This document shows, piece after piece, positions 1 to 58,063 of a stretch of DNA of 58,063 bases. Made by a program: the position numbers and the translations under genes. Each line of letters starts with the position of its first letter. The stretch's first letter is position 1. Origin of the DNA: Candidatus Nitrosopolaris wilkensis (GTDB lineage: Archaea > Thermoproteota > Nitrososphaeria > Nitrososphaerales > Nitrososphaeraceae). Below the pieces are notes generated by a model that saw only the letters and a list, made by a program, of their open reading frames with translations, made no database searches and was not told the origin of the DNA. Location of the stretch: NCBI GenBank assembly GCA_003176995.1, contig QHBN01000128.1:1-58063 (forward strand), read 5' to 3'.

Positions 1-1
1 G

Positions 2-121
2 AGAATTGAGCTACAAACTAATTCTGGTCATATGCACGTTATTCTCTCGTTATCGGATGCCACTTTTTCATTATGGCACATTATGGCCCGCTCGAGTTCC
101 TATCACCCTAGATTAAAATAA
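2..121 (+). other. Open reading frame entering from the window edge (possible C-terminus of a truncated gene)
   Basis: A frame is open from the first bases of the window to TAA at 119-121, giving 39 residues ending in ...YHPRLK. It has no start inside the window, so it could be the tail of a gene lying to the left. The residues match no family I recognise, and an open frame of this length is not rare by chance. It is listed only because it touches the edge. Confidence 0.2.
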
Positions 122-293
122 TATTGGTTGAAATATTGAGTCTCCTCCTCAGCTCACCAAAGCTCAATGCTGGATGGAATTCGAACTTGACTTCTATTCC
201 TTGGATTTTGGTTCAGGTCAAATCAATTATTTGGTAGACATTTTGTAAGCTGAAAAAAATAGCATAAAACAAGTCGTGGAATTTGTCAAGCTA

Positions 294-449
294 TTACTGC
301 ACTTTCAACCGATGTCCTCCGATCATTCTTCCGTTCAATTGTGATGCGGCATTGGCGGCGTTTTTAGCTATCAATAAGTCGGCTCTCACAAAATAGTCAT
401 AATAAATTGATATCCATGTTCTGAATAAGCTTTAATCTTTTTCTGTCAT
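294..449 (-). pseudogene. RRM-domain RNA-binding protein relic
   Basis: The minus strand carries an ATG at 449 after a purine-rich AAAGGAGAGGTGAAGG stretch, reads MTEKD, hits TAA, then stays open in the same frame to TAA at 294-296. The downstream part ends in NAASQLNGRMIGGHRLKVQ, preceded by YYDYFVRAD. This fits the second half of an RRM: RNP1-like strand, helix 2, then the LNG...GG..L.V strand 4. TEKD followed by SLF resembles helix 1. The first strand (RNP2) is missing and a stop interrupts the frame, so it looks like a decayed gene downstream of, and co-oriented with, the radical SAM gene. Assignment is from motif appearance only. Confidence 0.45.
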
Positions 450-482
450 CCTTCACCTCTCCTTTCCTCTATAAATGACTGA

Positions 483-502
483 AATAAGTTGGAATAAGTT
501 GG
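483..502. repeat. 10-bp perfect tandem duplication
   Basis: AATAAGTTGG occurs twice head to tail, just past the 3' end of the radical SAM gene (518) and upstream of the RRM relic. It may be slippage in decaying sequence; no function is evident. Confidence 0.6.
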
Positions 503-517
503 ACTTATCCAGAGCTA

Positions 518-1588
518 CTAAACAATTTGGAATCTATTCTTATGGATTTTATTCGGTTTCCCTATTATTGGAATAGGATATCCGCACCGGTTGCAACAGT
601 TATTTGCATCAAGGTTCCACGAGCCAATACTGAATCCGTACCGCTCGATTACAATATTTTTGCATTCAGGACAGTACGTGTGTTCCAAAGCATGTCCAGG
701 GACATTCCCCACATATGCATACTTCAAACCTATTTCTTTGGCAATGCTGTGATGTTTTTCTAGCGTCTCTATCGGAGTATTGCTGAATTCCATCATCTTG
801 TAATCAGGATGGAATCGCAGAAAATGAATCGGCGTATCTGGGCCTAACTCGTCATAAATAAATCTACACAGCTTCCTGGCAGCGTCCAGGTCATCGCCGA
901 CTTCGGGAACTATGAGATCAGTAACTTCAGTGTGGATGGTTGTCTTGTCTCTTATATTCTTCAGGGTTTGGAAGATTGGGTCCGCGTTCGGAATTCCTAT
1001 AAACTGACGAACGAATTCTTGTTTACCGCTTCCCTTGAAGTCTATGGTGATGCAATCCAAAAAGTCCTTCATCATGTTAACTGACTCGATGGTATCGTAG
1101 CCATTGGACACAAAGATATTAAAGATGCCCTTCTTATGAGCTTCAATACCGCAATCTCTGGCAAATTCAATAAAAATCGATGGCTCATTATAAGTATAGG
1201 CAATCCCATCAGCGCCGTAATTTACTGCGGTATCGACCACTTGTTCCGGCGTCATTTCGGTACCCTCTATCTTGCGGCGCTGCGAAATATCGTAATTTTG
1301 ACAGTACTTGCAAAGCCAATTACACCCAGTCGTGGCAATAGAAAAAATTGAGGAACCTGGCCTGTAATGCGTCACAGGTTTTTTCTCTATAGGATCAATG
1401 TGTCCAGCAATAACCTTTCCATACACAAATAATCGTAACTTGCTATCTACTACTCCCCTGATGCCACAGAGGCCAACTTTACCCTCCGGTATTTCACAAA
1501 ACCTAGCACATGCAGTGCATCTTAGTCTGCCAGAAGGCAGCCTTGTGTATAGCGTAGCCTCCTTGCCAAGAACATCGTTGCGTAGCAC
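518..1588 (-). CDS. amrS: AmmeMemoRadiSam system radical SAM enzyme (AmrS family)
   Basis: A 356-residue radical SAM protein of the family once annotated as pyruvate-formate-lyase-activating-enzyme-like and now grouped as AmrS. The [4Fe-4S]/SAM motif CxxxCxxC is at C89-C93-C96. The N-terminal cysteine cluster typical of the family (C24, C27, C31, C41) and C-terminal CxxC pairs (CPEC and CNRC, about residues 310-340) suggest extra metal sites. The substrate of these enzymes is not established; partners elsewhere are Memo and AMMECR1 proteins, which are not in this window. The start is GTG at 1588. It is divergent from the isochorismatase gene across a 173-bp spacer. Confidence 0.88.
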   Translation of the reverse strand: MLRNDVLGKEATLYTRLPSGRLRCTACARFCEIPEGKVGLCGIRGVVDSKLRLFVYGKVIAGHIDPIEKKPVTHYRPGSSIFSIATTGCNWLCKYCQNYDISQRRKIEGTEMTPEQVVDTAVNYGADGIAYTYNEPSIFIEFARDCGIEAHKKGIFNIFVSNGYDTIESVNMMKDFLDCITIDFKGSGKQEFVRQFIGIPNADPIFQTLKNIRDKTTIHTEVTDLIVPEVGDDLDAARKLCRFIYDELGPDTPIHFLRFHPDYKMMEFSNTPIETLEKHHSIAKEIGLKYAYVGNVPGHALEHTYCPECKNIVIERYGFSIGSWNLDANNCCNRCGYPIPIIGKPNKIHKNRFQIV

Positions 1589-1724
1589 AGTGTTTTATAA
1601 TGGCTAGATAATCATATATACGTACTAGTAGTCTATTTTACCTTCAACTTAGAGGCGTTCGTAAATCGGCAATTTGAAGTAAATATTGTTCAAGTCTATC
1701 TCCACATTTTGCTTTCTTATGGTA

Positions 1725-1732
1725 TTATAAAG
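1725..1732 (+). promoter_or_regulatory. TATA box of the isochorismatase-family gene
   Basis: TTATAAAG starts 37 bp before the ATG at 1762, placing transcription start roughly at 1750-1755 and giving a short leader. This is the usual archaeal geometry. Confidence 0.5.
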
Positions 1733-1761
1733 AGTCTCCAAACAATATACACGTAGGCATC

Positions 1762-2442
1762 ATGATAAATCTAAGGGAATACAAAATCAACCCTGCTTTA
1801 ATAGTTATAGACGTTCAAAATGGTTTTGCAAGCAAGGGTGGATCTTACGATCTTCTGGGAATGGACACTTCGCAATATGAGCGCGTCATTCCGAAGATAC
1901 GGGAGCTAATCACTAAATGCCGAAATGCTGCGATACCGGTTTTTTATACCCAAGCTGTCAGGGAGTCTTCTGGGATTGATCTATTGACTAGAACACACAA
2001 GATCCTGCCGAAGGCACGAGAAGAAAGGATCATGAAAAAACCGATCTGCGTCCGAGGGACCTGGGATGCAGAAATTGTTGACGATATAAAGCCACTCAGC
2101 GACGATCACATAGTCATAAAAAGAAGAGACTCAGCTTTTCATGATACTGAGATTGGGGTATGGCTAAGAAGCCTAGGAGTTGACACGCTTATTTTCTGTG
2201 GGATAGATACATCCATTTGTGTAGAGACATCTCTAAGAGACGCATTTAACATCGGGTATGACGTCGTGCTTATTTCTGATGCCACGGCATCGAGTAACAG
2301 CAAACATTTCGAGTCAACTCTTGAAAATGTGAGGGGCTATTACGGGGTGGTGATGGATCTCCAGGAGCTATCTAAATATCTACCACCATCGGCTCCACAG
2401 CAAACTCAACCAAAAATGCTGAGAACAAACAAGACAAATTAG
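1762..2442 (+). CDS. Isochorismatase-family cysteine hydrolase
   Basis: A 226-residue alpha/beta hydrolase of the isochorismatase/nicotinamidase superfamily. The catalytic triad is visible: D17 in VIDVQNGF, K120 in IVIKRRDSAF, and the nucleophile C153 in GIDTSICVETS. The length suits a single domain. Members hydrolyse nicotinamide, isochorismate, N-carbamoyl amides or ureides; the nicotinamidase metal-site pattern is not clear, so the substrate is open. It is cytosolic, with no signal peptide. It stands alone, convergent with top6A, behind its own TATA box. Confidence 0.88.
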   Translation: MINLREYKINPALIVIDVQNGFASKGGSYDLLGMDTSQYERVIPKIRELITKCRNAAIPVFYTQAVRESSGIDLLTRTHKILPKAREERIMKKPICVRGTWDAEIVDDIKPLSDDHIVIKRRDSAFHDTEIGVWLRSLGVDTLIFCGIDTSICVETSLRDAFNIGYDVVLISDATASSNSKHFESTLENVRGYYGVVMDLQELSKYLPPSAPQQTQPKMLRTNKTN

Positions 2443-2507
2443 GTATAACGGAAGGTACTGAGGTAGGATATAACCTAAAACATTTGTATGCACGTAGAAG
2501 ATCGCTT

Positions 2508-3614
2508 TCAGATTAACCCTGCCGTACGGAGTTTTTGAGGTAAGTATGTCTCTGCTAGAAATCTGAACCCGTGTTTGAAGAATGCATCCAGCTCGCATTT
2601 TTCCCTACGTTGTAGGAAGAGGTTTAGCTCTTTTTGCCATTGCTTATCCTTTAGCCAAGGCTTCTTCTTCATATCATTTGCTCTGTTGATATCCTCTTGC
2701 GAGGCATCCAGCCTTGCAACCTCCGGAATGTTATATTCGTAGATGTCAGAGAACATCATGCCCAATACTTTAGCGTCTGGAGATACTAATCTATCGCTAT
2801 CATAGCTTAGAGACTCGCTGCCGATTTTGTATCGCAAAGCAATACCTAGTCCCCACGGGTCAGCGTCAGCAAAAATAACTACAGGCTTTTTCCACTCTTC
2901 ATTCAGAGTTTTTACCATCATTCTCGTAGCACGGTCGGGTTCTCCAGAGCCGGTCATTAGAATTGTGTTATACTTTTGAATAAATCCTGACTTTCGAATG
3001 TTGTTCAAAACGGTGTCCTTTTCAACGACCATTACAAAGTTGGCCTTTACATTGACTATTTCTACGTCACGTATATTCGTCGGGATTAACTGGGATGTCG
3101 CCCGACTTCCCAGATTACAATCGATAATATCACCGCCCACTCGGAGGGTAATAGGACCAGATATCATCCCTTTTGGCTTCGAGGTAACAGAAAATTCTTC
3201 GCGGGGAACAGCTGTTAATAATTCTATAGCTTTAATTGCGTCATCAGAATTTTCCTGACTGTTCCAAAATTTTTGTCTAGCATTTTCATCTCCTACCGAT
3301 GTGAGTGTGGCATAATACATTCCCCTGATCGTACTTTCCATTTCTTCGTCAAGCAACTTTCTGATGGCGTTGGCCATGACTAGATATTGTGAGAATGTCG
3401 GAATTTTTTTTGTACTATCAGGACTTACTTGAACTGTCTTGCCGCCGATTGTAAGCATTCTCTTCTGTTCTGACCAAACTGTATTGTCATATCCTACCTT
3501 GGGTACATCTAAAACAGGCATTATTCTTGCCACCATCAGATCTTCAGCGACATCGCTCATGAGTAATTTTATTTTCTTTATAACTTCTTGATGACGTTTA
3601 TCTTTGACAGCCAA
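2508..3614 (-). CDS. top6A: DNA topoisomerase VI subunit A
   Basis: The 368-residue Spo11-like catalytic subunit of the type IIB topoisomerase. The winged-helix (CAP-like) domain carries the DNA-cleaving tyrosine in RGMYY (Y100 or Y101). A TOPRIM domain follows, with Glu in VEKD (about 199) and the DxD acidic pair in FADADPWG (D250, D252). It forms A2B2 with Top6B to relax and decatenate DNA by an ATP-gated double-strand passage. The start is TTG at 3614, directly abutting the top6B stop (TAA 3615-3617), so the two are translationally coupled in one transcript. Length and motifs are complete. Confidence 0.96.
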   Translation of the reverse strand: MAVKDKRHQEVIKKIKLLMSDVAEDLMVARIMPVLDVPKVGYDNTVWSEQKRMLTIGGKTVQVSPDSTKKIPTFSQYLVMANAIRKLLDEEMESTIRGMYYATLTSVGDENARQKFWNSQENSDDAIKAIELLTAVPREEFSVTSKPKGMISGPITLRVGGDIIDCNLGSRATSQLIPTNIRDVEIVNVKANFVMVVEKDTVLNNIRKSGFIQKYNTILMTGSGEPDRATRMMVKTLNEEWKKPVVIFADADPWGLGIALRYKIGSESLSYDSDRLVSPDAKVLGMMFSDIYEYNIPEVARLDASQEDINRANDMKKKPWLKDKQWQKELNLFLQRREKCELDAFFKHGFRFLAETYLPQKLRTAGLI

Positions 3615-5612
3615 TTACCTTTTTCTCCTTCCATCTGGTCGGTAGAAAACGTCCATCGTTGTCTGGTCTTTTTTCTGATAACCCCTTAAATTCTTGATAT
3701 TCTTTTTTGCTGCAGTCCTGTTACCCTGGACTTTCATATTCTCTTGAGTACGAGCAGATTTGGAGGTGCGTTGAGGTCTTTTTCCATTCAACAAGAGGCT
3801 AGACTTATCTGCCTCTTCTTCAATCCTCCGGCCTGTGATTTTATCCTGTTTTTCAGGAACAGCTACACCAGTAATCTCGCCCCTCACATGCTTCTCCGCA
3901 AGTTGAGAGAAAGCCTCAGAGAGCTTCTGGGTATCGACCATGATAGATTCGGAGATCGCGGATATGATCAAAGGTATATAATGTTTGTAAAGTCGCAATC
4001 GACTTTCTGCCTCTTTCATACGCAATTCCTTGCGAATTTGGGCGCTTACTTTTCTGTACAGATCGGCTAAACAGGCCTTCATGTATTTCTTCAAATCACC
4101 CTCAGAGGCGATGCTCTCTTTGCCAGCCGTTTTGTAAGGAATTTTAGTTGAGCAGATATGGAAGAAAATATGTATCGGCAGAAACTCCACGGCTCTATCA
4201 GATCTATTGTCTGCTCTTGCAAATTGCTCTTTCACTTCCTTCTTAGATATTCCCATTTTGTTAATTTCCACGTCCGACACTACCTCTCTAGCCACATCCG
4301 AGCCCTCGTCGTATAGCAAGGGGATCTTGTTTGCAAATCTGAATAGTTTAAAAGAACCTATGTCTCCGCCGTATGCAATCCCGCATTCCACCACGGTGGG
4401 ACGGTTGTTTACTACACACGTTCGGGACGAGTATGCAGTCAGCGTCGGTTTCAACACCTTAATCGATAACTTGGTCTGCAATTGTGAGTCAGTTTCATTC
4501 CTGTTTGTAACGATCGTATATTCAGAGGTCATCCCGGCCGTCAGAATTTCCTCTCCTATTGGACTCAAGTGGTCAGTATTTGGGGCATGGAATCTAGTCT
4601 GCTTGCATACATTAACTACTTTGATTAATTCATGTTCGTCGTATTTGTCAGCAGCCTTTAGAGCTACATTTGATTTTGTAATTATTTCCTTTGCTTTGCC
4701 TCCAGACAGTTTTTGGAACGAGTTACACAACACTCCATGAAGCGTTGTCTTTTGGTGCATGAAATTCATAATGGCTTTTTTTAGCGTTTTCAGATCCATA
4801 TCTGCAGGATGCGGCAACACTTCCTTTGCTGGTTCAGGCATTACCGTGGTTCTTCTGTCAAAGGTCACCTTGCCTTCATCTGTCTGAAATACCAAAAAAG
4901 CGTATGGATTTACAATACTAGTGTGGCTGACGTAATCGTAAATCTTATTTTTAGTAATCGGAGATAATCGTGCACGCAATACCGCTTCAATCTTAAAACC
5001 AGATTCGCCATTAATATGGACCTCTTCGCCTCTCAGCAGTTTCTTTGTGAGGATTATTGGTTTATTTGTGCCAATATCTGTTCGGAGCTCATAGTAATAT
5101 TCTGAGCCCTCTTCGCTTGACTTCGACCAGGTTCTCAGAGGATGGTCTGTATCCTTGGTAGAAAACGCAGCAATCATCTTTAGGCCAACCCCAAAGAGTC
5201 CTCGTTGCTGCTTCTCGACATATTTAGCTGAGGTTAAGAAAGAACAGACAGCAACCGGCACTTTATCCGAAGGAATCCCAATACCATTGTCCTCGCATGA
5301 AATGAGCCACAAATCATTCGCCTGATCGAACAATTTCAAGGACAAAGAAATATTTGGTAAAATACGGTGTATTTCGCATGAATCCAGCGCGTTTTCTATT
5401 AGTTCTCTGACAGCCATATACAGAATTCGCTCTCCAGTAAATCCAGCGAGTGCAGAGTTGTCGACAAAGAATTCTGATTCGGCCTTTTTGTCGTACCGAA
5501 CTTTCGCTCTTCCGTAACTAGGAGGAGAAATAGTTGCAACGCTAGTAGTATTACTGGCAGTATTCGCACGCATCGTGGCGGCAATCTCCACACTAGCCTT
5601 AGTTTTCAACAA
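3615..5612 (-). CDS. top6B: DNA topoisomerase VI subunit B
   Basis: The ATPase subunit of topoisomerase VI. The N-terminal GHKL fold shows the Mg-binding Asn in ELIENALDS (about N74), DNGIGIP (about 111) and the GLFGVGLKM ATP-lid glycines (about 150); an H2TH and a transducer domain follow. At 665 residues it is longer than the roughly 530 common in archaea. The excess is a basic, Lys/Arg-rich tail of about 100 residues and a low-complexity N-terminus. Start choice is unsettled: TTG at 5612 lies 29 nt from a TATA box (5641-5648) and would be nearly leaderless, while the first ATG is at 5573. First gene of a top6B-top6A operon. Confidence 0.95.
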   Translation of the reverse strand: MLKTKASVEIAATMRANTASNTTSVATISPPSYGRAKVRYDKKAESEFFVDNSALAGFTGERILYMAVRELIENALDSCEIHRILPNISLSLKLFDQANDLWLISCEDNGIGIPSDKVPVAVCSFLTSAKYVEKQQRGLFGVGLKMIAAFSTKDTDHPLRTWSKSSEEGSEYYYELRTDIGTNKPIILTKKLLRGEEVHINGESGFKIEAVLRARLSPITKNKIYDYVSHTSIVNPYAFLVFQTDEGKVTFDRRTTVMPEPAKEVLPHPADMDLKTLKKAIMNFMHQKTTLHGVLCNSFQKLSGGKAKEIITKSNVALKAADKYDEHELIKVVNVCKQTRFHAPNTDHLSPIGEEILTAGMTSEYTIVTNRNETDSQLQTKLSIKVLKPTLTAYSSRTCVVNNRPTVVECGIAYGGDIGSFKLFRFANKIPLLYDEGSDVAREVVSDVEINKMGISKKEVKEQFARADNRSDRAVEFLPIHIFFHICSTKIPYKTAGKESIASEGDLKKYMKACLADLYRKVSAQIRKELRMKEAESRLRLYKHYIPLIISAISESIMVDTQKLSEAFSQLAEKHVRGEITGVAVPEKQDKITGRRIEEEADKSSLLLNGKRPQRTSKSARTQENMKVQGNRTAAKKNIKNLRGYQKKDQTTMDVFYRPDGRRKR

Positions 5613-5640
5613 ATCAAATATTTCTACAACTCAATTTAAC

Positions 5641-5682
5641 TTTTTATAACTGCGGATTTAACTTCTTGCAACAAATTTGTTG
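5641..5682 (-). promoter_or_regulatory. top6BA promoter with 14-bp palindrome
   Basis: Read on the minus strand, TATAAAAA occupies 5648-5641, 29 bp before the TTG start at 5612. Twenty bp upstream of it, 5669-5682, is the perfect palindrome CAACAAATTTGTTG. A palindrome there is well placed for a dimeric regulator acting on TFB/TBP recruitment. The pairing is seen; the regulatory role is inferred. Confidence 0.5.
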
Positions 5683-5937
5683 ACTCTAGCAACATAAAAG
5701 TGCTCATTAGCTGAATTCCCCATTATTATTATATTTTAAAATTTTTGGTCTCGATGGGGATTACCTCTTCCCATCTTTTATTACAACGACGTCAGTAAGC
5801 TATCATCCGCCTTTCCACTGGTACAGTCATAAAAATATTTTAAATTATTTATAATCGCAACTGAGAGAGCATCAGCACAACCGGGGCCAAACAGAAAGAC
5901 TGCACAGACCAAGAAGGGCTGAAATACGAATGACGAA

Positions 5938-6150
5938 TTAAAAATTAAAAATTTTACCGACGCTACTCTGAAGAAACTGTTCCGGCATCGCCTGGATAAT
6001 TCTATTAACTGCTTTCCACCCCGTACAATGGCAAGGTACGATATAATTCGGCCTCTCACTTTGTATTTCTTGTAAGGTCTGTTCTATGGCACACAACACA
6101 ATCCATTCCATAATACTAGTTGACAATTCACCACCTATATGGCAATGCAA
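5938..6150 (-). pseudogene. C-terminal relic of a metallo-beta-lactamase-fold hydrolase (COG1237-like)
   Basis: The minus strand encodes about 70 residues beginning FLHCHIGGELS and including YIVPCHCTGWKAV, then a closing stretch ending SSVGKIFNF. The IVPCHCTGWKA block and the C-terminal SVG ending are hallmarks of the C-terminus of MBL-fold proteins related to the dihydropterin ribofuranosylaminobenzene phosphate synthase group. A TAG lies just upstream in frame, and the N-terminal HxHxDH metal domain is absent because the tyrS start (6187) follows at once. It is a truncated gene, with only a TTG at 6150 as a possible start. Function is probably lost. Confidence 0.7.
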
Positions 6151-6186
6151 AAACTAATAGGCTTAATTTAACGCCCGAATTCTATA

Positions 6187-7248
6187 ATGGATATAGAAGA
6201 TCGGCTATTTTTGATCTCGAGGGATCCGACGGAGGAAGTGGTTACCGAACCTGAATTGAGGACCCTTTTAGAAACCGTGGCTCGTCCAAAGCACTATATC
6301 GGCTTGGAAATTTCTGGAATGTTACATCTTGGTAGTTTGATTCTAACCGGTTTTAAAATCAATGATTTTATCAAAGCTCAAGTTCAATGCACTGTCTTTT
6401 TGGCTGATTGGCATACCTATATCAATGATAAGCTCCACGGCAACTGGGCAAAAATCAAGGAGATTTCGGAATACTATTCTGAGGCGTTCCGATATTTTTG
6501 TCCAGGCATATCAATAGAGTTAGGTAGCGAGCTCTATCACAGGACGAATGATTACTGGAAAGATATTGTACGTTTTAGTAAACACATTAGTCTGCCTAGA
6601 ACAATCAGATCCCTAACCATTATGGGCAGAACAGGTCGAGAGAGCCTGGATCTTGCACAACTGCTGTATCCTCCTATGCAATCAGTTGATATCAAGGCAT
6701 TGGAGCTGGACATTGTTCACGCCGGTATGGATCAAAGAAAAATCCATATGCTTGTAAGGGAAATATTTCCTAAATTAGGTTGGAAAGTTCCAGTATCGGT
6801 ACATCACCATCTACTTCCGGGGCTTTCAGAACCTCTCACCCCAGAATCGTCAGAGGCCGGTTCAGGTGATGCAGAAACGTTTAGTAAAATGAGCAAGAGC
6901 AACCCCGCAAGTGGGATCCTAATCCATGATGATGAGGAAACCATCAGAGAAAAAATTATGAAAGGATTTTGCCCACTAGGTACGACTGAAAGTAATCCGA
7001 TACTTGAGTTAATTAGATATGTTGTATTTCATGAAAATAATGAAATTGTGATCGAAAGGCCACAAAAATATGGTGGAAGTGTTTCGTATGCAACTTTTAA
7101 GGAGCTAGAGAGAGACTACGTTGACAAAAAGATCCATGCAATGGATTTAAAAGATGCTACGGCCAAATATCTCAACCAAATAATCGAGCCTGTACGCAAA
7201 CATTTCAAGGGAAGAGAACCAAATTTTGACGAAACAATCTCTCACTAG
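6187..7248 (+). CDS. tyrS: Tyrosyl-tRNA synthetase, archaeal type
   Basis: A 353-residue class I aminoacyl-tRNA synthetase that charges tRNA-Tyr in the cytosol. The HIGH-equivalent is GMLHLGS (residues 44-50) and the second signature is KMSKS near 235. GMDQRKIHMLVRE and LAQLLYPPMQ match the Tyr-specific archaeal/eukaryotic enzymes rather than TrpRS. The C-terminus lacks the bacterial S4-like anticodon domain, as expected for archaea. The ATG at 6187 follows an AT-rich TTAATTTAA (6163-6171). It is convergent with the cobalamin methyltransferase gene downstream. Confidence 0.95.
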   Translation: MDIEDRLFLISRDPTEEVVTEPELRTLLETVARPKHYIGLEISGMLHLGSLILTGFKINDFIKAQVQCTVFLADWHTYINDKLHGNWAKIKEISEYYSEAFRYFCPGISIELGSELYHRTNDYWKDIVRFSKHISLPRTIRSLTIMGRTGRESLDLAQLLYPPMQSVDIKALELDIVHAGMDQRKIHMLVREIFPKLGWKVPVSVHHHLLPGLSEPLTPESSEAGSGDAETFSKMSKSNPASGILIHDDEETIREKIMKGFCPLGTTESNPILELIRYVVFHENNEIVIERPQKYGGSVSYATFKELERDYVDKKIHAMDLKDATAKYLNQIIEPVRKHFKGREPNFDETISH

Positions 7249-7319
7249 AGGAGAAAAAGTCGGTCTTTGGTCAATTCTCGATACTACTAGTTCTACTACT
7301 ATTATAACTCTTACCAGTA

Positions 7320-8159
7320 TTACTGTTGTATTCCTGCATAAGTAGGACTTTCTTGTCCGCCGTCCTTTTTGACCAAGTCGTACTTCGATCTATATCCTCT
7401 TGGATTTATCATCATGCCGTTATAGTCAAACGTAGACGAGTTCCCGACGATAACGGTGGTAATCATGCCGAGGATTTCTGAGTGTTGGAGCATGTTTTCA
7501 AGCGTAGTAATAGCGATGGTCTGGCTTTCTCTGTACGCACCTTTAACTATTGCAACTGGCGTTTCCGGTTTTCTATATTTCAAAAAGATATCTCTAGTAT
7601 CTTTTAACTGATGAATGCGTTTCTTGCTCGCGGGATTGTAAATCACAGTAACATAGTCTCCGGCCGCGGCTGCCTCAACACGTTTGACAATTATGTCCCA
7701 AGGAACTAGAAGATCACTCATGCTGACCACAGCAAAGTCAGTCATTAATGGAGAACCAACTAAAGCGGCGCAAGAATTTAAAGACGAGACCCCGGGCACA
7801 CATTCAACATAGATGCCAGTGTCTCTATTCCATCCTTTTTCGGAGAGAATTTCATAAATCAAACCTATCATACCATAGATGCCGGGATCTCCGGAAGAAA
7901 CTAATGCTACGACCTTCCCATCTTCTGCAAAATCTATCGCTTGGTTGGCCCGTTCCACTTCCTGCGTCATAGCATACCGATAGACTTGTTTACCCTCGAT
8001 CAAATCTTCTACAAGAGAAACATAAGTATCATAGCCAACTATAATTTCACTTTCTTCAATCACCTTCTTTGCCCTATGGGTCATGTGGTCATGATTGCCT
8101 GGGCCGACTCCAACAACGTATAATTTACCTTTGCGTGCAGTCATTTCTTCCACATGCAC
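7320..8159 (-). CDS. cobJ: Cobalt-precorrin-3B C17-methyltransferase
   Basis: A tetrapyrrole methylase (SAM-dependent) of the CobJ/CbiH type. It methylates C17 of (cobalt-)precorrin-3B with ring contraction during cobalamin synthesis. Seen: N-terminal GVGPGNHDHMT, the SSGDPGIYGM loop near residue 90, and VIYNPASKKR typical of CobJ/CbiH. GTG at 8159 opens the frame, but ATG at 8144 (MTARKGKLYVVGVGPG) gives the N-terminus usual for the family and is the likelier start. No other cob/cbi gene is in the window, so the pathway is scattered. The gene lies 11 nt downstream of lysC on the same strand. Confidence 0.92.
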   Translation of the reverse strand: MHVEEMTARKGKLYVVGVGPGNHDHMTHRAKKVIEESEIIVGYDTYVSLVEDLIEGKQVYRYAMTQEVERANQAIDFAEDGKVVALVSSGDPGIYGMIGLIYEILSEKGWNRDTGIYVECVPGVSSLNSCAALVGSPLMTDFAVVSMSDLLVPWDIIVKRVEAAAAGDYVTVIYNPASKKRIHQLKDTRDIFLKYRKPETPVAIVKGAYRESQTIAITTLENMLQHSEILGMITTVIVGNSSTFDYNGMMINPRGYRSKYDLVKKDGGQESPTYAGIQQ

Positions 8160-8170
8160 TAAAATATAAT

Positions 8171-9610
8171 TTATCCTTTTCTCGGGATGTTTTTCTGTTT
8201 GACACTTAATGATACAAGTTTAAATTCAGTATGGAGTGCTCTGACTACCACATTGCAGTCATCATCATTGACGACGAATGCCAGGTTGAGCTCAGATGAA
8301 CCTTGAGCAATCATTACGACATTCACATTTCTGCTTGCAACTGATCCGAATATTTTTGCAGCTACCCCTTTTATTCCTCTCATACCCGATCCGACCACAG
8401 CGATGACGGCGACGTCATCGTTGACGTTTACCTTCTTGATTATCTTTCCCAGTAAATTAAGTTCAAGTGCCGTCGTTGCCTTATCTAGATCGCTTTTTCT
8501 TACAACCATAGAGATACTAGATTCAGAAGGGCTCTGAGAGATCATCATTATGTTTACTCTATTTTTTGCAAGGATATCGAAGATACGTGAAGCAGTTCCA
8601 GGAGATCCAGCCATATCCCCGCCGCTAACATCTATTAAGGCTGTATGACGTATGGCGCTGATTGACTTTACAATTTTTTGTGAGGCTTTTGCTGGCCTTT
8701 GTGTAATAATTGTACCTGGATGGTTGACGTTAAAGGCATTACGTACACGGATTGGAATATTGGAATCGATCACAGGATAGAAAGAACGTGGATGGATATA
8801 CTTAGCACCAAATAGAGCCATCTCCATAGCCTCGGCGAACGATACTTCTTTGAGAACTTGAGCATCTTTGACAATTTTAGGATCTGCAGTCATTAAGCCG
8901 TTGACGTCGCTCCACAACCATACTTCGTCAGCCTTAATACTGGCAGCTATTATGGTGGCTGTGTAATCTGAGCCGCCTCTACCGATCGTCGTAGTAATGC
9001 CATTCTGATCCGCTCCGATAAAGCCAGTCACTACGGGGACAACGCCATCTTTTAACATGGGTGTAATCTTGTGAGCAACACGCAGCTTGGTAGTATCCAT
9101 TAAAGGCCTTGCTTCTCCAAAATTGGAGTCAGTCAGAATTCCGACTTCTCTACCAGTAAGATGTTCGGATTTTATGCCAATGTCTTGTAGTGTATAGGAA
9201 ACTATGGGAGTCGAGAGACGCTCTCCGAAAGACAACAAATAATCCAATGACTTCGGGGTTACTTCAGCCAGAAGCACTATACCTGCCAAAACGTTCTCTA
9301 GCTCATCAAGAAGTTGTGTGACAACTAACTCGGCCTTTTTCATAATCCCCTCATTGGTGATAGCATTTCGCAGAATATCTAGATGAAAGGGGCGCACCTT
9401 TTTCATGAAATTTTCGACTGAAACCTTCTGCCCGTCTTTTATGTTGTCAGTGATTGAGAAGATGTCATCAGTCATTCCACGAATGGCGGAAACAACTACG
9501 ACGACATCATTTGTCGAGTCGTGGTGCTGCGCTTTTATCAGGTTGGCAATTTCTCTTACTTTTTTGCCAGAATTGACTCCGGTTCCTCCGAATTTCATTA
9601 CAAGGCGCAT
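8171..9610 (-). CDS. lysC: Aspartate kinase
   Basis: A 479-residue aspartokinase making L-aspartyl-4-phosphate, the first step toward Thr, Met and Lys. KFGGTGV at the N-terminus is the amino-acid-kinase signature; GRGGSDYTATIIAA and the WSDVNGLMTADP block bind ATP. Two ACT domains fill the last 150 or so residues (from about 320), suggesting feedback control by an end-product amino acid. ATG at 9610 gives MRLVMKFGG, the expected N-terminus. cobJ follows 11 nt after the stop, so the two may share a transcript although their pathways are unrelated. Confidence 0.95.
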   Translation of the reverse strand: MRLVMKFGGTGVNSGKKVREIANLIKAQHHDSTNDVVVVVSAIRGMTDDIFSITDNIKDGQKVSVENFMKKVRPFHLDILRNAITNEGIMKKAELVVTQLLDELENVLAGIVLLAEVTPKSLDYLLSFGERLSTPIVSYTLQDIGIKSEHLTGREVGILTDSNFGEARPLMDTTKLRVAHKITPMLKDGVVPVVTGFIGADQNGITTTIGRGGSDYTATIIAASIKADEVWLWSDVNGLMTADPKIVKDAQVLKEVSFAEAMEMALFGAKYIHPRSFYPVIDSNIPIRVRNAFNVNHPGTIITQRPAKASQKIVKSISAIRHTALIDVSGGDMAGSPGTASRIFDILAKNRVNIMMISQSPSESSISMVVRKSDLDKATTALELNLLGKIIKKVNVNDDVAVIAVVGSGMRGIKGVAAKIFGSVASRNVNVVMIAQGSSELNLAFVVNDDDCNVVVRALHTEFKLVSLSVKQKNIPRKG

Positions 9611-9820
9611 AGCAAATCAGCCACCCTCGCGTTTTAAGGCATATGTTGAGCAGGTAAGAAAAGGACAAAGGCGCAACATGCCAATATTAATCGACACATA
9701 GTTTCTCTTAGTCATATATGTATCGTTGTAAAACATCTATTGACAGGCTGGCAAGGCCCCCAATATTACGAAACCTTCCGAGGGGTCAAAATGAACCCAG
9801 CAGCTAATCTAGTATGGTTT

Positions 9821-9832
9821 TTATTTAAGACA
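9821..9832 (+). promoter_or_regulatory. TATA region of the S13-S4 transcript
   Basis: TTTTTATTTAAG ends 18 bp before the TTG start of S13 at 9850. The spacing fits a leaderless or very short-leader mRNA, which supports the TTG start. Confidence 0.5.
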
Positions 9833-9849
9833 TTCTTTCGTCATTTTGA

Positions 9850-10425
9850 TTGTCAGCCGCTGAATACAAGCATATCCTCAGAATTGCAGGAAAGGACATA
9901 GACGGGAGCAGGAAGATAATTGTCGCTTTAAGCATGGTCAAAGGAATCGGTCATAATCTCGCACAGGTCTTACTACAGTCATTGAAAATAAATCCTAATA
10001 TTCGCTTGGGATTTCTAACAGATAAAGAATTAGCCGACATCGAGTCAGCTATTAGGGATCCGGCAAGATTGGGTATGCCAGATTGGTACCTTAACAGACG
10101 AAAAGACGTGGAGACCGGCTCTAACCGGCATCTTATTACTTCAGACTTGGATTTTATGATTTCAAATGATATAGAACGTGAAAAATCTGTCATGAGTTGG
10201 CGCGGTTATAGACATATGTTTGGTTTAAGAGTTAGAGGTCAATGCACAAGGACCACAGGCAGAAAAGGCGGTGCTGTGGGTGTCAAGAAATTGGCCAGAC
10301 CCACGGCAGGAGGACCACCAGGCGCTCCGGCGCCCGCTGCCGGGGGTACTCAGCCTGCTGCTTCTGCTGCTGCTACGCCTGCTAAAGTTAAGGACACGCC
10401 CTCCAAGGAGAGCGAAAAGAAGTAG
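9850..10425 (+). CDS. rps13: 30S ribosomal protein S13
   Basis: Archaeal uS13 at the head of the small subunit, contacting 5S-proximal parts of the large subunit and tRNA. Seen: ILRIAGKDIDGSRK, MVKGIGHNLA with the helix-turn-helix region, and the RGYRHMFGLRVRGQCTRTTGRKGG tail segment (around 118-140). The start is TTG at 9850, giving MSAAEYKHILR. After the conserved domain comes an unusual tail of about 40 residues rich in Ala and Pro and then Lys/Glu, coded by GC-rich triplets unlike the rest of the gene. rps4 begins 11 nt after the stop. Confidence 0.95.
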   Translation: MSAAEYKHILRIAGKDIDGSRKIIVALSMVKGIGHNLAQVLLQSLKINPNIRLGFLTDKELADIESAIRDPARLGMPDWYLNRRKDVETGSNRHLITSDLDFMISNDIEREKSVMSWRGYRHMFGLRVRGQCTRTTGRKGGAVGVKKLARPTAGGPPGAPAPAAGGTQPAASAAATPAKVKDTPSKESEKK

Positions 10426-10436
10426 GCGGCTGAAGT

Positions 10437-10949
10437 ATGGGCGATCCTCGTAAACCAAAAAAGAGCTACCATCGACCAAGAAGAATATGGACAACAAATC
10501 AACTGAATGCCGAGCTTTATACACTAGGATCATACGGCTTGCGGAACAAGCGAGAGCTCTGGAAAGCACAAACTGAAGTGGCTAGATTTAGAAATCAAGC
10601 TCGAGCATTACTTTCGTTGGCTACTGAAGCAAGAACTGAAAGAGAAACCCGATTGCTAAAGTCCTTGAACAGACTAGGCCTAGTGAATGAATCTGCTTCC
10701 CTCGACGACATCCTAAATCTCAAGATTGAAGATCTGTTAGAGAGGAGACTTCAAACCATAGTCATGAAGAAGACCGGTACAAAATCACCGCATCAAGCGA
10801 GGCAGGTGGTAGTTCACGGACATGTGTCGATAGGTGATAGAATCATAAACCTGCCGGGGTATCTAGTGAAAAGAGAAGAAGAGCAGTTGATTTTATTGCA
10901 TGTGAATGTTCTAGGCCCGTTATCGAGTGCACCAGCACCTACATCATAG
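10437..10949 (+). CDS. rps4: 30S ribosomal protein S4
   Basis: A 170-residue archaeal uS4, a primary 16S rRNA binder. MGDPRKPKKSYHRPRRIW is the typical archaeal N-terminus. The S4 RNA-binding fold is around residues 100-160 (ERRLQTIVMKKTG, QARQVVVHGHVSIGDR). It forms an operon with rps13, 11 nt upstream. In many archaea S11 and RNA polymerase subunit D follow; here the next gene is convergent, so the cluster is cut short. The last residues (SSAPAPTS) form a small flexible tail. Confidence 0.96.
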   Translation: MGDPRKPKKSYHRPRRIWTTNQLNAELYTLGSYGLRNKRELWKAQTEVARFRNQARALLSLATEARTERETRLLKSLNRLGLVNESASLDDILNLKIEDLLERRLQTIVMKKTGTKSPHQARQVVVHGHVSIGDRIINLPGYLVKREEEQLILLHVNVLGPLSSAPAPTS

Positions 10950-10957
10950 GAGAGTTC

Positions 10958-11926
10958 TTAGGTCGTTACTTCCGAAATGATATCCACATGATCGATCTTC
11001 CCATCAGCATTCATGTCAAAGCCTTGCACCACTAATGCCCACTCCTCCTCATTTTGATAACTCTTCAGGATTTCTTCACTGTAATTGGTCAATGCTATAA
11101 CCGCAGATTTGGTTCCGATCGACCTAACGCCTGCAACAACAATAATATTTTTTCCGTCGTTGTAAGGATTTTTTATTTTCGCGATTAAGCCTTGATTGTC
11201 AAGGTTATAGGGCTTAGCAGAAGACCCTGCTATTAAACCGGACCAGAAGTTCTTCTCGTTGAATTTTATTGGCAAAAATTTGTTGAATTCTGCTGTTATT
11301 ATGTTTGTACCTGGCCCACCAATGGATATCAAATTGTTTTCCTCTATTACTTTTTCTGCCTTGGCATCGGCATCCAACTTCACTATAAACTCAGAGGGAA
11401 TATTACTAATTGTTCCTAAAAAAAAAGCCAGATGTACCGCATAATGTCCATCCCTTGCGGATGACCTGTAGGGGCCGTGAGGATCAGGAGCACCTACTAT
11501 GATTAACCCCTTGAAGGAATTATTCACAATATAGTCGTTAAAAAATTTGCGCGCATGTCGATGCTCATAATTAGCATGCGTCTGGAAATCCAATTGCCTT
11601 TCGCCCCCGCTCATCTCAATTCCAAACGCCGGGCTAGAAGAATGATAAAGCCTAGCAGTGCCGCCCCTGACATGGCTTGTACCGGCCTCCTCCAAAGCCC
11701 CAATTTCGACCAACTTTCGTACGTAATAGTACGCACTTTGCTCGTAGATTTTGAGTTTCTTTGCTATTTCTATTGGATACATTGGAGTATCCGACAGCAA
11801 TCCCATTATTTGCCAAGCTAAAGGATTCGAGAGTACTCTGATATGTTCCACATTATCGAAAACAACGATCTTTTTACCAAGAACTCTACCATTCGCCAGA
11901 TATACCAGCGTCTTCTCTGTCAACAA
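10958..11926 (-). CDS. Winged-helix DNA-binding protein with S-layer-like C-terminal domain
   Basis: 322 residues. Residues 30-100 form an ArsR-like winged helix (LLSDTPMYPIEIAKKLKIYEQ, then YYYVRKLVEIGALEE). Residues from about 135 resemble the S-layer C-terminal domain family: GLIIVGAPDPHGPYRSSARDG, SIGGPGTNIITAEFN and NIIVVAGVRSIGTKSAV. The protein ends with DMNADGKIDHVDI, which looks like a calcium-binding EF-hand or dockerin-type loop. No signal peptide or membrane segment is seen, so it may be a cytosolic regulator that borrowed the fold. The start is TTG at 11926 or 11923. It is convergent with rps4 and divergent from glmS. Confidence 0.65.
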   Translation of the reverse strand: MLTEKTLVYLANGRVLGKKIVVFDNVEHIRVLSNPLAWQIMGLLSDTPMYPIEIAKKLKIYEQSAYYYVRKLVEIGALEEAGTSHVRGGTARLYHSSSPAFGIEMSGGERQLDFQTHANYEHRHARKFFNDYIVNNSFKGLIIVGAPDPHGPYRSSARDGHYAVHLAFFLGTISNIPSEFIVKLDADAKAEKVIEENNLISIGGPGTNIITAEFNKFLPIKFNEKNFWSGLIAGSSAKPYNLDNQGLIAKIKNPYNDGKNIIVVAGVRSIGTKSAVIALTNYSEEILKSYQNEEEWALVVQGFDMNADGKIDHVDIISEVTT

Positions 11927-12086
11927 CAGCCAGTATGCGCCACAACCCCTATATAATGATACTTAGTGGTATAAAGAAATTTTAACTGACCTACCTTAAC
12001 CGAACCTGTTTACCAGTATGCCAAATCTCACAATGGTATGTCAATTCGTTCATAATTGTTAAAAGCCCTTATAGCCACTAACATCT

Positions 12087-13853
12087 GTGTGTTCAATTAT
12101 AGGATATAATGGCAGGCTAAATGTAGCCCCTGTCTTGGTTGAAAGCCTTAAACGAATGGAATACAGAGGCTATGATAGTGTAGGAATAGCTACAATAGAC
12201 AACGGCAGGATCTCCACGCGGAAAGGCATAGGCAGGGTAGCTGATGTCGATAAAGCTCTTAACTTGATAATGATGCCCGGACAGATAGGTATCGGACACA
12301 CCAGGTGGGCGACTCATGGGGGTGTGACAGATAAAAATGCTCATCCTCATTACGGATGCACAGCTGATATTGCCGTCGTCCACAACGGAATTGTCGAAAA
12401 TTATAAAGAGTTGAAAGAAGAGCTTATTCATCTTGGCCATCAGTTCAAAAGCGACACAGACAGCGAGGTTATTGCACATCTTCTCGAAAGGTATTATGCC
12501 GAGCAAAAGGACGGAACTCAAACTATAATTAAAACATGCAAAAGACTGAAGGGGAGTTATGCGTTCGTAGCGGCTTTCGAAGATGGCACAATATGTGGCT
12601 CAAGATATGACGAGCCACTTATAATTGGCCCTGTAGAAAACGGGTATTTCATCTCAAGCGATATTCTCGGATTCCTACCGTACACAGATAAAGCCATTTT
12701 TCTTGATAATAAAGACATCGCTGTTATTGACAGACATAGTTTGAAGTTATATGATTCCGATGGAAATCCTGTGAGTCGTCCCGTTACGCAGGTAGCTTGG
12801 GAATTAGCCGCTTTAGATAAAGGAAAATTTACTCATCACACATTGAAAGAAATTCACGAGCAACCACATACAATTATGATAGCAGCAACCGAAAATAGAG
12901 ATAAAATAAATTGCTTTTGCAGGATCCTACTTGATTCTAAGACGATCTATCTCACAGGAAGTGGAACTAGCTACCACTCAGCTTTAGTTGCCAAGCATAT
13001 TCTTGCAAGGTTTGCAAAAATTCGAGCCGAATCTATCATGTCGAGCGAATTTCAGTACGCACTTGATTCTCTCGACAGTAGCTCAGTTTTGGTTGCCATC
13101 TCTCAAAGTGGAGAGACAGCAGACGTTTTGCACTCGGTCAAGACCGCAAAACAAATGGGTGCAAAGATTCTTTCAATTGTTAATATACCTACGTCTTCGT
13201 TAGCCAGAATTAGCGATTCTTTTCTCAGCATCAATTGTGGGCCTGAAGTGGGTGTGGCTGCAACTAAAAGCTTCACAGGACAATTGTCTTTGCTTTATAG
13301 CGTAGTTGACAGGTTATGCAATGGTCGTGTCGACTACGAGGTAGGCAAACTAGAACTTGTGGACGCTATAAAAGAGGTGCTTGCTTCTGAAACTGAAATT
13401 GAAAAAGTCGCCGACCGCATAAAAGATGCAAAGGACATCTATATCATGGGAAGGTCTATACATTATCCTATTGCCCTTGAAGGTGCGCTCAAAATTAAAG
13501 AACTCGCATATATTCATGCCGAGGGTATCGCAGCGGGTGAATTAAAACATGGTCCGCTAGCATTAATAGATAAAAATAGTATCGTAGTAATAATCAACCC
13601 TCGGGACGGGACCTTTGATGATAACATAGCCAGCGCGCACGAGATCAAGGCGAGAGGAGCTACAATAATCGGAGTTTCAGATGAACCGAACGATGTGTAT
13701 GACATCTTTGTGAGGATACCATCAGTAAGACATGCGCTTTATCCTTTATTGGAGGTAGTTCCGTTCCAGATTCTTGCATATTATTTGGCTCTCAGAAAGA
13801 GCGTTGATCCTGATTACCCCCGGAACCTTGCCAAATCGGTCACAGTCAAATAA
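12087..13853 (+). CDS. glmS: Glutamine-fructose-6-phosphate aminotransferase (isomerizing)
   Basis: The first step to UDP-GlcNAc: fructose-6-P plus glutamine give glucosamine-6-P plus glutamate. The 588 residues comprise a class II glutaminase domain with Cys2 as nucleophile (MCSIIGYNG, GTG start at 12087, Cys exposed after Met removal) and two SIS isomerase domains, with SGTSYHSALVAK, SQSGETADV and ELKHGPLALI clearly present. It ends ARNLAKSVTVK-like, as usual. Glucosamine phosphate mutase (glmM) lies at 33.2 kb. The gene is divergent from the winged-helix gene; T-rich stretches follow the stop. Confidence 0.96.
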   Translation: MCSIIGYNGRLNVAPVLVESLKRMEYRGYDSVGIATIDNGRISTRKGIGRVADVDKALNLIMMPGQIGIGHTRWATHGGVTDKNAHPHYGCTADIAVVHNGIVENYKELKEELIHLGHQFKSDTDSEVIAHLLERYYAEQKDGTQTIIKTCKRLKGSYAFVAAFEDGTICGSRYDEPLIIGPVENGYFISSDILGFLPYTDKAIFLDNKDIAVIDRHSLKLYDSDGNPVSRPVTQVAWELAALDKGKFTHHTLKEIHEQPHTIMIAATENRDKINCFCRILLDSKTIYLTGSGTSYHSALVAKHILARFAKIRAESIMSSEFQYALDSLDSSSVLVAISQSGETADVLHSVKTAKQMGAKILSIVNIPTSSLARISDSFLSINCGPEVGVAATKSFTGQLSLLYSVVDRLCNGRVDYEVGKLELVDAIKEVLASETEIEKVADRIKDAKDIYIMGRSIHYPIALEGALKIKELAYIHAEGIAAGELKHGPLALIDKNSIVVIINPRDGTFDDNIASAHEIKARGATIIGVSDEPNDVYDIFVRIPSVRHALYPLLEVVPFQILAYYLALRKSVDPDYPRNLAKSVTVK

Positions 13854-13869
13854 AAAAACCTCATTTTTT
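13852..13869 (+). terminator. T-tract terminator after glmS
   Basis: Immediately past the glmS stop, AAAAAACCTCATTTTTT can form a short A/T hairpin and ends in T6 (13864-13869). A second T6 lies about 40 nt further. T-tracts suffice for archaeal termination. Confidence 0.4.
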
Positions 13870-14257
13870 CGGGTCGATCCGTAAATGCATCATCAAGGTT
13901 TCCTTGTTTTTTAGTGTCCACTTAGATAGTAAGCGTTCCATTTGAAGTTGAAGACATATTTACCGAAATGTAGGGTTAACATTTTTAACATTTGAGGTAA
14001 TTGAATAACACAATACGAGAATGTCCGTCTATGTGAAGACTGACTCTCTTGTCTAACTTTGTTTAACCGGATCACAGATGGCATTCGACGGTCTGGCACT
14101 ATGCACCGCGAGGTTCTTCGTTCAAAGCTGCCTTACCGTAAATTATAATCACAGATTTCATCCCGTCGGCCACCACATCGGATTTTCTGGACAACAACAA
14201 GCTTTTCTGGACAACAACAAGATTTTTAACATGTATGAGCCGTGGTCAAAGTGTATC
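13870..14257. other. Gene-poor interval between glmS and the histone gene
   Basis: About 390 bp without a convincing gene. A frame runs from 14078 into the histone gene, but its first 60 codons have no protein-like character. The interval holds AT-rich sequence, the repeated octamer TAACATTT near 13978-13995, and the 20-bp tandem duplication described separately. Confidence 0.5.
14183..14221. repeat. Tandem 20-bp duplication upstream of the histone gene
   Basis: TTTTCTGGACAACAACAAG is present at 14183-14201 and again at 14203-14221, a period of 20 bp (about two helical turns). It abuts the TATA-like ATTTTTAA at 14222-14229, so both copies sit where an upstream-binding regulator would act on histone expression. 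Confidence 0.65.
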
Positions 14258-14482
14258 ATGTCGTCTAACCCTGAACTCGGCCTTGCCAGTATGTATCGCG
14301 TGATTAAGAAATCAGGCGCTGACAGAGTAAGTGACGATGCAGCAGACGCGCTTCGAAAAGTTCTGGAAGAAGTCGCAGAAAAAATCGCAAGGCAAGCCGT
14401 AGAGTTATCCCTTCATGCAGGTAGAAAAACTGTAAAGTCTGAAGACGTGCATCTCGCATCAAAAAATATCCTGAAACTTTAA
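14258..14482 (+). CDS. Archaeal histone
   Basis: A 74-residue HMf-like histone that dimerises through the histone fold and wraps DNA. Seen: VIKKSGADRVSDDAADALRK (helix 1, loop 1 with the DNA-contacting Arg), the long central helix EEVAEKIARQAVELSLHAGR, and KTVKSEDVHLASK (loop 2, helix 3). ATG at 14258 was chosen: it starts right at the fold and lies about 30 nt from a TATA-like ATTTTTAA (14222-14229), giving a near-leaderless mRNA. The in-frame extension back to 14078 is rejected. Alba, the other chromatin protein, is at 52.2 kb. Confidence 0.9.
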   Translation: MSSNPELGLASMYRVIKKSGADRVSDDAADALRKVLEEVAEKIARQAVELSLHAGRKTVKSEDVHLASKNILKL

Positions 14483-14582
14483 CCTCATATACACAATTGT
14501 CAAAACCGAAACGAAATGTCGCAAGACATGCACCTATCTTAGTCAAATGATGTTATCCCGGGTGCAACATCGCATATTTCGA

Positions 14583-14598
14583 GGCGCCGGGATTTGAA
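14583..14598 (-). other. Possible tRNA 3'-end fragment
   Basis: On the minus strand these bases read TTCAAATCCCGGCGCC, which looks like the T-loop, T-stem 3' half and acceptor 3' strand of a tRNA. No matching T-stem 5' strand, anticodon arm or acceptor 5' strand lies upstream, so it is at most a fragment, such as a decayed tRNA or an old integration scar. The same bases also form part of an inverted repeat with ATCCCGG at about 14554-14560. Confidence 0.25.
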
Positions 14599-14713
14599 TT
14601 TATTTACTTGGCTCCTGAACAAGTCAAACGACGGCTACGATTAACGCTGCAGTAGCACATATGCGAGTAAGCTCAATATTATCAAAACCTTTCCTTGCTT
14701 GTTGTACGACTCG

Positions 14714-15487
14714 ATGACAGTAGTTGACGCACACATTCATCTAACGGATAACGAATACTCAGGATATACGGAACATATTTTTAATAATCTGAAGGCATTA
14801 AGAATCATTGCGTGTTCTGTGACCGTAAATACGGAAACACTGACAAAAAGTTTGGAGCTCTTCAGCGATTCCACTCGCGACATGGTGATACCGTTTGCTG
14901 GAATACATCCTGAATTTGCACAAACTGAAGATGTTACGAGATTCATTGAAATTTTCAATAATAACCTTGACTCGATCGACGGTATTGGTGAGATAGGCCT
15001 CGATCCTGTTTACGCAGGTATAAACGAGAGCTCTTACGACAAGCAAAAAGAAGTCTTTCACAGCATGCTTGCCCTAGCTGAGAGAACCAAGAAGCCTGTC
15101 TCAATACATTCTCGAGGCTCATTAGATCACATACTAGAAATGCTAAAAACCTATGATATTAGAAATGGTCTACTACATTGGTTTGCTGGAAGTAAGAAGC
15201 AACTGACTAGATCTACCGACATGGGCTTGTTCGTGTCGTACGGCCCAGTTTTAATTTATTCGGAAGAGAAGAGAGTCTTGTTGAAAAATACTCCCAAAAA
15301 TAGATTCCTTGTCGAGACGGACGGCCCAGTGAGGTACCGGCGGTGCTTTAATAACCTTCCATCTATGTCTAGTTCTTTCTTGGTTAGCGTAGTTAATTGT
15401 GCTGCGAATGTACTTGGGATGACTTATCACGAGACCGTTGATTTATTGCAGAGGAACGCAGAATCGTATTTGAATAGAAAATTATGA
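14714..15487 (+). CDS. TatD-family metal-dependent hydrolase
   Basis: About 257 residues of TIM-barrel hydrolase. VVDAHIHLTD at the N-terminus supplies the HxH metal ligands; GEIGLDPVY carries the conserved Glu; PVSIHSRG and GLLHWFAGS give the later His ligands; ETDGPV provides the final Asp. TatD proteins are Mg-dependent deoxyribonucleases or D-aminoacyl hydrolases; the archaeal substrate is unknown. ATG at 14714 is preferred to the TTG at 14699 because homologues begin just before DAHIHL. It is monocistronic by position, convergent with the P5C dehydrogenase gene 310 bp away. Confidence 0.88.
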   Translation: MTVVDAHIHLTDNEYSGYTEHIFNNLKALRIIACSVTVNTETLTKSLELFSDSTRDMVIPFAGIHPEFAQTEDVTRFIEIFNNNLDSIDGIGEIGLDPVYAGINESSYDKQKEVFHSMLALAERTKKPVSIHSRGSLDHILEMLKTYDIRNGLLHWFAGSKKQLTRSTDMGLFVSYGPVLIYSEEKRVLLKNTPKNRFLVETDGPVRYRRCFNNLPSMSSSFLVSVVNCAANVLGMTYHETVDLLQRNAESYLNRKL

Positions 15488-15797
15488 TGGTCTGATCACT
15501 GGCCGAATTAGCAGGGTCACGGTTTGATCAGCCTAGTGCTCTGCATTTACTCATTATTATATCGACTACCGTATTATATCGCCTATCCACTACCGGCAGG
15601 TGTACACCTGTCGTTCAGAGTGTTCATCAAGAATAACTTCCAGTGGCTGTTGCTCGTTAATGGGAAAATTGGCCACGGATGAGCGCTAAATTGGATCTAG
15701 TATATGAGAAGAAAAATGAAAATTATATCGAGAAATTAAAGGGAATCAGGAGAATAGCAGCCTCTGGTTTAACATGAAATTTTCATTTACCACTTTC
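15488..15797. other. Interval between convergent genes, with 14-bp palindrome and a 32-codon ORF
   Basis: No recognised gene. It holds the perfect palindrome CAGGTGTACACCTG at 15597-15610 and a short plus-strand frame, ATG 15679 to TGA 15775-15777 (MSAKLDLVYEKKNENYI...), which is charged and protein-like but has no family I recognise. Both flanking genes end here, so a palindrome in this place is not an obvious operator for either. Confidence 0.5.
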
Positions 15798-17375
15798 CTA
15801 TTTGGTGCTAACGAAGGTTTGGCTCTGTTCTTGCATAAACTGTGTTAAGTAATAAGACCCTCCAGCGCCTATGCCTGTTGTGCCTGATCCCTTCCATCCA
15901 GCAAATGACTGACACCCAACCATGGCTCCCGTGGTTGCGCTTAAAGCCCGATTGACATATACTACACCTGACTCGATACTCTCGATAAATGTTTCAATCT
16001 CTTTCTTTTTCTTAGTGTATATTGCTGCTGTCAAGCCATATACTGAGCTATTACATAATCGAATCGCATCCTCAAGAGTTTCATATACTATTATACATAA
16101 TATTGGCACGAAAAGCTCATCTGTGAGTAATCTATGACCTTCAGGCAACCCGTCTACAATTGTCGGCTCCACGAACAATCCGTACTTCAAATCACCACTT
16201 CTATTAATGCGACCCCCTACCAACAACTTTCCGTCTCGAGATGCTAGGGTCGTATACCTTTGATAATTTTTATAAGCGCCGACGTTTATCAAAGGACCGA
16301 CAAAAGTACTAGGTTCAAGAGGATTTCCTACCTGCAGGCTCTTGCTTCTTTTTACAAGCTTCTCAACAAATTCTGTCTTGACGATTTTTTGCACATATAC
16401 CTTAGAGCATGCACTACACTTCTGCCCCGAATAACCAAACGCAGCATTAGATATTCCTTGAACCGCTTCGTCTAGATCTGCGCTTTCGGTAACTATTGCA
16501 GGATTTTTCCCACCTAATTCTGCAATAATAGGGCGGGGTTTGGTTTTGTTAAATCGCCTGATCATCTCGTAACCTACTTTTTTTGAACCGGTGAATACAA
16601 TCCCTGCCACGTGTTCATTTCCAATTATTTCTTGGCCTAGTTGAGCGCCGGGTCCTGTGATGAGGCTCAGAACACCATTTGGCAAACCAGCCTCCTCCAT
16701 GACTTCGGCGAATTTATATCCAATAATTGGAGCATCGCTGGCAGGTTTCAGTACTATTGTATTTCCTGTAATCAGGGCTCCAATACTCATTCCAATTAAT
16801 ATTGCTGCTGGAAAATTGAACGGTGCAATCACGCCCCATACGCCGTACGGCTTCATAACGCTTCTGCTGGCTTCTGCAGGGTATGCGCTCTTAGTTAGGG
16901 TTGAGTACCCTTCTTTCGTTTCCATGCACTCACAATAATATCTAATAAAATCAATGGCTTCATCGACATCTCCTATTGCTTCATATCTGTTCTTACCATT
17001 TTCATAAGACAACCACGCCGCGAGCTCAAACTTACACCGGCTCAATACATTGGCTCCTGCTCTGCAAATCTCTATTCGTTTTTTGTAATTTTGTTTGCGC
17101 CACCGGTTAAATGAGTCTCTAGCAGCATTGATAGCATTACGTGTGTCTTCGACACTAGATCGTGGTAAATATCCTAACACTATTCGAGTATCGATAGGTG
17201 AGAGATGCGTGAATGTAGAGTCCGTCTTTATTTTCGTGCCACCGATAATCAGAGGATATTGTTTCCCAAAGTCACTTTTGACATCTCGAATTGCCTGTTC
17301 ATACTGGTCATGAAAAGATTCCTCTTCTTTTGAAGTGATGAATTTTTGAAGAGTGTGTTCATTTTCAAATGGCAC
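15798..17375 (-). CDS. pruA: L-glutamate gamma-semialdehyde (1-pyrroline-5-carboxylate) dehydrogenase
   Basis: A 525-residue aldehyde dehydrogenase that oxidises glutamate semialdehyde to glutamate with NAD(P)+, the second step of proline catabolism. The N-terminal arm MPFENEHTL and GKQYPLIIGG is typical of the P5CDH/RocA class. ALDH motifs: PFNFPAAI, GPGAQLGQ, FTGSKKVGYE, ELGGKNPAIV with the general-base Glu, and the nucleophile Cys in GYSGQKCSACSKVYV. The start is GTG at 17375, with a TATA-like element at 17397-17407. No proline dehydrogenase is adjacent. Two near-identical 19-bp repeats lie just upstream of the TATA element. Confidence 0.93.
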   Translation of the reverse strand: MPFENEHTLQKFITSKEEESFHDQYEQAIRDVKSDFGKQYPLIIGGTKIKTDSTFTHLSPIDTRIVLGYLPRSSVEDTRNAINAARDSFNRWRKQNYKKRIEICRAGANVLSRCKFELAAWLSYENGKNRYEAIGDVDEAIDFIRYYCECMETKEGYSTLTKSAYPAEASRSVMKPYGVWGVIAPFNFPAAILIGMSIGALITGNTIVLKPASDAPIIGYKFAEVMEEAGLPNGVLSLITGPGAQLGQEIIGNEHVAGIVFTGSKKVGYEMIRRFNKTKPRPIIAELGGKNPAIVTESADLDEAVQGISNAAFGYSGQKCSACSKVYVQKIVKTEFVEKLVKRSKSLQVGNPLEPSTFVGPLINVGAYKNYQRYTTLASRDGKLLVGGRINRSGDLKYGLFVEPTIVDGLPEGHRLLTDELFVPILCIIVYETLEDAIRLCNSSVYGLTAAIYTKKKKEIETFIESIESGVVYVNRALSATTGAMVGCQSFAGWKGSGTTGIGAGGSYYLTQFMQEQSQTFVSTK

Positions 17376-17396
17376 GCACTGGATTATGACAACGAA

Positions 17397-17459
17397 CCTT
17401 AAAAATTATCATGTTTTTCAGCAGAATGAACTATTTGCCGTTTTCAACAAAATGAACTA
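17397..17459 (-). promoter_or_regulatory. pruA promoter with two direct repeats
   Basis: On the minus strand AATTTTTAAGG (17407-17397) sits 22-32 bp before the GTG start. Directly upstream are two copies of a 19-bp element, at 17415-17433 and 17441-17459, identical at 17 of 19 positions and 26 bp apart (core AATGAACTA). The placement suits an activator or repressor binding twice on one face of DNA. Confidence 0.5.
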
Positions 17460-17554
17460 CCATCATTATTATGCAAGTGAGAAAGATTTTCGTGGCTTTC
17501 CATACTATTGCGAAATCTATCCATGGTGTGGACCGGTCTGTCAAAGAATATAGG

Positions 17555-17584
17555 CAAGTACTCGACATAGTTTTTAGGTACTTG
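17555..17584 (+). promoter_or_regulatory. RPA-gene promoter: inverted repeat around the TATA element
   Basis: CAAGTAC (17555-17561) and GTACTTG (17578-17584) form an inverted repeat that brackets TTTTTAG (17571-17577), the likely TATA element 30-37 bp before the GTG at 17608. Binding across the repeat would block TBP, so autoregulation or damage-responsive control is plausible. This is inference from position. Confidence 0.5.
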
Positions 17585-17607
17585 ACAAAAGGGGGGGTTT
17601 AACTGCA

Positions 17608-19047
17608 GTGTCTGCAGATTTTAAAACCATGATCGAGTCGCTTCTCAGCCAGAAACCTGAGATAAGTCTTGAGCAGGTTAGAGAGTTGATTGATGAGAAG
17701 AAGCGCAAAATTGGGGCTGGGTATCTTACAGATCAAGGTGCTTTATTTTTAGTGGCTGCCGACGTAGGTGTCTCATTGGGGAATGTCAAGCGAGCAAATG
17801 GTGCAATCAAGGATCTATTTGTAGGTGCAAAAGATGTGAGTGTTGTAGGTCGGATCATGAATATCTATCCTACGCGCAAATTCCTTCGAAAAGATACCAA
17901 AGAAGAGATCAGAAATCGAACATTGACTATCTATGATCACGAGTCTGCCGTTCGAGTCAAATTATGGGATGATCAAATAAGCTTACCAGATGAAGCGCGC
18001 TTCCGCCCTGGGGAGCTAGTAAAGATCTCTCGCGGATACGTAAAATCAGGGTTTGACGGGAGACCCGTGATTAACCTCTCTTCTAGTTCTCAGATAGAAG
18101 TCTTAGAAGAGGAAAACGCTTCTATTCCGAACATTGATTTCATTACGATAAAGGTCGATGATGTACACGAAACACGACAAAACGTGGTAATCACCGGCTT
18201 TGTTGGTTCTAGCCCTAGAATTTCTCAGTATGATAACCCCCGTGGGGAGATGACGAAGTTGTTACAACTGCAGATTTCCAACGAAACGAAAACTAGAAAC
18301 TTGCGGACAGTAATCTGGAATGTTGACGAGAGCAAGATTCCCAAAATCTTTGATACGAACGCAAAGGTTCGGTTAATTGGAGTTAAGATTAAAGAGGGAA
18401 ACCCACAATATGGAACCGGCGACTTTGAAATTCACGGTGACGAAGGGACTGCGTTTGAATTCTTCGGGGCTAAAACGGACATCGAAATAATGACATTGAG
18501 AGTAGTTTCATTCGGTGGAGAAACTGGCAAGGGAAATGTTGCTTGTCTCGCGGTGGACAAAAGCGGTAAATTCGTACATCTGACCATAGATAGTGCTTTG
18601 ATAAGCAGTCCGCTCATCTCAGACTCCATGATAGAATGTGTGCCAAGTCGTATCTTTGGGAATTCTATGCTTCTTTACAAAGATGATTCATACATCAGGG
18701 GAATCGAGGACGAAGCGTCGTTTCCAAAAATGTCGGAGTTTGAATCAAAAATCAAAGATGTTGAAATCTCAGACTCTCCTTACATTTTAGAGGCGATCGT
18801 CTTACAATCTCCGAATACGACCGAAGTAAATACTAAAAACGGTGAACTAGTTACTGTAAGCGACACATTAATTGGAGACGATACAGGTGAAACTCGACTA
18901 GTAGGCTGGCGCCAGCAAAGCTCTTCTGTGACCAACCTGGTAGTAGGTGACCGGATACGAGTTCTGGGCGCGACAGGAACTAAAGGGATGAGTGGCAAAA
19001 CGGAGCTTACGTTAAAGCCGGACTCTTCACTAGTCAAAATTACGTAA
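17608..19047 (+). CDS. rpa: Replication protein A-like multi-OB-fold single-stranded-DNA-binding protein
   Basis: 479 residues composed of repeated OB folds. The first is around 75-165 (KDVSVVGRIMNIYPTRKF, AVRVKLWDDQ, GELVKISRGYVKSG); another around 175-265 (NVVITGFVGSSPRISQ, LRTVIWNVDESKI, AKVRLIGVKIKEG); a further one lies in the last 90 residues (YILEAIVLQSP, LVGWRQQSS, DRIRVLGATG). It coats ssDNA in replication and repair. The N-terminal 40 residues (LLSQKPEISLEQVRELIDEK) look like the helical segment found in archaeal RPA41. The start is GTG at 17608; a G-rich stretch (17591-17597) precedes it. Confidence 0.9.
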   Translation: MSADFKTMIESLLSQKPEISLEQVRELIDEKKRKIGAGYLTDQGALFLVAADVGVSLGNVKRANGAIKDLFVGAKDVSVVGRIMNIYPTRKFLRKDTKEEIRNRTLTIYDHESAVRVKLWDDQISLPDEARFRPGELVKISRGYVKSGFDGRPVINLSSSSQIEVLEEENASIPNIDFITIKVDDVHETRQNVVITGFVGSSPRISQYDNPRGEMTKLLQLQISNETKTRNLRTVIWNVDESKIPKIFDTNAKVRLIGVKIKEGNPQYGTGDFEIHGDEGTAFEFFGAKTDIEIMTLRVVSFGGETGKGNVACLAVDKSGKFVHLTIDSALISSPLISDSMIECVPSRIFGNSMLLYKDDSYIRGIEDEASFPKMSEFESKIKDVEISDSPYILEAIVLQSPNTTEVNTKNGELVTVSDTLIGDDTGETRLVGWRQQSSSVTNLVVGDRIRVLGATGTKGMSGKTELTLKPDSSLVKIT

Positions 19048-19075
19048 GCGTAACATAACCAGCTCCTAGGCTGAA

Positions 19076-21910
19076 TTAGTCGTTCCAGAAACCTCGGGTC
19101 AGCACATACTGCTTCTCAGCCTCATACACACTTCTGTAAATCCCATCATCGTCGATATAGTTACGAAGGATTCGAGCCGCGGCATCGGCACCTACTCCGT
19201 AACCTGCCAATACTATCAGCGCCTTCTTGCCAAAATTGTTGATAAGTGAGGCAACTTTCCATGCACGATCGAATCGATGCTCTTCTTCAGGCAGTAATTT
19301 ACTTCCATTTAATCTCTTCGAAATAATATTTGTTAGCTCGTTATCAGTCCAGAAGGTTGCGGTAATCAACCTCGATCGGCAGAGCGGACAAAATAACTTT
19401 TCAGGTATTTGTAGCGTATCGATTGTTCTCTCCCACTTTGCACAGCGTATGCAAATCAGTTTTTGCTTAGTTTTTTCTAGTCTTTCTTTTACGAGTTCAA
19501 TGATCCCTCTTTCAACGCTTAGTGGGTTTGCAGAAAATTTTGCATGGTGTTCAAGTATTGGTTGTGCCAAGTCCGAGAAGTGAGTTACTTCAATCCAACG
19601 TATACGGCAACATCCAGTCTGTAAACTCTGGAAAACTTTTGTTGTTTTTTCGATGTCGTATTTATCGTGCATTAGCTCTCTTATTGATTCCTTACTGATC
19701 GGTGTCTTCGAATACCTTTCGTATATCAGACGGGCTACTTTCTTATCGTATAAGACATCTCTGTTAATCATTCCGAATCTCTTTGCGACTGCCCATACCT
19801 TCCAGTTCATGACATGAGTACCTGCAAATGAAGCAATAATGACAGATTCAAATTCATATGAATCTCTAAAGACGCTTTCTATGCGGGCTTTTCCAATTCT
19901 GGCATTTGACGTTAGCATAATTCTATAGGGGTCAGATCTAGTCTCGACTATGTAGCCGAGCTGTGACGATAGTATAGTAGATAGAAGAGTAGCTATCGTG
20001 TTATTAACTTTGGTACCAAACATTGAATGAACGACGAGGGTGTTTTTCGTAATACTGCTTTCGATCACAATGTTATTCGAGTCGGGTATCACTCCTAGAG
20101 CATTTACACTATTCTGTAAGACATGATTGGAAAGTTTGAGTATGCTTCTCATTGCATGTTGACGTAAAGTACCCACTTCTTGTGCAGTTGCGTAGTCTAC
20201 TGGGATCATTTCGCCCACCCAGTACGGAACGTTTATTGCAACGCCCCGTAGAGGTTCCACGTTGACTAGCATTCTTTTCTCGTCGATCGAAATAATTCTC
20301 CATTGGGAACCCTTAAGAACGAAAACATTTCCCTTTTCAGCGTAGTCTTCTACAAATTGCTGGTCAAGTGTTCCTACCTTCCGTTTAGTTATTGTATCGA
20401 TGACTTCGAATTTTAGTACATGAGGAATCATAGAAAGATTATCGAAGTAATACCGATAAGCCTTAATTCTCCGGCGGTACGTACGTGCTTCTCTGTCAAA
20501 TTTGATTATTCCATTGTTGTCAAGAATCTCAACGCAACTTTCTAAGTCATAAAAGCTAGTGTGACTGAACGGGTACGCTCTCGTTATCAGATCAAATGCC
20601 TTTGGTAGCTCAATCATGCCCTTATTCTGCAGACACAAACCCACTAGATGATGGGCCACGACATCAAGAGCGTTGACATGCATCGTTTGTTCCTCAATCG
20701 AACCCCTTTTCATTCTTCGAATTATTGCTAAAGCTTCTAATTCATCGTCAGCGTTGTTTGTTACAATCAGTCCCTTTGCGCGGCTTGTTTGCCTGTGCCT
20801 GCTACGGCCGACCCTTTGTACTAACTTTGAAACCTGTCGAGGGGATCCATAATGCATCACGAGATCTATAGAACCAATGTCCAATCCAAGTTCTAAGGAC
20901 GAGGTACAGACGATGACACCCGCATCACCTACTCTTAGTCTCTGTTCTGTTTCCTGCCGCATTTCTCTGGATAACGAGCCATGATGAACGTCGACTTTCA
21001 CTTCACTTTGATTTTTTAAGACCGTAGCTAGGTACTCTGCTTCATCTCTCGTATTGGTAAACAACAGAACAGACCCACTTATTTTGTTTGATACGATATA
21101 TTCTATGATAAAATGCGCCACGTTAGTAAACGACCCCTGGATATATTCCAAACGAATATCATATTCTCTACCCGATTTGTCTACAAGCACGGCATGTTTT
21201 CTGTTAGTTCCGGATACGAATTTTCCGGCTTCCGCTAAATTTCCAACTGTAGCTGACAAGCCAATTCTAGTAACACGTTCTAAGCTAGTAGCTTGTAACC
21301 TCTCTAGTCCTATAGACAAGTGTGCGCCGCGTTCATTAGCAATGAGCTCATGAACCTCATCGATTATTATCCACTCAAGATTCTGCAGTGCTAGGAGCAT
21401 TCTCTCACTTGAAAGAACAACACCGAGGGATTCCGGTGTAGTAATGAGGATATCCGGCGGCGATTCTACAATTTTTTTCTTATCCTTAGTCGTAGTGTCA
21501 CCGTGTCTAATTTGCACCTGCAAATTTTCCGATTCAGCGTATCTGACAATTCTTCTGAATACATCGTTATTCAGCGCCCGTAACGGGGTGATGTAGACTG
21601 CTCGAATTTTGCCTGCGAGTCTGGCACTAATCGATAACATAGTGACCACTGGCATGACAGCCGCCTCTGTTTTGCCAGCACCTGTAGGTGCAACTAAAAG
21701 GCAATTGATCCTCCTAGCGACAATCGGTAAGGCTTTTTGCTGGATAGGTGTGAGAGATTCGAATCCCTCTTTCCTGAATTTTTGGACTAATAACTGTTCT
21801 ATTGAATCACTTTCATTCAATGTCAGTATTTGTTCCTGGATGCGCCGGGTCCTGTCTTTGTGATTGTGGTTGAGGTTGCTGACGTTTCGCTTTCGAACTG
21901 GACCTTTCAT
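19076..21910 (-). CDS. lhr: Lhr-family DEAD/H-box helicase
   Basis: A 944-residue superfamily 2 helicase of the archaeal Lhr group, implicated in DNA repair at stalled forks. Motifs: LTPIQQKALP (Q), APTGAGKTEA (I, about 77-86), TPLRAL (Ia), TTPES, IIIDEVHEL (II, DEVH), LSATVG (III), LLFTNTRDEAEYLA (IV), GLDIGSIDLVMHYGSP (V) and QRVGRSRHR (VI). A winged-helix and Lhr-specific region follows, then CxxC pairs CIRC and CPLC (about 820-860) that likely bind zinc. ATG at 21910 overlaps a small gene (21813-21998); TTG at 21823, eight bases before that gene's end, is an alternative start that removes most of the overlap. Confidence 0.93.
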   Translation of the reverse strand: MKGPVRKRNVSNLNHNHKDRTRRIQEQILTLNESDSIEQLLVQKFRKEGFESLTPIQQKALPIVARRINCLLVAPTGAGKTEAAVMPVVTMLSISARLAGKIRAVYITPLRALNNDVFRRIVRYAESENLQVQIRHGDTTTKDKKKIVESPPDILITTPESLGVVLSSERMLLALQNLEWIIIDEVHELIANERGAHLSIGLERLQATSLERVTRIGLSATVGNLAEAGKFVSGTNRKHAVLVDKSGREYDIRLEYIQGSFTNVAHFIIEYIVSNKISGSVLLFTNTRDEAEYLATVLKNQSEVKVDVHHGSLSREMRQETEQRLRVGDAGVIVCTSSLELGLDIGSIDLVMHYGSPRQVSKLVQRVGRSRHRQTSRAKGLIVTNNADDELEALAIIRRMKRGSIEEQTMHVNALDVVAHHLVGLCLQNKGMIELPKAFDLITRAYPFSHTSFYDLESCVEILDNNGIIKFDREARTYRRRIKAYRYYFDNLSMIPHVLKFEVIDTITKRKVGTLDQQFVEDYAEKGNVFVLKGSQWRIISIDEKRMLVNVEPLRGVAINVPYWVGEMIPVDYATAQEVGTLRQHAMRSILKLSNHVLQNSVNALGVIPDSNNIVIESSITKNTLVVHSMFGTKVNNTIATLLSTILSSQLGYIVETRSDPYRIMLTSNARIGKARIESVFRDSYEFESVIIASFAGTHVMNWKVWAVAKRFGMINRDVLYDKKVARLIYERYSKTPISKESIRELMHDKYDIEKTTKVFQSLQTGCCRIRWIEVTHFSDLAQPILEHHAKFSANPLSVERGIIELVKERLEKTKQKLICIRCAKWERTIDTLQIPEKLFCPLCRSRLITATFWTDNELTNIISKRLNGSKLLPEEEHRFDRAWKVASLINNFGKKALIVLAGYGVGADAAARILRNYIDDDGIYRSVYEAEKQYVLTRGFWND

Positions 21911-21998
21911 AAACCATTGTGCCGATCAGGCCTACTATAAAAAGCCCCACAGAAATCCATACAAAAGAATCGAAATTTGGAATTGCACCGGCTACCAT
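21813..21998 (-). CDS. Small single-pass membrane protein
   Basis: A 61-residue predicted protein. One hydrophobic segment (about residues 12-30, SFVWISVGLFIVGLIG) is followed by RSSSKAKRQQ, a positively charged stop-transfer, and a Gln/Pro-rich polar tail. ATG start. Its frame overlaps the first 98 nt of the longest lhr frame, but the layout (hydrophobic then basic, on the same strand, with its own start) looks like a true gene with lhr starting lower down. The family is unknown to me. If real, it is probably co-transcribed with lhr. Confidence 0.5.
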   Translation of the reverse strand: MVAGAIPNFDSFVWISVGLFIVGLIGTMVYERSSSKAKRQQPQPQSQRQDPAHPGTNTDIE

Positions 21999-22178
21999 GA
22001 TAACTTGTTGCTCTACTGAGCAATAAATACATATACTTTTTACTTACGACGGTTCAGAAATTAGGTGATAGTTGCTTAACGCCATCCAGCGGCATTACTT
22101 ATTGAACCGCAAAAGCCATTAGCAAAGTAACCTTTATTTGGGCAGAAAATCCATTCAGTATGGAATAGACTATAAACA

Positions 22179-23318
22179 ATGCTTACGGTTCCGGTTCTAC
22201 TTTTAGGTGGTCTCTTCGGGCCTGGCGGTTTTGATTCCAATAATAGTCCTTTAGTGTATATTCTCTGGTTTGCACCCATTATAGTATTAATGATATACGG
22301 ACAGAAATTTCAAGCATGGATGATATTGGGTGACGTATCAAAATCACTAAACAGATTAAAAACTATGAAAGAGACGGCCAGAACGGAAGCAATTGATTAC
22401 ATCAAAACCTCAATTACGCCTGCTGCTGACCCAAGCGAGAGAATCGACAAATTCCTTGAGTATTTTGCAATCATGCCAATAGACCTTGATCCCCAAGGCA
22501 TCATTCGAAAACTTGATCATCTGATGACAACTAAGGATGAACGAATACGATCGGAAATCAAGAGGATGGCGGAAGGTATGACAGAATGGCAGGCTTCACG
22601 CATCGAGAATATTCTGGAGGCCGCCACCGCTCTAAATATGATTTACAAGATCGTGAGGCACTTTTATCTGATGGGAAAACGGACGACTGGTATGGTCGTA
22701 CTTGTACAACTGCAAATGGTAATGCCTTTACTGTTACAAGAAGCAGAGGCCTTAGAAAGCGCAATAAGCGCCTTCAAGAAGGGACTACCGATAGGAGATG
22801 GCATTGGTCCGATGGTAGTCGGAAGAATGATGCTTGGAAAAGAAAAAAAACTAATCGCTAGAGAAACGGTATATAGCGAGGAGGTTCGTCTGGGAAGAAA
22901 ATTGTATATGCTCAAGGCAGAAGGGCCTACAGGGAGCGTCGGGCGTCCTGGCGAAGCAGTTTACCGATTGGTTGCAGAACTAGGTCTAAAGATAGATGCT
23001 ATCGTAATGATAGATGCTGCTTTGAAACTAGAAGGAGAAAAGACAGGGGCTATCGCTGAGGGCGTAGGTTCTGCTATAGGTGGTATAGGAGTCGAAAGGT
23101 ACCAGATAGAAGATGTCGCAACTAAATTCAGTATCCCGATATATGCAATAATAGTGAAACAGTCTGTCCAAGATGCGATTACAGTGATGAGAAAAGAGAT
23201 TTCTGATTCTTTTGATAAGTTATCTAATACCGTCTCCGCAGTCATCGAAGATAAAACGCTGGAAGGCGATTCGATTCTAGTTATCGGCGTTGGCAATACC
23301 GCGGGGGTAGGACAATAA
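22179..23318 (+). CDS. DUF1512 family membrane-associated protein
   Basis: A 379-residue archaeal protein of the DUF1512 family, function unknown. A hydrophobic N-terminal segment (about residues 25-45, LVYILWFAPIIVLMIYG) likely anchors it. A long helical middle contains DPSERIDKFLEYFAIMPIDLDPQG, followed by a glycine-rich, conserved C-terminal half with LPIGDGIGPMVVG, EGPTGSVGRPGEAV and GEKTGAIAEGVGSAIGGIGVE, which suggest a nucleotide- or ligand-binding fold. It is followed without a gap by a small zinc-ribbon gene (TAA then GTG), so the pair is translationally coupled. Confidence 0.85.
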   Translation: MLTVPVLLLGGLFGPGGFDSNNSPLVYILWFAPIIVLMIYGQKFQAWMILGDVSKSLNRLKTMKETARTEAIDYIKTSITPAADPSERIDKFLEYFAIMPIDLDPQGIIRKLDHLMTTKDERIRSEIKRMAEGMTEWQASRIENILEAATALNMIYKIVRHFYLMGKRTTGMVVLVQLQMVMPLLLQEAEALESAISAFKKGLPIGDGIGPMVVGRMMLGKEKKLIARETVYSEEVRLGRKLYMLKAEGPTGSVGRPGEAVYRLVAELGLKIDAIVMIDAALKLEGEKTGAIAEGVGSAIGGIGVERYQIEDVATKFSIPIYAIIVKQSVQDAITVMRKEISDSFDKLSNTVSAVIEDKTLEGDSILVIGVGNTAGVGQ

Positions 23319-23534
23319 GTGTTTTTTTTTGAGAAAAAAAGGAAGGTCAATAGTCCTATAATTTACACAGAAGAGACATGTCAAAATTGCAATCACAAAA
23401 TTAAGAGGATCTTTCTTGATGGCGACTATATCTATAAATCAGGTTCAACTTGCAAAGCATGCTCCGGGATTGCCATTGCTACTGCAATATATGGCGAATA
23501 TCCTGCAGAAAAAGAAAAGAGATCCGAAGTCTAG
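23319..23534 (+). CDS. Small zinc-ribbon protein coupled to DUF1512
   Basis: 71 residues with two CxxC knuckles, CQNC (about residue 21) and CKAC (about 46), separated by a basic/aromatic stretch KIKRIFLDGDYIYKSGST. This is a four-cysteine zinc ribbon. The start is GTG at 23319, directly after the DUF1512 stop. The first residues MFFFEKKRK come from a homopolymer T/A tract, so length variation there would shift the frame. The tight coupling suggests the two products act together. Confidence 0.7.
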   Translation: MFFFEKKRKVNSPIIYTEETCQNCNHKIKRIFLDGDYIYKSGSTCKACSGIAIATAIYGEYPAEKEKRSEV

Positions 23535-23549
23535 CAAACAAACGCCCAC

Positions 23550-24446
23550 TCAGAGCGTCGTGACGTAAGTAAAGTTGCTAGATGGAATCAAGGTATGTTC
23601 TGCCTGAGAAACGATCTTTCGATTACCTTCTACTAGAATGGGATACGCGTGCACATTTCTTTTCCTTACTAAAACTTCTATCAACTGACGGGCCTTTGGT
23701 TCATCGTATAAATCAGTAATCCACCTAATGGCGAAAGGCAAGGTTTTAAATTTATTCCACAACTGATTTAAGAAAATGTCGGCCTCTTGATTCTTCGACG
23801 GTTTGCGAGAAGTTATGCTGAAAATGTTGCGAACTTTACCTTCGTATACTACGCCTTGGCCATCTTTAGTTGTGACGAAGGGTTCTACAGCGTAGGCTTG
23901 GTTGGAAGACAAGCTAAACGAAGGACCGATGGTTTTAATGTTAGGTATTGACCTACCAGCATGAATAGTATAACGTTCCAAGGAGTGGCCGCTCAAGTTT
24001 TGGATCGGTTTGAAGCCGTGTTTAACTATAGTACTCTCGATAACGGCCCCTATCTCATTAGATATGGTCTCAGCCTTAGCCACCTTTACTGCTTCATTTA
24101 AGGCCATTTCGGCAACCTTCACCAATGCTTCGGACTTCGGATCATAGCACACGGTGACAGCCGTATCGGCAATATATCCGTCAACCTGTACTCCGATATC
24201 AATCTTCAAAATATCACGATCCTTCACTTCCAGTGTATCATTAGGTTCCGCAGTATAGTGAGCGGCGATGTCATTCAGGCTAACGTTGACTGGAAATGCG
24301 GGTGTACCCCCCATTTCTCGTATTTCAGCTTCTATCGATTCGCAGATACGAAACACAGTGGTTCCTACGTGATATTTTTTCCGAGCCCTTTCGCGTACTT
24401 CAGACGCGATCTTTCCCGCACGCTGATAGGAGTCAAAAACATTCAT
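23550..24446 (-). CDS. map: Methionine aminopeptidase, type II
   Basis: 298 residues; removes N-terminal Met from nascent proteins in the cytosol. The five metal ligands are visible in the pita-bread fold: ILKIDIGVQVDGYIADTA (two Asp), NLSGHSLERYTIHAG (His), AVEPFVTT (Glu), and the C-terminal AEHTLI (Glu). The insert typical of type II enzymes (about 190-260) is present, as in other archaea. ATG at 24446. The gene is convergent with the zinc-ribbon gene. Confidence 0.95.
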   Translation of the reverse strand: MNVFDSYQRAGKIASEVRERARKKYHVGTTVFRICESIEAEIREMGGTPAFPVNVSLNDIAAHYTAEPNDTLEVKDRDILKIDIGVQVDGYIADTAVTVCYDPKSEALVKVAEMALNEAVKVAKAETISNEIGAVIESTIVKHGFKPIQNLSGHSLERYTIHAGRSIPNIKTIGPSFSLSSNQAYAVEPFVTTKDGQGVVYEGKVRNIFSITSRKPSKNQEADIFLNQLWNKFKTLPFAIRWITDLYDEPKARQLIEVLVRKRNVHAYPILVEGNRKIVSQAEHTLIPSSNFTYVTTL

Positions 24447-24554
24447 GCGACATGACGTTTTTGAGAAAGATGGTATATAGAGCTATTGCAGTCGAGAAAG
24501 TTAAAATTATATTGATGAAATAGAACTCTTGCCAAATAACATAATTTTTGGATT

Positions 24555-24628
24555 GGGGTCGTTGTCTAGCTTGGTATGATGCCAGCCTTGGGCGCTGGAG
24601 ATCGTCGGTTCAAATCCGGCCGACCCCA
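24555..24628 (+). tRNA. tRNA-Pro (UGG)
   Basis: A full cloverleaf: acceptor GGGGTCG with CGACCCC, anticodon stem CCAGC/GCTGG around loop CTTGGGC (anticodon UGG), T-arm GTCGG-TTCAAAT-CCGGC, discriminator A, no CCA encoded, no intron. It differs at just two bases from the tRNA-Pro(CGG) at 52.7 kb. Confidence 0.95.
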
Positions 24629-24686
24629 TTCAGACAAGATTTTCGAAATGAGTAAATATCCGAATTTGACTGAATTGAAGTAAATA

Positions 24687-24860
24687 ATGAGGACTCTAAG
24701 GATAGAAGAAATAACCTATAAGCGCCTCACCTCTGTGTTACAAGATGTAATGCATTACAAGAAGAAGGATGTGAGCTATGATGACATTTTAAATGAATTA
24801 ATTGATGTCTATCAAGAAAATGTAGGGGGTAGTATTGGCGGAACTGTAGGTGGTGGTTGA
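24687..24860 (+). CDS. Small ribbon-helix-helix-like protein (57 aa)
   Basis: ATG at 24687 to TGA 24858-24860. The sequence opens MRTLRIEEITYKRL, has a charged middle (HYKKKDVSYDDILNELIDVYQE), and closes in a Gly-rich tail (GGSIGGTVGGG). The N-terminal strand plus two helices, with SYDDILNEL in the position of helix 2, resemble VapB/CopG-type ribbon-helix-helix proteins. No PIN-domain toxin gene follows, so it need not be an antitoxin; a stand-alone DNA-binding protein is as likely. It lies 58 nt past tRNA-Pro. Confidence 0.5.
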   Translation: MRTLRIEEITYKRLTSVLQDVMHYKKKDVSYDDILNELIDVYQENVGGSIGGTVGGG

Positions 24861-25209
24861 TTAATTAAATTGATGGCTAGAGCAGAAGGTCGCCAAGTCG
24901 TCGATGCTATCTTCGGTATTATGCAGGTAGTAAGTTCTACTTAAGATACGAGCTTCGCAGTAGCTTCCACTAGAATGGGATGACTACCTTTGCTCCTACA
25001 AGATTCCCGCTCTAATCTATGGTGTGGTATGAACTTATTTGCCGTGAAATTTTGGTTAAGATCTTAAATACCATCTTAAATTCTTAATGTTACCTCGCTG
25101 GCTTTAAATGATAAACTTACGAACTTCCTTTAAACCATCATGAACAATCACGACAAGGTGTTCTTTATGGGGGGTAATGATCTTAAAGGATGTGATGATG
25201 GTATTTCCT
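24861..25209. other. Gene-poor interval
   Basis: About 350 bp without a convincing coding frame. It contains a repeated ATCTTAAAT (25061-25069 and 25073-25081, 12 bp apart) in an AT-rich stretch that may hold promoters. A plus-strand frame from 25140 is an antisense shadow of the zinc-ribbon gene. Confidence 0.4.
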
Positions 25210-25377
25210 TCACTGTTGGTAGTTTCTTCTTCCATTGGCTACTTTCGTCGTACTGTGACAAACAGGACACTCGGCCCATTTGTGGCCGCCAAAATACTCC
25301 CATTCAAAAGAACAGTTGCTATAGCCGCACCTTACCCAGCTTCCTCTCGGATTCCCTTTGAGCGAATTATCCTGCAT
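25210..25377 (-). CDS. Small zinc-ribbon protein
   Basis: About 55 residues from an ATG at 25377. The core reads WVRCGYSNCSFEWEYFGG followed by KWAECPVCHSTTKV: a C(x4)C knuckle, the aromatic FEWEY strand, and a CPVC knuckle, forming a four-cysteine zinc ribbon of the kind found in short archaeal proteins. The frame extends upstream to 25437 but that part is Arg-rich and unstructured. Function unknown. Confidence 0.5.
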   Translation of the reverse strand: MQDNSLKGNPRGSWVRCGYSNCSFEWEYFGGHKWAECPVCHSTTKVANGRRNYQQ

Positions 25378-25546
25378 AGGTTTCCGCGACCTCCGCGCGG
25401 AACGAGGTAACAGTCGTCGCTGCCTGTTGTTTAACATCGTCCTGAATATGTGCCCCCGTATGTGATAAAGATATTATTACGATATAGCTGCAGGATAATT
25501 CGCTTCTAGATTGAAAGAACTGCGATAGTTTTAAAAGCTTAAAGAG

Positions 25547-26113
25547 ATGCAAATAGTATTAATGGCGAGAACAGTTTCGAGTCAACTACTAAAAGTTGGT
25601 GAAAAAGCGCCTGATTTCAGACTCAAAGGAGTCGACAATAAATTATATTCAATGAAGGATTTTAAGAGTGAGTCAGTGCTTGTAGTCTTCATATGTAATC
25701 ATTGTCCTTATGTAAAAGCACGGATAAATGATATAGTTAGCCTGCAGCAAAAATTCAGAACGGAAGAATTGAAGGTGGTTGGGATAAACAGCAATGATCC
25801 CAATTACAACGGAGAGGGTTTTGACAAAATGGTTACCTTCTCAAAGGAAAACACCCTAAATTTTCCGTACCTTATAGATGACACTCAAAATATCGCAAAG
25901 GCCTACGGCGCAGTTTGCACACCGGACCCTTTCCTTTTCGACTCTGAGCTCAAACTCGTCTTTCATGGAAGAATAAATGATGCATTGGAGCCTGACATGC
26001 ATCCCAAAGTACAGGTAATGGAAAACAACGTAAAAAAAATATTGAACGGCGAAAAGATAGAAAAACCTTTTGATCCTTCAGTTGGTTGCTCAATAAAATG
26101 GAAAGATTCCTGA
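25547..26113 (+). CDS. Thioredoxin-like (AhpC/TSA-type) redoxin
   Basis: 188 residues with a thioredoxin fold: KVGEKAPDFRLKGVDNKLYSMKDF is the peroxiredoxin-like N-terminus; VLVVFICNHCPYVKAR holds a single CxxC-like site (CNHC); GINSNDPNYNGEG and FPYLIDDTQNIAKAYGAVCTPD include the cis-Pro loop. The NHCPYV motif is typical of a group annotated as thiol-disulfide isomerase or redoxin-domain proteins. Two starts are possible: ATG 25547 and ATG 25562; the TATA-like TTTTAAA at about 25530 favours the second. No signal peptide, so probably cytosolic. Confidence 0.85.
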   Translation: MQIVLMARTVSSQLLKVGEKAPDFRLKGVDNKLYSMKDFKSESVLVVFICNHCPYVKARINDIVSLQQKFRTEELKVVGINSNDPNYNGEGFDKMVTFSKENTLNFPYLIDDTQNIAKAYGAVCTPDPFLFDSELKLVFHGRINDALEPDMHPKVQVMENNVKKILNGEKIEKPFDPSVGCSIKWKDS

Positions 26114-26195
26114 GTCAGCTGCTTAACTTTTTCTAGTCCGTACGTGCTGTTACCTCTGAATCCAATGAAACCGCATCAGTTCTCGATATTCTAAA

Positions 26196-27626
26196 ATGAT
26201 GCTGAACACGTGCGACGTTTTGATAACAAATGCCGCCGGAGTGGTGATTCCGAAGGTCGGAATAGTTCAAACGAATATTATGATTGAAAACGGCAAGATC
26301 AAGGCACTCACAAAATCAACTCAGAGCGTCCAAGCTTCGAGGAAAATAAATGCGGAGGGGAAATATGTCCTTCCTGGAATTATAGACCCGCACGTTCACT
26401 ATGGCGTATACACCCCCATAGAAGAGGCAGCAAAAACGGAGTCGAAATCCGCTGCAATAGGTGGCGTCACGACCATGATGAGAATGCTCAGGTTGTACGA
26501 TCGGTATGAAAATATTGAAAAGCATCTTCGGGCAAGCGAGTTCACACATCATGTTGATTATTCGATTCATGCATCGATCCTAAGACCTGAACAAATAGGG
26601 GATATTCAGTATTTAAAAAAGAACTTTGGAATTAACTCGTTTAAAATTTACGCCAACTTGGGACATGATGTGAATCATATTCTAATGGACATTGAACCTG
26701 GCACACATGAAACGGTGGAACGAGAGGTGAACATTAGTGATCAAATTATTTCAGATATAGTCCAGGAGGCATCAGTGAGACAGTCGTCTGTGCTTGTTCA
26801 TGCCGAGGACCAGGTCATGTGCTCGAGACTTCAAAAACAAAAACAAATCCGAAGCGAACTGACCGGAATGAAAATAACAAGTTTAAGGGTATGGTCAGAA
26901 TGCCGTCCGCCATCCTCTGAGGCGAATGCTATAGCGAAGGTCGGAGCATATGCTAGGGAGTTTGGCTCAACAATATACTTTGTCCATATAGGATCCGGAA
27001 CAGCGTTGGATTCAATTCTAACAGAAAGAGAAAAAGGTAACTCGAATTTATATACTGAGACTTGTCCGCATTATTTGACACATACTAGTGATTTTTTCGA
27101 TGTTATAGGTAAAGTTGTACCTCCATTAAGGACGAAAATTGACGTACAATCTATGTGGTTTGGACTAATGAATGGCATCATTGATACTGTGGGATCGGAT
27201 CATGTTGCCAATACATTATTGATAAAAAGAGGGCAAGGAGACATCTGGTCGGCAAGAGCAGGATTTCCGGGAATCGCCACTTTGTTACCAGTTTTGTTAT
27301 GTAAGGGTGTAAATGAAGGAAGAATCAATCTGGAGAGGGTTGCAGAGGTGACGAGCTATAATGCTGCAAGAATCTTCGGTCTGTATCCGAAGAAGGGTAC
27401 CATAGAGAAAGGGTCGGATGCGGACGTGACAATTATCGATTTAGATTTATTGCAGAAAGTCACCCCCGAGATCCTTCAATCGTACTCAGACTACTCAATC
27501 TACAATGGATGGGAATTGCGGGGTTGGCCCGTGTTCACTATCGTAAGGGGTCGAGTTATCATGGAGAACGGACACGTTGATAAAAACACTTGCGGGTACG
27601 GCGAGTTTGTTCGAACAGCGGCCTAA
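26196..27626 (+). CDS. Cyclic amidohydrolase (dihydroorotase/hydantoinase family)
   Basis: 476 residues of amidohydrolase TIM barrel flanked by a small beta-sandwich. GIIDPHVHYG gives the HxH ligands; SFKIYANLG provides the Lys likely carbamylated to bridge two metals; LVHAEDQ and YFVHIGSG supply further His; GSDHVAN the final Asp. The ends (MLNTCDVLITNAAGVVIP and KGSDADVTIIDLD) match dihydropyrimidinase and dihydroorotase-like enzymes. No pyr genes are adjacent, so pyrimidine synthesis is not proven; hydantoin or allantoin-type substrates are equally possible. Confidence 0.85.
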   Translation: MMLNTCDVLITNAAGVVIPKVGIVQTNIMIENGKIKALTKSTQSVQASRKINAEGKYVLPGIIDPHVHYGVYTPIEEAAKTESKSAAIGGVTTMMRMLRLYDRYENIEKHLRASEFTHHVDYSIHASILRPEQIGDIQYLKKNFGINSFKIYANLGHDVNHILMDIEPGTHETVEREVNISDQIISDIVQEASVRQSSVLVHAEDQVMCSRLQKQKQIRSELTGMKITSLRVWSECRPPSSEANAIAKVGAYAREFGSTIYFVHIGSGTALDSILTEREKGNSNLYTETCPHYLTHTSDFFDVIGKVVPPLRTKIDVQSMWFGLMNGIIDTVGSDHVANTLLIKRGQGDIWSARAGFPGIATLLPVLLCKGVNEGRINLERVAEVTSYNAARIFGLYPKKGTIEKGSDADVTIIDLDLLQKVTPEILQSYSDYSIYNGWELRGWPVFTIVRGRVIMENGHVDKNTCGYGEFVRTAA

Positions 27627-27657
27627 TTTTTATCCTGTGTTGATAGCAGTAAACCCA

Positions 27658-28353
27658 TTACCTGTTTGGTTGGATAATTTCGAAGGAACCATCATTTTTT
27701 GCCTTGTAGTATATGTTTGCCTTGGTAAAGAATCCTATCTCTAACACTCCAGGAATGCTCTTTAATTCGATCTCTTTGTCCCGAACGTTTCCAATTGAGT
27801 TGAACGAAGTATCAAGGACTATGTTTCCATTTTCGGTGACGTATGGATATCCCTTGTCTATCGTTCGTAGCTTTGGGCTTCCTCCAATTTCTTTTAACCT
27901 CTTCAACAAAAAGGAGCGAGCAAACTTGTGAATTTCTATCGGAACCGGTTGCGTCAACCGCTTGACAAATTTGGTATCGTCTGCTAGAATAACTACTTTA
28001 TTCGCTGCTGAAATTAACACTTTCTCCCTAAGTAACGCGCCACCGCCACCTTTTATCATATTAAAATCAGAATCGATCTGATCCGCTCCATCGAAGACCA
28101 CATCGATGTCGACAAAGCTACCTTCGTCTGCAATTTTGAGCCCCACTTTTTCAGCTTCGATTTTTATTTGAAGAGATGTTGTCACGAACTCAACTGACCT
28201 CTTGTATGGTAAATTCGCTAATTCCCTCACAAGAATTGTCATAGTACTTCCGCTGCCTAAACCGACGACCTGGTTCGCTGTTACAAATCGCTTCACCGCA
28301 TCTTTTGCACTGTCAATAAGTGCACTCTTTATGAGCGAGGGCGCAGATGACAA
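27658..28353 (-). CDS. rpiA: Ribose-5-phosphate isomerase A
   Basis: A 231-residue RpiA interconverting ribose-5-P and ribulose-5-P. Motifs: VVGLGSGSTMTILV (phosphate loop), FDGADQID (substrate Asp), KGGGGALLREK with the catalytic Glu, and VPIEIHKFA. The length is standard. The start appears to be TTG at 28353 (MSSAPSLIKS); no ATG lies near the N-terminus. In archaea lacking the oxidative pentose phosphate branch, RpiA supplies ribose for nucleotides. It lies about 100 nt downstream of the coiled-coil protein gene on the same strand. Confidence 0.95.
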   Translation of the reverse strand: MSSAPSLIKSALIDSAKDAVKRFVTANQVVGLGSGSTMTILVRELANLPYKRSVEFVTTSLQIKIEAEKVGLKIADEGSFVDIDVVFDGADQIDSDFNMIKGGGGALLREKVLISAANKVVILADDTKFVKRLTQPVPIEIHKFARSFLLKRLKEIGGSPKLRTIDKGYPYVTENGNIVLDTSFNSIGNVRDKEIELKSIPGVLEIGFFTKANIYYKAKNDGSFEIIQPNR

Positions 28354-28455
28354 CTTCTAGAGCTGAGAGATGGCCACGTTAATATTCGTTTTAGGTACCG
28401 ATTATGACTGAATAATCCACATGGAGAAGAACTTTATGTCGGCGCTTCATAGTAA

Positions 28456-29247
28456 CTAGTCTTCTACTTCTGCTTCATTGAGAAACGAAAGAGCATCACG
28501 GGTCTTGTTGTGGGGATGGCTTTCCCGATCTACATCCAAGTCAGAAGAGGGAATGGCAACATTCTCTGTAAAACCATCGGGCTTTATTTGGTCAACTTGT
28601 GTCACGATATAGTCATCAACTTCTCCAGCATGTTCTAGGCGAGTTAGGGCCTGCATAACTTCCTGTTGAACCTCTTGGATATTTTTATCCTCCACTCTAA
28701 CCGAAGCCGAGTCTCTCTTATCTTGTCTTTTCTTCTCACCTATTTCGGAATATTCCTGACCCCTCGCTTCTACTGTAGCGTATTTTCGCTTGGTTACATA
28801 GAAGAGGGAATCCAGTGGCATCCCGCACTTCTTGGATATTTCCGTGAGCCTTCCTTCTATGGTTCCGATCCTTTCTTCCAGTAGGGAAACAAGTTGAGTG
28901 CGCATGTCAGATAGCTCTGTAAAGTCAACAGCCAATTGTAATTCTCCTATTTTTTTATTGAAGGTGTCTAGCTGGGTTTTGTATTTTAACAAGAGCCGGT
29001 CCCGTTCGATCGCACTTATCTTACCTTTTTGAACAGCTTCATGAATGTTGGTAATCGAGTGTGATAGTATGCTTTTCTCGAATTGCAAGGCTTCGATTTC
29101 TGATCTTGTGGCATTAATTGGTTTTACAACCTGATTACGTCTATGTTTTAGGAGAGCCAACTTACGCTCGGAGTGTTTCCAAAAAGTAAGAGCCGATATC
29201 GCCCCAGCCAACGAAAAGCACACGAGGACAAGTATTTCTTCAATCAA
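28456..29247 (-). CDS. Membrane-anchored coiled-coil protein of unknown function
   Basis: 263 residues. The N-terminal hydrophobic helix (about 4-22, ILVLVCFSLAGAISALTFW) is followed by heptad-rich helices over roughly 30-150 (KLALLKHRRNQ, RDRLLLKYKTQLDTFNKKIGELQLA, LEERIGTIEGRLTEISKKC), then a charged, probably disordered tail ending NEAEVED. No family recognised. The topology suggests a bitopic protein with a long cytoplasmic coiled coil. The start is TTG at 29247. It lies downstream of L37e on the same strand with a 108-nt gap. Confidence 0.7.
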   Translation of the reverse strand: MIEEILVLVCFSLAGAISALTFWKHSERKLALLKHRRNQVVKPINATRSEIEALQFEKSILSHSITNIHEAVQKGKISAIERDRLLLKYKTQLDTFNKKIGELQLAVDFTELSDMRTQLVSLLEERIGTIEGRLTEISKKCGMPLDSLFYVTKRKYATVEARGQEYSEIGEKKRQDKRDSASVRVEDKNIQEVQQEVMQALTRLEHAGEVDDYIVTQVDQIKPDGFTENVAIPSSDLDVDRESHPHNKTRDALSFLNEAEVED

Positions 29248-29355
29248 ATGTCGAGTTTTATTCCTGACGTGATATAGTTAAATTTTTCTGATTCTGCAGG
29301 CAGACAATTTTGGCAACATTCTGACCGGGAAAAAGACAAAGAAATAACTATTTTA

Positions 29356-29526
29356 TCATATCACTCGACGCTTAATCCAGTTGTATTTTCTCATTCTGGC
29401 ATCCGGAAAACCACATTTGGCACATTCCTTCCCGCGTTTGTGAAAAGAATTATGGCCGCATCTCCTACATCGGATGTGGGTTTTTTTCCTCGTGAAGTTC
29501 CCCATCGAAGTGGTGCCTTTGGTCAT
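29356..29526 (-). CDS. rpl37e: 50S ribosomal protein L37e
   Basis: 56 residues, ATG at 29526, stop TGA at 29356-29358. Sequence opens [20 protein letters not shown]; zinc-binding pairs CRRC (C20, C23) and CAKC (C35, C38) are exact for eL37, with SFHKRGKEC between and the basic end NWIKRRVI. It binds 23S rRNA in the large subunit. It follows the LSm gene after 20 nt, the conserved archaeal LSm-L37e pair. It is too short for common length cut-offs and easily missed. Confidence 0.93.
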
Positions 29527-29546
29527 TATAACTCACCCAGGATGTT

Positions 29547-29777
29547 TTACACTGGTGGAGGCGATATTATGACCACATTGTCACCTCTAACGACAATCGT
29601 CCCCAAGTCGTTAGATTTACCCTGATCCAATATTTCTACAGATTCTTCCAGCAACAGATTCATATGCTGATCGAATCCGTGAAGATTTCCTCTGATAACT
29701 TTTCCGCCCTTTAGTTTTATAAGCACAACTTTACCAAGACTCTCATCCAAAACTTTCACTGCCATGTCTACCGACAA
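29547..29777 (-). CDS. LSm (Sm-like archaeal) protein
   Basis: 76 residues with the two Sm motifs: VVLIKLKGGKVIRGNLHGFDQHMNLLL (Sm1) and GTIVVRGDNVVIISPPPV (Sm2, RGDNV). Archaeal LSm proteins form heptameric rings binding U-rich RNA. TTG at 29777 opens the frame (MSVDMAVKV); ATG at 29765 is an alternative four codons on. It is first in an LSm-L37e operon. The context links it to RNA processing and translation. Confidence 0.95.
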   Translation of the reverse strand: MSVDMAVKVLDESLGKVVLIKLKGGKVIRGNLHGFDQHMNLLLEESVEILDQGKSNDLGTIVVRGDNVVIISPPPV

Positions 29778-29827
29778 GAATAATGTCTACCTATAGGTAT
29801 GGCATAAGGGAGGTATATATTAAAATT

Positions 29828-30541
29828 TCATTCCTGAGGTAACTCTGAAATGATATGCACAATATTCCCGACTATTTCATTTAGAAGTCTATCACCTTTT
29901 TCTTTACTTGCGCTACGAGGCTCTCCCCATACCCCATTACCGGTCACCTGGGGAAAAGAACCAGGTGTGGTAGTTATAGTTGAGTATGCAATTCTTGATT
30001 TAGATAGCCTCTTGAGATTTGGTTCTGCTTTGTCCATTCGGACCAACTGGGGCGAAATGGCCAACACAAGGGACGTTTCGACTTCGCCTGCGTGATCAAG
30101 TTCTTTTTGCATCCCACTCCAGTAATTAATTGTATATATACTGCTCTTAGCGCGGAGCTTTGCGTCTAGATTCTGTGAGATGTACTGTAGGACTCCGATA
30201 TTTCCATGGTGACCATTGATAAATATGATCTCTGTTAACCCTTGGCTTGAAAGTGAAACACAAACCTCGCACAGCACGTCAGATAACGTGGAATTTCTCA
30301 AAGATACATTAAACATTGGAATGTGTTCGAAAGATACTCCGTACGAGATTACCGGCAAAACGAAACATTTAACTGCATCGGCCACTCGGGTCGCGATTCG
30401 TTCTGAGATTAAACAGTCAGTAGACACAGGTAGGTGAGCGCCGTGTTGCTCAAGTGAACCTACGGGTACTATTGCTCGACGGGTTCTTTTGAGACATTTA
30501 CGAAACTCATAATGGCTGATGTTATAGATAGGTACCGACAT
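29828..30541 (-). CDS. Creatininase-family amidohydrolase
   Basis: 237 residues of the creatininase/MftE/ArfB family. Metal ligands are visible in VPVGSLEQHGAHLPVSTD (Glu, His, Asp), FINGHHGN (His) and HAGEVETSL (Glu). In archaea one member, ArfB, deformylates the riboflavin/F420 precursor 2-amino-5-formylamino-6-ribosylamino-pyrimidinone phosphate, which is a reasonable guess for a lineage that makes F420. Others act in cofactor maturation. ATG at 30541. It lies 120 nt downstream of purU on the same strand. Confidence 0.85.
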   Translation of the reverse strand: MSVPIYNISHYEFRKCLKRTRRAIVPVGSLEQHGAHLPVSTDCLISERIATRVADAVKCFVLPVISYGVSFEHIPMFNVSLRNSTLSDVLCEVCVSLSSQGLTEIIFINGHHGNIGVLQYISQNLDAKLRAKSSIYTINYWSGMQKELDHAGEVETSLVLAISPQLVRMDKAEPNLKRLSKSRIAYSTITTTPGSFPQVTGNGVWGEPRSASKEKGDRLLNEIVGNIVHIISELPQE

Positions 30542-30663
30542 CTTTTAGGACTTCACCAGATCCTGCTCATTTATCAACTTTACATCACCATAGGTCTAGA
30601 ATCCAGTTTGATAGTTAAAGGGGCTGCTTCGTACTTTGAAAAATAAAATGGCGTTCAGATGTT

Positions 30664-31566
30664 TCATAGAATATGAACCCTCCCCCAGTAAATCTCCAGT
30701 TTTCCTTCAAGGTATAATTTAGTGGCTTTAAGGAGAGTTTCTGCTTCTAGGGACTGTCCTTTCTGTCGTATAGTGTCAAGCGTATCCAGCTCTTTAACTC
30801 TAAAAGACTCCTGATATATAATGGGCCCTTGGTCAAGGTCCTCCGTAACAAAATGCGCCGTACACCCCACTATCTTCGCTCCACGCTCATATGCCTGTAC
30901 GTAGGCATAGGCTCCAGGAAACGCAGGCAAGAGCGATGGATGGATATTGATAATCCTGTTAGGATACCGCCAAACGAAATTAGGGCTTAATATACGCATA
31001 TAGCGTGCAAGTATAATGAGATCAATGTTGTATTGTTCCGTTAGTTTCAATATTTTGTTTTCAGCAAGAATGGGATCTTGTTTGTCATCGATGATGTGAA
31101 ACGGTATCCTATTTCCGTCAGCTATTGATCCCATGGTCCCTTCGCTGCCTATAATAACCGGTATATTGGCGTTGATTAACCCGTTCTCCTTGGCTTCTAA
31201 AATCCTTAGGAGACAGTTTGGTTCTTTGCTAACAAAAATCGCTATGTTTCTGAGACGATTCGGCTCTTCATAATGGACTCTAATTTCCATCCCCAATTTT
31301 TTTGCTAGCGAACGCATTCCAAGGTCGATTTTTTTTTTGTCGATCGTTTGAAAAGAGGCCTCGAGTTGCATTCCAAACAATCCTCTTACAACATTCTGAT
31401 TAACCTTCTCGATATTTCCACCAATTGTGAAGATGAAGTTCGTGACGTCGGCAACAACTCCTTTGCGATCATTCCCGACTACTGTAACTTCGATGAGGGT
31501 CTTCGGTACAACCATTGCTTGATGTCCAATCTCAAATCTTGGTGATAAACGTTCTACTGTAAACAA
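30664..31566 (-). CDS. purU: Formyltetrahydrofolate deformylase
   Basis: PurU hydrolyses 10-formyl-THF to formate and THF. An N-terminal ACT domain (about 25-100, VTVVGNDRKGVVADVTNFIF) precedes the formyltransferase domain with ARYMRILSP, the catalytic INIHPSLLPAFPGA (Asn/His) and FVTEDLDQGPII (Asp). The frame opens with TTG at 31566, but the TATA-like AATTTAAA (31579-31572) would put transcription start near 31548, so ATG at 31515 (MVVPKTLIEVTVV) is the more likely start, about 283 residues. In archaea with folate or methanopterin analogues the true cofactor may differ. Confidence 0.92.
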   Translation of the reverse strand: MFTVERLSPRFEIGHQAMVVPKTLIEVTVVGNDRKGVVADVTNFIFTIGGNIEKVNQNVVRGLFGMQLEASFQTIDKKKIDLGMRSLAKKLGMEIRVHYEEPNRLRNIAIFVSKEPNCLLRILEAKENGLINANIPVIIGSEGTMGSIADGNRIPFHIIDDKQDPILAENKILKLTEQYNIDLIILARYMRILSPNFVWRYPNRIINIHPSLLPAFPGAYAYVQAYERGAKIVGCTAHFVTEDLDQGPIIYQESFRVKELDTLDTIRQKGQSLEAETLLKATKLYLEGKLEIYWGRVHIL

Positions 31567-31706
31567 ACCTTTAAATTTCTAGCTATGAAAGAAAATACAA
31601 GATATTTGACGAAAACATCTTGTAAAGACCGACTTGACTTTTTAGGGAATAAAACATCTTCAGTTGGAATCATTGGCTCTAAAGAGTAGGACAGGACATT
31701 TGCTCC

Positions 31707-31880
31707 ATGAAGCAACACGACAAAGGCAATAAGCACTATGACTATAACAAGCCAATAGGCAAGTGCGTGGTTTGTTATACACTGTCTGCTTGGCATTGTG
31801 GGGACTGCAATAATGATTTCTGCCAGAGTCATTTTCAGGCTCATAAAGAAAACAATAACTGCATCCACACCGTGCTGTAG
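31707..31880 (+). CDS. 57-aa B-box-like zinc-finger protein
   Basis: ATG 31707 to TAG 31878-31880. The Cys/His spacing is C20-x2-C23-x7-C31-x2-C34-x4-C39-x2-H42-x3-H46-x5-C52-x-H54, close to the B-box zinc-finger arrangement (two zinc sites). Residues such as CVVCYTLSAWHCGDC and FCQSHFQAH read like a true domain, with a polar N-terminal arm MKQHDKGNKHYDYNK. B-boxes mediate protein contacts in eukaryotes; the role in archaea is unknown. The opposite strand has a longer 104-codon frame, which I regard as its antisense shadow. Confidence 0.65.
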   Translation: MKQHDKGNKHYDYNKPIGKCVVCYTLSAWHCGDCNNDFCQSHFQAHKENNNCIHTVL

Positions 31881-32142
31881 ATTCTTACCCAGAGATACAC
31901 ATCACTAGATATTGGCTATACCAATTATCTGGGTTCTTGCAGGGGATGACAAATCTCTCCGGAACATGGGTACACCTAGTATGATTGAAAGAATGGTTGG
32001 GAATAGGCAGAAGCTTCCTTCCTAATTTCGGATTCGCAGATTGCTTTCATTCTGCAGCTTATCGTTCTCATTCCGTTGCGCTTATCGTCACTGCAAGGTA
32101 AGTCCCTTGGCCAAGCGGTACTCTAGTAAACAGCTATATGGG

Positions 32143-32290
32143 TGCGGGGGGTGGGATTCGAACCCACGAATTCCTAAGAAACAGGGTTCTAGGAACCAGT
32201 CACTAATTCATCCACCTGGCTCATTCTAAGCCTCGCACATCTCTAATCGAGAGAAGACCTGCGCCGTTGGCCAGGCTTGGCAACCCCCGC
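32143..32290 (-). tRNA. tRNA-Leu (UAG inferred) with a 63-nt intron
   Basis: The acceptor strands GCGGGGG (5' end at 32290) and CCCCCGC plus discriminator A (32143) pair perfectly across 148 nt. D-arm GCC-AAGCCTGGCCAAC-GGC, a class II variable arm TTTC-TTA-GGAA-TTC, and T-arm GTGGG-TTCGAAT-CCCAC are clear. Removing 63 nt (about 32192-32254) gives CAGGT-CTTAGAA-CCCTG, a Leu(UAG) anticodon arm with one U-C mismatch, and an 85-nt mature tRNA. That puts the intron after position 33 or 34, not the canonical 37/38. Exact splice points are inferred. Confidence 0.8.
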
Positions 32291-32409
32291 ATACTCAACC
32301 CCCACATTGAGCAATTTATCTATTATTCTACTATGCTATGATGTTGCGGCTTTGCTCATGCCGTTCAGCCTTCATATACACATAGTCAGCGGGCCGCAAA
32401 GCTAGATTC

Positions 32410-32829
32410 TTAATTACCAATAATCGATCTTAGCCTAGGTATCAGCTTTGACATTGTTATAGGCTTCTTTATGAAATGCTCAACGTCTATGGAAGGTAAA
32501 ACCTTACTAAACTCTTCTTTGGTAATTTCAAAGGCCGTAATGAATGCGATTTTCATTGCTGGGTTTCTCTGTTTTATATGTCGATATAATTCAAAACCAT
32601 TCATTTTTGGCATTCTGATATCAGTGAGGACAAGATCATAATAGTCAGCAGTGTGGCTGTTGAAAGCGTTCAGTGCTGACTCACTGTCGGAGAAAGCCTC
32701 AACTTTGAAACTTGCTTTCAAGTCATTTGATTCTAAATCTCTTTTTATTATACGTAATATATCCTTCTCATCGTCAACAACCATGATTCTAAGATGTGAG
32801 TTGCTCTGACCAGGCTGGTTGTTGAACAT
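32410..32829 (-). CDS. Response regulator receiver-domain protein
   Basis: 139 residues, a single CheY-like receiver. IMVVDDEKDIL holds the acidic pair, LVLTDIRMPKMNGFE the phospho-acceptor Asp (about 71), FITAF the Thr switch, and FIKKPITM the conserved Lys. No output domain follows, so it probably works by protein-protein contact. No histidine kinase is in the window. TATATATTA on the minus strand lies just upstream of the ATG at 32829. Confidence 0.9.
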   Translation of the reverse strand: MFNNQPGQSNSHLRIMVVDDEKDILRIIKRDLESNDLKASFKVEAFSDSESALNAFNSHTADYYDLVLTDIRMPKMNGFELYRHIKQRNPAMKIAFITAFEITKEEFSKVLPSIDVEHFIKKPITMSKLIPRLRSIIGN

Positions 32830-33186
32830 AAAGATTTCTCAAAAATCTCATATATATTACTATCATGGATGTGCTAAGGTGATCCTATCTTGGAAATGAT
32901 CAAAATAAGTTAGCAACGCCTTATGTGCTTCAGTCATGATGTCACCAACTTAGCCTTTCCGGTGAATTGAACCACCATATAGGAATTTGTCTTATTCATC
33001 GTCGGTTCAACTTAATCTAACCAAAAATTTACACGGAGTTTGGAAGAACAATCTCGGTGTCCTTAAAAAAAGACATTGCTGGAATATGTGGAAGGATTTT
33101 CAGATGTTAGCGCTAAATCTATGCCTGGATTCGATATTTATCGAATAGAATCACAACAGTAATAAATTATTCACTCCGGCATCAGG
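32830..33186. promoter_or_regulatory. Divergent intergenic region with 18-bp palindrome upstream of glmM
   Basis: No gene is seen in these 357 bp. The response-regulator promoter is at the left end. On the right, ATTCGATA-TT-TATCGAAT (33129-33146) is a perfect inverted repeat ending 14 bp before AATAAATTAT (33161-33170), the likely glmM TATA element. A regulator dimer there could control entry to UDP-GlcNAc. A weaker inverted repeat (TTGAACC 32967-32973, GGTTCAA 33004-33010) lies between. Confidence 0.5.
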
Positions 33187-34572
33187 GTGAAGAAAATAAT
33201 GCCAAACAGTAATGGCAGGTTATTTGGAACTAACGGCGTCAGAGGAGTTTTTGGTAGCGAACTTACACTGGATTTAATCGTCGATCTTTCTTACTCCCTA
33301 GCGACCTACTACGAAAACGGCCCAATTATTGTGGGATGCGATGGAAGGGAGTCTAGCCCCATTATCTCACGTATTGTCCGTTCGACAATCAACTCCGCAG
33401 GCGTCGATGTGCGTAATGCAGGTTTACTTCCCACTCCTTGTCTGCAATATGCCGTAAAATTCCTTGACTACAACGGTGGAATAATGATAACAGCATCTCA
33501 TAATCCTACTGAATATAATGGGATTAAGCCAATCGCAGCGGACGGTGTAGAGATTTCACGGGAAGACGAATTAGATGTTGAAGCGATTTATTACTCAAAG
33601 CGATTTTCCAAAATCGATGGATATGGGCTGGATTTTCCTGACCCCCTGGTAATCAATTCTTACCTAAACGAAGTTGCAAAGTTGATAGATATCCAGACGA
33701 TTCGAAATCGAAGGTTCACTATTGCGCTGGATGCCGGCAACGGTGTACAGGCGACTGTCGCCCCCTTACTTGCCGAAAGATTAGGGTGTAAGATAGTTGC
33801 TTTGAATAGTACTATAGACGGCACATTTCCCGCACGAGGATCAGAACCCACGCTGGATAATCTCGAAGTTTTATCTAGCATTGTTAGAGGCACGAAGGCA
33901 GATCTAGGAGTAGCGTATGATGGCGATGGAGACCGGAGCATGTTTTGTGATGAAAAAGGAGTAGTACACCCCGGCGATAGGACCGGAGCCATAATCGTGA
34001 ATAATTTGTTAACTACGAAGCACAGAGGTGCAGATGTGGTATGTCCGATAAATTCTACGATGGCTGTTTCTATAGTAGCAAATGAAGCCGGCTCAAAAGT
34101 TATCCATACGAAGGTTGGGAGCGTTGAAGTATCACGAGAGATGGTCAAGAGAAAATCGATAATAGGACTAGAAGAAAATGGTGGATTCATGTATGGGAAA
34201 TTAAATGAAGTCAGAGACGGTGTCATGACGACAGCACTTGTATTAGACATGATGGCAACAGAGAACCAAACGCTTTCAACTCTGATGTCATCGTTACCAA
34301 AAATATATCAATACAAAGCGAAATTTAGATGCGACAAACAGAAAGCGACTAAGGTTGTGCAATCATGCATGGAACACGGCAGCTTTCAGAAAGTAGAAAC
34401 TCTAGACGGTGCAAAGATATGGATAGATAAAGAAACTTGGGTGATGGTAAGACCGAGTGGCACAGAGCCATTAGTTAGAATGTATGCAGAATCTACAGAC
34501 GAGACGCTGTTGAATTCAAAAGTGAGAGAATATAGGCGCTTGATTGAAGGTACTATTAATAGCGCTCAATGA
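33187..34572 (+). CDS. glmM: Phosphoglucosamine mutase / phosphohexomutase
   Basis: An alpha-D-phosphohexomutase of about 460 residues. RLFGTNGVRGVFG at the N-terminus, the phosphoserine loop TASHNPTEYNG (Ser about 98), metal-binding DGDGDRS (about 240), the sugar-binding GLEENGGFMYG, and the C-terminal phosphate-binding RPSGTEPLVR are all present. The SHNP plus GLEENGG pattern suits archaeal GlmM. GTG at 33187 opens the frame, but ATG at 33199 is better placed 29 nt after the TATA element. It pairs functionally with glmS (12.1 kb). Confidence 0.93.
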   Translation: MKKIMPNSNGRLFGTNGVRGVFGSELTLDLIVDLSYSLATYYENGPIIVGCDGRESSPIISRIVRSTINSAGVDVRNAGLLPTPCLQYAVKFLDYNGGIMITASHNPTEYNGIKPIAADGVEISREDELDVEAIYYSKRFSKIDGYGLDFPDPLVINSYLNEVAKLIDIQTIRNRRFTIALDAGNGVQATVAPLLAERLGCKIVALNSTIDGTFPARGSEPTLDNLEVLSSIVRGTKADLGVAYDGDGDRSMFCDEKGVVHPGDRTGAIIVNNLLTTKHRGADVVCPINSTMAVSIVANEAGSKVIHTKVGSVEVSREMVKRKSIIGLEENGGFMYGKLNEVRDGVMTTALVLDMMATENQTLSTLMSSLPKIYQYKAKFRCDKQKATKVVQSCMEHGSFQKVETLDGAKIWIDKETWVMVRPSGTEPLVRMYAESTDETLLNSKVREYRRLIEGTINSAQ

Positions 34573-34590
34573 GTCTAAAATAGACAACAC

Positions 34591-34654
34591 TTTTAATACT
34601 GTTATTTGCCTCTTAGAGAAGACCAAGATGATCCCAATGGGTGATAATTAAGCA
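34591..34654 (+). promoter_or_regulatory. L7Ae-cluster leader with hairpin and seven-codon ORF
   Basis: TTTTAATAC near 34591 is the likely TATA element, giving a leader of about 35 nt. Within it, ATGATCCCAATGGGTGATAA (34628-34647) folds as CCC-AAT-GGG flanked by GAT and TGAT, allowing U-U, A-G and G-A pairs like the core of a box C/D kink-turn. The same bases encode a 7-codon frame (ATG 34628, TAA 34649-34651) in frame with L7Ae. L7Ae binding to a kink-turn in its own leader is known in archaea; whether it occurs here is inference. Confidence 0.4.
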
Positions 34655-35035
34655 ATGAGTAAACCATATTATGTAAAGTTTGAAACTCCAAAAGATCTAG
34701 TTAATGCTGTATATGAGGCGGTACGTATAGCAAAGCAGAGCGGGAGGGTAAGAAAAGGCACCAATGAGACCACTAAAGCAATCGAGCGGGGTACCAGTAG
34801 ATTAGTGGTCATCGCAGAAGACGTTGAACCTCCTGAGGTTGTTGCCCATTTGCCAATTCTTTGTGAAGAGAGGAATGCCGCATATATTTTTGTACCTAGC
34901 AAGCAGCAGCTTGGTGCGTCCCTTGGAATAGACGTGGGCTCTGCGGCTGCAACGATTTTAGATGCAGGAGAAGATCAGCATATCCTTGAACAAGTTGTAA
35001 GCTCGATTACTTCTATTAAGGCTAAAAAGGAATAG
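34655..35035 (+). CDS. rpl7ae: 50S ribosomal protein L7Ae
   Basis: A 126-residue L7Ae/L30e-family protein that binds kink-turns in rRNA, box C/D and H/ACA sRNAs and RNase P RNA. Seen: KGTNETTKAIERG (RNA-contacting loop), LVVIAEDVEPPEVVAHLPILCEE, and the specificity loop LGASLGIDVGSAAATI. ATG at 34655. It leads the conserved archaeal cluster L7Ae-S28e-L24e-Ndk-aIF5B, with a 7-nt gap to S28e. Confidence 0.97.
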   Translation: MSKPYYVKFETPKDLVNAVYEAVRIAKQSGRVRKGTNETTKAIERGTSRLVVIAEDVEPPEVVAHLPILCEERNAAYIFVPSKQQLGASLGIDVGSAAATILDAGEDQHILEQVVSSITSIKAKKE

Positions 35036-35042
35036 TCATTAA

Positions 35043-35258
35043 ATGAGTAAGACATCAGAAGAAAGGGTTATTCCTGCTGAGGTGATTCAAATTGTTGGCA
35101 GAACGGGTATTGCAGGTGAGGTTATACAGGTAAGGGTTAGAGTCCTGGAAGGAAAAGACAAGGGCCGTATTTTAACTAGAAATGTCAAAGGTTCGGTCAG
35201 AATGAACGATATCTTGATGCTCAGGGAAACTGAAAGAGAAGCGCGGAAGATAAAGTGA
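35043..35258 (+). CDS. rps28e: 30S ribosomal protein S28e
   Basis: 71 residues of eS28: [27 protein letters not shown], then [19 protein letters not shown] and the conserved ending [10 protein letters not shown]. It is an OB-fold protein at the mRNA exit region. ATG at 35043, 7 nt after the L7Ae stop, inside the L7Ae cluster. Confidence 0.97.
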
Positions 35259-35299
35259 TATCTCGAGCATTATCCGGTAGGTATAGGATATGATATGAT

Positions 35300-35512
35300 A
35301 TGAGCAAGACGGCGATATCTGTACGTAATTGCTTTTTCTGTGGCAGGCATGTGACTACAGGGCAAGGGACAATGCTTGTCAAAAATGACGGCTCAATTCA
35401 GTGGACATGTTCTAATAAATGTAAAAAGAATCTCCGGAAGCTGAAGCGTGACCCCAGAAAGTTCAAATGGACCACAAAATACGTGAAAGGTGGTATTAAG
35501 GTAAAAAAGTAA
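35300..35512 (+). CDS. rpl24e: 50S ribosomal protein L24e
   Basis: 70 residues of eL24 with a zinc ribbon: CFFC (about 11-14) and CSNKC (about 36-40), then KKNLRKLKRDPRKFKWTTKY, diagnostic of the family. It binds 23S rRNA near the subunit interface. ATG at 35300, 41 nt after S28e; ndk follows after 4 nt. Confidence 0.97.
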   Translation: MSKTAISVRNCFFCGRHVTTGQGTMLVKNDGSIQWTCSNKCKKNLRKLKRDPRKFKWTTKYVKGGIKVKK

Positions 35513-35516
35513 TACC

Positions 35517-35930
35517 ATGGTAGTGGAACAGACTCTTCTCGTTGTTAAACCTGACGGCGTAGGACGACAGCTAACTGGCAGAATTCTGGCGAGGTTTGAA
35601 GAAAAAGGTTTTCAGATAAAAAATATAACGTCATTTAATTTTACTATAGAGAAGGCTCAAGAATTCTACGCACCGCATAGGGATAAAGCATTTTTTAACG
35701 ATTTAGTAAAATTCATCTCATCCGGTTTGGTCGTTGCGTGTATAGTAGAAGGAACTAATGCATTAATTTCTGTAAGATTAATGATAGGAGCAACCAAATC
35801 TTTCGAGGCGGCGCCTGGAACCATTAGAGGTGATTTTGGAATTGGTCTAACAGACAATGTAATTCACGCCTCTGATTCATATGAAAGCTTCATAAAAGAG
35901 TCCAGAGTCATTTTCGATCGTATTACATAA
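35517..35930 (+). CDS. ndk: Nucleoside diphosphate kinase
   Basis: A 137-residue NDK transferring phosphate from ATP to other NDPs. TLLVVKPDGVGRQLTGRI at the N-terminus and the active-site His in NVIHASDSYES (about 117) are intact, as are RLMIGATKSFEAAPGTIRGDFG for nucleotide binding. It abuts the aIF5B start (TAA then GTG), so translation is coupled. Confidence 0.97.
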   Translation: MVVEQTLLVVKPDGVGRQLTGRILARFEEKGFQIKNITSFNFTIEKAQEFYAPHRDKAFFNDLVKFISSGLVVACIVEGTNALISVRLMIGATKSFEAAPGTIRGDFGIGLTDNVIHASDSYESFIKESRVIFDRIT

Positions 35931-37730
35931 GTGCAGCTCCGACAGCCCGTAGTAGTGGTTTTGGGTCACGTAGACTCTGGCAAAACTTCTTTACTAGATA
36001 GAATACGCGGGACGGCCGTCCAGGCCAGAGAGGTCGGAGGTATTACACAGCACATTGGGGCCAGCTTCTTTCCTATCGAAACGGTAAAAGAGATTACAGG
36101 ACTGTTGTATCAAAAACTGGCAAAAGCTGAAACTCAGATTCCAGGTTTACTAGTCATAGACACGCCAGGACACGAGGTTTTTGCTAATCTACGAATGCGT
36201 GGAGGCTCAGCAGCAGATCTTGCGATAGTTGTTGTTGACGTAAACAAGGGATTTGAGCCTCAGACCATCGAAAGTGTGGGAATACTTGCAAAAAGAAAAG
36301 TGCCGTTTGTGATTGCTCTAAATAAGGTTGACGTCGTTAATGGCTGGCGTAAATCAAATCAATCAAAAAACAAGGTCTCCTTCATTACGGATGAAATTAA
36401 AGAACAGGATAGTTCCGTGAGTACCCTATTAGATGAAAAAATATACGGGGTAGTAGGTGCACTTTCAAGAATGGGTTACAATTCAGAGGTATTCTGGCGA
36501 GTTAAAGATTTCGCAAAAGAACTTGCAATCGTGCCTGTAAGTGCGGTAACGGGCGTTGGAATACCGGAATTACTTGCGGTATTGGTCGGTCTTGCACAGC
36601 AATATATGGCTACCAAGTTGGAAAGACACGATGGAGTAGCAAGAGGAATAATTCTTGAAATCACCGACGAGGTTGGCTTAGGTCCGTCTGCAAATACTAT
36701 TGTTCTTGATGGAGTATTAAGACAAGGCGATAATATTGTTTTGGCGAAAAGAAACTCTGCCATAGTTACTAAAATCAAGTCCTTGCTTCTACCAAAACCG
36801 TTAGATGAGATGCGAGATCCGAGGGATAAATTTAGACCAGTCACTGAAGTCATTGCAGCAGCAGGCGTAAAAATAACAGCGCCAGATCTAGAAGGTGTTC
36901 TAGCAGGTAGTCCATTATATGTGCTAAAGAGGGGAGAAAATGAAGAGAGACTCAAGTCAATAGTGGACTCAGAAATTAAAAGTGCCTTCATCGCCACTAA
37001 TTCAAACGGAGTTATACTAAAATGCGATACGATTGGTTCTATAGAAGCGGTTACGGACCTCCTCAAAAGAGAGAACATTACGATCCAGAGCGCTGATATT
37101 GGGCCTATTACCAGAAGGGATGTAATTGCAGCATCTGCAGTACGAGAGAAGGACAGATACATGGGCGTGGTTCTTGGATTTAATGTAAAAATTTTAGAAG
37201 AGGCACTTAAAGAATCACAGGAACGAAATGTTAAGATCGTTAATGATCGAATAATATACAATTTAGTGAGATCATATACAGACTGGATAAAGTTCCAAAA
37301 AGAGCATGAAGATTCCATTTTATTTAACGAAATAGCACCGGTTTGTAAATTCCAATTTTTGAAGGGGTTCATATTTAGACGTAACGACCCTGCCGTATTC
37401 GGAGCAGAAGTTCTAGTCGGGAAGCTTAGACAGAAAGTGCGAGTGATAAATGACGGAGGCAAGAAGATAGGCGTAATACATCAAGTCCAGGAAAATGGCA
37501 AATCGATAGAAGAAGCAACTAAGGGGATGCAGATTGCAGTCTCTATTAGAGGGCCAGTAATTGGAAGACAAATTAACGAAGGAGATGTTTTCTATACTGA
37601 TCTTAACAGCAAGGAGGCAAAGATGCTCTTAGAACGATTTAAGGTACGACTGAACTCCGAAGAGGAAGATGTTTTTGGCAAAATTTTATCGCTGAAAAGA
37701 AACGAAGATCAGGCCTTCGGTTACTTATAA
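35931..37730 (+). CDS. infB: Translation initiation factor aIF5B (IF2 family)
   Basis: A 599-residue GTPase promoting subunit joining. G1 is VLGHVDSGKTSLLD (about 10-23), switch II is IDTPGHEVFANLR, G4 is ALNKVD. Domains II, III and IV follow (GIILEITDEVGLGPSANTI; ITIQSADIGPITRRDVIAA; GAEVLVGKLRQKVRVI), without a bacterial N-terminal extension, as in archaea. The start is GTG at 35931, directly after the ndk stop. Last gene of the L7Ae cluster; thioredoxin converges from the other side. Confidence 0.97.
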   Translation: MQLRQPVVVVLGHVDSGKTSLLDRIRGTAVQAREVGGITQHIGASFFPIETVKEITGLLYQKLAKAETQIPGLLVIDTPGHEVFANLRMRGGSAADLAIVVVDVNKGFEPQTIESVGILAKRKVPFVIALNKVDVVNGWRKSNQSKNKVSFITDEIKEQDSSVSTLLDEKIYGVVGALSRMGYNSEVFWRVKDFAKELAIVPVSAVTGVGIPELLAVLVGLAQQYMATKLERHDGVARGIILEITDEVGLGPSANTIVLDGVLRQGDNIVLAKRNSAIVTKIKSLLLPKPLDEMRDPRDKFRPVTEVIAAAGVKITAPDLEGVLAGSPLYVLKRGENEERLKSIVDSEIKSAFIATNSNGVILKCDTIGSIEAVTDLLKRENITIQSADIGPITRRDVIAASAVREKDRYMGVVLGFNVKILEEALKESQERNVKIVNDRIIYNLVRSYTDWIKFQKEHEDSILFNEIAPVCKFQFLKGFIFRRNDPAVFGAEVLVGKLRQKVRVINDGGKKIGVIHQVQENGKSIEEATKGMQIAVSIRGPVIGRQINEGDVFYTDLNSKEAKMLLERFKVRLNSEEEDVFGKILSLKRNEDQAFGYL

Positions 37731-37773
37731 ACTCTGGAATTGACCAACTAAAAACCAGACAACATGTGAGGGA

Positions 37774-38121
37774 CTATTGGTATTTTTGTAGTAATCCCTC
37801 TAAGCCTTTTTCTCCGACTGCGCCCACTGCCCTATCTATTGCCTTGCCATTCATGAAAATAATAAATGTAGGAATAGCATACACGTCAAATTTCATGGCA
37901 ACCCCTTGATTGTCGTCGACATTCAACCTTGCGAACATTACTTTGTCGAGATACTTTTTGGCTAACTTATCGAAAATAGGTAGCATGAATTGACATGGCC
38001 CGCACCAAGTCGCCCAAAAATCCACCAACACGGGTTTGGTTCCACTCACTATTTCATCAAAATTTTTCTCAGAAAGCTCCATTAGAGCTTGCATACTAGT
38101 ACTTTTTTTTTCCTCACTCAT
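37774..38121 (-). CDS. trxA: Thioredoxin
   Basis: A 115-residue classical thioredoxin: VLVDFWATWCGPCQFMLP with the CGPC active site (about 41-44), NVDDNQGVAMKFDVYAIPTF with the cis-Pro, and FMNGKAIDRAVGA. An N-terminal extension of about 15 residues (MSEEKKSTSMQAL) is charged. It reduces protein disulfides in the cytosol. ATG at 38121. Convergent with aIF5B; archease lies about 100 nt upstream on the same strand. Confidence 0.96.
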   Translation of the reverse strand: MSEEKKSTSMQALMELSEKNFDEIVSGTKPVLVDFWATWCGPCQFMLPIFDKLAKKYLDKVMFARLNVDDNQGVAMKFDVYAIPTFIIFMNGKAIDRAVGAVGEKGLEGLLQKYQ

Positions 38122-38218
38122 TGCACAAAAAGTAAAGCAGCAATTTGCTATTTAAGATTTTGTCATGAATCAATTGTCCGAGTATGATGGTCACTTTTGT
38201 AGCCGCGACGTTGCAATG

Positions 38219-38644
38219 TCAAAGGTCTAGCAAAAAGCGAATAGTCACCTCTTTGCAATCTTGCTTGATTTCCATCTCATGATATGTTATCGCTTTAATC
38301 TCTATTTTGTAATGGTGCTTCTCTAAGTCGATATGTTCTCCCTTTGCGACTGCGTTGATCGAATACCAATCCTCACATTCAGATATGATAACTTTTGAAT
38401 CTGAAACCACGATATTGTCTATTAGCATTATTAGCATGATCTTCTCTAGCCAGTTGTAAAGCAGGCTCTTAAGGTCATGTCCCTCGGCGTAGATCCCGAC
38501 TTCCATATCAGGAATGACTTCAGATAATTCGAACATCGTATTGACTAGGCCCAGGGCAGAATTTGCAAAAGCATCTTCCAGTGTATTCCCATACGCTTCA
38601 ACGATAACGTCAGTCATGTGATCTAAGTAGCGAAAGCCTGTCAT
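38219..38644 (-). CDS. Archease
   Basis: About 141 residues of archease, the small calcium-binding protein that activates the RNA ligase RtcB in tRNA splicing. GFRYLDHMTDVIVEAYG at the N-terminus holds the metal-binding Asp/His cluster; LLYNWLEKIMLIMLID is the central helix; EIKAITYHEMEIKQ and RFLLDL close the protein as in the family. ATG at 38644 is preferred to TTG at 38653 because it places TGFRYLDH at the start. It is relevant because two tRNA genes in this window carry introns. Confidence 0.92.
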   Translation of the reverse strand: MTGFRYLDHMTDVIVEAYGNTLEDAFANSALGLVNTMFELSEVIPDMEVGIYAEGHDLKSLLYNWLEKIMLIMLIDNIVVSDSKVIISECEDWYSINAVAKGEHIDLEKHHYKIEIKAITYHEMEIKQDCKEVTIRFLLDL

Positions 38645-38716
38645 ATTGCCCAATTTTGCCTTATATCCTTATAATTGATCGCAAAATCTAAATGCCCACC
38701 CCGAATTTTCTTGAGT

Positions 38717-40003
38717 ATGAAGTTAGAGCTTCCACGAGGGATGAGAGACCTCGAATCGGACGAGCTCCTTGGAATCACTTACATCAAAGAGAAATTCTTT
38801 GAGACTACGAGGCTATTCAACTTTAAAAGTATAGAGCCCTCTCCGGTCGAAATGCTTGCCACCCTTGAGGCAAAGGCCGGCCCTACGATATCCAACGACA
38901 TATACAGTTTTACTGACAAAGGGGGGCGAAATATTGCTTTAAGGTTTGACCTTACCATTGGATTAACACGCTTTATTGCTTCGAGACGGGATTTGAAAAT
39001 GCCGGCTAAGATTGCTGCATTTGCTGGCGTTTGGAGATACGACGAGCCACAGGCAGCACGATATAGGTATTTCCACCAATGGGATATAGAGATTTATGGC
39101 TCCTTTAGCTTCGAATCCGACGCGGAAGTAATAGAATTTGTTTCGATCTTTCTCAAGAAGCTGGGATTGAAGGTCATCATTGAGATAAATGATCTTCAGT
39201 TGACTGAGCAATATATTCAAAGAGTGCTCGGGGTTTATGATAAAAAGATTATCCGTGAAATGCTGAGAGCTCTCGACAAAGTTCCGAAGAAGGGCCTTGA
39301 AGAAGTTCTCAAAGAATACTCAAGCACAATAGACTCTACTCAGTTATGCAGCATACTAGATCTTTCTAGGATCAAGGGTAGTCTTGAAGAGGTTAAGTCA
39401 AATCTTGAAACAAAAGGCCTGATAAGCTGGCGAAATTTAGAAGAGTTAATGGATTCTTTGAAGTCAAGGAAAGTAAACGACACTAGGATCAACTTGGGAG
39501 TTGTGCGAGGGCTAGACTATTATTCCGGAATAGTTTTTGAGGCACTCGATCCTCTTGTGGATGTTGGTGCACTAGTCGGTGGGGGGAGATATGACATCTT
39601 GACGGACGCCTTCGGAAGGAAGGACGTCGGTGCCTCGGGTGCCGCTGGTGGAGTCGAAAGGATAGCGCTAGCGATGCAAAAACGTGGACTTTTGGAGCCA
39701 CTAAAAACTCCGATAGTCTACGTTGCCCACACATCGCTTAGTGTTAGAAAACATGTTCTGGAAATAGTATCTGATCTTAGAAAATCCGGCATTTATACCG
39801 ATTATGACATTCAGGGAAGGTCTATCCGAAGACAACTAGAAGACGCATACACCAAAAACTCACTTTTGATAGTTCTCGTTGTCCAAGGGGAAATAGAAAA
39901 TGGACTTGTAACGCTAAAGGACCTGAAGGACCATACCGAGACCATATTAAATGTGAACCATCTGCAGGAAGCCGTCTGTAGGGTGTTCCAGCATGGCAAC
40001 TGA
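38717..40003 (+). CDS. hisS: Histidyl-tRNA synthetase
   Basis: A class II synthetase of about 428 residues. MKLELPRGMRDLES is the standard N-terminus, so ATG at 38717 is chosen over the TTG at 38675. Motif 2 is FAGVWRYDEPQAARYRYFHQWDIEIYG; the His-specific loop is VVRGLDYYSGIVFE; motif 3 is GGGRYDILTDAFG and GAAGGVERIALAM; the anticodon-binding domain is the last 90 residues. Divergent from archease with a 72-bp promoter spacer. Intact. Confidence 0.95.
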   Translation: MKLELPRGMRDLESDELLGITYIKEKFFETTRLFNFKSIEPSPVEMLATLEAKAGPTISNDIYSFTDKGGRNIALRFDLTIGLTRFIASRRDLKMPAKIAAFAGVWRYDEPQAARYRYFHQWDIEIYGSFSFESDAEVIEFVSIFLKKLGLKVIIEINDLQLTEQYIQRVLGVYDKKIIREMLRALDKVPKKGLEEVLKEYSSTIDSTQLCSILDLSRIKGSLEEVKSNLETKGLISWRNLEELMDSLKSRKVNDTRINLGVVRGLDYYSGIVFEALDPLVDVGALVGGGRYDILTDAFGRKDVGASGAAGGVERIALAMQKRGLLEPLKTPIVYVAHTSLSVRKHVLEIVSDLRKSGIYTDYDIQGRSIRRQLEDAYTKNSLLIVLVVQGEIENGLVTLKDLKDHTETILNVNHLQEAVCRVFQHGN

Positions 40004-40177
40004 ATCTTATTGGGGTCTTCTGAAAGAAATTGACTCTATATCATGAGTTTTCGATTCCATGCTGCGTCGTTATCGTACGTGTGAAACAGCACGTAGTACG
40101 TAAGTCGGAGGTTCGCTACAAAATCGCTACGTAGGCCAGCTTGGAGATTGTGTGTGTTTGTCCGTCCAGCTTCTCAA

Positions 40178-40504
40178 CTAATTTTTATTTCCCCTTCTGA
40201 AGATTTGTGAAAATTTTCTCATATTGAACCAAGTAACAGAGAGCTGCAACATGCTTATTTCCTCTATGCTTGCTTTATGAATGCTCATGTATTTCTGTTC
40301 CAGCTTCCGATTCGAACACCATCGTTGTCTTTTTGATATCCAGATGTTCATTAATTGGTTCGAAGAGCTTCTTGAACATCTCCAGTTCGGTATCTGCTTG
40401 AATTGAAAGTATATTTTGTTTCCCTCTAACTTTATTGGTCGATGCAGATTACCTGTAGTATGACCGACCCTAACAGGTACTTCGACACTATCGTCTTCGT
40501 GCAT
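40178..40504 (-). pseudogene. Decayed gene of unknown family between hisS and sdhA
   Basis: The minus strand opens MHEDDSVEVPVRVGHTTG in one frame. After about 30 codons that frame loses protein character, while another becomes protein-like: ILSIQADTELEMFKKLFEP, then EHLDIKKTTMVFESEAG up to IHEHS, then TAA (40275-40277), then a further open, protein-like stretch HVAALCYLVQYEKIFTNLQ to a stop. One frameshift and one in-frame stop would thus break an original gene of about 105 codons. Alternatively only the ATG at 40379 (34 codons) is used. I do not recognise the family. Confidence 0.4.
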
Positions 40505-40552
40505 GAAAACTGAATTCGATTTTTTATCTTATTTTTGGTCACAAAGATATTT

Positions 40553-42304
40553 ATGAGATCGCTTTACCTCCCGAAGCAGCTGCAAGAACAGTTGGTCGAT
40601 TCAATCTCTCAGGACGTATTAATTATAGGCTCCGGTCTAGCCGGGTTGAGAGCGGCTATTTCTTCAGCTGCTACAAATGAGAAATTGGAGATCGCAGTGG
40701 TCTCTAAGGTCCAGGTCATGCGATCTCACTCTGTGTCTGCAGAAGGCGGAACTGCGGCTGTACTGTTCGAGGAAGAAGGAGACAATCAAGAATCTCACAT
40801 TTACGACACTATTAAGGGCAGTGACTTTCTTGCCGATCAGGACGTTGCTGAACGACTGGTTCATGATACGCCTTACGAAATTTATCAACTAGATCATTGG
40901 GGAATGCCGTGGTCTAGGAGAAATGATGGGAGGATCGACCAGCGCAATTTCGGAGGTTACTCATTCCCAAGAGCAACTTATGCTCAAGACAAGGTAGGTT
41001 TTTACGAGATGCAAACGCTCTATGACACATCTCTTAAATTTGACAATATCCGATTTTATAATGAGTGGTTTTGCACCTCCATCCTGAGTGATGAAAATAG
41101 TTTCAGAGGAGTCACTGCTATAGAAATGAAAACTGGGAACTTTTTCAAACTATTGGCACCTGCGGGCATAATATGCACGGGTGGAGCAGGCAGGATATAC
41201 AGTTTCTCAACTTATGCATATTCGTCTACGCCTGATGGTTTGGATATGGCCTACCGTGCAGGTATAGGCCTTAAGGACATGGAATTCGTACAGTTCCATC
41301 CAACAGGGATTTTGCCTTCTGGCATCCTAATTACAGAAGGCGCGAGAGGGGAAGGTGGATATCTTATCAATTCTGGAGGCGAGCGTTTTATGAAAAAGTA
41401 TGCACCAGAAAAACTTGAACTGGCGTCTAGAGATGTCGTTTCTCGTGCTATGATCCAAGAAATTCAGCAAGGCAAAGGCTTTAAGCATGAATCCGGTGCG
41501 GACTGCCTAAAACTTGATCTTACCCATTTAGGGGCTGACCATATAAAAGAACGATTGGCAGGAATTAGAGATATTGGAATCAAATTCTCTGGTGTCGACG
41601 TGATCGATGACCCGATTGAGATCAGACCAGTATGTCATTATATGATGGGCGGGATTCACACTAATATCGAAGGGGCTACTGAGATGAGAGGATTGTGGGC
41701 TGCAGGGGAGGCGGCTTGTAATAGTGTTCACGGAGCAAACCGGTTGGGTGCAAACTCAACTTCAGAGTGTCTTGTTTGGGGTCGAATTACTGGCGAATTG
41801 GCTGCGCGATACGCGTCTGGCTCTAAAGCTGCCTCTGTATCAGTATCTCCACAACAGCTCTTGGAAGAAGAAAAGAGAATTTATGATGGTATTTTCAGAG
41901 GAAGAGGGGAAGTGAATCCATATCAACTTAGGAGAGATCTGACCGATATTATGGATGCAAAGGCATATGTCTTCAGAGATGAAGAAGGTATGCAAGAAGG
42001 TTTAAAAAAAGTAGCCGCGCTGAAAACCTCGTCGTGGAAGCATGTAGACGACAAAGCACAAGAATACAACACTAATTTTATAAATGTGATGGAGATAGAT
42101 TCTATGTTAAGGATAGCAGAGATAGTGCTAATGGGGGCTTTGAATAGACAAGAATCAAGGGGAGCACACGCACGGACTGATTATCCAAGGAGGGATGACG
42201 TGAGCTTCCTGAAACACAGCTTGGCATACAATGGCATCCAGCCAAAAATCACCTGGTATCCAGTCACTATTACGCGTTATGCTCCTATGGAGAGAAAATA
42301 TTAG
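40553..42304 (+). CDS. sdhA: Succinate dehydrogenase flavoprotein subunit
   Basis: About 583 residues, complex II catalytic subunit, oxidising succinate to fumarate. The FAD-binding Rossmann motif is VLIIGSGLAGLRAAI (about 22-36); HSVSAEGGTAAV is the FAD-attachment region with its His; FHPTG, TEGARGEGGYLINSGGERFM, YMMGGIHTN, EAACNSVHGANRLGANS and QESRGAHARTDYPRRDD carry substrate and catalytic residues. ATG at 40553 is chosen; TTG at 40535 is an alternative. TTTTTTATC about 30 bp upstream is the likely promoter. First gene of sdhA-C-D-B. Confidence 0.96.
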   Translation: MRSLYLPKQLQEQLVDSISQDVLIIGSGLAGLRAAISSAATNEKLEIAVVSKVQVMRSHSVSAEGGTAAVLFEEEGDNQESHIYDTIKGSDFLADQDVAERLVHDTPYEIYQLDHWGMPWSRRNDGRIDQRNFGGYSFPRATYAQDKVGFYEMQTLYDTSLKFDNIRFYNEWFCTSILSDENSFRGVTAIEMKTGNFFKLLAPAGIICTGGAGRIYSFSTYAYSSTPDGLDMAYRAGIGLKDMEFVQFHPTGILPSGILITEGARGEGGYLINSGGERFMKKYAPEKLELASRDVVSRAMIQEIQQGKGFKHESGADCLKLDLTHLGADHIKERLAGIRDIGIKFSGVDVIDDPIEIRPVCHYMMGGIHTNIEGATEMRGLWAAGEAACNSVHGANRLGANSTSECLVWGRITGELAARYASGSKAASVSVSPQQLLEEEKRIYDGIFRGRGEVNPYQLRRDLTDIMDAKAYVFRDEEGMQEGLKKVAALKTSSWKHVDDKAQEYNTNFINVMEIDSMLRIAEIVLMGALNRQESRGAHARTDYPRRDDVSFLKHSLAYNGIQPKITWYPVTITRYAPMERKY

Positions 42305-42777
42305 TGCGCATATCAAACCGAAGGGGACTTTTCAAGACAGCGGAGGATGACCGGAACAATCGTGAGGGATTAAAAGGTTGGCTTAATCCGGCTAGGTACG
42401 GCTGGGAGCGTGTGTCTTACTGGTTACAGCGATTAACTGGCCTATTTCTTTTGATATACTTCATTGGGCATATATATGAGACAAGCTCACTTACCGGGGG
42501 TGCAGGCGCTTGGAACGCGATGTTACAGTTTACAGAAACGCCTTGGGGGCATCTCTTTCTGATTCTCGTTATCGGCACAAGTACTTATCATTCTATAAAT
42601 GGCATCAGATTGATATTTACTGAGGCCGGGAGGGGACTCGGACGACCTGGAAGACCTGACTACCCATACGACGCTCTCTCACTGAATTACAGACAGAGAT
42701 CCGGAATATGGATTGCACTTCTCCTGGCAGCGGTCGCAATGGTCTATGGTGGTAACGTGCTCTTCGGCGGAGATTAA
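42304..42777 (+). CDS. sdhC: Succinate dehydrogenase membrane subunit (cytochrome b-type)
   Basis: 157 residues with three hydrophobic helices (about 45-63, LTGLFLLIYFIGHI; 82-100, HLFLILVIGTSTYHSING; 133-152, GIWIALLLAAVAMVYGG). His in FIGHIYETSS and in TYHSINGIRLI are candidate haem ligands. RYGWERVSYWLQRLTG is typical of SdhC. GTG at 42304 overlaps the sdhA stop by one base (TAGTG), so translation is coupled. Confidence 0.9.
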   Translation: MRISNRRGLFKTAEDDRNNREGLKGWLNPARYGWERVSYWLQRLTGLFLLIYFIGHIYETSSLTGGAGAWNAMLQFTETPWGHLFLILVIGTSTYHSINGIRLIFTEAGRGLGRPGRPDYPYDALSLNYRQRSGIWIALLLAAVAMVYGGNVLFGGD

Positions 42778-42807
42778 AAGAAAATCAGGATATAGTGTGA
42801 TGGAACT

Positions 42808-43158
42808 ATGCTGCGCGAAAGACAAATAATGAGGATACATTACATCACAGGACTAGCTGCGTTATTCGTAGTCGCAATTCATATTCTAATGCGTTTGATA
42901 ATGCCATTCCATATGAGTCTGCAGTACTCAAATGTAGTTGCAAATTACCATAACTTGCCATATGTTGTTCTACTGGAATCGATACTTGTGCTTCTCGCTA
43001 TCCATGGCTTCAACGGCTTACGAGTTATATTGCTGGAACTACGACAGAACAGGACATGGGAAAATGGTGTTACGATATCTACGATTGCTGCAATGATAGC
43101 CATAATTGCGTTCGGTACTAGAACGATAATTATCGCTAATGGACTTGGAGTTGTATGA
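42808..43158 (+). CDS. sdhD: Succinate dehydrogenase membrane anchor subunit
   Basis: 116 residues with three membrane helices (ITGLAALFVVAIHILMRLI, VVLLESILVLLAIHGFNGL, VTISTIAAMIAIIAFG). IHGFNGLRVILLEL resembles the second haem/quinone helix of anchor subunits. It lies 30 nt after sdhC and reaches or overlaps the sdhB start. Assigned mainly by context and topology. Confidence 0.85.
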   Translation: MLRERQIMRIHYITGLAALFVVAIHILMRLIMPFHMSLQYSNVVANYHNLPYVVLLESILVLLAIHGFNGLRVILLELRQNRTWENGVTISTIAAMIAIIAFGTRTIIIANGLGVV

Positions 43159-43159
43159 A

Positions 43160-44011
43160 ATGAGTGGTATCATAAATAAAATATCCATGTTAAGAACAGG
43201 TAACAAGCTCGAGAGAAGTAAGAAGCCATTGAGAGCCCGCAGTAGTATAGTGCTGAGAGTATTTAGAGCGAACAAAGCTGTTGGAGATTCCGCTCACTAT
43301 GATACTTTTGACGTGCCCATTCAGCGTTGGACAACAGTACTCGATACTCTTTTATATGCAAAGTCTTACAAGGACACGAGTATAGGCATTAGGTACTCCT
43401 GCAGAATGGCGTCATGCGGCTCTTGCGGAATGAAAATTAATGGAATACCTCGACTTGCATGCTATACAAACGTATCAGAGTTGGAATCCGGGGTAATCAG
43501 CTGTGAGCCTTTGACAAACTTCCCACTGATACGAGACCTAGTAACCGACTTTTACCAATTTTTCAGCCATCACAAGAGTGTAAGGCCCTATATAGTAAAT
43601 CAGAACGCAGATCTTCCAGATAGAAAGGAATTGTCAGAATTCATACAGAGTCCACGGGACGTAGAAGAATACTTGCAGTTCTCGTATTGCATCAAATGTG
43701 GCTTATGTTATTCAGCTTGCCCCACCGTGGCGACCGACACGAAATTCCCAGGGCCGCAAGCGTTGGCGCAAGCTTATAGATATTCGGCAGATACCAGAGA
43801 TAATGAATCACGTGAAGATTTGAAATCTATTGATGACAAACATGGAATATGGAGATGCCATTTCGCGGGGTCCTGCAGCAGCGTATGCCCAAAAGGAGTA
43901 GACCCAGCTTTAGGGATACAACTACTTAGGGGTCATATGATGAGCTTTTCAAAACATAATAAGAAAATCGCAGAGCTGAAACATCACAGCCACGACAACC
44001 AAATAGCCTAA
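43160..44011 (+). CDS. sdhB: Succinate dehydrogenase iron-sulfur subunit
   Basis: About 283 residues. The [2Fe-2S] domain has CRMASCGSCGM plus a downstream Cys in RLACYTN; the [4Fe-4S] motif is CIKCGLCYSACP with the distal CPKG, and CHFAGSCSSVCPKGVDPA supplies the remaining ligands. It relays electrons from FAD to quinone. ATG at 43160, one base after the sdhD stop, is preferred; an in-frame ATG at 43139 inside sdhD adds seven residues. Last gene of the operon. Confidence 0.95.
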   Translation: MSGIINKISMLRTGNKLERSKKPLRARSSIVLRVFRANKAVGDSAHYDTFDVPIQRWTTVLDTLLYAKSYKDTSIGIRYSCRMASCGSCGMKINGIPRLACYTNVSELESGVISCEPLTNFPLIRDLVTDFYQFFSHHKSVRPYIVNQNADLPDRKELSEFIQSPRDVEEYLQFSYCIKCGLCYSACPTVATDTKFPGPQALAQAYRYSADTRDNESREDLKSIDDKHGIWRCHFAGSCSSVCPKGVDPALGIQLLRGHMMSFSKHNKKIAELKHHSHDNQIA

Positions 44012-44029
44012 CTTAGAGTGCGGTAGAAT

Positions 44030-44350
44030 CTAGGCTTTTGCTGGAGGCTTACTTTCATTTACTTGTTTGTTTATTGCATCCGCCATAAAGTGGTTGCTGA
44101 CACTTACTTTGACCACTTCAATACCAGGCAATCGGTACACGTTATCCCGGACGTCCTGTGCTATCTTGAAACCAAATACCGCAGGACAAAAAGGGCTTGT
44201 CAAATGCAGATCTATATCTATGTTGCCTTTATTGATATCAACCTTGTCGACCAACTCCAATTCCATAATAGAAACGCCTATTTCAGGGTCCACTATCTTG
44301 GTTAATTCATCGAATATTTGCCTACGCGTCTGCTGAATATCTTGGCTCAT
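44030..44350 (-). CDS. MIP18/PaaD-like (DUF59) iron-sulfur assembly protein
   Basis: A 106-residue DUF59 domain: IFDELTKIVDPEIGVSIMELELVDKVDI, then LHLTSPFCPAVFGFKIAQDV with the conserved Cys (about 55). Relatives (SufT, MIP18/CIA2, PaaD) help insert Fe-S clusters. Its position convergent to sdhB, which needs three clusters, is suggestive but not proof. Lys/Pro-rich last residues. ATG at 44350. Confidence 0.88.
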   Translation of the reverse strand: MSQDIQQTRRQIFDELTKIVDPEIGVSIMELELVDKVDINKGNIDIDLHLTSPFCPAVFGFKIAQDVRDNVYRLPGIEVVKVSVSNHFMADAINKQVNESKPPAKA

Positions 44351-44540
44351 TACGCTTAATTTTTCTCGTGATCCATATATAACTATTGCATAGCAAAATA
44401 GTCGGCCCGTACGAACTGCCTATTTTGTATTTCAAACTTCTCGACGTTGTCTACTACCTATTGCGCGTTACCAATAACCAGTAACATAATTCTGCTTTAA
44501 CTATTATAATATTAAAATAAACCGTCGATGTTGACAATGT

Positions 44541-46022
44541 GTGTATCGTTCAAGGCCGAAGGGCAATCTTGACAAAGATATGTTAAATTTTCTGTCTTCC
44601 CTGAATGACGATCAGCAAATATTACATTATGACATACTGGGAAGTGAAGCGCATGTCATAATGTTACATGATATCGGAATTTTGACTTTGCATGAAACAA
44701 AAAAGATTTTGGTGGCATTGGAACAGATCAGGCACAAACCGGAGCTGCTAGCTATTGGAGATGCCGAAGATATCCACGAGTCTATCGAATCTCTTATCAT
44801 ACAACAAACCGGCGTCGACATTGGCGGGAATATACAGATCGGTCGCTCAAGGAATGATCAGGTTATATTAGACATTCGTATGAAAGTCCGAGATGACATA
44901 ATTGAAATATGCGAGAAGATAATTGCTCTAATTACTTCACTCCTTAAAAAAGCAGCCGAAAATATTGACACTATTATGCCAATGTATACCCATCTACGAC
45001 AGGCACAAATCGGTACCTTATCACATTTCGCATTATCGTACGCAGATTCTCTCTTTAGGGATATGGACAGGCTGTACATTACTTACGTAAGGATTAATCA
45101 ATCTCCGCTCGGTGCCGGTGCTATAGGGGGGTCAAGGATAAAACTTGACAGGCAGAAGACTGCTAGATTGCTTGGATTTAAGGGGATCGTAAGAAACTCC
45201 ATCGACGCTACTAGTTCGCGTGATACAATTATCGAATATACGATGGGGCTCACCATTATAATGCTTACATTAAGCAGAATGACAGAAGATTTTATAATCT
45301 GGTCTACCGATGAGTTCGGATATCTGGATATTTCAGATGAATATAGCTCATCATCCAGTGCAATGCCTCACAAAAAAAATCCTGATCCTCTAGAACTACT
45401 AAGAGCAAAGGCAGGAACAGTGTCTGGTAATTTGCTTACAATGATCACCATTATCAAGGCTATTCCATCAGGATATAGCAGGGATATGCAGGAGATAAAA
45501 ACATCATTATGGCAAGCCTCTGCTACGACGACTCAGGCACTGAAAATCATGAATTATGTTGTAAAATCGCTGATCATAAACAAGGAAAGGATGCAGCATG
45601 CATCCAGTAACAGCTATGCTATCTCATTCGATCTCGCGGAACTATTGGCTATCAAAAATGGGATATCTTTCCGAACCGCCCATAAAGTGATGGGGTTACT
45701 AGTGCAAAAAGCAATAGGTAATAATAGACAACCCCTCCGAATGCTTCGAGAGGAAGTTATCAGGGAAGTGCTTGAAAGCTTGGGGTCTAAGTTATCAGCA
45801 GAAGAAGTGTTGAAGGACATAAAGGAAACCTCTCCACAAAAATCAATCAGTTCACGACAATCTTTAGGTTCCCCAAATCCAATGCAGGAGCAGAATATGG
45901 TTAAACTTTCGAGAAGAAGATTGTTGGCCTATTCGAAGCGAATCGCAAAACGTAAGGGACTTGTGGACGAAGCATTCAAAAATCTCACGATAATGGTGAA
46001 TAATTATTCAAAAAAGGCCTGA
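44541..46022 (+). CDS. argH: Argininosuccinate lyase
   Basis: 493 residues of the fumarase/aspartase superfamily, splitting argininosuccinate into arginine and fumarate. GNIQIGRSRNDQV, MPMYTHLRQAQIGTLSHF, GAIGGSRI, and the signature SSSSAMPHKKNPDP with the catalytic Ser are present. The start is GTG at 44541, with TAATATTAAAATAAA about 20-35 bp upstream as promoter. No argG is adjacent. A candidate structured RNA lies 60 nt after the stop. Confidence 0.95.
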   Translation: MYRSRPKGNLDKDMLNFLSSLNDDQQILHYDILGSEAHVIMLHDIGILTLHETKKILVALEQIRHKPELLAIGDAEDIHESIESLIIQQTGVDIGGNIQIGRSRNDQVILDIRMKVRDDIIEICEKIIALITSLLKKAAENIDTIMPMYTHLRQAQIGTLSHFALSYADSLFRDMDRLYITYVRINQSPLGAGAIGGSRIKLDRQKTARLLGFKGIVRNSIDATSSRDTIIEYTMGLTIIMLTLSRMTEDFIIWSTDEFGYLDISDEYSSSSSAMPHKKNPDPLELLRAKAGTVSGNLLTMITIIKAIPSGYSRDMQEIKTSLWQASATTTQALKIMNYVVKSLIINKERMQHASSNSYAISFDLAELLAIKNGISFRTAHKVMGLLVQKAIGNNRQPLRMLREEVIREVLESLGSKLSAEEVLKDIKETSPQKSISSRQSLGSPNPMQEQNMVKLSRRRLLAYSKRIAKRKGLVDEAFKNLTIMVNNYSKKA

Positions 46023-46083
46023 AGAAAACAAGAGTATTATTAGATTGTTCGAGTATGCAGGCAAGATGGTAGCAACAAAAGAG

Positions 46084-46160
46084 TTGTCCGCGGGGGTTAC
46101 ACAGCAATCCCCTTTTCTGACATGCAGAAATGACTTTCAGGGGATGGGTTGGTCGGACAA
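46084..46160 (+). ncRNA. Candidate structured RNA downstream of argH
   Basis: A 77-nt element closed by a perfect 7-bp stem, TTGTCCG (46084-46090) with CGGACAA (46154-46160). Inside, ATCCCCT (46107-46113) pairs with AGGGGAT (46139-46145), and TTTCTG (46114-46119) pairs with CAGAAA (46125-46130). An alternative fold pairs GGGG with CCCC and TTTCT with AGAAA around a 7-nt loop GACATGC, giving a tRNA-like outline, but no T-arm exists. Strand is uncertain; a run of A follows on the plus strand. Function unknown. Confidence 0.4.
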
Positions 46161-46259
46161 AAAAATCCTAGATAGGTAAGCGTTGGGAGCGATTCATCAG
46201 TTCGGTCATCATAACTGCACGGCCTCATTGAGGCTATCAAAAAAAGTGATTCATAAGAA

Positions 46260-46353
46260 TAGCCCGGCCCAGATTCGAACTGGGGTCAAAGGCTCCAAAG
46301 GCCTCTATGCTTGGCCACTACAATCGGCAGAACTATCAGTCCTCTACCGGGCT
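46260..46353 (-). tRNA. tRNA-Gln (UUG) with a 21-nt intron in the D-stem
   Basis: The acceptor AGCCCGG (5' end 46353) pairs with CCGGGCT, discriminator A at 46260. Anticodon arm GAGGC-CTTTGGA-GCCTT gives UUG; T-arm CCCAG-TTCGAAT-CTGGG. The D region is too long: after AGCCCGGTAG come 21 extra nt (about 46323-46343, able to form hairpin AGGACT-GAT-AGTTCT), then TGTAGTGGCCAAGCAT. Removing them restores GTGT in the D-stem and a 73-nt tRNA. Introns at D-arm positions are unusual. Boundaries are inferred. Confidence 0.8.
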
Positions 46354-46370
46354 TCCGGGCGTATTTTTCC

Positions 46371-47477
46371 CTATAGATTACCATCTTTAGAATGTTGCGT
46401 GCTTATGTTCAGATACGAGAGCATTTTGTCTAAGGGATCTTCCATTTTGTCGAAAATGCGTGCCGCCAGTCTTTTCTGTTTTTTCTTATACTTCTCATCC
46501 TTTAGTATCCTGTTGGTCAATCTTACTAGTTCGATCGAATTTGATGCCCTCTTCACCAGCCCTGAAGACACGAGATATTTCTCTACATAAAATCGAATTG
46601 GTGAGATAGAAATCGTAGGCGTTCCAATAAGCGAGGCCTCTGAAGTCATCGTTCCTCCTGCCCCAATGAATACGTCTGATGAAGCTATCAGAGGAATTCC
46701 GTCGACAACGTTTCTGAGTATGAAGGCCCTTGCTTCATACCTCTCCATTAACTCCCGTATTTGTTCTTCATATCTACATAGAATAACAATATTGATTGAA
46801 TTGTGTAAGTTATTTACTAGGGCATCCACCATAGAAATGCGGTTTTCTAACATCTTGTCTGCAATGTATGATGCCTTCGTTTCTTCGAGTCTAATCAGAA
46901 CAATTTTTTTCCCGGGGTCAAGGTTCAATTCTCGTAAGCATGCAGGGGGTACAGATGACGATGGCGACGGATCCCGCTTGAGCCATACAACAGGATCCAG
47001 AGCTCTGTACTGTGTTATCTTTGTCTTTGAAATACCGAACGGAAGCCACGCAGAAATGGGGATTACCCATGGACTGAAAAGATGATAGGTGAGTGGGATA
47101 GTGAGCTTCGAGACCGCTTCTGCATGTGGAGAATCGTTAAATCCAATGTGTCTAATTCCAAGTCCATATGCAACCCGTGATGCTTCTGGAGATGAGAATG
47201 TGATCGCGAAATCAGGTTCAAACTTATTTATCAAACTGGCGAGTTCAAAAATCCTAGATGCACTTTCTCGCAGCTTTTGGTATCTTTCTGCGCCGCCATG
47301 TCTGCCAACAATTTTGAGTTTGAGGTTTTTGACGGTGGCTAGTTCTACGGCCTCTCTATAATGTCTAGACGTACAGAGTAACTCGTGATCGGATTCACGA
47401 AGCAAACTTACTGCGGGACCAAAAAACATCACTTGCTTTGGCGTCAAGATGTCGAACCAAATTCTCAAGGATAACAA
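46371..47477 (-). CDS. DUF354 family protein (glycosyltransferase-like fold)
   Basis: About 365 residues of DUF354, related to the GT-B fold of UDP-GlcNAc 2-epimerase and lipid-A-disaccharide synthase-like proteins. RIWFDILTPKQVMFFGPAV is the family N-terminus; FIGAGGTMTSEASLIGTPTISI is the nucleotide-sugar-binding loop of the second Rossmann half. No ATG is near: TTG at 47477 or TTG at 47468 (giving MRIWFDILTPKQ) is the start, the latter matching homologues better. Divergent from the sugar dehydrogenase gene, so likely part of surface-glycan synthesis. Confidence 0.82.
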   Translation of the reverse strand: MLSLRIWFDILTPKQVMFFGPAVSLLRESDHELLCTSRHYREAVELATVKNLKLKIVGRHGGAERYQKLRESASRIFELASLINKFEPDFAITFSSPEASRVAYGLGIRHIGFNDSPHAEAVSKLTIPLTYHLFSPWVIPISAWLPFGISKTKITQYRALDPVVWLKRDPSPSSSVPPACLRELNLDPGKKIVLIRLEETKASYIADKMLENRISMVDALVNNLHNSINIVILCRYEEQIRELMERYEARAFILRNVVDGIPLIASSDVFIGAGGTMTSEASLIGTPTISISPIRFYVEKYLVSSGLVKRASNSIELVRLTNRILKDEKYKKKQKRLAARIFDKMEDPLDKMLSYLNISTQHSKDGNL

Positions 47478-47586
47478 GACTTAGTGGGATGGGATGGAAA
47501 AAACTTTTCTTTAACCGTCCTTTAGATAGCTCTGGAGAGAGAAGAAAAATTCCATTTATAATATCAAAGGAGGCTTGTGCGACGAA

Positions 47587-48753
47587 GTGACTGGGAGCGC
47601 ATCGCAAATAACGACAGCAGTTTATGGACTGAGCACCGAAGGATATCGCATTGCCTCTTCAATAGCCGTTAAAGGTTTCAAGGTTTCATTGATAGATGAG
47701 GCAGCCCGAATGGCTATTTCGTTAAAACCTGATATTGCCAGAACTTACCCGGATGTAAGCTCGCTGATAGAAGACGAACCTCTGCTCGCGCTCGAGCCAG
47801 TGGACGTCGCAGTCAGTGAGGCATCATACATTTTTTTTGCACCAAAGATTCGAAAAGTAGGACAAGAAGTAAAAAGTGATGTCACATCTAAATTTCGAGA
47901 CGCGACTAAGGCAATCAGAAAGGGCACCTCTGTGATCTACACTCTACCTACAGGAATCGGAGGGAATAACGAAAACATGGCCTTGATTGAACATATTACT
48001 GGAATGAGTGTCGGAAAAGATATTTTCTATTATTACATGCCAATCAACCAAGAGTTCATTTCATCTCCTGAAATGATTGTTGGGTCTTTGAATTCCAAAC
48101 AAGATGCTGAAATTTCCAAGATGTTATACGATCCCGACATTAAGGGTCGGTTAAATTACATTGATATTATTTCCGCGGAATTTATGCATTCAATACACGT
48201 CTTGGGGCATTATGCCCATATGGCAAGCGTGTTAGAGATCTGCAAAAACCTTAAACTTACCAATATCAAGAGCGAGCCGATAAATCGAGCATTCAGCGAC
48301 CTTTACATAGACGATATTGCCAATGGCCTTTATGATCTGCGGGCCATAGGCTCCTCACTTGGAGGAGCAGGACCATTGATGTATTTGGTTAATGGGAGCA
48401 TAAAGGGGACTGAAGGTTACATTAAACATTTAATAGACGAGATCCGAGATTTGTTGAAGAAACGGGATCTAAAGGCTAGCAGGACCAAAGTATCTATCGC
48501 GTGGACGCTGGATCCCTATGAGATGCGCGGAGATAAGATTGAACTTTTATCGTCTCTTGAATCTAAACTGAAGGATTACATAGGAGATGTGGAACGCCAG
48601 CCGTGGTCGGTATTCGATCTATATCCAACCGAAAAGACAAGGATAGTGGTAGCGTGCTCTAAATTAGATTTCGCTAGAATTATGACAAAGAATAAACAGA
48701 ATCCAGATTTTATTATGATGAAGGCCAATCCTGTTTGTGAAACCACAGGTTAG
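47587..48753 (+). CDS. Nucleotide-sugar dehydrogenase homologue lacking the catalytic Cys
   Basis: About 388 residues resembling UDP-glucose/UDP-ManNAc 6-dehydrogenases: an N-terminal Rossmann region (TAVYGLSTEGYRIASSI, then KVSLID), ASYIFFAPKIR, and a C-terminal NDP-binding domain. The family active-site motif G-G-x-C-x-x-x-D is not recognisable; the matching place reads AIGSSLGGAGPLMYLVNG with no Cys, so oxidation to a uronate is doubtful. Start: TTG 47575 lies only 22 nt after TATA (TTTATAAT, 47553-47560), likely before the transcript begins, so GTG 47587 is preferred even though AAAGGAGG precedes the TTG. Confidence 0.7.
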   Translation: MTGSASQITTAVYGLSTEGYRIASSIAVKGFKVSLIDEAARMAISLKPDIARTYPDVSSLIEDEPLLALEPVDVAVSEASYIFFAPKIRKVGQEVKSDVTSKFRDATKAIRKGTSVIYTLPTGIGGNNENMALIEHITGMSVGKDIFYYYMPINQEFISSPEMIVGSLNSKQDAEISKMLYDPDIKGRLNYIDIISAEFMHSIHVLGHYAHMASVLEICKNLKLTNIKSEPINRAFSDLYIDDIANGLYDLRAIGSSLGGAGPLMYLVNGSIKGTEGYIKHLIDEIRDLLKKRDLKASRTKVSIAWTLDPYEMRGDKIELLSSLESKLKDYIGDVERQPWSVFDLYPTEKTRIVVACSKLDFARIMTKNKQNPDFIMMKANPVCETTG

Positions 48754-48807
48754 GTATTAAATCGTCCTGGTTTAGAAAGTAAGGAACTTACTTATGATAA
48801 GAAATAT

Positions 48808-49311
48808 TTAACTCGACGCTAACCATTCGGCTTTTTTCTTGTCGTATTCTGCTCTCGAATACTTCACCCTTGCAGGGTGCCCCATCACAACCATTCTTGG
48901 TGGCACATCTTTTGTCACCACTGCCCCCATTGCTACGACGCTACCTTCTCCCACCCTTACCCCGGGCCTTATAACTGCTCTGCTTCCTATGATGGCTCCT
49001 TCTTCTACTATGACCCCGCTCATTTTAGGACTCATAGGATAAGGATCGTTTGTGAAAGTTGCCCCAGGTCCGATGAAGACATTCTTGCCGATTGTTGTTA
49101 AAGGTGGAATATAGACAGATCCTTCAATTCGAGTATTTTCGCCTATTTTTACTTTATAGTCAACATGTGATAGCGAACCAATCATCACGTTGTCTCCTAT
49201 TTCCGTATCATCCCCTACGTATGCAAAATGCCAGATCTTGACGTTCTGGCCAATTTTTGCAGATTTAGAGATGTAATTCGTTATTGTTGAAGTGGAGTTA
49301 TTTTGGCTCAT
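48808..49311 (-). CDS. Left-handed beta-helix acetyltransferase (WbpD/WlbB-like)
   Basis: 167 residues with hexapeptide repeats (KIGQNVKIWHFAYVGDDTEIGDNVMIG, then TTIGKNVFIGPGATFTND, and AIIGSRAVIRPGVRVGEGSVV). The end, GAVVTKDVPPRMVVMGHPARVKY, is typical of UDP-3-amino-sugar N-acetyltransferases such as WbpD. It would acetylate the 3-amino group of a UDP-2,3-diamino uronate. ATG at 49311. Last gene of a minus-strand run after the Trm112-like gene (12-nt gap). Confidence 0.88.
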   Translation of the reverse strand: MSQNNSTSTITNYISKSAKIGQNVKIWHFAYVGDDTEIGDNVMIGSLSHVDYKVKIGENTRIEGSVYIPPLTTIGKNVFIGPGATFTNDPYPMSPKMSGVIVEEGAIIGSRAVIRPGVRVGEGSVVAMGAVVTKDVPPRMVVMGHPARVKYSRAEYDKKKAEWLASS

Positions 49312-49323
49312 TCAAGAACGCCT

Positions 49324-49614
49324 CTACAGATGCCAAGGATTACCGGTCTTTATAACTTTGTCAGGGATTTTGTTTCTCCACTTCTGTAAAAAATCGATTT
49401 CCGATTGCCTTTCGCGCAATTCGTCCGGCAACATTACGGGGATTTCGTCCACAATCGGAAAGAAACGAAGACATTTGCCGCAAAATAAAATACCCTCAAT
49501 TATGACCGTGTCTTTACCGGAACCTTCTTCGAGCCGGGTATTTAGTTCAAATAGTTCCAATGGATAATGCTTGTCGATAGGACATGCCAAGATATCAAGC
49601 ATGGCTTTTCTCAT
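49324..49614 (-). CDS. Trm112-like zinc protein
   Basis: 96 residues. MLDILACPIDKHYPLEL (a CPxxK-type first half-site) and GILFCGKCLRFFPIVDEIPVMLPDELRE (CxxC and the invariant IPxMLP) are diagnostic of Trm112p-like proteins. These small zinc proteins activate methyltransferases acting on tRNA, rRNA or release factor. The two N-terminal-site ligands are reduced to one Cys, as in several homologues. It sits 2 nt after the Gfo/Idh gene and 12 nt before the acetyltransferase. Confidence 0.85.
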   Translation of the reverse strand: MRKAMLDILACPIDKHYPLELFELNTRLEEGSGKDTVIIEGILFCGKCLRFFPIVDEIPVMLPDELRERQSEIDFLQKWRNKIPDKVIKTGNPWHL

Positions 49615-49616
49615 CT

Positions 49617-50597
49617 CTATTTCAAATCCATATAGATCGGCGAGCCGGTGTTGCTCGACAAAAGTGCTGCTTCGGCTACCTTAGTAACATTCCTTGCATC
49701 TTCAGGAGTTACTACAGGTTCTCTGATTTTTCCGGCGACAACGTCGAGAAAACTTTGCAATTCTAACGTTAGCGGTTCTTTAAATTTACCGCGACGCGGT
49801 ATTATCGTAGCCTCTTCATAATCTATTTTGATCCTTTGAGTGATGTAGTCTCCAGTAATGATGCCCTCGGTGCAGACTGCGCTAAACTTTCTTACTCGGT
49901 TCGGAGTGATCCAATTGGATGCGATAATTGCGACCTTCTGATCATCAAAGCCTAGCATAATAGTCGCAAAATCTTCATACGAATGAAATTTTGTACCGGA
50001 ACGTGCAAAAACAACATGAGGCGTACTATTGAACAGGTACATTGCAGTATCAATATCGTGGACGGATGTATCGTAAATTATGCCGACGTCTCGAATATGT
50101 AAGGGCATTCTGTTTTCTCTATGAAACTCCATCATTAGTAGATCACCGTATTTGTGATTATCTATAATCTGCTTAACATCCTGAATGGCGGGATTGAACC
50201 TTTCGATATACCCGGACGTCAAGATCACTTTTCTTTTCTTAGCTACTTCGATCATCTGTTCGCATTCAAACGAGGAGAATGCTAACGGTTTCTCGACAAA
50301 AACGTGAACTCCCTTTTCCATTATTTTTTTTGCCATAACGAAGTGCGTCTTGGTAGGGGTGCAGACTATGCAGCCGTCTAAAGGAACTTCATTTTCAAGC
50401 AATTGCTCGAGCGAAAAATAAGGCTTTACGTCATAAAGCCTGGCCAGTTCTCTTGCACGCAATTCATCGTTATCACATATTGACGCGAGGACGCCAATTT
50501 CATGCAAGACTCTCGCGTGGTTCTTACCCCATCCGCCAACTCCTATCACTGCGAATCTTCGTTTGTCCTCTGTTTTCACCATACAGATGTTAACCAC
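49617..50597 (-). CDS. Gfo/Idh/MocA-family oxidoreductase (WbpB-like)
   Basis: About 320 residues. The N-terminal Rossmann fold has FAVIGVGGWGKNHARVL; EKPLAFSSFE holds the conserved Lys of the EKP motif; the C-terminal domain has the catalytic His in YDTSVHDIDTAMYL. With the WbpD-like acetyltransferase next door it most resembles UDP-GlcNAcA 3-dehydrogenase (WbpB/WlbA). GTG at 50597 overlaps ilvE by 22 nt; ATG at 50582 (MVKTEDKRRFAVIG) is an alternative. Member of the ilvE to acetyltransferase run. Confidence 0.87.
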   Translation of the reverse strand: MVNICMVKTEDKRRFAVIGVGGWGKNHARVLHEIGVLASICDNDELRARELARLYDVKPYFSLEQLLENEVPLDGCIVCTPTKTHFVMAKKIMEKGVHVFVEKPLAFSSFECEQMIEVAKKRKVILTSGYIERFNPAIQDVKQIIDNHKYGDLLMMEFHRENRMPLHIRDVGIIYDTSVHDIDTAMYLFNSTPHVVFARSGTKFHSYEDFATIMLGFDDQKVAIIASNWITPNRVRKFSAVCTEGIITGDYITQRIKIDYEEATIIPRRGKFKEPLTLELQSFLDVVAGKIREPVVTPEDARNVTKVAEAALLSSNTGSPIYMDLK

Positions 50598-51493
50598 CTG
50601 GTATACTCTGCGAGCTCTGCTGTTACGATTTTTGAATAGGTAGTACGAATTCTACCGGTCACAGGACCCTCCTTTCCATCACCTACTACGCGACTATCTA
50701 TATCGATTATAGCTACGATTTCGGCTGCAGTCCCTGTGAGAAACAGCTCCGATGCCATGTATAGTTCGGTGCGAGAAATGGGACGCTCCATTACCTCATA
50801 TCCCAGATTCTTGGCTATAGCTATAGCCGTGTCACGTGTAATACCTTCTAAGGCAGATCCAGCTATATATGGTGTATATATTTTGTTGTTTCTGACGATG
50901 AAGATATTCTCTCCCGACGCTTCACTCACATTCCCATCTCTGTCCAGCATCACTGATTCGTCATAGCCGTTCCTATTGCTCTCTTGAGTTGCAAGTACTG
51001 AATTAAGATAGTTGCCAGCAGCTTTTGCCATTGGCGGTGTGGAGGAATCATGAATTCTGCGCCATGAAGAAATACAGGCACTAATGCCTTCTACTTTAAA
51101 ATACTTCGCAAATGGGAATACTATTATCACAACATGCGTAGGAGAATCCCCAGTTACATTCAAATCAATACCGTGCTGTCCTACAAATGCTAACGGTCGG
51201 ATATAGCATGATTCTTTCATCCGATTTTTTTTCAACAACTCTATAGTTGCCTCCTCTAGTTCCTTTGCTGAATAATTCATTGCAATGGAATAGACTGCAG
51301 CCGAGTGACGGAGTCTGTCCATATGTTCTCTCAATCTAAATACATGAAGATTATTTTTTGATGAATATGCACGAATGCCCTCAAAAACTGAAGTTCCATA
51401 GTGTAGAGCGTGAGTAGTAACTGGAACGGTCGCTTCTTCCCATTTTACAATTTTGCCATCAAACCAGATGAAGTCAGCGCCTTTTGTTCTCAT
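50576..51493 (-). CDS. ilvE: Branched-chain amino-acid aminotransferase
   Basis: A 305-residue fold-type IV PLP enzyme. FIWFDGKIVKWEEATVPVTTHALHYGTSVFEGIRAY is the typical BCAT N-terminus; the PLP Lys is in SSTPPMAKAAGNYLNSVLA; the cofactor-phosphate region includes GNVSEASGENIFIV and LFLTGTAAEIVAI. It interconverts Val, Leu and Ile with their keto acids. ATG at 51493. It overlaps the oxidoreductase gene, so it is co-transcribed with glycan genes although its role is amino-acid metabolism. Confidence 0.93.
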   Translation of the reverse strand: MRTKGADFIWFDGKIVKWEEATVPVTTHALHYGTSVFEGIRAYSSKNNLHVFRLREHMDRLRHSAAVYSIAMNYSAKELEEATIELLKKNRMKESCYIRPLAFVGQHGIDLNVTGDSPTHVVIIVFPFAKYFKVEGISACISSWRRIHDSSTPPMAKAAGNYLNSVLATQESNRNGYDESVMLDRDGNVSEASGENIFIVRNNKIYTPYIAGSALEGITRDTAIAIAKNLGYEVMERPISRTELYMASELFLTGTAAEIVAIIDIDSRVVGDGKEGPVTGRIRTTYSKIVTAELAEYTRWLTSVW

Positions 51494-51535
51494 TTATGGC
51501 AGAGTCAATTCGCGGATTATAAAAATCTTCAAAAG

Positions 51536-52186
51536 TTAAACAAAGCCTTCTTTTGGAATTTTCATCCCCATCACCCTCAATGTGCTATCTGATGATCTTG
51601 CAAATTTCTCAACAATTTGCCAATTATGCTCGATCAAGTCTGCGACTCCGCTTGGTACCATATCCCGCCAATTTTGTTCTTCATGTCTTTGTTCACCGCG
51701 CGAACCGTTTGAAAACTTGGGAGTAATTTGGTCGTAGAGCATTTCCTTCACAGCCGAAGCTGAGCCTGCAAGCCGACTGGCTTTTATGGGATTAAGCTTA
51801 AAGACAGACAAAGTAATTCTTTCAGCAACATCCCCTGTATATGTGATGAACTTTTCTTCCCTAACATTTCGGAGAATTTGATTTCTTAATATCCAGGAGA
51901 ATGGAGAAATCAAGGGTGGCAAATATCTTACGAATGGCGAGACTAGCGAGTAATCCGGAGAAACAGTGATGGACTTATTATTTCCGAAAACCGATTCAAT
52001 CATTGCCTTCCTTATATGATAAGGAAAAGGGAAACTGCGTGTATTGATCTCTTTATGATTTTTCAAAAACCTTACGGGATAAACGTAAACATTGTAGTCT
52101 CGCTGCAATAATAGAGAAATGATATGTCGATGGGTATTGGTAAAAGGATTCAAGTGTGCTAGGTAGATCGCCGCCACTCTTTCCAT
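51536..52186 (-). CDS. Nucleotidyltransferase-fold protein (NMNAT/cytidylyltransferase-like)
   Basis: 216 residues. MERVAAIYLAHLNPFTNTHRHII looks like the HxGH-containing first strand of the cytidylyltransferase superfamily, but the signature is degenerate (NTHR instead of GHxGH). GSASAVKEMLYDQI resembles the ISSTxIR loop, and NWRDMVPSGVADLIEH the following helix. Substrate unknown; relatives make NAD, CoA or CDP-polyols. ATG 52186 is preferred to TTG 52189. Lies 42 nt upstream of ilvE and 55 nt downstream of alba on the same strand. Confidence 0.6.
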   Translation of the reverse strand: MERVAAIYLAHLNPFTNTHRHIISLLLQRDYNVYVYPVRFLKNHKEINTRSFPFPYHIRKAMIESVFGNNKSITVSPDYSLVSPFVRYLPPLISPFSWILRNQILRNVREEKFITYTGDVAERITLSVFKLNPIKASRLAGSASAVKEMLYDQITPKFSNGSRGEQRHEEQNWRDMVPSGVADLIEHNWQIVEKFARSSDSTLRVMGMKIPKEGFV

Positions 52187-52241
52187 CAATTATAGTAAAC
52201 GCTAGCAGACATATAAATAACAAAAAGGGTCGAAAAGGCCC

Positions 52242-52562
52242 TTATGACACTCGCTTTACTTCTATCTCGATTGTGGAGACATTCCGTGTTCTGCCATCTT
52301 CTGATTGCACCGTCTCAGACCCAATTCTTACCTCGCCTACCCTGTAGCCGGCGTTCTCCATCCTCTTTAGGATAATCTGTGAAACATCTACTGCTCTACC
52401 AATGCTTAACCCTCGTGCCTTGATCGTTACCGACGGCTGATTAGCTAGTTGGATGAGTGTTGAGGTCACGTATGCCATCAACGGCTTCTTTCCTATGTAT
52501 ACCGCGTCGCGTGGACCATCTCTATGAACTTGTGGGTTTTGTTGTGGTTGTGCTTCCGCCAT
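52242..52562 (-). CDS. alba: Alba chromatin/RNA-binding protein
   Basis: 106 residues; binds DNA and RNA as a dimer. RDAVYIGKKPLMAYVTSTLIQLANQPSVTIKARGLSIGRAVDVSQII is a textbook Alba core, including the Lys in IGKKP that is acetylated in Sulfolobus. A disordered start (MAEAQPQQNPQVHRDGP) precedes it. ATG at 52562 is used: TTTAAATT on the minus strand (about 52592-52585) lies 25 nt upstream, giving a leaderless mRNA and ruling out the TTG at 52619. First gene of the run toward ilvE. Confidence 0.95.
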   Translation of the reverse strand: MAEAQPQQNPQVHRDGPRDAVYIGKKPLMAYVTSTLIQLANQPSVTIKARGLSIGRAVDVSQIILKRMENAGYRVGEVRIGSETVQSEDGRTRNVSTIEIEVKRVS

Positions 52563-52663
52563 ATCAAGTTTAGTGGTTTGGGATAATTTAAATCTAGAAG
52601 ATGAAACTGTTCCAGCCAATTCATCTTGTGCTATATTGCATATTTTACTTCTTTTTTGACTAA

Positions 52664-52737
52664 TGGGGCCGGCCGGATTTGAACCGACGATCTCCAGCGC
52701 CCGAGGCTGGCATCATACCAAGCTAGACAACGACCCC
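52664..52737 (-). tRNA. tRNA-Pro (CGG)
   Basis: Cloverleaf with acceptor GGGGTCG/CGGCCCC (one G-U pair), anticodon arm CCAGC-CTCGGGC-GCTGG (anticodon CGG), T-arm GTCGG-TTCAAAT-CCGGC, discriminator A, no CCA, no intron. 72 of 74 bases match tRNA-Pro(UGG) at 24.6 kb; the differences are the wobble base and one acceptor base. Confidence 0.95.
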
Positions 52738-52889
52738 TCGGCTTGCACAATCATGGTGAATCTTTATTAAAAACATTAGCTGCAGTAGGGGGGTCCTATC
52801 TTTTTTTCTCAAAGACCTAATACCTCGCTAAGTGCTCTGATTACCGATTATCGCGACTATCTCGGTCCTCGGGATGGAACTGCAGCGAC

Positions 52890-54740
52890 CTACCTTTTTC
52901 TTGTTTCAATTGATGCATTAGTTGAATCTATGCCTCTCCATATTATATCATAGCCTAATTTTGAAAGGAGATCGACATGGCAAGATTCGGGTACATTATA
53001 CTTTTTAAAAAGGAAAATAGCATCCATGAAACTTGAGATAGTATTCAAAGATTTCTCTAGTTCCAGTATTTTAGAACGTGATATTAGATATGTTCCAACA
53101 ATTAGGTAACTACGCCCGTTATCATTTACATTTACATTTCCTGCCTCCCTAGATCGAAGAGCTATTAGCACCGAATCAGAAGGGATATTATATTTTTCAG
53201 CTAACTCGCCTATCGATACTATGCCGCTGAAGCTGCCTCCATCAGTTCTGCTATCGTCTTCGTTATTATCCTGAGTAATACCAATGGTAAGACGGTCTAT
53301 CTCTGCTAGCAAATCATTCGAGGCGGTGCTTGCTATCCTTAGAATCATCTCCTGATCAATTGACTTCAAGTACGAAAGGATTGCCTTCAGGGGCACTTGA
53401 CCGTTTTTATAAAGTATCAAATGATCCTTTTGTACTAATGAACCCAGTCTCGAGATGAGATCTTTTTCGACTTTTTTATACTTGGAAGCGGTGTAATAAT
53501 CGCTATTCACTGCCAAAAAGATATCCAGTTTGTCATCTTTGTACAGTTGCTTATTCGCAGAAGAAATTCGTGTTAGTTTGCCGATCTTTTGCTCGATATA
53601 TTCCGTAGTCCAAAAGCCGACTATCTCTAAATATATGCGACGGCCGTACCTTTCAAACATAAAGTCTGGGATGAATGCCTTATCATTGTCCAAAATGATC
53701 GGGTCCGGCTCCCTTATCAAGGTCCAGCCGGTGCGAAATTGCTGGAATTTTATCGCAAATTTTTCTTCAACAGTGCTATCAAAGGACGAACCAGATTTGG
53801 CAGTTATCTTCTTACTATTGTTATGACCAGGCAATGCCATTAATTGAGGTGCATCCTCTTTTGAGATGTGAAATTCATACATTTTCCTTCCGACAGATAC
53901 TGACTTCCTGATAATCCATGCCTGCAGCGACCAAGATTCTGCAGAAATTATAGACGGAAGTAATTTCGCAATCGCCGTGCCGTAGATTTCCGTCATCTTG
54001 AACATGCTTTGTGGACCATCGAGAGAACAGACAACTGTATCACCATGATAAATCGTATTTTTAGAGGTCCGATCGACTAATGTGCTTGGTTGGTTTCGAA
54101 TATTATACATTAGGCCAACTCTTTTGACATCTCTTAGCACTCGTTTCCAGCTCGACCCTCCATGTAGAGCGACTTGAAGAGTTGTGCAGCTGAATAAGAG
54201 TGTCTGTATGAGGGCGAGGTTATACGATGCCACAAGGATTGCAGGCGTTATTCCATCGAAATTATCCAAAACTAGGTTCTCATCTAGGTCACTCCACATT
54301 TGATTTAGGACATCTTCCTTATCTACACCTTGCTGCCTTGCGACAGATTGAATTATCTCTTCTCTTCTAAGAATAGTTAATGCAAAATCAGATTTAGATG
54401 ATTCTTCGAATAAACTTCGCCTTATTATATCAGGCTCAATCATGAGGTGAACCGAATCAATACCATTTTTCCTTGACTGTTCACTAGTGTTAAGAAACGT
54501 ACACCTTCTTTCAAGTAAGGTAGAAATGCCCCTGACGAGTTTATAGTCTCCGTGTTCACTTTCGATTAGCCCAATTCGATCTGTAAGGAGTCCTTTTCTA
54601 TCTCTTTTCTTCCATGATTCTTCGAACTCTCCGATTATATCAGCTGCCAACGATACATCTTCATCAGAGGTACAAAAGATTGGGGCAATGTTTTTCCCTT
54701 TATTTGAAATTTTGACTCTGAGTAGTTGGAGCGGAATCAT
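52890..54740 (-). CDS. bax1: Bax1 (DUF790) endonuclease, XPB partner
   Basis: 616 residues of the DUF790/Bax1 family. In archaea Bax1 partners the XPB helicase and cuts DNA at bubbles, like XPG. Seen: FDSTVEEKFAIKFQQF, WTLIREPDPIILDN, AFIPDFMFERYGRRIYLEIVGFWTTEYIEQK; the PDF and EIVGFW segments form the PD-(D/E)XK-like nuclease site. The N-terminal half is poorly conserved. After about 530 comes a helical tail (SIGELAEKYNIPSDSVLIALRS) like a DNA-binding HTH. ATG at 54740. Only an XPB fragment lies upstream. Confidence 0.88.
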   Translation of the reverse strand: MIPLQLLRVKISNKGKNIAPIFCTSDEDVSLAADIIGEFEESWKKRDRKGLLTDRIGLIESEHGDYKLVRGISTLLERRCTFLNTSEQSRKNGIDSVHLMIEPDIIRRSLFEESSKSDFALTILRREEIIQSVARQQGVDKEDVLNQMWSDLDENLVLDNFDGITPAILVASYNLALIQTLLFSCTTLQVALHGGSSWKRVLRDVKRVGLMYNIRNQPSTLVDRTSKNTIYHGDTVVCSLDGPQSMFKMTEIYGTAIAKLLPSIISAESWSLQAWIIRKSVSVGRKMYEFHISKEDAPQLMALPGHNNSKKITAKSGSSFDSTVEEKFAIKFQQFRTGWTLIREPDPIILDNDKAFIPDFMFERYGRRIYLEIVGFWTTEYIEQKIGKLTRISSANKQLYKDDKLDIFLAVNSDYYTASKYKKVEKDLISRLGSLVQKDHLILYKNGQVPLKAILSYLKSIDQEMILRIASTASNDLLAEIDRLTIGITQDNNEDDSRTDGGSFSGIVSIGELAEKYNIPSDSVLIALRSREAGNVNVNDNGRSYLIVGTYLISRSKILELEKSLNTISSFMDAIFLFKKYNVPESCHVDLLSKLGYDIIWRGIDSTNASIETRKR

Positions 54741-54793
54741 GTCATGTCACACTTACGTTGTATCTTTTATCTTGCAAGCCAAACGACTATCCG

Positions 54794-54958
54794 TCAATCA
54801 CTCAAATTCACATTCGCAAGATAATCTAGAAAATCTTTAGAATATAGCGCAAAATCTCTTAGCATATTTGTGCGGGGATCTAAATTAGAATAAGGCATAT
54901 GTGCTATACCTTGCATCGATATTGTGCCTTTATCATAGCCCAGTATAGCCCTCGACAT
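54794..54958 (-). pseudogene. XPB helicase N-terminal remnant
   Basis: ATG at 54958 to TGA 54794-54796, 54 codons. AILGYDKGTISMQGIAHMPY, then SNLDPRTNMLRDFALYSKDFLDYL, resembles the extreme N-terminus of archaeal XPB helicases (YDKGTI...G...DPRT..LR..AL......YL). The remaining helicase (Walker A, DEAH, C-terminal domain) is absent; Bax1 begins 53 bp after the stop. The promoter TTAAAATTTT (54990-54981) is retained about 25 nt upstream. Archaeal XPB usually lies directly upstream of Bax1, so this is best read as an internal deletion. A retained short peptide gene cannot be excluded. Confidence 0.6.
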
Positions 54959-55134
54959 TCTTAAAACTAATAGACGTATGAAAATTTTAACCTTTGTTTA
55001 GCCCCGTATTGTGAAAGGTAGAAATCTGCACCGGTTTCTTTCATGTGATATTTGCTTTTCATCGCTTTACAAGTTGAGTTAAAGGATAAGGTTTAAAAAA
55101 GACTCGTCTCTCAGATATTAATTATATTTAGTAG
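54959..55134. other. Intergenic region, divergent promoters
   Basis: Holds the minus-strand promoter of the XPB remnant (54981-54990) and the plus-strand TATA element ATTATATTTA (55121-55130) of the next gene. No coding frame seen. Confidence 0.5.
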
Positions 55135-55167
55135 AGGGGGACGAATTCTATAACAGTTGATGATAGA

Positions 55168-55482
55168 TTGAATCAGTTTTTGAGAGAGGGCAAGGATTGG
55201 GAGAGGAAAGCAACGAACGTGCCAGGAGTCTTTTTATTAAAATTACCTTCATTCAAGGGAAGAACCGCATCGTTAGCGATTGAAGTTAATCCAATCGGGT
55301 CTTCTGGTGCAGCGACAAAGAAGAGAGGCGTAGTCGTTAGGTCAACGACAGAGCTTGAGGAAATCAACAAGTTGCTTTCACATCCAAAACTAGTGGAACT
55401 TGCCAAACGAGTAGATGAAGTGAATCCTGAAAGAAAACTTGGAGGTGCAAATACTGCCGAACATGATGTGTTCGAAATCTAA
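55168..55482 (+). CDS. Conserved small protein of unknown function
   Basis: 104 or more residues, soluble: KATNVPGVFLLKLPSFKGR, SLAIEVNPIGSSGAATKKRGVVVRS and an acidic-helical end (VELAKRVDEVNP). No family recognised, but the composition is clearly protein. Start unclear. TTG at 55168 is the first standard start; the frame is open to 55135 and VDDRLNQFLREGKDW upstream of it looks natural. GAGGGGG (55134-55140) lies 9 nt before an ATA at 55150. The TATA element predicts transcription start near 55147-55155, compatible with TTG. Confidence 0.7.
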   Translation: MNQFLREGKDWERKATNVPGVFLLKLPSFKGRTASLAIEVNPIGSSGAATKKRGVVVRSTTELEEINKLLSHPKLVELAKRVDEVNPERKLGGANTAEHDVFEI

Positions 55483-55977
55483 CCCTCAGAACACTGGCCA
55501 TTTTGACTTCCAATAGAATTCTGTCAGAAAATAGACGGCCACAAGTGTGGTCCAAAATCGATTTTAGATAAAATCAGATTGGCGGTTGTCTTTGACATTA
55601 TTAATATTGATGTTATTATTCATGCATCGGCGATTTTCAATCGACCTCCCTAGGTTTAATGTTCTATGGCGTCGACACCCCGAATTTTGCGTTTTATAAT
55701 CCAGAATACTTTACTCCACTGAAACATTTAGAAGATAAAAATCCGACCTAGCATAGCGGAGCATGACAGATTAAACCATTTAACGTTATGACATCATGAC
55801 AGATTTTTGAATACTCGTGGATAAAGTTCCGTCCATATACCGGAAAAAGAACTTAAGATATTGGCATGAACATGAAGGCCGATATGACTAGTGTTTTGCA
55901 ATGCTGAGATTTAAGATTTATGAGATTTAAGGTTTAAGATTTATTGATATATGGGTTTACAAGTTCAACACTTGCAT
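55483..55977. other. Gene-free interval of about 495 bp
   Basis: AT-rich sequence without a credible frame on either strand. It contains an 11-bp direct repeat CATGACAGATT (55762-55772 and 55795-55805) and, at 55905-55943, two related units TGAGATTTAAGATTTA and TGAGATTTAAGGTTTAAGATTTA. GATATATGGG (about 55946-55955) is the likely TATA element for tRNA-Arg. Confidence 0.5.
55905..55943. repeat. AT-rich tandem repeat upstream of tRNA-Arg
   Basis: Two units start TGAGATTTAAG; the second has an extra GTTTAAG. TTTAAG occurs four times. It lies directly upstream of the tRNA promoter and may multiply TATA-like sites or be slippage. Confidence 0.55.
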
Positions 55978-56052
55978 GGGCCCGTAGCGTAGCCAGGATA
56001 TCGCGGCGGTCTTCGGAACCGCAGATCGAGGGATCGAAGCCCTCCGGGCCCG
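55978..56052 (+). tRNA. tRNA-Arg (UCG)
   Basis: Acceptor GGGCCCG/CGGGCCC, D-stem GCG/CGC, anticodon arm GCGGT-CTTCGGA-ACCGC (anticodon UCG), T-arm GAGGG-ATCGAAG-CCCTC, discriminator G. 75 nt, no intron, no CCA. The T-loop reads AUCGAAG, so position 54 is A rather than the near-universal U, with G60 in place of U; this is uncommon. Confidence 0.93.
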
Positions 56053-56158
56053 GGTAGTTTTGATATTACTTATTTTTCGAAGCTGACGCGCTCAAAAATT
56101 CACAAACAATGGGTACGATGACGTCCGTAAGCAACTGAGGCCACGGGGTAGTTGGTAG

Positions 56159-56164
56159 CTACCC
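56159..56164 (+). other. 3' arm of a small hairpin before the aminotransferase gene
   Basis: GGGTAG (56146-56151) and CTACCC (56159-56164) pair around TTGGTAG, followed by AAAA. It is about 80 nt upstream of the aminotransferase start and beyond its TATA element, so it may mark the 3' end of the tRNA-Arg transcript. Weak. Confidence 0.25.
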
Positions 56165-56242
56165 AAAAAGTGCCTTTGTATATCATAATCCAGTTAGACG
56201 AGTTAACGCATAACCATTTATTTTGGTAAATTTCCATTATAT

Positions 56243-57442
56243 TTGATCCCACGTTTGAAAGTCTCTGATAGAACCTCTGGAGTAGAATATGTTATTCGCG
56301 ATATAATTTCATATGCACGAAAATATGAAAGTACAGGAAAACAGATAATCTACTTGAACATCGGAGATCCAGTAAAGTACGATTTTAAGACACCTGACCA
56401 TATCAAAGCTGCCTTAATAGACGCCGTAACAAAAGACCAAAACTATTATGCCGAGTCAGAAGGACTTCCGGAATTGCGGAAGGCCATAGTAGAAAAAGAA
56501 TCTCAAAAGGGATTCCCACTCGCCGACTCGGACGTTTTAGTCACCAATGGGGTTTCTGAGGGTCTTGATATGACATTGGCCTCAATAGTTGACCCCGGCA
56601 CGGAGGTACTAATGCCTGGGCCTTATTATCCGCCTTATGCCTCGTACGTGAAATTTTACGGGGGAAAACCTATCGAGTTTAAGTTATATGAAGATGGCCG
56701 GCCTGACGTCGAAGATGTTTCATCCAAAATCAACTCAAAGTCGCGGGCTATTTGCATAATCAGCCCGAATAACCCTACAGGTGAAGTTTTTGATCGTAAA
56801 GGCCTACAACAACTAATAGATATTGCAATCGAACATAACCTTTACGTTATTTGTGATGAAATTTACGACAACATAGTTTTTGATGAACAGTTTACCAGTA
56901 TAGGCAGAGTAGCAAGTGATGCTCCGGTAATTTTACTGAATGGTTTTTCCAAAGGCTACTTGATGACAGGGTGGCGCTGCGGCTACATATGTCTAAACAG
57001 TGATTCCAGAAAGCTCGATGGTCTACGAGAAAACGTGCCCAAGCTGGCACGAGTGCGCATCTCGTCTAACCTGCCAGTACAGATAGCTGCTATCCAGGCA
57101 TTGCGTGGCCCACAAGATCACATTATAGAGATGGTACAGAAGTTACGCAAACGAAGAGACTATGTCGTAAAGCGGCTGAACTCAATAAACGGAATCTCCT
57201 GTAAATTGCCCCGGGGAGCTTTCTATGTATTTCCAAAAATTGAGTTAGAACATCGCTGGAATGATGATCGAGAGTTTGTGCTCGATCTCCTAAACTCTAC
57301 GGGGGTCTTAGCCGTACAAGGTTCCGGATTCGGCAGGGAATTTGGTGCTGGTCACTTCAGAATTGTATACCTGCCTCCGGAAAATGTGCTTGAAGAGGCA
57401 ATGGACAAGCTAGAGATCTTTATCTCAAAATCAAGCAAATAA
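56243..57442 (+). CDS. Class I/II PLP aminotransferase (alanine/aspartate type)
   Basis: A 399-residue fold-type I aminotransferase. IIYLNIGDPVKYDF at the N-terminus, YYAESEGLPELRKAI, ISPNNPTGEVFDRK (Asn of the NNPTG motif), VICDEIYDNIVFD (Asp to the PLP ring N), LLNGFSKGYLMTGWRCGY (PLP Lys and phosphate-binding residues), and the C-terminal Arg in GHFRIVYLPP are intact. Archaeal relatives are annotated as alanine or aspartate transaminases. The start is TTG at 56243, with CATTTATTTTGG about 30 bp upstream as promoter. htpX follows 37 nt later. Confidence 0.92.
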   Translation: MIPRLKVSDRTSGVEYVIRDIISYARKYESTGKQIIYLNIGDPVKYDFKTPDHIKAALIDAVTKDQNYYAESEGLPELRKAIVEKESQKGFPLADSDVLVTNGVSEGLDMTLASIVDPGTEVLMPGPYYPPYASYVKFYGGKPIEFKLYEDGRPDVEDVSSKINSKSRAICIISPNNPTGEVFDRKGLQQLIDIAIEHNLYVICDEIYDNIVFDEQFTSIGRVASDAPVILLNGFSKGYLMTGWRCGYICLNSDSRKLDGLRENVPKLARVRISSNLPVQIAAIQALRGPQDHIIEMVQKLRKRRDYVVKRLNSINGISCKLPRGAFYVFPKIELEHRWNDDREFVLDLLNSTGVLAVQGSGFGREFGAGHFRIVYLPPENVLEEAMDKLEIFISKSSK

Positions 57443-57479
57443 TTAAAAGTGGTTCCCGCCTATATAGTATCAGCTGACA

Positions 57480-58063
57480 ATGTCGTCGATTTCAAAGCCT
57501 GCTTGGCAGAAGAGAGATACTGGTCTGACCATTAGAATGGTCTTTAGTTTTGCAATCCTGACGCTGTTATATCTTATTTTCTTAAGTGTGCTTGCGTATC
57601 TGGGAATTGGGTTTATTCCTATAGTAATAATCGCTTCAGGAATGATTTTAGCGCAATGGTATTTCTCTGACAAGATAGTTATGTGGAGTTCGGGGGCCAA
57701 GTTAGTTTCAAAAGAACAATACCCTCAGTTACACGAATTGATCGAAAGAATTGTTGCAAGAAACAACCTACCAAAGCCTCGCATAGCTGTAATAAATAAA
57801 AATATGCCAAATGCCTTTGCGACAGGGAGAGGACAGAAAAGTTCAGTCGTCGCTGTAACCACCGGGTTGCTAGATATTTTGGACACAGAAGAGTTAGAGG
57901 GGGTAGTTGCCCATGAATTGACTCATATCAGGAACCGTGATGCCCTTGTACTGACACTTGCAAGTCTGTTCTCAACTGTGGCATGGTATCTTATGCAATT
58001 CGGTTTCTACGGCGGCCTGGCTAGTGGTGGCGGATACGGCGGCAGGGACCGAAATAGTGGGGG
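57480..58063 (+). CDS. htpX: HtpX-family membrane zinc metalloprotease (3' end outside window)
   Basis: ATG at 57480; 194 codons are visible before the window ends. Two N-terminal membrane helices (MVFSFAILTLLYLIFLSVLAYLG and IPIVIIASGMILAQWYF) precede the M48 protease domain, with NAFATGRG, SVVAVTTGLLDIL and the zinc motif VVAHELTHIRNRD (HExxH, about 138-142 region). HtpX degrades misfolded membrane proteins. A Gly-rich loop (FYGGLASGGGYGGRD) begins at the edge. TATATAG near 57461 is the likely promoter. Confidence 0.93.
   Translation, partial: MSSISKPAWQKRDTGLTIRMVFSFAILTLLYLIFLSVLAYLGIGFIPIVIIASGMILAQWYFSDKIVMWSSGAKLVSKEQYPQLHELIERIVARNNLPKPRIAVINKNMPNAFATGRGQKSSVVAVTTGLLDILDTEELEGVVAHELTHIRNRDALVLTLASLFSTVAWYLMQFGFYGGLASGGGYGGRDRNSG

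Follow-up and report, generated by a model that had tools for sequence, protein, structure and literature searches.

Known interrupted tRNAs and the tRNA-Gln(UUG) locus

The relaxed-BHB noncanonical introns of archaea, described in Thermoproteales and Thaumarchaeota (PMC8450103), resemble the tRNA-Gln intron reported here in being short, in lying outside position 37/38, in having a 4-bp central helix and 3-nt bulges, in their association with a two-subunit endonuclease, and in that some genes carry several introns. tRNAscan-SE 2.0 counted 107 noncanonical introns in Thaumarchaeota and includes a dedicated model for them (PMC8450103). The tRNA-Gln gene differs from this class in that its central helix uses acceptor-stem nucleotides and in having a leader complementary to the 3′ acceptor strand. 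Introns in the D arm are also described in Caldiarchaeum subterraneum and in the tRNA-Glu genes of Sulfolobus tokodaii and Methanopyrus (PMC3293823, PMC4307357, PMC3695527). Unlike the tRNA-Gln intron, these concern, as far as described, other tRNAs and other positions, and the accessible parts of those sources do not mention a leader element. In the split tRNAs of Nanoarchaeum and Crenarchaeota (PMC3218864, PMC4033280), as proposed here, a leader outside the mature tRNA pairs to build a splice-competent precursor. However, those leaders act in trans, pairing at the junction, whereas the tRNA-Gln leader would bind the 3′ acceptor strand in cis, at a distance from the junction. A search of the open literature on tRNA introns of Nitrosopumilus and Nitrososphaera and on acceptor-pairing leaders returned nothing specific; an earlier description may exist in other literature. 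The intron class is already catalogued, and the leader element is the new part, not described before as far as we found.

The tRNA-Gln(UUG) gene lies at 46353-46260 on the minus strand of the window, that is, the whole 58,063-nt stretch of Candidatus Nitrosopolaris wilkensis DNA that was analyzed. Its features and one neighboring gene are as follows:

46385..46396 (minus strand): TATA-like box AACATTCTAAAG, a predicted promoter based on a consensus match; conserved in the family, ~25-28 nt upstream of the leader element
46354..46360 (minus strand): 5′ leader element GCCCGGA, adjoining exon 1; GCCCGG (46360-46355) is pairable with CCGGGC of the 3′ acceptor strand
46344..46353 (minus strand): exon 1, AGCCCGGTAG, nt 1-10
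46349-46346 (minus strand): exon 1 nt 5-8, CGGU, central splicing helix with the intron; helix paired in 135/136 genes
46323..46343 (minus strand): intron, AGGACTGATAGTTCTGCCGAT, 21 nt, between nt 10 and 11; in relatives, the position is constant but the sequence varies
46328-46325 (minus strand): intron GCCG, pairs with CGGU of exon 1, with an inner hairpin between
46260..46322 (minus strand): exon 2, 63 nt, nt 11-73, anticodon TTG, 3′ end CCGGGCTA; 97-100% identical across the family
46267-46261 (minus strand): 3′ acceptor strand CCGGGCT, within exon 2
46260 (minus strand): discriminator A, last nt of exon 2
38219..38653 (minus strand): archease gene (PF01951, E = 1.8e-38), context only

Direct reading agreed with the initial annotation that 21 nt are inserted after base 10 (46343-46323, minus strand). 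Excision yields a 73-nt tRNA in which the acceptor, D, anticodon, and T stems are all complete, supporting its claim of a restored D stem; a BHB-type intron at 10/11 is likewise supported. The archease gene that it placed in the window was confirmed by the match listed above; in other organisms, archease partners the tRNA ligase RtcB. The leader element at 46354-46360, a more informative feature, lies beyond the gene as initially annotated. ARAGORN missed the gene, and the Rfam match covered model positions 9-63 only, at 30.1 bits versus a gathering score of 29, both in line with an interrupted gene. The exons lie in order within 94 nt, which is not the arrangement of a split or permuted tRNA. 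A second intact tRNA-Gln(UUG) gene, named initially as evidence that would overturn the reading, was sought and none was found in the genome (3.97 Mb, 97% complete). The nearest relative within the genome was the tRNA-Gln(CUG) gene of contig C32.

Distribution of the intron

Orthologues, the comparison originally suggested, were recovered as strong tRNA-Gln(UUG) matches in 34 of the 36 other family genomes searched, and the alignment always broke near the same junction. The two genomes without a strong match, G004 and G012, are draft assemblies. Exon 2 was 97-100% identical among the 34 matches; the insert varied in sequence, with a length of ~16-35 nt in the recovered relatives. Every recovered UUG gene of the host family carried the 10/11 intron, as did most of the family's tRNA-Gln(CUG) genes. 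This recurrence rules out chance and confirms that the tRNA-Gln(UUG) intron is real. Among the matches listed, the closest intron was that of L165, from an uncultured Nitrososphaeraceae. The host is a Nitrososphaeraceae-type thaumarchaeon, a soil-type ammonia oxidizer, and those named contigs whose genes are nearly identical belong to Nitrososphaeraceae. Outside the family, the intron was seen in many Nitrososphaeria and Bathyarchaeota and in a few contigs of DPANN. When genome contigs were scanned for the pattern, at least 117 stretches were returned, their records being labelled as Nitrososphaeria, Bathyarchaeota, Brockarchaeota, Aenigmatarchaeota, and Woesearchaeota. In the presumed Nitrosopumilaceae family, 27 of 121 genomes had the intron, and the gene was intronless in many others. 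Based on its family-wide and cross-lineage distribution, the 10/11 intron is old and ordinary for its clade. The initial description of a D-arm intron as unusual therefore holds against archaea at large but not within the host family, where the intron is standard, or in related classes, where it is common. As to the claim that such introns are known mainly from some Thermoproteota, the host belongs to Nitrososphaeria, itself part of Thermoproteota in GTDB, and noncanonical introns of Thaumarchaeota had already been catalogued (PMC8450103).

Several of the matches listed (L129, L133, L137, L147, and L169), labelled as Woesearchaeota, Aenigmatarchaeota, or unclassified archaeon, have, besides the same 10/11 intron, the acceptor AGCCCCG and additional insertions. 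The intron in these records may reflect ancient inheritance, transfer, or misbinning. Also among the matches listed, L164 (a 4.7-Mb chromosome record labelled Deltaproteobacteria) and L122 (labelled Marinimicrobia) hold this archaeal tRNA-Gln; bacteria-labelled scan matches, including these, are probably misassembled or misbinned.

Splice motif and leader element

The central helix, formed by exon nt 5-8 with the four nucleotides that stand before the last two of the intron, is paired in 135 of 136 distinct intron genes. Its variants contain wobble pairs and, at position 6, a compensatory switch from G-C to C-G. Nearly all 136 genes have the splice sites RG^A and AN^U, with 3-nt bulges whose predicted cut follows the second nucleotide; in the tRNA-Gln(UUG) gene at 46353-46260, the first intron A is also pairable with U, leaving a 2-nt bulge. 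The outer helix of a strict hBHBh′ motif (at least 2 bp by the 3′ bulge) was absent: in UUG genes only C4-G12 could form, and CUG genes have no outer pair (TCTAG). The motif is therefore relaxed rather than a strict BHB. The genome contains two PF01974 splicing-endonuclease genes, the number expected if the enzyme has two subunits, as reported for Thaumarchaeota (PMC4090602). Both the acceptor stem and the splice helix demand nt 5-7. Since this helix draws on nucleotides of the acceptor stem, only one of the two structures, the normal acceptor stem or the splicing motif, can form at a time.

A leader element (helix of at least 6 bp and score of at least 16, after an 80% similarity filter) was present in 64 of 65 UUG and 15 of 16 CUG intron genes, as compared with 2 of 22 UUG and 0 of 9 CUG intronless genes; isoacceptors were assigned by motif in these filtered counts, which overstate independence even after filtering because the genes are related. 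The exceptions among intron genes were L230 and L302, with 5 bp only, and L133, which was weak; a matching leader also occurred in two or three intronless genes. The Woesearchaeota leaders (L133 and L147) are unconvincing. The element lies between -7 and -25, and its pairing partner is the 3′ strand in all lineages, with some helices also pairing the discriminator. Leader substitutions retain pairing via G-U, and the leader tracks the acceptor where AGCCCCG replaces AGCCCGG. In the CUG genes the leader is a distinct one, UAGCUCG, whose pairing includes a G-U wobble as well as the discriminator. A G-C to C-G switch at position 6/67 is matched by changes in the intron partner and leader partner, a four-way covariation; since the leader was located by best pairing, this table is biased towards pairing, and the shuffles and intronless controls are the stronger tests. 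Three genomes of a single genus (G016, G028, and G033) have neither intron nor leader in the CUG gene but retain both in the UUG gene. Taken together, the comparative evidence from these sequences argues strongly for a leader element.

Intronless tRNA-Gln genes of the Nitrosopumilaceae-type family (L258, L260, and L263-L265) have GCTCG at about -12, possibly a leader relic with 5 bp left.

Other identities for the element were considered and rejected. A hairpin with exon 1, through the self-complementary CCGG, cannot form in AGCCCCG-type genes or with the CUG leader UAGCUCG, yet these pair with the 3′ strand. As a true exon 1, the element lacks U8-R9-G10. A promoter element is at odds with the TATA-like box located 25-28 nt further upstream and with intronless genes mostly having no leader. 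A general tRNA feature is excluded by the 30 other tRNAs of the genome, used as a control, of which three scored p<0.05 for a leader mimic, near chance.

The TATA-like box, where clear, stood 25-28 nt from the leader element in most genes; a minority of the calls put it elsewhere, and the motif, trained on one family, is weak in distant lineages. As this spacing matches the usual archaeal box-to-start distance, the transcript probably starts at, or next to, the leader element.

With their own leader, 100 of 135 genes favored the fold containing the leader and splice helices over the acceptor fold (mean difference -1.9 kcal/mol). The splicing fold won in 2 of 135 genes without the leader (mean difference +5.5), and shuffled leaders gave a mean difference of +3.0. 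For the tRNA-Gln(UUG) gene at 46353-46260, the two folds were computed to be equal (-39.1 each) and the unconstrained minimum was a third fold. The energies are therefore supportive rather than decisive, and, given this third fold, minimum-free-energy folding was not relied on by itself.

Proposed processing and alternative readings

We consider it likely that this tRNA-Gln(UUG) locus is single-copy and functional, that its BHB-type intron at 10/11 is spliced by proteins, and that its leader acts as a surrogate 5′ strand of the acceptor. The anatomy, conservation, co-occurrence and co-loss, covariation, and computed energies described above are the basis of this reading; from these we infer cleavage, ligation, strand exchange, and their order. 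In the precursor, GCCG of the intron would pair with CGGU of exon 1 (nt 5-8), presenting a 5′ bulge A9 G10 ^ A and a 3′ bulge A U ^ U11, both to be cut by the splicing endonuclease. The leader, GCCCGGA, would hold the 3′ acceptor strand while exon 1 sits in the splicing helix. After excision and ligation, exon 1 would displace the leader and form the true acceptor stem, and RNase P would then trim the leader, such that splicing precedes 5′ trimming. From sequence, then, we propose a strand-exchange leader that would free exon 1 for splicing and delay 5′-end maturation. It also seems reasonably probable that the arrangement is an ancient one, a cis-acting strand-exchange leader forcing intron removal before 5′ maturation in both tRNA-Gln isoacceptors across Nitrososphaeria, Bathyarchaeia, and possibly DPANN.

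The likeness between leader and acceptor could instead be a by-product, arising by tandem duplication at insertion or from a start-site preference, in which case this would be an ordinary noncanonical BHB intron whose leader has no processing role. Indeed, the leader at 46354-46360 and the acceptor strand next to it come close to a tandem repeat (GCCCGGA-AGCCCGG), and, as far as the accessible reports go, other archaeal D-arm introns are spliced without such a leader. A by-product is nevertheless unlikely to vary in spacing from -7 to -25, to preserve pairing through G-U substitutions, and to follow the acceptor change from AGCCCGG to AGCCCCG; moreover, the CUG genes solve the pairing differently, and the element is gone where the intron is absent. 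Some of the same observations bear on a non-splicing role for the leader helix, such as an acceptor-like helix for 3′ processing by tRNase Z or protection of the 3′ strand in the unspliced precursor. The helix would stack by the T stem in an acceptor-stem-like manner, and the 3′ strand is paired in all lineages, but some helices include the discriminator, unlike a normal tRNase Z substrate, and the energies fit the freeing of exon 1. We regard such a role as improbable. That the gene is a degenerate tRNA retaining its insert, as its weak tRNA-model score might suggest, is very hard to reconcile with its being the sole tRNA-Gln(UUG) of the genome, with an exon 2 identical in many genera, and with a splice motif conserved with compensation.

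The order of processing measured in Methanopyrus is a different one: tRNA ends are trimmed before intron removal (PMC3695527). This is the reverse of the splicing-before-5′-trimming predicted for tRNA-Gln and counts against the mechanism; the mechanism, if true, predicts an order opposite to that of Methanopyrus. It would also account for the tolerance of an intron so near the acceptor stem, and annotators would gain a signature by which to recognize acceptor-proximal introns. The 5′ leaders of tRNAs are usually treated as disposable; this one appears to serve as a functional part of the RNA, settling the conflict between splice motif and acceptor stem.

Other tRNA genes of the genome also appear to be interrupted. 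The D arm looks interrupted in the Arg-CCU, Asp, and Glu tRNAs (L031, L034, and L035), with no leader acceptor mimic evident by eye. In the window, 32139-32291 on the minus strand is a probable tRNA-Leu(UAG) with several introns (acceptor GCGGGGG/CCCCCGC, loop CTTAGAA); Rfam sees its T arm only and ARAGORN calls it a tRNA-Ser with an intron. Finally, the tRNA-Gln(CUG) gene (L036; G000:C32, ~28307-28448) apparently has three introns, at 10/11, ~21/22, and 37/38, and its leader UAGCUCG and 10/11 intron recur in most family members.
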